The translations under genes were made by a program, and so were the position numbers. A stretch of 34,206 bases of DNA from a virus. The DNA is taken from the IMG/VR virus record IMGVR_UViG_3300047276_000337, positions 1 to 34,206 of that record; one strand, written 5' to 3'. Under the pieces are notes generated by a model. That model saw only the letters and a list, made by a program, of their open reading frames with translations. It had not been told where the DNA came from and made no database searches. Shown here piece by piece: positions 1 through 34,206 of the stretch (position 1 is its first letter; every line of letters begins with the position of its first letter).

Positions 1-127
1 TCAGGATACCGCTGGCACATTCCGAACTTCTGGTTTGCTAAGAAAAACTTACACGCCCCGCAGTTCACTTCTGGTAAATCTCGCCGTAATTGTTCGTACC
101 CATCTTGGTGTCACGACCCTTCATGGT
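1..127. repeat. Terminal direct repeat, left copy (circular-assembly overlap)
   Basis: Bases 1-127 are identical to 34080-34206. Both ends of the repeat fall inside coding sequence (the 59-codon gene at 65-244 and the gene at 33947-34147), which fits an assembly overlap on a circular map, not a natural packaging end. 127 is also a common largest k-mer of short-read assemblers. The unique genome length is therefore about 34,079 bases. Confidence 0.95.
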
Positions 128-244
128 CATCTTCTCGCCCATAGGCTTGTTCTTGCCGCCCTGCTGGACTGAGTTCTTCTTGGGCTCAGACCGTCCACCC
201 TTGTCGTTGCAATGCTTGGGTACTTCAAAATTGATCTTGGACAT
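65..244 (-). CDS. Small basic hydrophilic protein, 59 aa, unknown function
   Basis: This short gene reads ATG at 244 to TGA at 65-67. The start is preceded by AGGAG with five bases of spacing. The product begins MSKINFEVPK and ends NNYGEIYQK; about 11 of 59 residues are Lys, many are Gly and Asn, and there is one Cys (residue 12). No membrane segment or known domain is visible. Its TGA overlaps the GTG start of the next gene as GTGA (that gene is given at 33947-34147 because the circular map is cut here), so the two are probably translationally coupled. Bases 65-127 of it are repeated at the right end of the window. It is real by its ribosome site and coupling; its function is unknown. Confidence 0.7.
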   Translation of the reverse strand: MSKINFEVPKHCNDKGGRSEPKKNSVQQGGKNKPMGEKMTMKGRDTKMGTNNYGEIYQK

Positions 245-252
245 GGCTACTC

Positions 253-615
253 CTATTTAAGGTTTTCAAGTTTGTAAATCGTGGTGTTGATCAGATCCGT
301 GATCCCATCGATCAGGTTCTGAATCTCTGAATCCTGTGGAAGATCCTTGCGGGTGTCATCTACATAGCTCCGCAAAGCCTTCATATACGCAAGCGGGTCT
401 TTATCCATGTAGAACTCTTGCTCCTTGTCTACCTCGCCAAATATCCCGTTGCGACCCATATAGGTCTCAACCAGACCATCCACTAGGTCGGGCATGGCCT
501 CATAGAACTTACCCAAAGCCTTATGGGCAGAGTAGCTAGTAGTCTGCCAATGATAGACGTGAGCGCAACTCGCGGAGTGCAAGAGGTTTAGCGCGAAAGA
601 TTCCATTTCACCCAT
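253..615 (-). CDS. Dps/ferritin-like phage protein (DUF5856-like), 120 aa
   Basis: An all-helical protein. Near the N-terminus it has the pattern SFALNLLHSASCAHVYHWQT followed by H-x-AL-x-x-FY and later a D-x-L-V-E-x-Y-x-G-R stretch, as in the Dps-like/DUF5856 proteins carried by many phages (family name from memory). His and acidic residues spaced on two helices could bind metal, but a ferroxidase site cannot be proved by eye. I prefer ATG at 615, which overlaps the upstream regulator's stop as ATGGGTGA; an in-frame TTG at 639 lengthens it by eight residues, and an ATG at 606 is also possible. It follows the winged-helix gene and precedes the 59-aa gene. A role in protecting DNA or handling iron is inference. 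Confidence 0.7.
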   Translation of the reverse strand: MGEMESFALNLLHSASCAHVYHWQTTSYSAHKALGKFYEAMPDLVDGLVETYMGRNGIFGEVDKEQEFYMDKDPLAYMKALRSYVDDTRKDLPQDSEIQNLIDGITDLINTTIYKLENLK

Positions 616-874
616 GACTAGATTCTGCACTTTCCTCAATGGTTAGGCAATAGACATTTACCATGCGCGGGCCGGTCTTGGCGTTGGTTTCCTTGCCCTT
701 TTCGCACTTGATCTTGTTCGTTGCCACCAGCTTAAATAGAACCGCCTTGACCGAATGACTTTTCGCATGGGTCTTCACAGAAATCTCCCGCCTTGTTAGG
801 TTGGGGTGCTTCCTTAAAACCTTCAGGATGTCTCGGCTCAGAAACGGCCTACGGGTGCGCTTTTTGGGTTCCAT
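608..874 (-). CDS. Winged-helix DNA-binding regulator, 88 aa (putative autorepressor)
   Basis: A small basic protein. Residues about 12-62 read as a winged helix-turn-helix: LSRDILKVLRKHP (helix 1), LTRREISVKTHA (helix 2), SHSVKAVLFKLVATNKIK (recognition helix), then a Lys/Gly-rich wing and a beta strand ending NVYCLT. The ATG at 874 has no Shine-Dalgarno sequence; a perfect TATAAT lies just upstream at 881-886, placing the predicted transcription start at or next to the A of ATG, so the mRNA may be leaderless. A 7-bp perfect inverted repeat (TAACAGT/ACTGTTA) overlaps that -10 element, suggesting autoregulation. Its 3' end overlaps the Dps-like gene. The fold call is fairly safe; the target sites are inferred. 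Confidence 0.7.
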   Translation of the reverse strand: MEPKKRTRRPFLSRDILKVLRKHPNLTRREISVKTHAKSHSVKAVLFKLVATNKIKCEKGKETNAKTGPRMVNVYCLTIEESAESSHG

Positions 875-894
875 AACAGTATTATAAACTGTTA
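874..894 (-). promoter_or_regulatory. Promoter -10 and palindromic operator of the winged-helix gene
   Basis: TAACAGT (874-880) and ACTGTTA (888-894) form a perfect 7-bp inverted repeat around a 7-base A/T spacer. On the minus strand the spacer side supplies TATAAT (886-881). No good -35 hexamer is present at 16-18 bases, so activation or an atypical promoter is possible. The predicted +1 is at about 874, the first base of the start codon. The right half-site (AAACTGTTA, 886-894) differs by one base from the dyad found at three other promoters. Confidence 0.55.
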
Positions 895-896
895 AT

Positions 897-954
897 GGGA
901 GGCGTTTGTGTACAACAACCGGATCTCACGTTGCATCCAGCCGTTACGCCTCCC
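897..954. other. Nested stem-loop upstream of the winged-helix promoter
   Basis: GGGAGGCGT (897-905) and ACGCCTCCC (946-954) are perfect 9-base complements enclosing a second, shorter hairpin in which GGAT (921-924) pairs with ATCC (935-938). The element fills the gap between the secreted-peptide gene and the regulator promoter. No U-run follows on either strand, so it is not a standard intrinsic terminator. It may protect a 3' end, pause polymerase or bind protein; function unknown. Confidence 0.5.
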
Positions 955-961
955 GGTTTAA

Positions 962-1090
962 TTATCTACCACAACCGCACAGCATCTTTCCGCTGGCGGT
1001 CTGCTGACAGCCGTAGGGTGCATAGGGTGGGCAAGCTGCAAACGCTACACCGGTAACAGACAACAGAACTACTGCGACTAGCTTTTTCAT
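962..1090 (-). CDS. Secreted Cys-rich peptide with signal sequence, 42 aa
   Basis: ATG at 1090 is preceded by AGGAG with seven bases of spacing and overlaps the stop of the RusA-like gene (ATGA). The product starts MKKLVAVVLLSVTGVAFAAC: a basic n-region, a hydrophobic core and an AFA cleavage site, so a Sec signal peptide of about 18 residues. The mature part is only about 24 residues, with four Cys (20, 28, 38, 40) and several Pro, Tyr and Gly. FAAC is a poor lipobox, so signal peptidase I is more likely than lipidation. A tiny disulfide-bonded periplasmic or exported peptide is expected. Role unknown; interference with the envelope or with superinfection is only a guess. Confidence 0.7.
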   Translation of the reverse strand: MKKLVAVVLLSVTGVAFAACPPYAPYGCQQTASGKMLCGCGR

Positions 1091-1458
1091 GGTTTTTCTC
1101 CTAAAAGTTTAACTTTCACCATACCGCTTACTTGATCGCTCACTTTGTATGTGCAATCAATTCTTTTATCGTTGATTTTCCATGCGTCCGCAAGCCCGTC
1201 TTGCCCCGCCTTGAAAGCACCAACCATGTTGTCCTTATCCCGTGGCCTCCTATCCGGGGGGTAGAACTCCACCTCCAGATATATCGGCCCGTCCTCCGGG
1301 ATCTCCCACTTGGCTTGGGTAGCCAGCATCCTGACCGCAAACCGGTACTTCTTTTTGGCTGATGCCTGTGGGGCCCAATGGCCTGAGTAGTTAAGACTCA
1401 GCTCCTTGGGGGGCCACGGCAGGGTCAGCCTAGCGGGTGAGCTTTTCGATTGTGTCAT
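1087..1458 (-). CDS. rusA: RusA-family Holliday-junction resolvase, 123 aa
   Basis: The N-terminus TLPWPPKELSLNYSGHW and the acidic motif RPRDKDN (Asp74, Asp76, Asn77) followed by QDGLADAW and INDKRID (Asp87, Asp91, Asp97) are the hallmarks of RusA-type endonucleases, which cut four-way DNA junctions as dimers using clustered aspartates. The length matches the family (about 120 aa). It lies between an HNH nuclease gene (29-base overlap) and the secreted peptide gene (4-base overlap). In this phage it probably resolves recombination intermediates or branched replication DNA before packaging, complementing the ERF/exonuclease/SSB set on the other strand. Confidence 0.88.
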   Translation of the reverse strand: MTQSKSSPARLTLPWPPKELSLNYSGHWAPQASAKKKYRFAVRMLATQAKWEIPEDGPIYLEVEFYPPDRRPRDKDNMVGAFKAGQDGLADAWKINDKRIDCTYKVSDQVSGMVKVKLLGEKP

Positions 1459-1687
1459 TCAGTACCGTCATTTCAGTCTTTTTGAGTACGTTCCAGATAG
1501 CCTTGCGACCGTGGATACCATTGTGGGAACCTTGGTGGCAATCCTTACAAAGCGGTATACAGGTGTACTGGAGCCCTTGTTCTATGTGGTGGGCATCAGA
1601 GGGTTCTGAGGCTCCGCAGACCCCGCAGGGCAAGGATTTAACAGCCGCCAAGTGCCGTCTTTGGGGGGCGGTGAGCTTATTGTTCAC
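1430..1687 (-). CDS. Small HNH-type nuclease, Ref-like, 85 aa
   Basis: Residues about 12-60 contain VKSLPCGVCGA, then DAHHIEQG, then IPLCKDCHQG and NGIHG: two CxxC pairs for a structural zinc and an HH...H pattern typical of HNH nucleases. The spacing and the IPLC...H...GIHG ending resemble the RecA-dependent nuclease (Ref) group known from phage P1, but the match is from memory. The start is GTG at 1687 with only a weak AGG upstream, overlapping the previous gene by 11 bases, so expression is probably coupled. It sits in a nuclease pair with the RusA-like gene, suggesting recombination or DNA processing. Confidence 0.75.
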   Translation of the reverse strand: MNNKLTAPQRRHLAAVKSLPCGVCGASEPSDAHHIEQGLQYTCIPLCKDCHQGSHNGIHGRKAIWNVLKKTEMTVLNDTIEKLTR

Positions 1688-1895
1688 GCAACCTAGACTT
1701 TCTCAGGCAGACCTTGGTGCAACCGCAATGGGGCTCCTTCTTGTAGTCCGGTAGGAACCCAAACTTCATGTCTAAATACTTGGCCTCTATCTCCCGGAGA
1801 ACCTTGCAGTCTATGCCCATGACCAGCCTGTCTCGGCAACCGTGGCATTGCAGATCAAAGATCCGGGAGTCCTTTTCGCACTTCTCACAGGTCAT
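1677..1895 (-). CDS. Cys-rich putative zinc-binding protein, 72 aa
   Basis: Eight cysteines in 72 residues, including CEKC (3-6), CHGC (17-20) and CGC...C (57-63), suggest one or two zinc ribbons; the protein is otherwise charged and cytosolic. It starts with ATG at 1895 in an ATGA overlap with the stop of the replication-domain gene, and its 3' end overlaps the HNH gene. I recognise no family. It could be a DNA- or protein-binding adaptor in the replication/recombination block. Confidence 0.6.
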   Translation of the reverse strand: MTCEKCEKDSRIFDLQCHGCRDRLVMGIDCKVLREIEAKYLDMKFGFLPDYKKEPHCGCTKVCLRKSRLREQ

Positions 1896-2281
1896 GCAAC
1901 CTTCAGACCTTCTTTAGCGGCCTTGATCACCGCAGCTCTAAAATCTTGCGGGCTCAAAAATTTGCTCTCTAAAACCCCCAGCTCCGCGCCCTTGGCTTGG
2001 ATTCCGGGCCAGCTCTCATGCCACGGCTTGTCGTTGACGATGTCCTTCATGTCAACTTCTTCCTCGTCCATCCAGCCGCCATCGTTCAACCATGTGCTTG
2101 GGTAGGGGATGTACTGGCCCCCGGCCTTGGCCCAAGAGTCAGATTTCCTAGCCCGCGCAATCGCAGCCAATAGCTCCTCGATGGGCGGCCTGATCTTGGC
2201 GAGCTTCTCCCAAGTGCGGAGCGCTTGGAGCTTACTTTTCTTCTTTGGATAAGCCTTCCAAAAGGTCTCAAAGTCAGTCAT
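1892..2281 (-). CDS. Replication-protein-like domain (phage O/DnaT C-terminal type), 129 aa
   Basis: The sequence has FETFWKAYPKKKSKLQALRTWEK near the start and GGQYIPYPSTWLNDGGW in the middle, a pairing I know from the C-terminal part of many phage replication initiators and primosome (O/DnaT-like) proteins; PWHESWPGIQAKGAELG follows. Here the domain stands alone, without the N-terminal helix-turn-helix region usual in full-length initiators. The start is ATG at 2281, placed seven bases after GGGAG; an in-frame GTG lies two codons upstream. No other replication gene is visible, so this may be the phage's only link to the host replisome. Confidence 0.65.
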   Translation of the reverse strand: MTDFETFWKAYPKKKSKLQALRTWEKLAKIRPPIEELLAAIARARKSDSWAKAGGQYIPYPSTWLNDGGWMDEEEVDMKDIVNDKPWHESWPGIQAKGAELGVLESKFLSPQDFRAAVIKAAKEGLKVA

Positions 2282-2543
2282 TCTCACGCTCCCGTATTGA
2301 CTTGGCGGCTTCCTTGCTCACATACCCCGCAAGTTTGGCGCACTCGGCTCTCTCGTACTCCACGGCCTTCTTAATCGCCCGCACAACGTACTCGCTGGCG
2401 CTTTGCTTGACCTCGGCAACCACGGTCTCAACCATCTTAGCCAGTTGAGCGTCCGAGGCCGTCCAGAGGGGTTTAATCAGGTCTCCTTGGGTGCGTATCA
2501 TTCCCACGCCCAAAGCTAGGTTCTCAATGTCCTCGCGGGTCAT
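2274..2543 (-). CDS. Unknown helical protein, 89 aa
   Basis: A soluble, mostly helical protein with a long amphipathic region from about residue 35 to the end (ending SIREREND). There are no Cys pairs or membrane segments apart from one Cys in ECAKLAGYV. The pattern RAIKKAVEYERAECAKLA resembles a short stretch seen in many phage replication-operon hypotheticals, and the protein encoded just upstream carries a similar REACAREIEAEV stretch, so the two may be related. It is coupled on both sides: ATGA overlap upstream and an 8-base overlap with the replication-domain gene. Function unknown. Confidence 0.6.
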   Translation of the reverse strand: MTREDIENLALGVGMIRTQGDLIKPLWTASDAQLAKMVETVVAEVKQSASEYVVRAIKKAVEYERAECAKLAGYVSKEAAKSIREREND

Positions 2544-2743
2544 TTAGACCTCACCTGAGCTGCGAGCTCAAGACCTACCTCGCGGTAATCCCGGTCGTAG
2601 TCCGCAACCTCGGCCTCAATCTCACGGGCGCAAGCCTCGCGGGTCGTGGACTCCACTAGGTTAGCTAAGGCCATCAGGAACTCGTCAGGACTTAAGCCCT
2701 GCGGGACTTTGGCGATCAAATTACCTACTTCTTGGGTATCCAT
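2540..2743 (-). CDS. Unknown acidic helical protein, 67 aa; first gene of the leftward operon
   Basis: ATG at 2743 follows GGAG with five bases of spacing. The 67-residue product is acidic and helical (SPDEFLMALANLVES, REACAREIEAEVADYDRD) with no recognised domain. It overlaps the next gene by ATGA. As the first gene after the candidate leftward promoter (2762-2790), it is probably among the first proteins made from this strand. Function unknown. Confidence 0.6.
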   Translation of the reverse strand: MDTQEVGNLIAKVPQGLSPDEFLMALANLVESTTREACAREIEAEVADYDRDYREVGLELAAQVRSK

Positions 2744-2761
2744 AAAATCTCCGTTTTGGGT

Positions 2762-2790
2762 AGATTATCTGTTTTAGAAACTGTTTGCAA
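2762..2790 (-). promoter_or_regulatory. Candidate leftward promoter with operator dyad
   Basis: On the minus strand TTGCAA (2790-2785) is followed by AAACAGTTT, a 9-base dyad at 2778-2786. Possible -10 elements are GATAAT (15-base spacer) or TAATCT (17-base spacer). The TTGCAAACAGTTT string is repeated in inverted orientation at 3278-3290 in front of the rightward operon, so the two divergent promoters share one control element. Confidence 0.5.
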
Positions 2791-2815
2791 TCCCTAAAAG
2801 CCCAAAGACCGACCA

Positions 2816-2839
2816 ACTAGCAAAAACAAGTTTTTGCCA
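2816..2839. terminator. Symmetric A/T-rich hairpin, possible terminator
   Basis: GCAAAAA and TTTTTGC pair around a CTTG loop (minus-strand reading), extended outward by G-C and a few further pairs to a stem of about ten. It is nearly symmetric and so could act on either strand. It lies at the downstream edge of the structured leftward region and just upstream of the leftward operon promoter. The stem itself supplies the U-run, so termination would be weak to moderate. Confidence 0.4.
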
Positions 2840-3003
2840 GACTTACATGGAGATGTATCCCGTAACAACGGTACTCTAGGTAGCCATGCCCACTACTAGA
2901 CGGATATAGCGGGTGTCGACCCCGGCTCCGTGGCTACTTATTCCACGGCCTCTATCCCATCCCCGCCTTTTAGACTTAGCTGGCGTTTCGCGCAGCCAGC
3001 TAC
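2840..3003. other. Gene-free structured block in the divergent control region
   Basis: No supported gene. The block is dense in short inverted repeats: CCGTGG/CCACGG (2928-2948), an 8-bp perfect stem TAGCTGGC/GCCAGCTA (2977-3002), GGGT/ACCC (2911-2922), CCGT/ACGG (2860-2871) and GTAGCCA/TGGCTAC (2880-2886 with 2931-2937). AGACTTA occurs at about 2840 and 2973 and again at 3121. It could be a leader RNA, a second small RNA or part of a replication origin. A 62-codon frame across it lacks a ribosome site and is not called. Confidence 0.4.
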
Positions 3004-3187
3004 CAAAGAAAAACCCGCATAAGACTAGAGCGTGGCTCTTGGCATGAGCAGCCATTGAAACCAATAAGAGCAGACATACAGTAAGCCGAACTCATCGGTT
3101 TTAACGCTACACACGCCCTAGACTTATGCGGGCTGCATCTGTATGTCCTGACTTTTGGTTTCAACGGATGCCACTCCGCTGACGGCT
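3004..3187 (-). ncRNA. Candidate structured RNA of about 185 nt with interleaved helices
   Basis: Read leftward from the promoter at 3219-3192, the RNA would contain a small hairpin (3178-3165), helix arm B' (3164-3139), arm A' (3132-3112), a hairpin AAACCGA/TCGGCTT (3101-3083), arm B (3081-3055), a hairpin (3053-3034), arm A (3034-3014), then TTTTTCTTT. A pairs with A' at 19 of 21 positions; B pairs with B' in two perfect blocks of 10 and 9 plus a 3-base block. The order B'-A'-B-A is interleaved, so the helices form either a pseudoknot or two competing states. The A helix ending in GCGGG plus a U-run looks like an intrinsic terminator. I recognise no known RNA class. Confidence 0.55.
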
Positions 3188-3191
3188 CAAT

Positions 3192-3219
3192 TTTATATCC
3201 TGTTTAGCCCTGAAGTCAA
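3192..3219 (-). promoter_or_regulatory. Sigma70-type leftward promoter of the structured RNA
   Basis: TTGACT (3219-3214, five of six consensus) is separated by 16 bases from TATAAA (3197-3192, five of six); the overlapping TAAAAT gives an 18-base alternative. The predicted start is near 3184-3187. No open reading frame with a ribosome site follows for over 400 bases, so its immediate product is the structured RNA at 3004-3187, with possible read-through to the operon starting at 2743. Confidence 0.55.
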
Positions 3220-3277
3220 TAACCCCACAAATTGTAGGGAAATATCAAAATAATTGAAAAAAAGATGCCAAACCCTA

Positions 3278-3329
3278 TTGCAAACAGTTTACTAATCGTT
3301 TTATGATTCTCCTACGGTCACTTGATCGT
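3278..3329 (+). promoter_or_regulatory. Rightward early promoter with operator and start-site dyad
   Basis: TTGCAA (3278-3283), 18 bases, then TATGAT (3302-3307, five of six). The dyad AAACAGTTT (3282-3290) overlaps the -35 edge. At the predicted start site is a second dyad, ACGGTCA/TGATCGT (3314-3320 and 3323-3329). The first early gene begins at 3349 after a leader of about 35 bases. A/T-rich sequence upstream (3240-3262) could act as an UP element. Confidence 0.55.
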
Positions 3330-3348
3330 AACTAACCGGAGAGAATAA

Positions 3349-3570
3349 ATGAAACTAATCGAACATCAAGCAGCAACTAGCACAACAGCAGAAACATTTA
3401 GAATCGTTAGCGAAACTGGCGTTAGATACAGAGTTTCTGCCCCGTTTGAAATCAAAGGTTTGTTCAAAAAAGATTGGAGCGCATATGTCGATGGTCGTGG
3501 CGCTAGATTTGTAACAGACACAAAACCCGGACAAGCAGCAATTCAGTTTGCAAAAAATTTACAGCAATAA
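3349..3570 (+). CDS. First early gene, unknown, 73 aa
   Basis: ATG at 3349 follows CGGAGAGAATAA, a good ribosome site. The product has an N-terminal Thr/Ala-rich start, a beta-like middle (VRYRVSAPFEIKGLFKKDWSAYVDGRGARFVTDT) and a short C-terminal helix (GQAAIQFAKNLQQ). It is small, basic and soluble, with no Cys and no membrane segment. As the first product of the early promoter it is a candidate host-takeover protein, but nothing in the sequence proves that. A stable hairpin follows its stop codon. Confidence 0.65.
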   Translation: MKLIEHQAATSTTAETFRIVSETGVRYRVSAPFEIKGLFKKDWSAYVDGRGARFVTDTKPGQAAIQFAKNLQQ

Positions 3571-3575
3571 TAACC

Positions 3576-3591
3576 GGGGGCTTCGGCCCCC
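3576..3591 (+). terminator. Very stable UUCG hairpin after the first early gene
   Basis: GGGGGC-TTCG-GCCCCC: six G-C pairs closed by a cUUCGg tetraloop, six bases after the stop codon at 3570. No U-run follows, so it more likely protects the first message from 3' exonucleases or causes partial termination than acts as a full terminator. The next gene starts 17 bases after it. Confidence 0.55.
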
Positions 3592-3608
3592 ACTATCGGA
3601 GAGAATAA

Positions 3609-3791
3609 ATGACAACATCACTCGCTTGGTCAATATATCGAGACGATCCAGTTGACCATGTCCTCAGAGTAACAACCCCCCAAGGCTATTACCACCAATG
3701 CGTTCATTGCAAGGGTCGCATCTTTACGTCTGACCATGACTGCCTTGAGCGTTTCATAACCGACCACCAAGACTGTGAGGCAACAAAATGA
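3609..3791 (+). CDS. Small CxxC protein, unknown, 60 aa
   Basis: ATG at 3609 follows CGGAGAGAATAA, the same 16-base start context as the gene at 3349. The protein has CVHC at residues 31-34 followed by SDHDC and DHQDC near the C-terminus, which together could form a single zinc site. The N-terminal half (SIYRDDPVDHVLRVTTPQG) looks beta-stranded. No family recognised. Its stop overlaps the next start by ATGA, so the two are coupled. Confidence 0.6.
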   Translation: MTTSLAWSIYRDDPVDHVLRVTTPQGYYHQCVHCKGRIFTSDHDCLERFITDHQDCEATK

Positions 3792-4027
3792 CTGACGCAG
3801 AACACCACCAGCAACAGTTAGAACAACAGGAACAAGAGGAAAAGATAACTATCCAGCACCTAGACCTGATTGCATATAAATGTCTAGGTGTAGCCCAAGC
3901 AGTTCGTGACTTAAGTTTTATGCGTGACCCGGAGTCGTTTGACAACATGAAAGCCCGATTGATTGAACTTGCAATTGAATTTGAAACCACAAGGAGAAAG
4001 TACGATGAGCAAAGCACCAAGCACTAA
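3788..4027 (+). CDS. Glu/Gln-rich helical protein, unknown, 79 aa
   Basis: The first 20 residues are His, Gln and Glu rich (EHHQQQLEQQEQEEK), followed by two amphipathic helices. It is probably a small helical bundle or coiled coil in the cytosol. The start overlaps the previous stop (ATGA), and its 3' end overlaps the next gene's start at 4005. No domain recognised; likely a regulator or small binding protein of the early operon. Confidence 0.55.
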   Translation: MTDAEHHQQQLEQQEQEEKITIQHLDLIAYKCLGVAQAVRDLSFMRDPESFDNMKARLIELAIEFETTRRKYDEQSTKH

Positions 4028-4226
4028 GATTGACAAGGTAGCGCACCACTTAGTTACCAAGAAAAAAATAACAAGCTGGGAGGCGATTCATTTGTACCGC
4101 GCTACACGCCTAGCCGACATTATTTTTACTTTGCGTAATGAGGGATGGTTGATCAACACCGTAATGCTTCAGAGAGATAAGACCCGTTACGCAGAATATA
4201 TTTTGATCAAGGCGGGAACCAAATGA
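4005..4226 (+). CDS. Helix-turn-helix protein, HTH_39-like, 73 aa
   Basis: I chose ATG at 4005 because AGGAG lies eight bases upstream; the longer frame from 3963 has no ribosome site and runs through the previous gene. Residues about 10-50 (VAHHLVTKKKITSWEAIHLYRATRLADIIFTLRNEGWLI) match the helix-turn-helix type found in many small phage proteins (HTH_39, from memory): a first helix, ITSWEAI, then a recognition helix ending in LRNEGW. It is probably a DNA-binding regulator of early genes. Coupled to the tiny membrane gene by ATGA. Confidence 0.65.
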   Translation: MSKAPSTKIDKVAHHLVTKKKITSWEAIHLYRATRLADIIFTLRNEGWLINTVMLQRDKTRYAEYILIKAGTK

Positions 4227-4300
4227 CTAAAGACGAAATCGGTGATTTAATAGGTGGCGCACTATTTGCGCTAGTAGCAGTTTTAGCAATGTTTATCTAA
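4223..4300 (+). CDS. Tiny single-pass membrane peptide, 25 aa
   Basis: ATG at 4223 overlaps the preceding TGA (ATGA) and reads 25 codons to TAA at 4298. The product begins MTKDEIGDLIGG and then has a hydrophobic stretch of about 14 residues (ALFALVAVLAMFI) to the C-terminus: one membrane helix with an acidic cytosolic N-terminus. The next gene's ribosome site (AAGGAG) begins immediately after it. Coupling, neat spacing and the clear membrane helix favour a real gene; the role is unknown. Confidence 0.5.
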   Translation: MTKDEIGDLIGGALFALVAVLAMFI

Positions 4301-4310
4301 GGAGAATAAC

Positions 4311-4892
4311 TTGAGTGCATATAGCAAACTGATGGATGCCCGGATAGCTTTACAAAACGCTAGTCTTAAAAAATCGGGCAAGAATACTTACGCAGGGTAT
4401 TCGTACTTTGAGCTGGGTGACTTCCTACCCGCAATCCAATCTATATTCCATGAGAAAAAGTTAGCGGGCGTTGTGTCCTTTGGGCTCGACCTTGCGACCC
4501 TGACCATCGTGGACTTAGAAGATGGCTCAGAGATTAAGATAACCAGCCCCATGTCCTCGGCAGCTCTTAAGGGTTGCCATGAGGTTCAAAACCTCGGTGC
4601 GGTTCAGACCTATATCCGCAGATACCTTTGGGTCTCAGCTCTGGAAATTGTGGAACACGATGCGATTGACTCTGCCCAACCAGTAGAGCCCAAGCCTAAA
4701 CGTGCTACCAAATCCAAGGCAGAGCTTGTAAAGCTCATCAATGAGGCATCGAGCCCTGAGATCCTCTCGGTGTTCTGGAAAGCTCTGAGCCCAGAGGAGC
4801 GCGAGCTGGTCAGAACTGAGGCCGCGCACAAGGGCGCAGAACTTAAAGAGTCCAAAGGTGTTTTGAAAATAGGGGAGCCAAGAGATGCGTGA
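4311..4892 (+). CDS. ERF-family single-strand annealing protein, 193 aa
   Basis: ERF-type recombinases anneal complementary single strands in phage recombination. Here KLMDARIALQ near the start, YFELGDFLP (32-40) and the signature GAVQTYIRRYLW (97-108) followed by EHDAID fit the family core; residues 125-193 form a linker and a C-terminal helical part. The start is TTG at 4311, six bases after GGAG, with no better start nearby, so translation may be kept low. The gene overlaps the exonuclease gene by 8 bases; with SSB they form a Red-like module. Confidence 0.85.
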   Translation: MSAYSKLMDARIALQNASLKKSGKNTYAGYSYFELGDFLPAIQSIFHEKKLAGVVSFGLDLATLTIVDLEDGSEIKITSPMSSAALKGCHEVQNLGAVQTYIRRYLWVSALEIVEHDAIDSAQPVEPKPKRATKSKAELVKLINEASSPEILSVFWKALSPEERELVRTEAAHKGAELKESKGVLKIGEPRDA

Positions 4893-5526
4893 GGCCAACC
4901 CATATCAGCTAGACGGCAACTGGTGGAACGACCGGCTGGGTAAGCTCACCGCTTCTCGGATGGCGGCGGCTATGAACTTTCTCAAGTCTGGTAAGGAGTC
5001 CACGGAACGCGAGAACTTACGCTATGAGATTGTCGCGGAACGGATCACCAACACCTTTGCGGACAAGTACACCACCTCGGATATGCAATGGGGGGTAGAA
5101 CAAGAAGCCGCAGCAAAGGAAAGATTCGAGACTGTTTGTGGCCTGATAGTTACAGACACTCGGTTCATTGACCACCCGCGCATACCGTTTCTAGGTTGCT
5201 CACCAGACGGGTTCGTGTCTGACGGCTCGCTCATAGAGATCAAGTGTCCCAAGACCAAGACCCACATGAAATATATCGCCAACCAAGAAGTCCCTGCGGA
5301 ATACAAACCTCAGATGACTTTACAGTCGGCGGTCACGGGTAAGCCGGTCTGGTTCGTGTCCTACGACCCGCGCATGGGTGAGGGCAAAGACCTGTTCATC
5401 AAGAAGTTCCGACCCACCCCGGAGGAAATCAAGGTTGTCGAGTCCGCAGCCGAGCAGTTCTTGGCTGAGTGTGAAGCCTTGTTTGATTTTTACAACAACA
5501 AAGCAGTTTATTTCGATAAGGATTAA
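4885..5526 (+). CDS. YqaJ/lambda-exonuclease-type nuclease, 213 aa
   Basis: This PD-(D/E)xK nuclease degrades duplex ends to expose strands for the ERF annealing protein. Visible motifs: R-x-G-K-x-T-A-S near the N-terminus (RLGKLTASRM), the helix WGVEQEAAAKERF with Glu72 and Glu74, SPDGF (Asp108) and IEIKCP (Glu118, Lys120), which together form the metal site. The length is typical of the YqaJ group. It overlaps the annealing gene and is followed two bases later by the SSB gene, so all three are probably made in proportion. Confidence 0.9.
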   Translation: MREANPYQLDGNWWNDRLGKLTASRMAAAMNFLKSGKESTERENLRYEIVAERITNTFADKYTTSDMQWGVEQEAAAKERFETVCGLIVTDTRFIDHPRIPFLGCSPDGFVSDGSLIEIKCPKTKTHMKYIANQEVPAEYKPQMTLQSAVTGKPVWFVSYDPRMGEGKDLFIKKFRPTPEEIKVVESAAEQFLAECEALFDFYNNKAVYFDKD

Positions 5527-5528
5527 AA

Positions 5529-5897
5529 ATGTTACTAATTGGATTAGCTCGTATAGGTAAAGACCCAGCAGTTCGCTACACCGCTGACGGTAAGCCCGTT
5601 ATGGATCTGTCGCTCGCTATGGACTACGGCAAGAAAGGCGCGGACGGCAAGCGCCCTACGCAATGGATTAGCGCGACTATGTGGGGTGACCGCGTGGAGA
5701 AGCTCCAGACCCACTTAGTCAAGGGCCAGAGCCTCTTTGTGACCCTATCTGAACCTCACTTGGAGGAATACAAGCGCAAGGATGGAACCACGGGTACTTC
5801 GCTCAGAGCGCGGTTAAATGAGCTTGAGTTTGCCGGGGCTCCGAAAGACAAGGTGCGCGAGGAAAAGATTGAAGATGATTTGGACATTCCTTTCTAG
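5529..5897 (+). CDS. ssb: Single-stranded DNA-binding protein, 122 aa
   Basis: An OB-fold SSB: GLARIGKDPAVRYTADGKPV at the start, WISATMWGDRVEKL in the centre, and FVTLSEPHLEEYKRKDGTTG, followed by an acidic C-terminal tail ending DDLDIPF. That tail is the standard docking peptide through which SSBs recruit host replication and repair proteins, so it should talk to the host replisome directly, which matters because the phage shows no polymerase of its own. It is somewhat shorter than bacterial SSB. Confidence 0.9.
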   Translation: MLLIGLARIGKDPAVRYTADGKPVMDLSLAMDYGKKGADGKRPTQWISATMWGDRVEKLQTHLVKGQSLFVTLSEPHLEEYKRKDGTTGTSLRARLNELEFAGAPKDKVREEKIEDDLDIPF

Positions 5898-5906
5898 GGG
5901 GGACTC

Positions 5907-6086
5907 ATGGAAGATATTTCGTCAATGATTATTAAGCTCGACCTAAACCTGTCGGAGCTAAAGCGCCTAACCAGAACCCCGGCGTTTGCCGATAACGAAA
6001 AAATTACGCAGATCATCTTGGATATGCGTTGGCAGTTATCGCAAGCCCTGACCTCGATAGGTAAATCAGATGCCAGACCGGATTAA
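5907..6086 (+). CDS. Small helical protein, unknown, 59 aa
   Basis: ATG at 5907 follows a run of Gs (AGGGGGGA) that makes a strong ribosome site just after the SSB stop. The protein (MEDISSMIIKLDLNLSELKR ... ending SDARPD) is a charged two-helix protein without Cys or membrane segments. Its 3' end overlaps the next gene by 17 bases. No family recognised. The tight position after ssb suggests a role in the same DNA transactions. Confidence 0.6.
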   Translation: MEDISSMIIKLDLNLSELKRLTRTPAFADNEKITQIILDMRWQLSQALTSIGKSDARPD

Positions 6087-6282
6087 GTGCTGGGCTCTTA
6101 AAGACTCGCGGGGTCGCTACGTTCAGATAGAACATGGTGCGATGCCGCAAGAAGCCTTCAAGAACTTGACATTTAGAACTCAGCGGGCGGCTAATGAGTG
6201 GCTGGCTAGGAACTTGTACTGGTACTACAAGGCCAAACCAGTACAAGTAATAGTCAACATCAAGGAGGTAGGTGAACCATGA
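6070..6282 (+). CDS. Small unknown protein, 70 aa
   Basis: A mixed alpha/beta protein that starts MPDRIKCWALKDSRGRYVQI and has an aromatic stretch EWLARNLYWYYKAKPVQVIV near the end. It overlaps the upstream gene by 17 bases and the downstream membrane gene by ATGA. The 3' end of this gene carries the next gene's consensus ribosome site AAGGAGGT. No known domain; may be a small DNA- or protein-binding factor of the early operon. Confidence 0.55.
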   Translation: MPDRIKCWALKDSRGRYVQIEHGAMPQEAFKNLTFRTQRAANEWLARNLYWYYKAKPVQVIVNIKEVGEP

Positions 6283-6440
6283 CTTTTATCTCTCATCTCG
6301 TAGCCGCCGACATCTGGTTCTTTGTTCTGTGGATGCTCGCAATCATTGGAATGGTTTGTTTTGTTTACTCACAAAAGGATAAAAATGAAAAGACTACTGA
6401 TAGTTCTCGCCCTAACTGGGTGCGCCACAAACCCCGGTAG
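6279..6440 (+). CDS. Short inner-membrane protein, possible i-spanin-like partner, 53 aa
   Basis: ATG at 6279 sits nine bases after a full AAGGAGGT ribosome site and overlaps the previous stop (ATGA). Residues about 11-30 (DIWFFVLWMLAIIGMVCFVY) form one membrane helix; a charged tail of 23 residues follows. The last 56 bases overlap, in another frame, the start of the lipoprotein gene at 6385. An inner-membrane protein with an embedded out-of-frame lipoprotein gene is the arrangement of Rz/Rz1 spanins. Against this, the tail is much shorter than usual for an i-spanin, and the pair is not next to the endolysin on the same strand. Confidence 0.6.
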   Translation: MTFISHLVAADIWFFVLWMLAIIGMVCFVYSQKDKNEKTTDSSRPNWVRHKPR

Positions 6441-6636
6441 CTATACCGTCCCGCCACCGGCTCAAAAGCTCATCGTGGATAAAGAAGTCCACGCCATGAC
6501 CCGCTTAGAGACCGCCAACGCCATTCAGGATTGTCAGGCGGCTAGGACTAGGGCTGTGGTGATCTACGGTCGCAGGGCAGTCGGAGGGGTTACTAGGGAC
6601 GTGGTTATTGATGTAACGTGCGCCCCGCTGTACTAA
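6385..6636 (+). CDS. Phage lipoprotein, 83 aa, possible o-spanin-like
   Basis: I chose ATG at 6385, preceded by AAAGGAT; the longer frame from 6322 runs through the membrane gene without a ribosome site. The product begins MKRLLIVLALTGC: a lipobox LTGC with the lipidated Cys at residue 13. The mature part (about 70 residues) starts with a Pro-rich segment (YTVPPPAQ) and ends in a compact domain with two Cys and VVIDVTCAPLY. Similar lipoproteins occur in many environmental phages. Overlap with the membrane gene suggests a spanin pair, but a surface or superinfection role is also possible. Last gene of the early operon. Confidence 0.7.
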   Translation: MKRLLIVLALTGCATNPGSYTVPPPAQKLIVDKEVHAMTRLETANAIQDCQAARTRAVVIYGRRAVGGVTRDVVIDVTCAPLY

Positions 6637-6658
6637 AAAAGAACCCCCAAAAGGGGGT
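6635..6658 (-). terminator. Intrinsic terminator of the leftward late operon
   Basis: CCCCC (6644-6648) and GGGGG (6653-6657) pair around AAAA, with a further A-T pair. On the minus strand the stem is followed by TTCTTTTTTAG, a proper U-run, so leftward transcripts end here after the endolysin gene. On the plus strand the hairpin lies directly after the lipoprotein stop without a U-run; a second hairpin GCCC-GTAA-GGGC (6665-6676) follows. Two converging transcription units meet here. Confidence 0.75.
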
Positions 6659-6690
6659 CGCAAGGCCCGTAAGGGCAAAGAGAAAGCGTC

Positions 6691-7128
6691 TTAACTGTAA
6701 GTCCTCGTTCCCTGCCGGTCAATGATTAGCCTCTGACCGCGCGGGGGCGTTTCCGGGGTGTTTGGGACGCTGATATGCGTCCATGAGTCAAACTCTAGGA
6801 TGATCTGGTCAAAGGGCACAGAGGCCGCTATACAAGCCTCTACGACCTCTCTAGGTTTCATGCCGGGAACCCGTAGGTCTGCCGCGCACCCAAGCCGGTG
6901 TTGGGAGGTGTCCTTGGAGCCAACCGCGTCATTGACTTGCTTGGATCGGTAGGCTGAGTTGATCATCACGGGCTTTCCCCCGACCGCAGCCTTGACCTGT
7001 TCTAGTAGCCCAGCCAGACGGATCAGGTTCTCTTTTTCCGCGTTGCTAGGGATATTAAGCCAACCGTTACGCTCGGCGGTCTCAGACCGCACCAGCTCGT
7101 CATAGGTAAAGTGTTCGGATAGGTTCAT
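6691..7128 (-). CDS. Endolysin, M15-family peptidase, 145 aa
   Basis: This lysis enzyme cuts peptidoglycan cross-links or stem peptides. Zinc-site motifs of the M15 group are clear: SQHRLGCAADLR (His77, Asp84) and a later EFDSWTHIS (Glu112 as likely catalytic acid, His118). INSAYRSKQVNDAVG (56-70) is the usual segment ahead of the motif. The length fits the peptidase M15_3 family; there is no signal peptide, so it needs a holin to reach the wall. It overlaps the holin gene by ATGA and is the last gene before the terminator. Confidence 0.9.
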   Translation of the reverse strand: MNLSEHFTYDELVRSETAERNGWLNIPSNAEKENLIRLAGLLEQVKAAVGGKPVMINSAYRSKQVNDAVGSKDTSQHRLGCAADLRVPGMKPREVVEACIAASVPFDQIILEFDSWTHISVPNTPETPPRGQRLIIDRQGTRTYS

Positions 7129-7580
7129 TTCTTCTCCAGTAGGTCATCCAACTGTTTGCTTTTTTCCTTGGAACCGGCGCTAGACCCAAAGTAGTAGGAC
7201 AGGATTTGGGTAACCGCAGCCGATAAAACGCCCAATATGTAGATCAATATGTCCTTGGCGGCTGGCTTAACCTCAATAAAGATTAGGATCGCAAAAAGGA
7301 TAAACGACAGGGTAATGACCCCTAAGCTCAGTATTGAGTTGATGTTCTTGGTGATTGGGTGGACATCCGCAGAGGCCATAGCCGCCTCTCGACCGCGAGC
7401 TGAGTCCCGGTCTTTAGCCTCAATCTCTAGTTTTTTAACGTCAGCCTCTAGGTTAGCAAGCTCACCCTTTTGGGCCAGCTCCAAAAGTTTGGTCTGGGCT
7501 TCAGCTTTAGCGGCAGGGTCGGGCAATACGCGGTCTAAGACCTTCTCGCCAATTTTTAGGATGGTATCTAAGCCAATCAT
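7125..7580 (-). CDS. Holin of the GTA_holin_3TM type, 151 aa
   Basis: An N-terminal soluble helical region (residues 1-78, with LPDPAAKAEAQTKLLELAQKG) is followed by HPITKN, two obvious membrane helices (about 82-103 and 109-131) and the ending YYFGSSAGSKEKSKQ. This architecture and the FGSS-x-GS motif match the 3TM holin family first described for gene-transfer-agent release (from memory). It should open the inner membrane for the endolysin encoded immediately after it; the genes overlap by ATGA. Confidence 0.85.
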   Translation of the reverse strand: MIGLDTILKIGEKVLDRVLPDPAAKAEAQTKLLELAQKGELANLEADVKKLEIEAKDRDSARGREAAMASADVHPITKNINSILSLGVITLSFILFAILIFIEVKPAAKDILIYILGVLSAAVTQILSYYFGSSAGSKEKSKQLDDLLEKK

Positions 7581-8182
7581 TTTTTTTCCTTTGCTAGGAT
7601 GGTTGAGGCAATCTGCAACATGGTTTTTGCATGGTCTAGGTTGGCGGGCGGTGTAGCCCAGCCCACGGTAATCTGACCTATGAACCGGCTATGGTCAGGG
7701 GGAACGCTCACCCTACACCCAAAGGTCATGCCCTTTTCGATGTACCAAAGTCCCACCTCGGACTGAGCTGCCTTGTACTCCCCGCAAGGGATTTCGTTAG
7801 CCATAAGCGCAACTACGTCCTTATTGTTACCGGCGTTGCTGGTAAATAGGCCAACGTCTAAACCCTCCATAGTTTTGTCACGGCCCTCTTTTGTGTAGGC
7901 GCGATATAAGACCCGCGAGCCAATCAGGGGGTTGACCTTGAAGATAGCGACTACTTGGGCGTTGGTATGCTTGAATAAATGGGTAGCCGCGTCATCGACC
8001 CGCCCCTCGGCTATCTGGGGTAGCTTTTGGTGTTCCTTATAAGTCCCGACAATCAGCTCTCGGTGGTCGTAAACGATGTACCCCGCAAACGCTAGGATCG
8101 CCATCAGGATTAGCGCAAATAGCTTAAATGGGCTATCTACATAGTTTAAGACCTTGGTCAGCGTGTCTTGGCGCTCGCTCAC
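7577..8182 (-). CDS. Membrane-anchored protein in the lysis cassette, unknown, 201 aa
   Basis: One membrane helix at about residues 20-38 follows a short N-terminus; the remaining 160 residues, probably periplasmic, form an alpha/beta domain (NAQVVAIFKVNPLIGSRVLYRAY ... GLWYIEKGMTFGCRVSVPPD ... GQITVGWA) reminiscent of a GAF- or PAS-like sensor fold. Two Cys (in PCGEY and FGCRV) could form a disulfide. Overlaps its neighbours on both sides by 4 bases. Similar proteins occur next to lysis genes in other podophages, but the job is not known to me; lysis timing is inference. Confidence 0.6.
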   Translation of the reverse strand: MSERQDTLTKVLNYVDSPFKLFALILMAILAFAGYIVYDHRELIVGTYKEHQKLPQIAEGRVDDAATHLFKHTNAQVVAIFKVNPLIGSRVLYRAYTKEGRDKTMEGLDVGLFTSNAGNNKDVVALMANEIPCGEYKAAQSEVGLWYIEKGMTFGCRVSVPPDHSRFIGQITVGWATPPANLDHAKTMLQIASTILAKEKK

Positions 8183-8637
8183 AGGTGACCCTTGGCTATG
8201 TAGTAAATGGTAACCGCCATGAACGCTAGAACCACGCAGATGATCTGCAACTCCCGCATCTTCGCTACGTCCCGGCCCAGCTCGTCCTTGGTCTTGGCGT
8301 GGCGCGAGATCATGTCCTCTTTGATCTTCTTGACCTTCTCAAATTCCTCTAAGCCCTTGAACTCGCCAAACTGCTGAATCAGAAAGTCCCTGACCTCAAG
8401 CTCCATGCGCCTAATCTGGTCAAGTCTGCGCCACTCGCCCATAGCGGTCATTATTGTGATCTCACCTTCTTGGCTTTTGCGGACTGACTTAAATGCGTGG
8501 CGGGCCTTAACCTCTGCCATCCCAAAGTTTTGGATGGACTCGACCGCAGAGCTGATCTCCCGACCAGACTGAATAGCAGACTTAATGCTGCTGGTTGCCG
8601 CCTTCGCAGTAGTGATAATCGGGTCTAAGTCGCTCAT
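8179..8637 (-). CDS. Tail-anchored helical protein in the lysis cassette, unknown, 152 aa
   Basis: Residues 1-130 are helical and highly charged with coiled-coil-like stretches; residues about 131-148 (QIICVVLAFMAVTIYYIA) form a single C-terminal membrane helix, so it is probably anchored with the bulk in the cytoplasm. It is coupled to the next gene by ATGA and lies between a second one-helix protein and a membrane sensor-like protein. It could be an antiholin or scaffold for lysis; no family recognised. Confidence 0.55.
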   Translation of the reverse strand: MSDLDPIITTAKAATSSIKSAIQSGREISSAVESIQNFGMAEVKARHAFKSVRKSQEGEITIMTAMGEWRRLDQIRRMELEVRDFLIQQFGEFKGLEEFEKVKKIKEDMISRHAKTKDELGRDVAKMRELQIICVVLAFMAVTIYYIAKGHL

Positions 8638-8640
8638 AAT

Positions 8641-8895
8641 TCATTTGTCTGCCTTGTCGTTTAGCCGATCATATAGCGACCCGATTAAACTCTCTAGCTT
8701 GTCAAACCTTGCGGTCATCTCGACCCTGACTTCTCGCAAGTCATCCCTGCGGACATAAAGCTCGCGCAAGTCCTTTTCTATCTGGTGGGTGTCCTTACGC
8801 AACTCTTTGAGGGAGTCCCATATCTCGCGGGCAAACCAGCCCAGCGCAGCCAAGACACCACCCAACCCAATATTGATAACGGTCTGCCAATCCAT
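8641..8895 (-). CDS. Small membrane protein with coiled coil, putative lysis accessory, 84 aa
   Basis: A membrane helix at residues about 5-22 (TVINIGLGGVLAALGWFA) is followed by a long charged coiled coil (25-80) full of Arg, Asp, Leu and Glu. This layout is common among small phage lysis-region proteins and is also what an inner-membrane spanin looks like. It lies directly after the short tail fibre and before two other membrane proteins. Whether it acts as a spanin, pinholin partner or antiholin cannot be told from sequence. Confidence 0.6.
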   Translation of the reverse strand: MDWQTVINIGLGGVLAALGWFAREIWDSLKELRKDTHQIEKDLRELYVRRDDLREVRVEMTARFDKLESLIGSLYDRLNDKADK

Positions 8896-8896
8896 A

Positions 8897-9634
8897 CTAG
8901 GTTTTCATGATGTAGCACAGGGCGTAGTACGGGGGCAAATTGGCGTTGGTTCCTGAAGTTCCAGCAGTAGCAACCGTAGTCGCAACTGTAATTCCTGTTG
9001 TGTTGGAGCCAGTATTGCTAGTCAGGTTTGTATCAAAAGCATTTCCACCGCCCGCAACAAAACCGGCCCCCGTATTTCTGCCCGCTGCTATTGAATGTAA
9101 ATGGCCCGGATCAGTTACTGTCGAGGTTGCGGTGTGAGTATGAGAAACAACAATAGCGTTAGCAGAACCGCCCGTTGCGTCTACCGCGTAAGTTGATCCA
9201 GCGCCAACTATAAACCGGTCTCTTAGGTCTGGGGTTCCGTTTGATCCGTTACACAGAACATAACCCGCAGGGATAGACCCAATAGAACCAGACCACAAGA
9301 AAATGCCACCCGCAGGGATTGGGGTTGCAGCCGGTGGGGTTGCGCCAATAATTCCATAAAGGTTGTCGTAGGTCTGAATTGTTACGTCTGATGAGTCTTT
9401 AAGGATGAACTTATAAAAGAACCCTTCGGACATCCATATCTCGTTAGGGGGTCTACCGTCAGTCCCTAAAATGATTGGGTTAGCGTTAGCCGTAAGTCCA
9501 GAATTACTGGTGTATGTCGCAAGTGGCGTACTCGACCCAGCCTGATAGGTGTAAATCTTACCGGCGTTTAATGGTGCGCCATTGTTATCAAAAAACTGAA
9601 ATCCGTTGCCGATTGGCGAAAGATTGACTGCCAT
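8897..9634 (-). CDS. Short tail fibre with collar-type C-terminus, 245 aa
   Basis: The N-terminal part (NGAPLNAGKIYTYQAGSSTP ... NPIILGTDGRPPNEIW ... YDNLYGI) resembles the head-binding domain of P22-type tailspikes and many phage fibres. Residues about 107-150 (GGIFLWSGSIGSIPAGYVLCNGSNGTPDLRDRFIVGAG) are the phage tail-collar motif, followed by His pairs (SHTHT, GHLHS) that in other fibres bind metal at the tip, and a C-terminal LPPYYALCYIMK strand. It probably attaches to the tail and touches the host surface. Located between ejection proteins and the lysis cassette. Confidence 0.8.
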   Translation of the reverse strand: MAVNLSPIGNGFQFFDNNGAPLNAGKIYTYQAGSSTPLATYTSNSGLTANANPIILGTDGRPPNEIWMSEGFFYKFILKDSSDVTIQTYDNLYGIIGATPPAATPIPAGGIFLWSGSIGSIPAGYVLCNGSNGTPDLRDRFIVGAGSTYAVDATGGSANAIVVSHTHTATSTVTDPGHLHSIAAGRNTGAGFVAGGGNAFDTNLTSNTGSNTTGITVATTVATAGTSGTNANLPPYYALCYIMKT

Positions 9635-9636
9635 AG

Positions 9637-11766
9637 TTATTTTCCTCTTAGAATTTCACCAAGGGTTCGTTCTTGTTTCGTTCCCGCAAGGGGTTCTAAA
9701 GTCTCGCGCTGAAACTTTTCTGCCGCCTTACGTTGCCTAGCCTGTTTTGCAATAGTCCCCAAAGGTAAGATATTTGCCGTAGAGACATTTAATCCTAACT
9801 CAAGAGCCTTACCAGCCTTCTCCGCAAGACCGGCAACCAAGGTATTGCTATTGTTTGCAAAGCTACCCTTGGGTTGAGCCATGACCTTACGCGACACCTC
9901 ACCCAAGTTTTTGAGTTGTTTTGCAGAGTCAGGGTCAAATACTTCTAGTAGCTTGGGCTCTAAGTCCCGCAGAATCTTGTTGTACGCAGCCTGAGAGAAG
10001 TTACCAGAGCTATCAACCGCCTTGCGAGTAATTGCATCCATAAGCCCTGCGGCTATGGCCTGTTGTTCCGGTGAACCCCTACCTAGCGCAGACATCATTT
10101 GGCGCACGTTGGCTTCGGTTCCCTTACCTTTCGACAATACAAACGTGTCAATAAAGCTCTCAGGGGCTACTTTTCCGTTTATTGCTGCGTTATATGCTGG
10201 ATCTTTCCGCAGGGCATCAAACCGTTCTTTAGCCGCCTTGCGAGCCGCGTCAGCCAATGGTTTTAGTTGCGCCGCCTCACCGGTCAAAGGTAGGTTCTCT
10301 AATGAGTCCCTAACCACCCCTAAAGCGGTAGATTTGTTGCCGTCCCCAGCTTTTTCAGCTTTACGGATCTCGGTAGCCAAGTTAGTACGCAAGGCTTCAA
10401 ACTGTTCAAAGTCCATCCTTGACCCGTCACGGTAGGACTGCAACTGGCGGTCAATCTCAGGTGGCAAGAACTCGCTCTTGAGCTTTTTCTTTAACTGTTG
10501 ATCGGCGCTCTGAACAAACTTTTGTGCGTCAATTGGAAAGTCACCGCCAGCCGCTTGCTCTAGTTGACCGTAGAGCTGACGAATATTGTCGGTGCGTTGC
10601 CGGTCAATGTTTAGGTAGCCGTCAATAACCTGTTGCCCAAAGTCTGACGGTTTAGTACCAAATACGTCAGGGGCGGCTCGTTCTCTGATTAGCGTTAGAT
10701 TGTTAACTAATGCCTTGTTCTGCTCGCCAATACGTTGTGCAATGTTGGGCAGTTCACCCCGGCGGTTAAGTTCATTACTAAGCGCAACCAAGTCCCCGGT
10801 AGCCTGACCCTTGGTGAGCTGGATGGGTTCTGGTAGGTTTAGCGCCTGAACATGAGACTCTAAAGCGTTTAGGTTGACGTTTTTCAAAGGCATCTGGCTT
10901 GCCGTTCCCCGCATTTCTACGGGTAACTGATCGATTGCAGCCTGTACCGCTACGGGGTTCTGACGGCCCGCAGCTCCTACGCTTGCCACTCCGGGTAGCC
11001 CTGCTGGGTCTTGACCCTTGATTACATTTTGCTGAACCTGAAACTCTTGGTAAGTTAAGCGCGGTTTTACTTTAGGTTGAGTTGCGCGAGGCAAGACGGG
11101 TGGGACAGCGCCAGTAGCCACCGGGGGTAGCTTGCTTTCCTCAAACGCCTTGGCAACCCCAGCCATCATTGCTTGACCGGTTTCGGTCTTGGGCTGATAA
11201 GTAGCGGCTTGCATAGTTTCCGTAAATACCGGCTTACCTTTGCCACCAAGGATGTCTGAACCTAACTGTATGCCCGCAGCGACCGGCGCTACAACCGCCT
11301 GAGATCCTAAAGCCGCCACGGTCTCACCAACACCTTTTACATAATCGGTAAGAGACCTCTTGGGGGCTGGAGCTGCTGGGGCTGATACGACACGGCCTGA
11401 CGCATCGACCTGTGGGACGGCTGCGGCTAGGGTCTGTTGCTCCTTGGTAACTGCGGCCTTTTCTGCCTTATCAATCTCAGCCATGCGCTGAGTAATAATT
11501 GACCGCATATCAGTTGGCTTCTCATCAGGCGCAGACTCTAGGCGTTTACGAATAATATCGCCCAAGTCCATGCCAGCCATTGCACCGGTTCTTTGAAAAA
11601 ACTTTTGCCTTACTTCTTGCGGTCTTTTATTAAATGCTTCGGCTGCGCCGGGACTCGCAAGGGTACGGTCTACTTGATTTTCTAAGATACCAGCGTCAAG
11701 CATCATCTGCCTTGCGTTGGCAAGCTCGTCCTCCGTCATGTTTTCAAAACGGTACGGATCTTTCAT
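9637..11766 (-). CDS. Large ejection (internal virion) protein, gp16-like, 709 aa
   Basis: A 709-residue mostly helical protein with a Pro/Ala-rich low-complexity segment (about 110-140) and a possible membrane-active stretch (VGETVAALGSQAVVAPVAAGIQLG, about 145-170). It is the last of three consecutive genes of 248, 469 and 709 codons, in the same order and similar sizes as the P22 ejection proteins gp7, gp20 and gp16 (229, 471 and 609 aa). No lysozyme motif seen. It should be stored in the capsid and released before DNA to make a channel. Overlaps the upstream gene by 4 bases. Confidence 0.65.
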   Translation of the reverse strand: MKDPYRFENMTEDELANARQMMLDAGILENQVDRTLASPGAAEAFNKRPQEVRQKFFQRTGAMAGMDLGDIIRKRLESAPDEKPTDMRSIITQRMAEIDKAEKAAVTKEQQTLAAAVPQVDASGRVVSAPAAPAPKRSLTDYVKGVGETVAALGSQAVVAPVAAGIQLGSDILGGKGKPVFTETMQAATYQPKTETGQAMMAGVAKAFEESKLPPVATGAVPPVLPRATQPKVKPRLTYQEFQVQQNVIKGQDPAGLPGVASVGAAGRQNPVAVQAAIDQLPVEMRGTASQMPLKNVNLNALESHVQALNLPEPIQLTKGQATGDLVALSNELNRRGELPNIAQRIGEQNKALVNNLTLIRERAAPDVFGTKPSDFGQQVIDGYLNIDRQRTDNIRQLYGQLEQAAGGDFPIDAQKFVQSADQQLKKKLKSEFLPPEIDRQLQSYRDGSRMDFEQFEALRTNLATEIRKAEKAGDGNKSTALGVVRDSLENLPLTGEAAQLKPLADAARKAAKERFDALRKDPAYNAAINGKVAPESFIDTFVLSKGKGTEANVRQMMSALGRGSPEQQAIAAGLMDAITRKAVDSSGNFSQAAYNKILRDLEPKLLEVFDPDSAKQLKNLGEVSRKVMAQPKGSFANNSNTLVAGLAEKAGKALELGLNVSTANILPLGTIAKQARQRKAAEKFQRETLEPLAGTKQERTLGEILRGK

Positions 11767-13172
11767 TTTAATCGACCTGTTTCAGTCAAGCGTTTAATGT
11801 TTTCGTACTTTGTTAAAAAGTCACTTAATTCTGCTTTGCTTGTTGGCAAAATTTTATCTAACTCTTGCTTTTGACGTTTTGGATCGCGTTCATTCTTTTG
11901 TAAGAACATAGCCTCAAAAATCTTTTGATCCGCGTTAGCCGCCCATGCCTGACGGTAAGCCGGTAGGTTAGAGTCACCAAACTGTTGGGCAAACTTCTGA
12001 GCGCCTCTAGCTTCCATATCCAAACGGGTGAGGTCTCCAGCCAATCTGTTTGCCACCGATAGCAAGACTGACGGTGGATAAGTCTCGTCTCCGCTTGCTT
12101 TGGCTACCAAAGACTTGCCAGCGTCCGTAGTCATAGATTGTCCTGAAGCCTGTAAAACAGCCAGTTCTACGTTGGCAATATCTTTACTTAATTGTTTGAA
12201 TCTCTCGTCACCAAAGAATTGTCTAATGTACCGTTCCCGCGCTTCAAGCGGGCCAGTAGTAAACCGGCGGTCTTTTTCAAGTTCTTTAATTCCAGTTAAT
12301 ACCGCGTCTACATTGCGGGTGGCTTTTGGTACGGTTTGTTGGCCTGTAAGTAAATCGGTACGGTATTTCTGACCGGTAGCTAAGTCTGTTGCCTCGCTTG
12401 GCGTTGTGGCGCGGGGGATACCCGGACGGGGTGGCTCGTAAGGCAACGCAAACCCTGCGTCTACTCGACCAGCTTGCCCCATTATTGGAGCTGCTTGGGG
12501 TTGTGCTACTTGTGGTTGTGCTACCGGTCGTTGAACTATCGGAGCAACTTGAGTCTCTGGTTGCGGAACTGGGCTTACGGCTGCGCCAATCGGTGCGGTC
12601 ATGGCCTCTGGCGTGACTCCTTGTCTTGCTTCTGGTCTTGCCATGCCCCTAAAGGCTGGCTGATTTGGAGGAATAGTAGACACTCCAATAGCACCGGCCC
12701 CACCCAAGGTTGATACGCGAGACGCGGTATCCAAACCAGCTAGTAGCCGTTCTTTGGCGTAGTTCCTTAACTGACCGGGATTTTCCGTAGCTAGTTTTAG
12801 GTACGGAGCCATTAAAACGTCAGCCTTTTCCCGTGGGATTCCAAGCATTTTGGCTTGGTTATAGCCGTGTTCTGTGACGTATCCCAATAACTTTTGCGGA
12901 TCAATTGAGTTTGGGTCTTGTTCCGCAGCCACAACCATTGGGTTGTTAATCATTGAGGTCATGCCAGACGTAATTGCGCTTAAACGTCTTTCTTCTAAGC
13001 CCATTTGGGTGGTCTGAGACTCTGCCTTGGCTTTACTAATTAGTTCTGGATACAGCTCCGATAGCTTAGAAAACTCCATAGCCTTGGTAGCGGTTCCCAC
13101 TAGCTCGCCAAGAGTCATGGCCTGTGGGCCTTTTACCCCTAACGAAATTTCAGGTTTGATGTTATTTGCCAT
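11763..13172 (-). CDS. Ejection (internal virion) protein, gp20-like, 469 aa
   Basis: A helical protein with an N-terminal region rich in Met and Ala (MTLGELVGTATKAMEFSKL ... LEERRLSAITSGMTSMINN), a central Pro/Gln/Val-rich linker (about 195-235, QPETQVAPIVQRPVAQPQ) and a helical C-terminus. Size (469 vs 471 aa), order and composition match P22 gp20, though direct sequence similarity cannot be judged by eye. It is likely packaged in the virion and ejected into the host envelope. Confidence 0.65.
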   Translation of the reverse strand: MANNIKPEISLGVKGPQAMTLGELVGTATKAMEFSKLSELYPELISKAKAESQTTQMGLEERRLSAITSGMTSMINNPMVVAAEQDPNSIDPQKLLGYVTEHGYNQAKMLGIPREKADVLMAPYLKLATENPGQLRNYAKERLLAGLDTASRVSTLGGAGAIGVSTIPPNQPAFRGMARPEARQGVTPEAMTAPIGAAVSPVPQPETQVAPIVQRPVAQPQVAQPQAAPIMGQAGRVDAGFALPYEPPRPGIPRATTPSEATDLATGQKYRTDLLTGQQTVPKATRNVDAVLTGIKELEKDRRFTTGPLEARERYIRQFFGDERFKQLSKDIANVELAVLQASGQSMTTDAGKSLVAKASGDETYPPSVLLSVANRLAGDLTRLDMEARGAQKFAQQFGDSNLPAYRQAWAANADQKIFEAMFLQKNERDPKRQKQELDKILPTSKAELSDFLTKYENIKRLTETGRLK

Positions 13173-13181
13173 GATCAGACC

Positions 13182-13928
13182 TTACGCAAATGTTGTAGAT
13201 ACTGCCTGTGGCGCATATGCTTGACTCGGCGCTCCACCTAGACTAACCCCGCCAGCTCCGGGAGTTGCAAACGGATTCTTACCAAGCAGGGCTGACAGTT
13301 GTAAATAGTTTGACGGGCCTTGCATCGCTTGACTGTAAGCATTAGCCTGACCTACAACCCCAGCCGCTTGAGCTGCGCCAGCTCCCGTGGTTAGCCCAGC
13401 CAAGTTTTGACCTAAAGCTTGACCAGATCCAACACCTACGTTAACCGCGCCCTGACCCATACCGGCAATGTTTGCTAGGGTGTTATAAATGTTAGCTCGT
13501 TCTGTTTGGGCTCGGTTAAAAGCGTTACCGTATTCAGTAGACGCTAGTCCCTGACCAAATTCAGTCAACCCGCGCAAGGTGTTACCAGATATAGCTCCCT
13601 GTCCTACGTTGGCAAGCCTTTCGGTAGCCTGTGTCCCGTATTGCATACGAAACGCCATAGACGGGTCAAGATATGGTGCCAGAGCCTGTTGACTTGCAAA
13701 AGATTGGGTTAGGAACGGTTTAAGACCTTCAATGTCTTTTAGTGCCGCGTAACCCTGTTCCCGATATGGCGCAAGATCCTGACGGCCTTGTTCAAACATT
13801 TCCTTTTGAATCATGGCGGCTCGGTCAGCAGACTCCGCTTGGATTCTTGCCGCATCTTTGGCGGCTTTACCGCCCATGTAGCCGCTGACTAAGCTACTAC
13901 CAACTACCGCTGCCGCTACCCATGACAT
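13182..13928 (-). CDS. Ejection protein, gp7-like, 248 aa
   Basis: It begins MSWVAAAVVGSSLVSGYMGGKAAKDAARIQAESAD, a hydrophobic Gly/Ala segment followed by a long helix (EMFEQGRQDLAPYREQGYAAL), a layout I have seen repeatedly in phage DNA-injection proteins. The rest is Ala/Gly/Gln rich (residues 100-200), ending in a flexible Gly/Ser/Pro tail. First of the three ejection genes by position and size (P22 gp7 is 229 aa). The Gly/Ala-rich N-terminus may insert into membranes. Overlaps the cupin-like gene by 13 bases. Confidence 0.7.
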   Translation of the reverse strand: MSWVAAAVVGSSLVSGYMGGKAAKDAARIQAESADRAAMIQKEMFEQGRQDLAPYREQGYAALKDIEGLKPFLTQSFASQQALAPYLDPSMAFRMQYGTQATERLANVGQGAISGNTLRGLTEFGQGLASTEYGNAFNRAQTERANIYNTLANIAGMGQGAVNVGVGSGQALGQNLAGLTTGAGAAQAAGVVGQANAYSQAMQGPSNYLQLSALLGKNPFATPGAGGVSLGGAPSQAYAPQAVSTTFA

Positions 13929-14380
13929 AGTTTTTCTCCATCCAAACTGGTTGTTAAAACTTTAATTCGGTTGTGCGAATCAAACAAGGCCGTCTCATCA
14001 GGTTCGATCAGTTCTGCCTCAATTTCATCCAAATCGGTTTTATCAGTTCGGTGGAACGTGACCCCTACGGAATCACTTACCGCCAGCGTTACCCGCTTGG
14101 TTCCCGCTTTGGATTCAATTATATCGCCAGCCCGCAAAGTAACCATTCCTTTTTCCGACCAAGCAATGATTTCTCCTACCGCGCACATAAAAAAATGGTC
14201 TTGCTTATGCACTTTTCCAACAATCAACGTCCCCGCCGGTCGGGACAACTTACGACAATACATACCGCCTGAAAAGTAGTGTTCCGTTTTCAGGTCGGCT
14301 TGCGGAGCTTTGACCATCTCAGCTTGGAGGCGGTCAATCATCTCCCGCGTTGGTACAAATTGTTCTATGACTTCAGACAT
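13916..14380 (-). CDS. Cupin-fold virion-region protein, 154 aa
   Basis: The core (MYCRKLSRPAGTLIVGKVHKQDHFFMCAVGEIIAWSEKGMVTLRAGDIIESKAGTKRVTLAVSDSVGVTFH) is a beta-helix-like cupin: K-H-K-x-D-H in the first motif and a GD-I...-P/S-A-G-T-K-R in the second. Metal ligands may be the His residues of VHKQDHFF and the later FHRT. This protein type is frequent between tail-neck and ejection genes of podophages; a virion or assembly role is likely by position, enzymatic activity unproven. Confidence 0.6.
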   Translation of the reverse strand: MSEVIEQFVPTREMIDRLQAEMVKAPQADLKTEHYFSGGMYCRKLSRPAGTLIVGKVHKQDHFFMCAVGEIIAWSEKGMVTLRAGDIIESKAGTKRVTLAVSDSVGVTFHRTDKTDLDEIEAELIEPDETALFDSHNRIKVLTTSLDGEKLCHG

Positions 14381-14594
14381 CGTAGTAAGGAACCTTTTTA
14401 ACTTCCCCGTTTACCGTTACGTTAATAAACCCTGTGGGGTTAGCCGGTAAGGTCGCAGATCCAGCCGTAGCCGTGGAGCTGCTGGAAAAGTTCAGCAAGT
14501 TCAAAAAGAATAACTGCCACGCAGGGGTGGGGCGCCCCGCATCGTTGACCAGTTGGGAGGTCGGTATTACTTGATTCTGGGGTAGTTGGGCCAT
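14373..14594 (-). CDS. Small virion-region protein, unknown, 73 aa
   Basis: The product has NDAGRPTPAWQLFFLNLLNFS, a short helix of a type that recurs in phage neck-region hypotheticals (PxPAWxxFFxxL), then a Ser/Ala/Thr-rich linker and a beta-like C-terminus ending VKKVPYYDV. TGATG coupling links it to the gp10-like gene, with an 8-base overlap to the cupin gene. Position suggests a tail-neck or needle-associated protein; function not recognised. Confidence 0.5.
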   Translation of the reverse strand: MAQLPQNQVIPTSQLVNDAGRPTPAWQLFFLNLLNFSSSSTATAGSATLPANPTGFINVTVNGEVKKVPYYDV

Positions 14595-16465
14595 CAGTTA
14601 TCCCCGGCTTCCGCTTTTAGGTTAGCCGACACAATGACCGCCTTGATCGGGTCGGTGATCACCACCTCAAAGATCCTGTCCCGCGCAAACCCAAGCCGTC
14701 TCCACATGGCCCGCGTAAAGTATTGGCCCTGCTTACCTATGGTGACCCAGTTCTCGTTAGACCAAGTAAAGCCACCGTCATCCGACCAGCGGAGCATTGC
14801 CTGTGGGTCTTGACCCTGACCGGTAGGTAGTCCAACTCCCGGTTGGAACTGGATCTGAAGCTCCGCAAAATACTGGCGCTGGAGGTCTGTGGTTATGTGC
14901 GGACACCTTCTGACGCGGCGCACCATCTGCCCGTCATCCGTGTATTGCGATAGAGACAGTCTATACAACTTGCCGTTTTCATAGTCACCAAGTAATACTT
15001 GCTGGTTAAAAAATGCACAGCAGTTACCACGGTGGCGCTCGTACTGGCCTTGGTTATTGGTGTATAGCCACTTATGCCAGAGTCCTGTGGTTACGTCATA
15101 CGCCCACGTTAGGCCGTTGTCTCCAATACTAGGAAAGGTTACAACGTAGGTCTCATGGCCTTCTAGCTGGTACGTCCACGCAATCGCGTCCGATACGTTC
15201 TGGCCTACCAAGGTGTTCTCGACCGCGTGGGTTGAGATCCTCTGAGGTATGTAGCCGTTCATTTGGACGATGGTGGCCTCGCCCCGGTTGTTCTTAGAGA
15301 CGTAGGCAAAAGAATTACCTACCCGCGCACAGGAATAGGCCGCAGCAATACCCTGTTGGGTGGATGACCCTTGAATCCTCTGAAAGGGAAAGGGGACTGA
15401 TCCAACGTCTAGCCACGCCTCGGAGGACATCTCACCCAGTAGGTAGACTTCCCGCCTATCGACAATGATTGCCACTAGGTCATCTGGTGACCCGTCTTTA
15501 GAGGCAAACGACAGGGGGTCGGTAATCGGGGAAAGTAGATCAGACGCAGCCCAGAGCTGACTGTTTGGCTTATTGTAGACAAAGTAGTTATCAGAAATGT
15601 CTACTGTTCCACCGCCCTCAAACGCCCCGTCAGTCGATGGTAAGACCGACCAGTTGATAGCGTATATCGTGGTGCTAGAGACGGTCTGTGAGGCGCTTAC
15701 GGTGTACGTTCCCGCACCCCCTGAGCCAGACACAAAGGCCGTGATAATTGTCCCATCGGTCACCCCTGTGCCTTCAATCGTCTGGCCTATCTTCAGAGTG
15801 CCGCTGGTCACCGCGCTAACGGTCAAAGTTGTGCCTGAAATACTTCCGGTCACAATAGCGGGTGATGCGGTTGAGTTGATTGCGGTCGAGGCTACGGTCT
15901 GGGAGTCGCTAACCGTGTAGGTTCCAACCCCGCCAGATCCCGTCCCTAGTCCCGTAATCACGGTGTTTTGGGCTATGCCCTGACCGAAAATGGCCTGTCC
16001 TACCGCAATAGTTCCGCTTTGGACTGAGGTCACGGTCAGGGTCGTGGTGCTAATTGAGCCGGTAAAAATGGCTGATGACGGGGTGCTAATGAACCATGTG
16101 TAGCGATAGGAATCGTCCACAATGTAGACGTTTACCCCGTTATCCACAATGCCTACCTGACCGGTCGAGGTGTTCATCTGACCAATCATTACCGGGGTCA
16201 GGTTGCTCTCTAATGCGTAGACAAAATCACCGCAAACCGCGACTACCTGAGTCCCACCGGACAGGGTTCTGATCCCCCGCACTTCCTCCTGATTGGGAAA
16301 AATAGCCACGGTCTCAAGACCCGGAGTTGGGTAGAGGGCTACGATACCGCGTTCGCCTTGAGCCTTGGTCGGGTCTATCTCAGGGTAGAAGTTAATGCAC
16401 TCTTGAGCGTCCTGAGTGATAGAAGGCGCTTCGTAGGCAGCTCCTACGAATCCAAAGTCAGGCAT
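14594..16465 (-). CDS. P22 gp10-like packaged-DNA stabilization (tail hub) protein with two inserted modules, 623 aa
   Basis: I chose ATG at 16465: it overlaps the upstream TAA (TAATG) and has GGAGG nine bases before it; an upstream in-frame start would add nine residues. The body ([22 protein letters not shown] ... [23 protein letters not shown] ... [20 protein letters not shown] ... GLWHKW) resembles the P22 gp10 family of plug proteins that seal the portal after packaging. Residues about 134-267 are two tandem copies of a Thr/Ser/Gly-rich module not expected in gp10 (P22 protein 472 aa), placed between [12 protein letters not shown] and [15 protein letters not shown], probably a surface loop. 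Confidence 0.8.
15665..15853 (-). repeat. Beta module, second copy in the gp10-like protein
   Basis: Encodes about 63 residues with the pattern [15 protein letters not shown]...G[28 protein letters not shown]...SSTTI. Related at protein level to the copies at 15878-16066 and 16999-17199 but clearly diverged in DNA. Confidence 0.75.
15878..16066 (-). repeat. Beta module, first copy in the gp10-like protein
   Basis: Encodes about 63 residues starting [18 protein letters not shown] and ending [15 protein letters not shown], in tandem with the copy at 15665-15853 (separated by about eight residues). Confidence 0.75.
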
Positions 16466-17433
16466 TACTGAAAGCCTCCGGTCAGAATCCAACCGGCATC
16501 CGCACGTTTACCGACCACCAGTACGTCATCGTACCTAGCGGACTGCATGGGCTTCATGTTGGTTCGCTTGATCGTGGCCTTGGCCTGAGAAGCAAGCCCG
16601 TTGATCATGGCTACCTGCTGGGGGTTGGACTTGCCGTACATGGGCATAAGCCTCTCAGCCAAGCACCACCGCAGACACATTAGATAGCCCTGTGGGATCA
16701 CAATCGTGTCGTTGATCGAATTAAACCGCTGGAATACGGTGTCGCAGAATATGTGCATCTCGCCCTGAGACGGATTAGGCCAGAAGTAGAACGTACCCAT
16801 GACCTCGGAGGGCTGGTAGTACAGGGCTTTAGGCCACGGGCCGTTCTGAGTCTTTAGTCCAATCAGCTCGTAGTTTTCTAGGTTCAAAATAGCTACTGGG
16901 TAGTCAAGACCACCGTTAACAATGGGCTGACCGTTAGAGTTAGTGTTTACTCGCACAAAGGCTGAGTTAACCGACAGGGGGCGCTCGTAGTACGCGGTTA
17001 TCGTGGTTGAGGCTACGGTTTGGGTGTTGTTTACCGTGTACGTCCCGGCGTAGTTGACGTTACCGCCAGCTCCGGTTCCAAACCCTGTGATCTTGGTTCC
17101 CGCAGTAATACCAGAGCCTGAGATAACCATCCCAAGAGCTATACCGCCCTCGGCTATCGCGCTTACCGTCAGGGTGTTGCCTGATATGGAGCCTGTAAAG
17201 GTTGAGTTCACCTGACCGGTCGGGCCAATCGTGTACTGGGTCTGTCCCGCAGTCAGGGTGAAGATGATCTCGGTCTTGTAGTAGACCATCATCTGCTCGT
17301 TTGACCATTGGTCAATCATGTCGTTTAGCATATCGAAAGCGTCTTGAGCTTCCGCAGGGGCTGGGGTCTCGCCAGCGGCTAGAGCGCCAATGTCTTTCAT
17401 GGCGCGACTAATAATGTCTATGGGCTGGGTCAT
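16465..17433 (-). CDS. P22 gp4-like tail accessory (head-tail adaptor) protein with inserted module, 322 aa
   Basis: The N-terminal segment ([39 protein letters not shown]) and the later parts ([38 protein letters not shown]) match the gp4-type adaptor that lines up below the portal in P22-like phages. Between [10 protein letters not shown] and [13 protein letters not shown] is an insertion of about 67 residues (79-145) of the same Thr/Ser/Gly module found twice in the gp10-like neighbour. That helps explain why it is larger than P22 gp4 (166 aa). Overlaps the next genes by 1 base (gp10-like) and 4 bases (17430-17433). Confidence 0.75.
16999..17199 (-). repeat. Beta module in the gp4-like protein
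   Basis: Encodes about 67 residues starting [19 protein letters not shown] and ending TVASTTI, with a six-residue insertion (NVNYAG) before the GTYTV motif relative to the gp10 copies. Confidence 0.75.
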
Positions 17434-17747
17434 AACTTCACCTTAAATGTTTCCACCTTCCAAGGTGGGTCAATACTTTCAGTATTGTCTAGTGCCTTCA
17501 GTTGTTCGGCAAGTCTGTCTTTAATGAGGTGTCGTTCACCTTCTTGAGCGTCTAAATCTAGCCAATGCGAGACCTGATGCTCAGTCAAATTATCGGCTAT
17601 TTGGTACGGTTTACGAAACTTCCAGTAGCCCTCAGTAGCTACCTTTTTATCGTTTTCTAAAGCCTCGCAATGGTATTTCACTTGGCAAACTAAGCCGTTA
17701 TCAACCCGCAGCTCTGTTACCTTCCAATTAAAGGCAATCGCGCTCAT
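17430..17747 (-). CDS. Small phage protein, DUF7936-like, 105 aa
   Basis: A compact alpha/beta protein: [25 protein letters not shown] at the start, then [30 protein letters not shown] and a C-terminal [12 protein letters not shown]. The layout W-x-V-x-x-L...D-N-G-x-V ... LTEEQVxxW is a widespread phage hypothetical family (DUF7936 in my memory). It overlaps both neighbours by 4 bases and lies between the tail-fibre-region gene and the gp4-like adaptor, suggesting a virion or assembly role. Confidence 0.6.
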
Positions 17748-18268
17748 GTCTGGGGCCAGTTTTGGGCGTTAACCACCGCAATTAAAGCCTCGACAGACGC
17801 AGCTCCAGCAATCGCAGTCTCAAGCCGGTCGCACTCGGCAACTACGTCAGCTCGATAGGTCTGGGTTTCGGCAGGGATGTCTACGTTGCGCTCTACCTTA
17901 CGGATCACCATCCAATCGGATGCCGCAAGCAGGGAGCCCGCAGTCTGCTTGGTTTGTGCAATCCATTGGGACTTTAGCCCCTTGGTGACCAAACGCTCTG
18001 TCGAATCCACCATCGCTGGCTCACCGTTGACCACGCCCAAGACCTGAACGTACATTGGGTTGCCCTGCTGATCTACTTCCTCACGGTCATTTAAGAGTTT
18101 AGGATTGCCTACGCCCCAGTAAAACCTCTGGTCATACTGCTCTGGGTCTGCTACCTCTACCACGCCTAACTGCTCACGCAAAGCAGGGTCTCTAAGGTGC
18201 GGGTAGCGTATGCTATCGATGACTTGCTCGGTGTCGATTGAAATTGGGTTGCCATTAAATAGAAACAT
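17744..18268 (-). CDS. Putative tail-fibre assembly/attachment protein, 174 aa
   Basis: The second half (LKSQWIAQTKQTAGSLLAASDWMVIRKVERNVDIPAETQTYRADVVAECDRLE ... AVVNAQNWPQ) has the A-x-x-LL-x-x-SDW-x-x-I/V-R...Y-R-A-x-V pattern typical of phage tail-fibre assembly and DUF4376-like proteins. It follows directly after the adhesin gene, the usual place for a fibre chaperone. The N-terminal part (FNGNPISIDTEQVID) is of unknown fold. Ends in an ATGA overlap with the next gene. Confidence 0.6.
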   Translation of the reverse strand: MFLFNGNPISIDTEQVIDSIRYPHLRDPALREQLGVVEVADPEQYDQRFYWGVGNPKLLNDREEVDQQGNPMYVQVLGVVNGEPAMVDSTERLVTKGLKSQWIAQTKQTAGSLLAASDWMVIRKVERNVDIPAETQTYRADVVAECDRLETAIAGAASVEALIAVVNAQNWPQT

Positions 18269-18270
18269 AG

Positions 18271-20724
18271 TTACCTCGCGAGAGAATACTTAAAGGGATT
18301 AGAAGCCAGACTCATGTATATGTAAGTCCCGCCAGAAGCGTTTACAGAAGCGTCTATTGAGCGAAGTTTGAATCCATTAGATAAAAGGTCTGTCAAGTCT
18401 GTCGTGCCTTCTGCATCAGAAAGATTAGGGTATAGCGGGTCGTTGTCCACATTGTAGCCCTCACGTTGGAAGTCAAAAATAGTCCAGTTGCTAGTTGTAT
18501 CTGTGCGTTTAACAAGTAAGAAAGCGGGGCGGTGATTTGTAAACACAAAAGGCCCATCCGCAGAACCATTGCCCGTGTAACTACCAAAGGCACTATAACC
18601 AGCCACGGCTGCAAAGCAGTAGGCAACGAATCTATCTGTATTTTCGTTTACGTTTTGGTTGTTTGAACTACCGTTAGCAAGGGTAAATACAGAACTTGTT
18701 GGGGATGTTCCAATTCCTCCACCACCCAAAGCGGTTATGTCCGAAACACCACCTGTTGTAAAAAATAAGTTTCTATTTGCCGCTAATGATTGATGCCAAA
18801 TAAACCAGTTAGCATTTGAGCCGTTTACATCTCGGTCTTTCAAAATAATCATAGCAGGTGTTACGCCAAGACCGTGACCAACTGTGGCATTGCTTACGCC
18901 GTTACCAGTCCAAGTAACAATCGAGAACCCGCTAGTAGTGTTTGCGCTGACTGTGCTGGTAATAGTGCCAGCCGTGTTAGAGGAGCCAGCACCGTTGGCT
19001 TTCCAGTTCCATGCTACGTAAGTTGCTGATGATTGATTCAGACCAACATCGCTTCCAAGGGTAAACCCATCAGATGCAAACGCAGTAAGTTGGGTTGTTA
19101 GAGTTGCTTCTCCATCAGTATTATTTGACACCAAAGAATTAGTAGCACCACGAATTACATCATAAAGACGGTTTGAATAGGCAACGCTTCTTCCTTTTGC
19201 CCAAACAAAATCAGGCTGAAACCCAACACCACTCACCGTTTGCGTGCCGCCATTACCTGTATACAACACAGCATTAAAGTAATCATTCGCCTGTGTCGTG
19301 CTAGTTGCACCTATGGTAGGCGTAGGAAGATTCTGTGTGCAGAGTGCTTTATGACCGCTGGGGGCGGTGTAGGCGAATGGGCGTTGACCGCAATTTAGAG
19401 TCCAAGTATATGAAGTTGAGTTCTGCCCATCCCCAACGGCAGGAGTGTAATTCCCGCTTATACCAGAGTATGCGACACCTTGACTTACGCCATTTTTGTA
19501 AAACGTAATAGTTCCCGCGTCAAGGTTAAGTGCAACTCCAATTATATCGCCAGCGGTGTAGGTTGCACCGTAAGCCGTTGTACCGCTTCCGGAAAAGACT
19601 TGATATCCAGACGATTTGTTTCCAGTATTTTGGGCATATAAGATGCCGGTTTGTATATTTGAGCCAAGCGGACTATTTAGATCAACCACTCCAGTGCTTG
19701 CGTAAGTACCACCAGCGGAAGATAGCGTTACTTCCCAATACCACTTTCCAGTAGTAACCGCAATTGTTCCAAATGACGCTAGTCCATAAGTTGAGCCACC
19801 GTCTGTACTTTCAAGGTTTCCATTTGATCTCGTAACAGTTCCGTTGACTAATGTGTATTGCCCTATGCTATTCCAAGTACAGTAATTTCCCCGCACCTCA
19901 CCACCAACACCAGTATCGGTTCCGTAGGATGTAGGTACATCTACTAAGGAGTCATTACCAGCACCAGCGGTTACAGAGAAGTTATTAGGTGTCCAGTTGT
20001 TACCGTTACCTGAACTGTCCTTGCCTAGCGTTGTGCTAGTAGTGCCTGAGTTGTCAGCAAACTTGAGGTAGAACCCGTTAGTGCCGTATGTGCCTGAGTA
20101 GGCTTTAGGCTCCCATACGCCTGTAGATGTGTTGGTCTGACCGAATGAGGATGGTGTTAGGGCTTGACCGTCAATAAAATAAACCTCGGTCATATAACCA
20201 TCAAAGTTTACACTCTGAATAATATCTCGCCCTAATGAGTGTAATACGTTATTATTTATTACAAGGTCAGAGTTTTGGGTTGGGTCAGTACTTGTTGAAA
20301 AGACAGTAATCTGTGAGCCGTTTACATACAATTTAACTCTGTCAGCACCAGTTGCTTGTGTAGTATCTAAAGCACAGACTATATGAAGCCACCCACCAAC
20401 ATCTCTGAATACCTGTGTTGTTGTTCGATAGGTTGAAGTCCATTGTTGAAATCCTAAAGTATCCGCAACACCATTAGAACCAAAGGTCAAAACATTGAAA
20501 CCCGCATTAGACCCAGAATTAGAAACTCCAAATAAATTAGTATAGTTTGTTCCTAATTTGCTTCTCTTAACCCATCCCGACCAAGTCCAAGTCTTGCGGT
20601 TTCCAGAAGATGCCGGTGTTCTAGTTAAATAAGCCGTGTCTGCGCTATTGAACCTGAGTGAGCGTTCAATCTGATAGCCGCCGCCCCCACTAGTGGAAGA
20701 ACCAAACCCTACTGGCAATATCAT
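18271..20724 (-). CDS. Tail adhesin with LamG-like and SPRY-like domains, 817 aa
   Basis: Residues about 20-205 look like a concanavalin/LamG fold (SLRFNSADTAYLTRTPAS ... WTWSGWVKRS ... WLHIVCALDTTQA ... VKLYVNGSQI ... DGYMTEVYFIDGQALT). About 285-470 resembles a SPRY/B30.2 domain (GKWYWEVTLSS ... GDIIGVALNLDAGTITFYKNG). The remainder contains repeated strands around GFQPDFVWAKGR, GLGVTPAMIILKDRD and HRPAFLLVKRTD, similar to a domain found in many environmental phage tail proteins (DUF7483 from memory). A receptor-binding or sugar-binding protein is likely. Overlaps the upstream fibre gene by ATGA. Confidence 0.75.
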   Translation of the reverse strand: MILPVGFGSSTSGGGGYQIERSLRFNSADTAYLTRTPASSGNRKTWTWSGWVKRSKLGTNYTNLFGVSNSGSNAGFNVLTFGSNGVADTLGFQQWTSTYRTTTQVFRDVGGWLHIVCALDTTQATGADRVKLYVNGSQITVFSTSTDPTQNSDLVINNNVLHSLGRDIIQSVNFDGYMTEVYFIDGQALTPSSFGQTNTSTGVWEPKAYSGTYGTNGFYLKFADNSGTTSTTLGKDSSGNGNNWTPNNFSVTAGAGNDSLVDVPTSYGTDTGVGGEVRGNYCTWNSIGQYTLVNGTVTRSNGNLESTDGGSTYGLASFGTIAVTTGKWYWEVTLSSAGGTYASTGVVDLNSPLGSNIQTGILYAQNTGNKSSGYQVFSGSGTTAYGATYTAGDIIGVALNLDAGTITFYKNGVSQGVAYSGISGNYTPAVGDGQNSTSYTWTLNCGQRPFAYTAPSGHKALCTQNLPTPTIGATSTTQANDYFNAVLYTGNGGTQTVSGVGFQPDFVWAKGRSVAYSNRLYDVIRGATNSLVSNNTDGEATLTTQLTAFASDGFTLGSDVGLNQSSATYVAWNWKANGAGSSNTAGTITSTVSANTTSGFSIVTWTGNGVSNATVGHGLGVTPAMIILKDRDVNGSNANWFIWHQSLAANRNLFFTTGGVSDITALGGGGIGTSPTSSVFTLANGSSNNQNVNENTDRFVAYCFAAVAGYSAFGSYTGNGSADGPFVFTNHRPAFLLVKRTDTTSNWTIFDFQREGYNVDNDPLYPNLSDAEGTTDLTDLLSNGFKLRSIDASVNASGGTYIYMSLASNPFKYSLAR

Positions 20725-23522
20725 GCCAAGGCTCCAGAGTTTACAACGTAGACGTTAGTGCCGTCTGAGAAGTAGGACAACAGATATGTACCAGTTGCGC
20801 TAATTGCCGTTAGAGCGCCACTCGCAACCTTAGTAGTAGCTGCCGCTGAAACTGTGTAGTTAGATCCGTTTACCAACAAGATGAATCCAGACTGACCCGC
20901 AGTAATGTTTGTAAATGTCAGGGTAAATGATCCCGTTGGGGTGCATTTAAAGTTGTTGGTGACGTTCATGTCAAACGAACCGTCATTGTCTGTTGTAACC
21001 GTACCGCGCTGTGAGGCCGTAAACGTCTGGGCAATCCCTAATCCCGCAACTGTGGTGCTAGTCGCTGGGAATGTCATGGTCGTGCTATCAGTACCAGCAA
21101 GGGTCAGCGTATTGCTAACCGATAAGGTCTTGCCGTTTGTGACCGTTAGGGTTCCCGTACTGCTAGAGATTGTCAGGCCGTTGACGCTAGTTGCAGTCGC
21201 AGCTCCGATATTGGGCGTGGTCAGCGTTGGGCTGGTTGCCAATACGTTGTTTCCAGATCCTGTGTTCGTTACCGAAACCAGATTCTTAGATGCGTCAGTA
21301 GCTACCGCACTCGATGCCGTTAGACCCGTTAGGTTTGACCCTGTGGTCGTTAGAACACCGGTTGACGGGTTAAATTGGAGCTTTGTGGACGATACGTCTA
21401 ACGTGGTTTCGTTGCCGGTCGTTACGTTTGAAAACGTGATGTACCGCGTGGCGTTGGTCGTTGTATCGTCTGTAATCGTCACCCCAGAGGTGTCACTCGA
21501 CCACGTTGGAACCCCAGAGGCCAGCTTTAGAACCTGACCGTCAGAGCCCGCAGCTAGGAACGTAGTTGCCCCAGCACCCGATTGGTAGGGCAACGAACCT
21601 GTTGCACCCCCGGCTAGGTTGGTCGCAGTCCCTACGGCTACGCTCGATGCCGCCCTGCTTTCCCAGCGGTTGTCGGTGCTATCCCAAGTGATCAGGTCGT
21701 TATTTGAGGGGCTTGGTGCGTAGACGTTTGACAGGTCGTTTAGCGTTGGCTCAAACGTAGGTCTTACAAACAAGATCCCGTTTGTGTTGTCCGCGTGAAC
21801 TACGGCAGCGACCTGAACTTTAGCGTTTGGAGCCGTTGGGATGTTTTTGGTCAGAGCGCCCGTGACTGACGGGTTGTAGTACAGAACGTCACCGTTTGCC
21901 CAAGTCTCACCAACCGGTGTACCAGAGGTATCAATTCCCTTGACCTCGCCAAAGGACTGAACATAAATCCAGCCGTTTAGCGCCGCTGACTCCTTGGCTA
22001 TACCTAAAACGTAGTAACCCGTGGACGCGGTCAGGCCCGTGGCTGGAGCGCCTTGTAAGCCCCCGGACGATCCCAACGTGCCGGTCAGCATCACGACATT
22101 ACCCTTGGTAATCGCACTCGATGCCTTGACGCGGTAGTAGCTTTCCTCGTTGAGTTTAAGTTCTACGTTATTTGTGCCAATCAACTGCAAGGTTTGGGTG
22201 TTGTCGTTGTTATTCCAAGACAGGGAACCCGCACCGCCCACAACTGACGCGGGCGTAATGTCAAAGTTGATCTCGTTGACGTTTTGCAATGCACCAGCGT
22301 CTGACAGAGTAATCGTTGAGTTTTGGACTACCTTGCCGGTCGTTCCATCAAACCGCGTAATCGCGTTATCCGTGGACGATGCTGGGCCACTTACGTCACC
22401 AGTTGCCGGTGTAGCCCACGTTGGGACACCGCCCGCAACGGTCAAAACCTGACCCGTAGAGCCAATTCCAACAAAGGTGGTTGCCCCAGCCCCAGACTGA
22501 TACGGAACGCTTCCTAGAGCCCCGCCAGCAAGGTTTGTAGCGGTTGTGGCGCTGGTTGCTGTCGCAGCGTTGCCTGTCGTGTTTTGGTTAAACGTGGGCC
22601 ATGTAAATGAGCCTGACGTAAAGTCTCCCGATGCCGGGGTTCCTAGCGGGCCACCGTTTACAAGGACAGACCCGACCGAGCCGGTGTTGATAGCTAGAGC
22701 TGTGGCTACGCCCGTCCCTAGACCGGTAATCGAACCTATCGCAGGGGTGATGGTCGTGTTGGTCGCAGATGTAATCTGACCCTGAGCGTTGACCACAATA
22801 GCTGGGGTGGTTGTCGAGGAACCGTAGGTCGCAGCCGATACCCCGGTGTTGGTGATGCTAAACGTATTTGCGGCTAGGGTTAACCCTGTGCCAGCAAAAT
22901 AAGCGCCAGCTACTTGAAAGTTTGACCAAGTAACCGCAGTAACGCCTAACGTGCCTCCCGGCTGGATGTAACAGTACCAAGCGGAGCCAGCTATTGTGCC
23001 AGACTCAACAAACACCAGAGCTGATACCAGCTCGTCCCATGTGTTTGCGTCATCAGACCGCGTCCAAGGTGTCCCAACGATGTAAATACCGTTCTGAGAG
23101 GCCGTTGACTGATCCTTGACCAAAACCCTATCGCCCGCAACTACGGGGACGGTATCAATGGTCTGAGCGCCTGAGAGCGTAATATTGGTGTTCGTAGCAG
23201 CTAAAACCGGTTGCTTCCATGAGATCCCGGCTAGTGCCGCGTCCACATAGGTCTTATTTGTCAGGTCGTTGCCACCAACCGGCAAATTGGTCGCAGAGGC
23301 CGTGGTAAACGCACCCGCCGCAGGGGTTGTAAGACCAATAGTCGTACTGTTAATCGTACTGTTGGTAATCGTTACCCCGTCCAGATTGGGGTTTGTCGGG
23401 GCATAAAACGGCAGTCCCGCTGGCCCGATGAACGAAATAATGTTGTACGGGTACAGGGGCTCGAAAGTACCCTGAACCGGAACGATGTTGGTCGTTATGG
23501 TCTTAGCGGTCTGGTTAGACAT
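20721..23522 (-). CDS. Large tail fibre protein, 933 aa
   Basis: The longest gene of the window. The sequence is Thr, Ser, Ala, Asn and Gly rich with beta repeats, low in charge and Cys, as expected for a trimeric fibre. The early part has LTNKTYVDAALAGISWKQPV ... VVAGDRVLVKDQSTASQNGIYIV, a common phage-fibre segment. Two related blocks (ATNLAGGALGSVPYQSGAGATTF and ATNLAGGATGSLPYQSGAGATTF) flank the central region, pointing to an internal duplication. The C-terminus (TCNNFKCTPTGSFTLTF-like NNFKCTPTGSFTLTF ... LLSYFSDGTNVYVV) lacks a known chaperone domain. Coupled to the adhesin gene at its 3' end. Confidence 0.75.
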   Translation of the reverse strand: MSNQTAKTITTNIVPVQGTFEPLYPYNIISFIGPAGLPFYAPTNPNLDGVTITNSTINSTTIGLTTPAAGAFTTASATNLPVGGNDLTNKTYVDAALAGISWKQPVLAATNTNITLSGAQTIDTVPVVAGDRVLVKDQSTASQNGIYIVGTPWTRSDDANTWDELVSALVFVESGTIAGSAWYCYIQPGGTLGVTAVTWSNFQVAGAYFAGTGLTLAANTFSITNTGVSAATYGSSTTTPAIVVNAQGQITSATNTTITPAIGSITGLGTGVATALAINTGSVGSVLVNGGPLGTPASGDFTSGSFTWPTFNQNTTGNAATATSATTATNLAGGALGSVPYQSGAGATTFVGIGSTGQVLTVAGGVPTWATPATGDVSGPASSTDNAITRFDGTTGKVVQNSTITLSDAGALQNVNEINFDITPASVVGGAGSLSWNNNDNTQTLQLIGTNNVELKLNEESYYRVKASSAITKGNVVMLTGTLGSSGGLQGAPATGLTASTGYYVLGIAKESAALNGWIYVQSFGEVKGIDTSGTPVGETWANGDVLYYNPSVTGALTKNIPTAPNAKVQVAAVVHADNTNGILFVRPTFEPTLNDLSNVYAPSPSNNDLITWDSTDNRWESRAASSVAVGTATNLAGGATGSLPYQSGAGATTFLAAGSDGQVLKLASGVPTWSSDTSGVTITDDTTTNATRYITFSNVTTGNETTLDVSSTKLQFNPSTGVLTTTGSNLTGLTASSAVATDASKNLVSVTNTGSGNNVLATSPTLTTPNIGAATATSVNGLTISSSTGTLTVTNGKTLSVSNTLTLAGTDSTTMTFPATSTTVAGLGIAQTFTASQRGTVTTDNDGSFDMNVTNNFKCTPTGSFTLTFTNITAGQSGFILLVNGSNYTVSAAATTKVASGALTAISATGTYLLSYFSDGTNVYVVNSGALA

Positions 23523-23531
23523 GGTGAATCC

Positions 23532-23864
23532 TTATTCGGTAGCCACCAACGTAACGTAAAGGGTGTTGGTTCCTGATGAGATAGCCTTCAGATACAGATC
23601 CGGGGCTCCGCAGTCAATAATCATTGGGTAGATCATGTTTGCCGGTAGGACTAGCGACCCAGAGTTACCCGTTGACGCAATCGTGGGGGTAGCCATATTG
23701 GTAGCACTTGTGCCAAAAGTCACCCCAGCCTTGCCCGTCCCGGTGTTCAATAAAGCCACGCGGTAGGCGCGGGTGTTTGACGTTGGGATGATCTGGAGCG
23801 CAGAAGACGCAGAAGTTGTTAGATCCAACGCATACGTTGGGCTAAGAATTTTGATTTGATTCAT
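23532..23864 (-). CDS. Small beta-rich virion-region protein, 110 aa
   Basis: A beta-strand-rich, Ser/Thr-rich protein (MNQIKILSPTYALDLTTSASSALQIIPTSN ... YRVALLNTGTGKAGVTFG ... LYLKAISSGTNTLYVTLVATE) with the look of a small jelly-roll or fibre-tip domain. It overlaps the glycosyltransferase gene by 23 bases and precedes the 933-aa fibre gene. A decoration or fibre-attachment role is inferred from position only. Confidence 0.55.
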   Translation of the reverse strand: MNQIKILSPTYALDLTTSASSALQIIPTSNTRAYRVALLNTGTGKAGVTFGTSATNMATPTIASTGNSGSLVLPANMIYPMIIDCGAPDLYLKAISSGTNTLYVTLVATE

Positions 23865-24564
23865 GGTTCACCTCAGATGTTGGTTGTGAAATTATCCTAC
23901 TTTTAAGCCAATTTCCAATATGTCCTTCAAAGATTTTATTACCGATGTGACCCATGTTGATTTCTGGGTCTAACCAGACCTGACCGCCTATCTCTCGCCA
24001 CCGCTTACAGAACGAAAAGTCCTCGCCGTACTTCCACTTCTTTTCCGGGTCGATAAACGATTCATAGAGGGGATAGAACTGGTTGTTAACTGCGGCATCG
24101 TGATAAAACGTCTCTGGGTAAGCCTCAATCATCTTGGCTACGCAGTTCTTTGTAATCTTCAAAAAGCCCGTGGGGACGCGATCCACCTCTAAAAGCCCCG
24201 TTTCAGGGTCAGCTCTTAGATATTGACGCTCCTCAATCCAGCCGATATTGAACTTCAGCGGATCAACCCTTGCAGGGTAGGCCCCAGCCACAAAGTCTAC
24301 TGGGTGGTCGATTAGCTTACACAAAGCGCCCGCCTCCCACGCAACGTCTGAGTCGATAAAGACCAGCTCATCGCAGTCGGAGTGGTAGAAATTGGTTGTT
24401 ATTACGCCTCGGCAGTCGGCAATCATGGCGTTTCCTACGTCATCCACGAATGTGAACCGGTCACCACGCTTGATTAAGGTGATGCAGTCCGTCATCAGGG
24501 AGCGCATCGTTCCCATGTGAACCACGCCTGTGTAGGCGGGCATTGCCAACATTATGTGCTTCAT
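23842..24564 (-). CDS. GT-A-type glycosyltransferase-like protein, 240 aa
   Basis: I chose ATG at 24564, five bases after AGGA; a longer start would translate the terminator hairpin upstream. Motifs: MLAMPAYTGVVHMGTMRSL at the N-terminus, FIDSDV (Asp71-Ser-Asp73, the DxD metal/nucleotide-sugar motif), VAGAYP, and GEDFSFCKRW (Glu181-Asp182) with His206 in MGHIG. This is the glycosyltransferase type often carried in the structural cluster of environmental phages. It may glycosylate capsid or tail proteins or alter host surface sugars; the sugar and acceptor cannot be predicted. Confidence 0.8.
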   Translation of the reverse strand: MKHIMLAMPAYTGVVHMGTMRSLMTDCITLIKRGDRFTFVDDVGNAMIADCRGVITTNFYHSDCDELVFIDSDVAWEAGALCKLIDHPVDFVAGAYPARVDPLKFNIGWIEERQYLRADPETGLLEVDRVPTGFLKITKNCVAKMIEAYPETFYHDAAVNNQFYPLYESFIDPEKKWKYGEDFSFCKRWREIGGQVWLDPEINMGHIGNKIFEGHIGNWLKSRIISQPTSEVNHESNQNS

Positions 24565-24580
24565 GCGGTTCCTAAAAATG

Positions 24581-24612
24581 AGAAAAGCCACCCCTTTTGA
24601 GGGCGGCTTCTC
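24581..24612 (-). terminator. Intrinsic terminator after the coat/decoration genes
   Basis: On the minus strand GAAGCCGCCC pairs with GGGGTGGCTTTT (G-U pairs allowed) around TCAAAA, about ten pairs, followed by TTTTCTCATTTTT. It lies between the decoration-like gene and the glycosyltransferase start, so coat and decoration transcripts can end here while later tail genes are made from read-through or another promoter. This would help make coat protein in excess. Confidence 0.7.
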
Positions 24613-24629
24613 CGTAGCTTCAAAACATC

Positions 24630-24866
24630 TTAGGCGGTAATGCCGATGTTTTGTAAAGCGGTGATGATGCTATTGACGCGGGCGCAAACGTCAGCGGTTG
24701 AAGCTGTCGTTGACACTAGCGGGGTAATAGCAGCGGCTTGAACCACAGGGGTCTCGCCGTAAAAACCAACCTCACCTCCAGCGATACCGATGAGAACACC
24801 ATCGGCTGCACTACCGTTTAGTAGGTAGTTGGAGGTTTGGGTACTTGCTGGGCCGGGATTTGCCAT
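24630..24866 (-). CDS. Small decoration/head-fibre-like protein, 78 aa
   Basis: A short protein starting MANPGPASTQTSNYLL with the motif DGVLIGIAGGEVGFYGETPVVQ and ending RVNSIITALQNIGITA. The G-x-x-G-FYG-x-TPV-x-Q pattern followed by a C-terminal NSIITAL-x-x-x-G-I helix is a recurring small phage capsid-region protein, often annotated as head fibre or decoration. It sits between coat protein and a terminator, so it shares the strong capsid promoter and is probably abundant in the virion. Confidence 0.65.
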   Translation of the reverse strand: MANPGPASTQTSNYLLNGSAADGVLIGIAGGEVGFYGETPVVQAAAITPLVSTTASTADVCARVNSIITALQNIGITA

Positions 24867-24886
24867 GATCTAGGTTCCTTTCCTAA

Positions 24887-26134
24887 TTAAGCCGCAACTC
24901 GGCAAGCGAGTTCGGGGTAGAGGGGAGCCCAACCGTAGAGAACGTCTAAGCGGGTGGGGATCGAGTCGTTGTTGATCGTGTATTGACGAACAACGCGGAT
25001 TGAGAGGCCCAACTGCTTGTCGCTCGCACGACCGGCAAAGTGAACACCGTCCGGTAACTCAAGGTCGGCAGTCGCTAACGTAAATGCGTTCTTATGGAAC
25101 ACCAAGTTCTGCGGGCTGACTTTACCGGTCTTATCGAACGGGGTGACAGTTGCAGAAGCTGAAGTTGTCAGAACGGATACGTTTTGGAACTGACCAGCCG
25201 TGATGATTGCGGGCGATACGGTCACGGAGGCAGAGCCACCCGATGTAATCGTTACGTCAGCGGTCACGACAAAGTTACGCAGAACATTACCGCCGTATGG
25301 CTGACGGTTCTGTGGGTTGACTGCAAACACGCCAGCAATCTGAATGGTATCGCCTTGCTTTAAGCCAGCGTTAGCGGTAGCAGCCGCGATTGTGATCGTG
25401 GACGTAGAAGCCCAACCAGTTGTCAGCGAGCCGGTAAAGGTTGCTGTGTTGGTTGAGAGCGTTGCCGTGGCGTAAGAACCGTATGTGTGCGACACAATGT
25501 TCTGATCCATGTACCAGTTCATACCAATGGTGTCTTTGCCCATCATGCCCTTTTCGTACTGACCGGAGATAGTGCCTTGTGGGTTAAAGAGACCCTTGAG
25601 CGAACCAACGATTGACGCACCGGTAAAGGGGTCAACAACGCAAGAACGCTTGCCATCACGGGGTGCGCCTTCACCGTCCAGATAAGCCTGTGCGGTCAAG
25701 AACGTAGCGATGTCAGAGGGAACTGTACCAGCCGTACCCACCGTGTTAGCGGTGTTGTCCGTAGCCATTGTCGTGCCATCAAAGTCCATTTTGTTGGCGA
25801 TAGCAGCGATTGCGGGCTTCAGAACACGGTCAGAGAACATATCCAACGACAGGGCCAGATCCTGTGTGGTGAACTGGGTGTCAACGTGGAACTGGGTTGA
25901 GAGGGTAACGGGGACGGATGTCTCGTTAAAGTCCTCTACGTTAAGCGCAGGGCCGGTAGTACCGATGAAACGACCCGGACGGCGTACGTTTACGGTGTTA
26001 CCAATCTTAGCGCCAGTAACCGCAAATTGCTCGTCATAAGAACGGTCAACGCGGGCCGTGAACGTAAGTTCGTTTTCCAAGACCATCAACGCTTCGTTGG
26101 TGATCATGGAGATGGTTAGCAAATTATTTGCCAT
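24887..26134 (-). CDS. Major capsid protein, P22 coat-like, 415 aa
   Basis: The sequence MANNLLTISMITNEALMVLENELTFTARVDRSYDEQFA ... GNTVNVRRPGRFIGTTGPAL is characteristic of the P22 gp5 coat family. The middle part (GDTIQIAGVFAVNPQNRQPYGGNVLRNFVVTADVTI) matches the conserved core adjoining the insertion domain of P22-type coats, and the C-terminus (LGLSIRVVRQYTINNDSIPTRLDVLYGWAPLYPELACRV) matches the end of the family. Length 415 vs 430 aa for P22. GGAG lies eight bases before the ATG. Follows the scaffold gene, as in P22. Confidence 0.9.
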   Translation of the reverse strand: MANNLLTISMITNEALMVLENELTFTARVDRSYDEQFAVTGAKIGNTVNVRRPGRFIGTTGPALNVEDFNETSVPVTLSTQFHVDTQFTTQDLALSLDMFSDRVLKPAIAAIANKMDFDGTTMATDNTANTVGTAGTVPSDIATFLTAQAYLDGEGAPRDGKRSCVVDPFTGASIVGSLKGLFNPQGTISGQYEKGMMGKDTIGMNWYMDQNIVSHTYGSYATATLSTNTATFTGSLTTGWASTSTITIAAATANAGLKQGDTIQIAGVFAVNPQNRQPYGGNVLRNFVVTADVTITSGGSASVTVSPAIITAGQFQNVSVLTTSASATVTPFDKTGKVSPQNLVFHKNAFTLATADLELPDGVHFAGRASDKQLGLSIRVVRQYTINNDSIPTRLDVLYGWAPLYPELACRVAA

Positions 26135-26167
26135 TTTTAATTCTCCAAAAAGGTTAGGGTTGCCCTT

Positions 26168-27085
26168 TTACCGAATCTTCCCCGCAAGGCGAGCAGCCTT
26201 CCATTGCTGGTAGGTTCCATGAAACGCTCGGTCTGAATCCAAACCAGTTTCCACGGCGCTACTGCTTGCCTTGATAGGCGAAATCGGCGCAGGGGCGTTC
26301 GATTTCTTCGCCACAGGTTCCTTTTTGCTAGGAGTCGCAGTCTTTTCAAACTTTGCCTCCAACTTCCCAATCTCGCGTAGTTGCGCGGTCAATGACTTTT
26401 CCGCAAGGGAACGTGCGTAGTCCGGGTTGTCGGCTAGGTAGTAAAGGATTTCAGGCCCAAACTCACTATCGACTATCGACTCTCCAACCGGTGCGCTAAC
26501 TGGTATATCGCCAGCAGCCGCGATTGTGTCCTCGTAATCCGGTAGATTTGCCTTCGCAGCCTCTACACGCTTTTGGAACTCGACCTGTTTACGGCTCTGT
26601 TCTTCTTGCGCCCTGCGAGACATTTCTTGCTCGTCACGCTCCCGCAACTTCTTATCCGTAGTCCATTCAGCCAGAGCTTCAGCATATTCCAGCGCATCAT
26701 TAAACTGGCTTGGATCGGGTTTGGGGTCTGGATCTGCCGGTTCTGCTTTCGCAGGGTTAGCCTTCGATTCCAGCTCCTTGATCCGATTTTCCAGCTCTTG
26801 ACGGGCTTGGCGCTCACGTTCCGCTTCTTGGCGGGCTGCTTCGCGCTGCTTAGTCAGTTCTGAGAACCGCTTCTCAAGTTTTGGGTTTTGCTTCTTTTCA
26901 CCTGTCGCAGCCTCGCTTTCGCTTGGTTCACTCGCCTCGGTCTCAACCACCGGCTCCGCTGGTGCGGCCTCAGTAGGAGTTCCATCTGGCGCTAAACCTA
27001 ATTTTGCTAACGAAAACTCAGCTAAATTCTCACTCGTCACTACCGTTGAAGCCTGTTTCCGGGCCTCTTGTGCTACTTCCGACAT
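26168..27085 (-). CDS. Scaffolding protein, 305 aa
   Basis: A charged protein: an N-terminal flexible part rich in Glu, Pro and Ala (residues 25-65), a long coiled coil (about 68-110, KRFSELTKQREAARQEAERE), and a helical C-terminal half ending in a basic tail (WKAARLAGKIR). Basic helix-turn-helix tails bind coat protein in P22 gp8 (303 aa), and the length here is nearly identical. Position between portal and coat agrees. The start has GGAG seven bases upstream and follows a strong promoter. Confidence 0.8.
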   Translation of the reverse strand: MSEVAQEARKQASTVVTSENLAEFSLAKLGLAPDGTPTEAAPAEPVVETEASEPSESEAATGEKKQNPKLEKRFSELTKQREAARQEAERERQARQELENRIKELESKANPAKAEPADPDPKPDPSQFNDALEYAEALAEWTTDKKLRERDEQEMSRRAQEEQSRKQVEFQKRVEAAKANLPDYEDTIAAAGDIPVSAPVGESIVDSEFGPEILYYLADNPDYARSLAEKSLTAQLREIGKLEAKFEKTATPSKKEPVAKKSNAPAPISPIKASSSAVETGLDSDRAFHGTYQQWKAARLAGKIR

Positions 27086-27134
27086 GGATTAACTCCAAGA
27101 ATAAACCCAATGAACCCATTGGTAGGTAATTCGT

Positions 27135-27163
27135 ATTACAAACTGTTTCCCAATAGTTGTCAA
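27135..27163 (-). promoter_or_regulatory. Strong sigma70-type promoter for scaffold and coat genes
   Basis: TTGACA (27163-27158, perfect -35) overlaps the portal stop codon; a 17-base spacer leads to TGTAAT (27140-27135, five of six). The dyad AAACAGTTT (27148-27140) lies between the two, touching the -10. The predicted start is near 27128, leaving a leader of about 40 bases before the scaffold gene. This is the best consensus promoter I found, consistent with high demand for coat and scaffold. Confidence 0.75.
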
Positions 27164-29319
27164 CTATTTGCTATTTGTTGCTCCTGTTGCAAGAACGGGT
27201 TGTCTGTTCGGTTAACCTCACGCTCCGCAAACGCGGCTACTTGAGCCTGTTCCGCATCCTTCTCGGCTATGACCTGACGCAACTCGCCGATGTCCATCCG
27301 CTTCAATAGCATCTTGGTCACCGCATCCAGCTCGGCCTTATTCTGATTGGCCTGTGAGTTGAGGATCTGCTGGTTGACCTTGGCCTCGTTAATTGTGTCG
27401 GTGTTGTACGCCCGCGAGGTGACATCCATGAGCTTGCGCTTGGTCTCACCGTCCTGACGTAACAGTTCAACGTCACTTCGGTACTGCTTCTCAAGCTCCA
27501 TAGCCGCAATCATCTGTTGCATATCGGCAATCTGCTTCTGGGCTTGCATGAGCTGCATCTGGATCTGGGGCGGGATGTCTGACTTCTCGTCAATCTGGGC
27601 CAGCGGGTTGTTAGCCGCCAGCCGGTCGGCGATGACCTCCGCACCCGGAAAATCCATGTTGCGGAACACCAAGTCACCCGCAAGGTTAAAGAGTTCCTGA
27701 TTGGTGGAGATCATGGGCATCATGGCCTCGACAGCCTCCTGACGCTTGCTTTGGTAGCCGGGGCCGGTGTCCATGTAGACATCGTATTCGCCCACGGTTA
27801 CGTCATTAAGAACCTTTTCCACGCCCATCTCGTCTTGGACTCGCTCGTTGACGGTGACCATCTCAGGTTTCCCATCGTAGCCGATGATCCGCAGAACTCG
27901 CTCCCGGTCGTAAATCTTGGGGATCAGGTCAAGGATGATCCGACCCGTGTGCTTCATAGACCGCACAAGGTTGTCGTAGTAGTGGAAGTTGGTCATGTCC
28001 TGTTGCATCTGCTGACCGCGTATGGCCTTGCCCGACATATTTCCTTGGGGCAACTGGGACGGATCAAAGATACCGACTACGGACTGTAAGTCCTTATCGA
28101 TGGACATCGCAGCCGCAATAACCCCGGCGGGCGGTGGCTCTGGCTGGAGTCGCTGTGGAGCTGGGGCTTCCTTGCCGTTAATGTCTGTCTGCTTGTAGCG
28201 CAAGACCGGCATGGACTTGATGTTGGCTTGCGCCCACTCGTTCTCGTGGCCTTCGTCCTGACCTTCCGCAAGGAGCCACTTGGCCTTGGGGGCCAAAGCG
28301 ATGCTTTCTGTAAGACTGGTCTGCCAGTAGTTGTACATACGCTGTGCGTCCTTGGCGTTCCGCACCAAGCCGTACTTTTTGCGCTTGTCCTCGACCGTGA
28401 GCATCTGACCGTAGACCGGAACCACGGGGATGTAACGTCCTACCCAGTCGCGTTCCTCAAGGATCTCTAAGCCGGTGAGCTTGCACCACTTGATCTGCTT
28501 ACGCATGGTCTCGCGCTCGCCCACCACCATGATCCCAGCCGCAGCCATAATCTCGGGACTAGGAGCCTCGTCCTTGTAGACCTTTGTGCCGTCAGACAGA
28601 AGCAGTAACTTGGTCTTTTTGCGCTCAACGTAAAAATACTCGGCAACCCGGATGTCCTCTTTCTGTACCCAATCGGGGTCAAAGTCACCCGTCCCGCGCT
28701 GGTTGAAGTCACCGCCGTCATCCGCGTCTGGGTACTGAACCTTAAAGTCAGCCTTCGACATCAGGGTGGTAATCAAGACCTTCTCAGCGTCTGAGCCGTC
28801 TGGCTGGAGCGAGTTGGGGTCAAAGTAGACCGAGAACGGGTTGTCGATGGGCTTAATGTAAATTTCCTGATCAAACGAATCCTCGCGGACGTAGTCCGTG
28901 ATCACCCGCCAGTAGCCCCATCCCACCCTGACCGCGTACTCACCGGCGGTGTCGTAAGCTGTGTCAGCGTCTGAGTTGACCTCAATGTGCTTGAATATCC
29001 CGGTGATGATGTCCGCAACCTTGGCGTTGGCCTCGGAGTTCATGGAGTGAGCCCGCATCCGTGGGCGCGACTGACGCATCTGGTTCACAATCTGGCGCAC
29101 ATAGGCATCCAGTTTGTTAATGGTCAAGCAGGGTCTGGCCTCAAGGTGTCGGGAGTTCTGAACCTCAATGGGCCATTGGTCACCTGTGGAAAACTTTAGG
29201 TCATCGAGACCCTTTTGCCGGTTATCGGTGTCGGCCTCGTTGGAAAACTTAAGAAAGTCTATCGCTTCCTGTATGCGGGAGTCCGCAGGGATAGCACTCG
29301 GAACGTCTACTTTTGCCAT
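27160..29319 (-). CDS. Portal protein, P22 gp1-like, 719 aa
   Basis: This dodecameric DNA gateway resembles P22 gp1 in length (725 aa) and features: RPCLTINKLDAYVRQIVNQMRQSRPRM-type segment near residues 60-95, then NPFSVYFDPNS, WVGRYIPVVPVYGQ, and a long C-terminal helix-rich part with Gln-rich stretches (QIQMQLMQAQKQIADMQQM) that would form the barrel. It begins right after the terminase stop and overlaps the capsid promoter at its 3' end. The ribosome site (GGATGGG) is weak, so translation may depend on coupling. Confidence 0.88.
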   Translation of the reverse strand: MAKVDVPSAIPADSRIQEAIDFLKFSNEADTDNRQKGLDDLKFSTGDQWPIEVQNSRHLEARPCLTINKLDAYVRQIVNQMRQSRPRMRAHSMNSEANAKVADIITGIFKHIEVNSDADTAYDTAGEYAVRVGWGYWRVITDYVREDSFDQEIYIKPIDNPFSVYFDPNSLQPDGSDAEKVLITTLMSKADFKVQYPDADDGGDFNQRGTGDFDPDWVQKEDIRVAEYFYVERKKTKLLLLSDGTKVYKDEAPSPEIMAAAGIMVVGERETMRKQIKWCKLTGLEILEERDWVGRYIPVVPVYGQMLTVEDKRKKYGLVRNAKDAQRMYNYWQTSLTESIALAPKAKWLLAEGQDEGHENEWAQANIKSMPVLRYKQTDINGKEAPAPQRLQPEPPPAGVIAAAMSIDKDLQSVVGIFDPSQLPQGNMSGKAIRGQQMQQDMTNFHYYDNLVRSMKHTGRIILDLIPKIYDRERVLRIIGYDGKPEMVTVNERVQDEMGVEKVLNDVTVGEYDVYMDTGPGYQSKRQEAVEAMMPMISTNQELFNLAGDLVFRNMDFPGAEVIADRLAANNPLAQIDEKSDIPPQIQMQLMQAQKQIADMQQMIAAMELEKQYRSDVELLRQDGETKRKLMDVTSRAYNTDTINEAKVNQQILNSQANQNKAELDAVTKMLLKRMDIGELRQVIAEKDAEQAQVAAFAEREVNRTDNPFLQQEQQIANS

Positions 29320-29322
29320 GTT

Positions 29323-30609
29323 TTAGCCCATCCATGAGCCCGGAATCTGGTAGACCGGCTTCTTTGGCCCTGCCTTCCGGGGTTCGTTTACCACCAATCC
29401 AATGTACCGAAACGCATCCGCACCATGTGAATATATGTCGTGCAGAGGCGATTTCGAGAACTGTTTCGTATCTGGATCAACATCATACCGATAGTGCCTC
29501 AGACATTGTAGCCCCTGATAGCAATTTTCTTTATCAAAGTAGCACTTCTGGAAAATCGTGCGAGCCGCGTTGATTGAGTCCGTGACCGGTACTCTCGGTA
29601 GGATCTGAACCTTGTAGTTTGCTCCCCGGACTATGTCCGCAATCGACCGACCCGCAGCCGCCAGAGTCGTGTTCTCAGCGTCATGGGGTAGCCAGATGGT
29701 GTCGTAAACGTAGCCCAAGGACTGCAATTGGGCCAAGTAATAGCTCATGGTCTTTTGGTTGTCCTCAAGGTATCGGATCAGTCGGATCTCAAAACCTATG
29801 AACTGAACGAACCAGATAGCCGTGTTGTCTGCCCAGCCCAAGTCGAATACCGCGTGGACGGGCTTGATAGCGTCATACGGGACTTTGGTGATCCGACCGT
29901 CCATCTCTGCCATGTTCATCTCTTGGGCAAAGACCGCCCCATCGACCGTCCTACGGCATAAGCCTTCCCAGACGTTCAAGTAGGCGTTATGGTCGTGGAT
30001 CTCAAGGTTCTCTTTTTCCTCCCGCAGGGTCTGGGGAAACCACGGGTTATCGCGCCAAGTAATCTTCTGGACTATGGCGTTTTCAGGCGGGCTAATCACA
30101 AACCGCTGGTAGGTCTCGTCCGTCTCTAGCTCCGGGTTGAAGGTGACCCATATCTCGGAGTTATCCCTACGGATGGTTGGGATCAGGACGTTCCAGCTAG
30201 TCTTGGAGATGGTCTGAGCTTCCTCGCACCAGCAGATGTCCACGCCCTCAAAGGACTTGATAGACATGATGTTGTTCTTGAGCCCCGCAAAGAAGAACTC
30301 GGTTCCGTTCTTGCCCTTGATCGAGGTGTTGGTTACCTCGTAGAACTCAGAGAGCCCCAGTTGCTCAATCTGGTCGGCTAGGAGCTTATGGACTGAGTCC
30401 TTGATTGAGACCTGAAACTCTCGCGCACAGAGTATTCGTAGCGGATCTTTGGCTCCCTTGATCAGCAGGGCTCTGGCTACTCCCCAAGACTTTGCCCCGC
30501 CTCGGCCTCCGTAGAGAACCTTATAACGCTTGGGCTCAAAAAGGCACGCAAGTTTGACCGGGAACTCTGCCTTGGCTACCGCCTGTTCCAGCAGCTCGCG
30601 GTCAGACAT
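29323..30609 (-). CDS. terL: Terminase large subunit (packaging ATPase/nuclease), 428 aa
   Basis: The motor that pumps DNA through the portal and cuts it. ATPase motifs: Walker A GGRGGAKS (34-41), Walker B VDICWCEEA (123-131, Glu129/Glu130), coupling motif WVTFNP (154-159). Nuclease centre: FDLGWAD (Asp256), HDAENTT (Asp310) and HGADAFRY (Asp398). The sequence fits the PBSX-type/Terminase_3 large subunits. Its start overlaps the small-subunit gene by 8 bases, and the portal gene follows four bases after its stop. Confidence 0.93.
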   Translation of the reverse strand: MSDRELLEQAVAKAEFPVKLACLFEPKRYKVLYGGRGGAKSWGVARALLIKGAKDPLRILCAREFQVSIKDSVHKLLADQIEQLGLSEFYEVTNTSIKGKNGTEFFFAGLKNNIMSIKSFEGVDICWCEEAQTISKTSWNVLIPTIRRDNSEIWVTFNPELETDETYQRFVISPPENAIVQKITWRDNPWFPQTLREEKENLEIHDHNAYLNVWEGLCRRTVDGAVFAQEMNMAEMDGRITKVPYDAIKPVHAVFDLGWADNTAIWFVQFIGFEIRLIRYLEDNQKTMSYYLAQLQSLGYVYDTIWLPHDAENTTLAAAGRSIADIVRGANYKVQILPRVPVTDSINAARTIFQKCYFDKENCYQGLQCLRHYRYDVDPDTKQFSKSPLHDIYSHGADAFRYIGLVVNEPRKAGPKKPVYQIPGSWMG

Positions 30610-30880
30610 CTATGGTTTCTGGCGGTTTGATGAACGTGACCTGAATAGCGTTCAGCAACGGTGTCCCGTCCGCGTTCTCCATCTGGTTGATCTGGATCGC
30701 CTTGCCGTCTAGCCGGTCTATCACTTCCTTCACAGCCCAAGCCTCTCCCAGCTCTGCCTGAGTTAGAAGTGCATTTACTATGTTTGGTAGTCTCTGAGGG
30801 TTTTGTACCAAAGCTTTTCGCAAAGCATCTTGAAACATCTTCCCCTTAACTGCATTAGTGTTACCTATCGGTGCGGCCAT
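30602..30880 (-). CDS. Putative terminase small subunit, 92 aa
   Basis: MAAPIGNTNAVKGKMFQDALRKALVQNPQRL followed by LTQAELGEAWAVKEVIDRLDGKAIQ is a short helical type that often precedes terL in phages and is taken as the DNA-recognition subunit. It lacks an obvious helix-turn-helix beyond the small helices, so the call rests on family look and its 8-base overlap with terL. A candidate promoter lies upstream (30922-30950). Confidence 0.65.
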   Translation of the reverse strand: MAAPIGNTNAVKGKMFQDALRKALVQNPQRLPNIVNALLTQAELGEAWAVKEVIDRLDGKAIQINQMENADGTPLLNAIQVTFIKPPETIDV

Positions 30881-30921
30881 ATTGATTAACTCAATCTATA
30901 AGTTCCTGACACGGAATTGGA

Positions 30922-30950
30922 AATGTAAACTATTCTCGTTTAAATTGCAA
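30922..30950 (-). promoter_or_regulatory. Candidate promoter upstream of the terminase genes
   Basis: TTGCAA (30950-30945), 17 bases, TACATT (30927-30922); each hexamer matches consensus at four of six. It lies in the 71-base gap between the 668-aa gene and the small terminase gene, one of the few gaps in the leftward unit. There is no AAACWGTTT dyad here. Moderate to weak on sequence alone. Confidence 0.35.
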
Positions 30951-30951
30951 C

Positions 30952-32958
30952 CTATTTCTGTCCTAAGAATTGCATTAGTGGGTCGTTTCTTGCTTCGTCT
31001 GTCTGTAAGAACTGTTCTAGTGGATCTTGGCTCGCAAGACCTAAAGGTGGCGCAGTCGCAAAGAGTGGCTGGCCTTTTGCCTTAATCTGTTCCCGCATCT
31101 GAGGCGTGATGTCCATTGACCAAACTTCAACTCCTGTGTCTTTTAAGGATGATGTATAACCAAGTTCTAATGCAGTTATATCGGTGTCGTTTAACCATCT
31201 TGGTTGCCGACCACCGTTGTCCGTTAAAATTTGTTGTAAGTCAGCGTTATAAGGGTCATAACCATTTTCCCGCAATTTTGTGGATAACTTATCTTCTCCT
31301 CTTGCATCTAATTTGGTTTTAGTAACCTTTGTGCCGTATTTCTTGGTTAGGTTCTGTAAGGCTTTAGGTAGGATTTCGTCATAAAACCCTTTCATTCCTT
31401 CCCCACCAACCCGCAAATCATCACCTTCTATTGTTTTCCATCCAGATAAATCTTTGGCTTTCGTTAATTTATCTGCCGCTTCTTTGCCGATGTAATCAGA
31501 TAACTTATCAGCAGTTACATTTTCGTACTTTATGGTTCCAGTATCACCGCCAGCCCGTTGTGCCGCAAGCGTTCCTGTTTGTTCATTCCAAACTAATTTA
31601 TTTACTTGTTTACTCAGGTCATACCTCTCTGCCTGTGTCTTGCCGGTAGTAAACGCTAACTTATCGTAGCCTTTGTCTACTGCTTCTTGGATCGCACGTT
31701 TCAGAGCTAGCTCATGCCATGACTTCTTAAATGGTGCGTCTGGTACGCCACCAAAATGTTTAATTGCGCTTTGAATGGCTTCTTCTCTAGTTGTCGCTGA
31801 TTCTCCCAAATAATTTCCATTTGCTCTCTGAACCATAAAATTACCTGAGTAAGGGCTTTGTACTACTTGAGCGTCATCTGGCAATTTGTTGTACCCCTTC
31901 TTGCGCCCAGCCTGATGCCAATCTGACTGTATTTCCTCAATAAACAGAGCTTTCTTACCGTCTATTACACGGTCATTTGCCCGCAAGTGGGTGAGGATGT
32001 TGGGTTGGTCAAAGTGGGAGGAGCGATATTCGGGTTTGCTTACATCCACCTCCGCAACAACAGAACTTCTTGTTGGGTCTTGGTTGGCAAAAGCAACGGC
32101 TTCTTCCCTTGTTTGAAAAGGAACGGCTCGTTGAGTGCTTGGATCAAAAACCTCAAACTTTGTTTGTCTTGGGCCACTCGGCAGCGTCAGCAATAACTCT
32201 CGATAGTTCTCTCCACCGGGAATGGTGTATTTAGAGAATTTGGTTACTGGTTGGTCAATTTCCCTGTCAGAAATTGCCAATAATTCATCAACCCTCGATG
32301 ACTGTTCTGCTGTTCTTTCCCTTCTTGGGATGTTAAACAACGACTCTAATTCAAGCCTGTTTTCTGTTGTAAATTGTGGCTCATCAAGCCGCACTTCCTG
32401 AACGTCTGGCTTGTTCGCAGTTATGTAGTCCTGAACCTCTTGCTTGGTCACCGTAGGCTTAGACTGCAAGAACTTATCCAGCCCCAAAACCTCAATTTCC
32501 TCTGGCTTTACGCCGGGAGTCTTTTGGATCTGGGCTAAGAATTGGCCTCCAGACCCCTTATTCTGTAACGGTAAGGTGGCTTCCTCAACCTTTGAATAAA
32601 AGCCTAGTGGTGACCTTGGGATCTCTCGCAAGGGTACTGTTCCCGCAGGGGCAGTCCTAGCCGACATTCCTAACGCCCCTATTGGAACTGATCCGCTGGT
32701 CGCAAGACCGCCTCCAAACATATTGAGCGCCGTGTTCAGGGCTTCTTCTTCGTCCAGAACCTCACCCCGCGCAGCTCGTCCGGGTGCTTTGATCGCACGG
32801 ATAAAGTCGTACAGAATCTTGGGAGCTATAACGTCAGGCATATACCGGTCAGGCATCATTACTGACTTCTCTGACGGCAATGATCCCCGCAGTCGGGGTA
32901 GCAGACTTAGCCTCTCGACATTCGGATCGAGGTTAAATAGCTCCGAAAGCGTAGGCAT
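30952..32958 (-). CDS. Large protein of unknown function with a conserved phage/mobile-element core, 668 aa
   Basis: The central region carries SSHFDQPNILTHLRANDRVID, KALFIEEIQSDWHQAGRKKGY and later APFKKSWHELALKRAIQEAVDKGYDKLAFTTG...QAERYDLSKQV, a set of motifs I recall from very large polyvalent proteins of phages and conjugative elements. The His, Asp and Glu in these blocks suggest an enzymatic site, but I know of no proven activity. A basic C-terminal part (KALQNLTKKYGTKVTKTKLDARGEDK) follows. It starts by TAATG overlap with the micro-gene chain and precedes the terminases. It might be packaged or injected; that is inference. Confidence 0.65.
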   Translation of the reverse strand: MPTLSELFNLDPNVERLSLLPRLRGSLPSEKSVMMPDRYMPDVIAPKILYDFIRAIKAPGRAARGEVLDEEEALNTALNMFGGGLATSGSVPIGALGMSARTAPAGTVPLREIPRSPLGFYSKVEEATLPLQNKGSGGQFLAQIQKTPGVKPEEIEVLGLDKFLQSKPTVTKQEVQDYITANKPDVQEVRLDEPQFTTENRLELESLFNIPRRERTAEQSSRVDELLAISDREIDQPVTKFSKYTIPGGENYRELLLTLPSGPRQTKFEVFDPSTQRAVPFQTREEAVAFANQDPTRSSVVAEVDVSKPEYRSSHFDQPNILTHLRANDRVIDGKKALFIEEIQSDWHQAGRKKGYNKLPDDAQVVQSPYSGNFMVQRANGNYLGESATTREEAIQSAIKHFGGVPDAPFKKSWHELALKRAIQEAVDKGYDKLAFTTGKTQAERYDLSKQVNKLVWNEQTGTLAAQRAGGDTGTIKYENVTADKLSDYIGKEAADKLTKAKDLSGWKTIEGDDLRVGGEGMKGFYDEILPKALQNLTKKYGTKVTKTKLDARGEDKLSTKLRENGYDPYNADLQQILTDNGGRQPRWLNDTDITALELGYTSSLKDTGVEVWSMDITPQMREQIKAKGQPLFATAPPLGLASQDPLEQFLQTDEARNDPLMQFLGQK

Positions 32959-33104
32959 TACTTTTTACCTTTAGTACCCTTTTTCGCAGCCTCGCGCTTT
33001 GTTGCATACGCTATCGCAACCGCCTGTTTGACCGGTTTACCGGCCTTCACCTCGGTCTTGATGTTCTGCTTGAACGCCTTCTCGGATGTAGATTTCTTTA
33101 GCAT
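32958..33104 (-). CDS. Micro-gene, Lys-rich 48-aa protein (DUF6496-like)
   Basis: ATG at 33104 overlaps the previous TGA (TGATG); its TAA overlaps the next ATG (TAATG). The product is MLKKSTSEKAFKQNIKTEV followed by KAGKPVKQAVAIAYATKREA and a basic tail. SEKAFKxNIKTExKAGKPxKQAVAIAY is a very widespread short phage motif (DUF6496-like, from memory). A 155-codon frame that includes this gene joins two other real genes in wrong frame and should not be annotated. Function unknown; nucleic-acid binding is plausible from charge. Confidence 0.75.
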   Translation of the reverse strand: MLKKSTSEKAFKQNIKTEVKAGKPVKQAVAIAYATKREAAKKGTKGKK

Positions 33105-33262
33105 CACTTTTTCGCAGTCTTGGCTGATTCTTTGAACGCCTTTGCCGTGGGAGCGCCCTTGGCTCCGGGGGCTCGCATCTTCTCCGGGGTCTTGCCCGCT
33201 GCTTTTTGGGCCTTGATTCGCTCGCGCTTGGCGTGGATGTTCGCGTAAAGTCCGGTAGCCAT
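33104..33262 (-). CDS. Micro-gene, basic 52-aa phage protein
   Basis: ATG at 33262 in a TGATG overlap with the previous stop; TGA at 33104-33106, again overlapping the next start. The product, MATGLYANIHAKRERIKAQK... then MRAPGAKGAPTAKAFKESAK, matches a very common short phage protein (GLYANIHAKRxRI...PGxKGAPTAxxFKxxAKTAK) of unknown role. About a third of its residues are Lys or Arg. Coupled translation with its neighbours is near certain from the overlaps. Confidence 0.75.
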   Translation of the reverse strand: MATGLYANIHAKRERIKAQKAAGKTPEKMRAPGAKGAPTAKAFKESAKTAKK

Positions 33263-33429
33263 CAGTCATTCCCCTCGTTTTCGTTAATCTTGACGGTATC
33301 TGCCTTGATCTTCGCAAGCCACCAATTGCAGTCAGCAATCGCCCCATCCAGAGCTTGAAGATTAGCCACGGTGATCGAGCGTTGTTGATTAAGTTCCGCA
33401 ACTCTTGCTTGTATTGATTGCTCATCCAT
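33262..33429 (-). CDS. Micro-gene, helical 55-aa protein
   Basis: ATG at 33429 overlaps the previous TAA (TAATG) and runs to TGA at 33262-33264. The product MDEQSIQARVAELNQQRSIT... LDGAIADCNWWLAKI... ends in an acidic ENEGND tail; it is a short helical hairpin or coiled coil. A shifted start four bases later gives the false 155-codon frame. No family recognised; the heptad-like N-terminal half suggests oligomerisation. Confidence 0.7.
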   Translation of the reverse strand: MDEQSIQARVAELNQQRSITVANLQALDGAIADCNWWLAKIKADTVKINENEGND

Positions 33430-33710
33430 TAACAGTTCCAGTTTTTAAGACTAGCTGCCTTACGGGTTGGTCGGCCTTTTTCGTCCTTCATCGGCCCCGG
33501 CATCCCACTCATCCTCGCGCAAAAACTTTTTTTACGATTTGCGTCAGCTTTTGTTTTAGGGTTTGGAGCTGGAGCTTTAAGGTTTGAATTATTTTTCGCA
33601 TTGTATTCTGCCCTTCCTTTTGCAGTCATTCCCGCACCCTGCTCGGTAGGTTTGTAGTTCCTACCCTTGCCGGTAGTAGTTTTGGGAATCGGTTTATTGG
33701 TTGTTTTCAT
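33429..33710 (-). CDS. Small basic phage protein, DUF6321-like, 93 aa
   Basis: Rich in Lys, Asn, Pro and Gly, with the C-terminal signature KKSFCARMSGMPGPMKDEKGRPTRKA...LKNWNC, which I know from many phage proteins of unknown function (DUF6321 by memory). The two C-terminal Cys (in SFCAR and the last residue) are conserved in such proteins. I place the start at ATG 33710 (GGTGG just upstream); an in-frame ATG at 33728 adds six residues. Overlaps the GroES gene's end and couples to the next micro-gene by TAATG. Confidence 0.7.
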   Translation of the reverse strand: MKTTNKPIPKTTTGKGRNYKPTEQGAGMTAKGRAEYNAKNNSNLKAPAPNPKTKADANRKKSFCARMSGMPGPMKDEKGRPTRKAASLKNWNC

Positions 33711-33990
33711 TTTCCACCCAGCAGACATCTTTCCAAGACATCATAAGAAATTTCTCGCCATCTTGCTCGACCTCTTGGAACGTCAGGTACTCGCCTGTCG
33801 TTCCGTACCTTATCTTCTGGCCCACCTCGCAAGGATTCGGGACTCTACGACCCTTCTTGTCGTACTCCCCCGGCCCGACCGCAACCACTTCACCCATATT
33901 AGGGTTCTCTTGCATGATGACCGCAAGAATGTCGCTCTTTTTTCGCTCAATCGGCCTGACTAGAATCCGGTCGCGCAATGGCTGGATCAT
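33694..33990 (-). CDS. groES: Phage GroES (Cpn10) co-chaperonin, 98 aa
   Basis: MIQPLRDRILVRPIERKKS... then MGEVVAVGPGEYDKKGRRVPNPCEVGQKIRYG and EKFLMMSWKDVCWV align along their length with bacterial GroES (for example PLxDRVxV, GEVxAVG, VGDxVxF, ILxxxDILAV). The mobile-loop region (about 17-30, KKSDILAVIMQENP) is shorter than in E. coli GroES and lacks the usual GGIVL. The ATG at 33990 has GGAG five bases upstream; a start nine codons earlier has no good site. It probably caps host GroEL to fold a phage protein such as the coat or a fibre. Confidence 0.88.
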   Translation of the reverse strand: MIQPLRDRILVRPIERKKSDILAVIMQENPNMGEVVAVGPGEYDKKGRRVPNPCEVGQKIRYGTTGEYLTFQEVEQDGEKFLMMSWKDVCWVENENNQ

Positions 33991-34147
33991 TTTTTCTCCG
34001 TTTTTTGGGTTCTTCAATGATTGCTTCTTGCTTCTTTTGGAACTCTCCGCACCATTGAGTATCCTGTTTCATAACATACTCAGGATACCGCTGGCACATT
34101 CCGAACTTCTGGTTTGCTAAGAAAAACTTACACGCCCCGCAGTTCAC
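33947..34147 (-). CDS. Small four-Cys protein, 66 aa
   Basis: GTG at 34147 overlaps the stop of the 59-aa gene (GTGA) across the circular junction. The product MNCGACKFFLANQKFGMCQRYPE... has CGAC (3-6), MC (18) and WCGEF (33): the pattern CGxCxF...C-x-R-YP...WCGEF recurs in small phage proteins and suggests one zinc site. The C-terminal third is a charged tail (EPKKRRKNDPAIARPDSSQAD). Overlaps the GroES gene by 44 bases. Function unknown. Confidence 0.65.
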   Translation of the reverse strand: MNCGACKFFLANQKFGMCQRYPEYVMKQDTQWCGEFQKKQEAIIEEPKKRRKNDPAIARPDSSQAD

Positions 34148-34206
34148 TTCTGGTAAATCTCGCCGTAATTGTTCGTACCCATCTTGGTGTCACGACCCTT
34201 CATGGT
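34080..34206. repeat. Terminal direct repeat, right copy
   Basis: Exact duplicate of 1-127; treat as the same DNA when the map is closed into a circle. It contains the start of the gene at 33947-34147 and the 3' part of the gene given at 65-244. Confidence 0.95.

Follow-up and report, generated by a model that had tools for sequence, protein, structure and literature searches.

A predicted pseudoknotted phage RNA with a hypervariable, compensated helix and an exchangeable second domain

The window analysed here, 34,206 bases long, comprises an entire viral contig from IMG/VR. The element of interest is flanked by two divergent operons, according to ten neighbouring proteins: a rightward recombination operon with an Erf-like annealing protein, an exonuclease and an SSB, and on the other side a leftward operon encoding a replication-initiation-like protein together with a RusA-like resolvase. 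By reading of the sequence, the leftward operon has a separate promoter-like TTGCAA-17-TAATCT (2762-2790, minus strand). Two oppositely oriented TTGCAAACAGTTT-type sequences (2785-2790 and 3278-3283) head the promoter-like sites of both divergent operons and are arranged as a shared operator would be.

Between the operons, a first-pass annotation of positions 3004-3219 had described two interleaved inverted repeats, a leftward promoter and a terminator-like stem, and these observations are confirmed. The repeat 3014-3034/3112-3132 (21 nt, 90%) is recovered mechanically; the window contains just one 21-nt repeat with at least 19 matches and arms within 160 nt, and 10 block-shuffled copies contain none. 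The second repeat is made up of two blocks, 3055-3064/3155-3164 and 3073-3081/3139-3147, and the two repeats are indeed interleaved in order on the minus strand. Hereafter the second repeat is called helix A, and the first one, which abuts the T-run, helix B. GCGGG followed by TTTTTCTTT is found as claimed. Folding of the minus strand from 3186 to 3004 gives -73.3 kcal/mol, a z-score of -5.72 relative to dinucleotide shuffles. Four helices beyond the two repeats (P1, P2, P3 and C) are recognized, and the strand at 2995-3000, just past 3004-3219, is complementary to the 5' end of the RNA. As judged from sequence, the repeats are helices of a predicted minus-strand structured RNA starting near 3183.

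The sigma70-like promoter of this RNA (3190-3219, minus strand) consists of TTGACT at 3219-3214, 18 nt, and TAAAAT at 3195-3190. The -10 hexamer had been read as TATAAA, which is also present, although relatives favour TAAAAT, 6 nt before the start. In the listed relatives, the distance from the end of the -10-like hexamer to GUC is 6 nt in most cases and 5 or 7 nt in some, and the start in the window is placed at 3183 because of this nearly constant distance. A promoter score of at least 8 out of 12 is found at the matching place in 74% of 81 distinct relatives, as compared with 1.2% of random places.

The predicted RNA can be followed along the minus strand from its 5' end. The initial GUCAGC (3178-3183) is one strand of P1 and overlaps, as an alternative pairing, the P2 hairpin CAGCGG(A)-GUGGCA-(U)CCGUUG (3162-3181), in which both-sided changes are seen in families I and III, as defined below. 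The P2 loop contains the P3 strand UGGC (3170-3173), whose partner GCCA lies at 3040-3043. The first part of helix A, taken from the family I alignment, pairs UUGAAACCAA (3155-3164) with UUGGUUUCAA (3055-3064), and its second, hypervariable part, identified by covariation and permutation, pairs 3139-3147 with 3073-3081. Helix B (3112-3132 with 3014-3034) is recognized from the inverted repeat and from the alignments of families I and III; these alignments also give helix C, AUGAG (3091-3095) with CUCAU (3044-3048), which surrounds the 3' strand of A. The U-rich run UUUUUCUUU (3005-3013) directly follows helix B, and a T-run is located there in the relatives read. The 3' strand of P1, GCUGGC (2995-3000), pairs in families I and III, and is followed by a second structured domain (D2; 2810-2994 in its window type, folded by RNAalifold). 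The architecture is thus a first domain (D1) with P2, C and interleaved A and B, a 5' strand available to either P2' or P1', and an exchangeable D2, all as predicted from sequence comparison. The suggestion of a stand-alone pseudoknotted RNA is well supported in this respect, but its proposed length of about 185 nt is not: the conserved unit probably extends through D2 to about 2810, some 370 nt. No intrinsic terminator was found 3' of D2 by reading.

Three DNA patterns and two proteins encoded nearby served as queries for relatives in viral contigs, and yielded more than 100 contigs. From these, 103 distinct elements were parsed and fall into four sequence families: I (27, window included), II (8), III (49) and IV (19). 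A covariance model built from families I, II and IV recovers family III at E values of 7e-6 to 1e-3, and an extra member in L010 at 1.5e-12. The family III model, whose alignment contains four rows with a trimmed 5' end, does not recover the element of the window; families I, II and IV are linked to III by the reverse model search and by their shared anatomy.

The covariation test proposed in the first-pass annotation was run on these relatives, and it favours the fold. The 103 elements contain 78 distinct A helices, each complementary to its own partner, and in an alignment-free test the pairing score of A is 9.4 with its own partner versus 5.7 with swapped ones; none of 2,000 permutations reaches the score of family I, III or IV, the small family II being uninformative. 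In the family III alignment (37 sequences), 97.6% of the cells are paired, with 135 both-sided changes versus 37.6 in shuffled alignments (0 of 500 reaching the observed value), and in family I (24 sequences) the corresponding numbers are 45 and 15.5 (again 0 of 500). These changes involve six of the nine A pairs and six of the 13 outer B pairs in family III, and fall in A, B and P2 in family I; for P2 they affect three of six pairs in family I and two of five in family III. Helix C is swapped for a complementary pair, GCATCT/AGATGC, in L115, L141 and L152. P3 is UGGCA/UGCCA in families I, II and IV versus UGACA or UGACG/UGUCA in III and is unchanging within family I, so that its support, carried by one family-level pair change, is only moderate. 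Some non-Watson-Crick U-G or G-U pairs are retained by whole families (37 of 37 in III, 24 of 24 in I), and the RNA is therefore assigned to the minus strand. The coevolution supports A and B as interleaved helices of one predicted fold, a true pseudoknot.

The 5' end has two potential partners. Its GUCAGC or GUCGG is complementary to the adjacent P2' and equally to P1' past the T-run, and P1 and P2, which have this strand in common, are each above all 2,000 permutations across all families. P1 is paired in 100% of the cells in the 24 family I sequences and in 87% in the 37 family III sequences, with four pairs showing both-sided changes in family III (0.7 in shuffled alignments) and one in family I. 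In families III and IV, P1 and P2 need the same bases and are mutually exclusive; in family I, a short P2 could persist beside P1. The two supported pairings sharing one strand therefore suggest ordered folding or a switch at the 5' end, of which we infer the order.

Past P1', the structured region occurs in at least eight types, in many combinations with the D1 families: 27 loci have the window type (window included), 27 the type read in L041 and L140, and 21 belong to a group holding the loci that match Rfam, further groups being smaller. The window type has 55 pairs in RNAalifold, 11 of them with both-sided changes; the L041 type shows many doubly changed pairs in an alignment that is gappy and contains misplaced rows. 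RF02932 (Betaproteobacteria-1), described in its Rfam entry only as an sRNA gene, matches the D2 of L163, L071 and L046 above the gathering score, at 68-91 bits, among the minority of the 21-member group that was scanned individually, and in L071 the match begins just 3' of P1'. The RF02932 model, 120 positions long, covers the second domain only, and D1 lies upstream, outside the model. The D2 of the window differs in giving no match to it at the gathering threshold, nor is there any in 2700-3400 up to an E value of 5. RF02932 also exists without D1, in the cultured Acidovorax phage AP1 (L252:2419-2542, 3' of a primase gene, again above the gathering score) and in a small number of genomes within a single bacterial order. 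For this orphan Rfam RNA, D1 may represent a 5' domain. Among other arrangements, L124 and L174 have an ATG and an apparent open frame at the T-run after D1 and lack P1' and D2, in L022 the operon is separated from the second domain by an apparent HNH endonuclease frame, and the second domain of L054 contains tRNA T-arm-like stretches, GGTTCAAGTCC and GGTGCAAATCC.

D1 is exchanged as well. When the window is compared by blastn with close relatives carrying family III, the flanks align (72-98% identity towards the rightward operon, 85-98% towards D2), while the stretch from the promoter through the end of D1 is left unaligned; the promoter and D1 are therefore taken to be exchanged as a cassette. 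Within one family, helix A diverges more than its surroundings: among 14 family III elements with the window-type D2, the p-distance is about 0.39 in the A stem versus 0.015 in B1, 0.06 in D2 and 0.10 in the promoter. In closer pairs, nearby genes show differences of 0.13-0.3 at four-fold sites and the A stem averages 0.38-0.56 in the same bins, although cassette exchange may have given genes and RNA separate histories. Nearly all A-stem changes are mirrored on the opposite strand, and diversification is therefore favoured. Diversification of the A stem beyond that of the neighbouring genes is thus suggestive, not proven, and the divergence could instead reflect exchange of D1 together with a constraint on structure only. 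Searching the contig of each A stem gave no similarity above the control level, which argues against a self target. It is conceivable, if quite doubtful, that helix A is an identity tag of the RNA, which would decide which rival-phage RNA or host factor is recognized as promoter and D1 are exchanged; specificity in phage-phage or phage-host conflict would then be encoded in RNA. In any case, the compensated hypervariability of a single helix offers a concrete lead to the partner of the RNA.

With regard to function, the element probably represents a class of stand-alone, trans-acting, phage-encoded structured RNAs with their own sigma70-type promoter, a reading preferred because it fits all lineages. 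P2 would close first and its loop would be available to P3 during the closing of A and B; P1' would then emerge and could displace P2, tying D1 to D2. The RNA would act in trans with the hypervariable A helix as its recognition surface, directed at another copy of the RNA or at a partner that evolves fast, for instance a host defence or a competing phage, and D2 may serve as the constant or effector part. On the other hand, the genes that follow the RNA have the same orientation in most phages, as they would after a leader.

A division into two adjacent RNAs is possible, with a D1 small RNA terminating at the T-run, perhaps with an Hfq-binding U tail, and a separate D2. The GC-rich stem followed by a T-run has the geometry of a terminator, the two loci in which D1 lacks P1' have an apparent reading frame immediately after it, and the D2 of the RF02932 type is found without D1. 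Yet the P1 partner sits past the run: in most relatives, P1 links the 5' end to that strand and covaries, and intrinsic terminators do not usually have a loop as long as the one here, some 77 nt.

A leader acting in cis is unlikely, whether on its own polymerase by antitermination, like HK022 put, or by attenuation at the T-run. HK022 put RNA acts in cis on RNA polymerase, and the present element is alike in being a phage RNA beside an early promoter (PMC9378689). The downstream genes are mostly co-oriented with the RNA (202 versus 40 ORF calls), so that a position in cis ahead of an operon, as for put, is usual, and the T-run directly after helix B and the conserved strand past it are also what a leader could contain. 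In the L072/L080/L098 lineage, however, the downstream genes, including one with a sigma-like helix-turn-helix sequence by reading of the protein, converge on the 3' end of the RNA; a difference from put is that this lineage has no co-oriented downstream operon. In addition, the T-run is interrupted in many family IV members (TTTTGCTTTT). The attenuator of the first-pass annotation, in which one helix hinders the terminator helix and controls entry into the leftward operon, fares poorly against the same lineage and against the coevolution of A and B as parts of one fold. It requires a competitor of the terminator stem, and none is among the pairings found: no observed pairing competes with either strand of 3014-3034/3112-3132, and P1 versus P2, the sole exclusive pair, leaves B untouched. 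Moreover, the leftward operon of the window has the promoter-like sequence of its own at 2790-2762. Inverted repeats acting at the DNA level, as protein sites or an origin, would suit a place between divergent recombination and replication operons, but are hardly credible in view of the conserved G-U pairs, the strand-specific promoter, the indels between helices, the interleaved topology and the independent replacement of helices.

Structured phage RNAs of unsettled function are already known as a kind. GOLLD and ROOL, which are larger than this RNA, give no Rfam match at the element. They resemble it as highly structured, phage- or prophage-linked non-coding RNAs whose function is unsettled (PMC12286853). 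The vrRNAs of VIPR are composed of 9-16 YNNGG repeats beside vipr genes, and are alike in being phage-encoded with a hypervariable part, one clade having a conserved pseudoknotted tail (PMC13142463); in the present RNA, the variable letters are instead paired within the molecule. VIPR vrRNA was set aside by its published description, the tandem YNNGG repeats being absent from the elements read, and none of the ten window proteins has a PHROG name of the vipr or RAMP kind.

The window gives no Rfam match, none of 4,227 Rfam families scores over D1 above its gathering threshold, and relaxed thresholds gave no credible match to D1. By megablast and distant blastn, at the sensitivities used, D1 was found neither in 50,697 phage records (several queries), with no hit to a cultured phage, nor in 72,556 plasmids (one query). 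The pattern GCYCAYGCCAAGRGCCAYRC has 65 matches in 84,980 bacterial genomes, judged to be chance because none has the B partner and T-run; a search of 399 genomes from a single bacterial order with covariance models, run without positive control, had no hits. The predicted RNA, with its paired hypervariable helix and exchangeable second domain, is thus undescribed in Rfam and in the sequence records and literature searched. Kept and reshuffled in more than 100 phage contigs and yet absent from Rfam and these phage records, it points to a function that phage biology does not yet account for.

A separate element, GGTGAATGCGCAGGCTGATGCGC...AAGCCGGAGATCAGCRCCGGCCACC, lies downstream of D1 in L060 and L090, two loci without an Rfam match. 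Coliphage HK620 has it too, in its late leader, as does Erwinia phage phiEt88, next to a tRNA (L242:2501-2586 and L243:2501-2634), and the L060 query matched 89 phage records.
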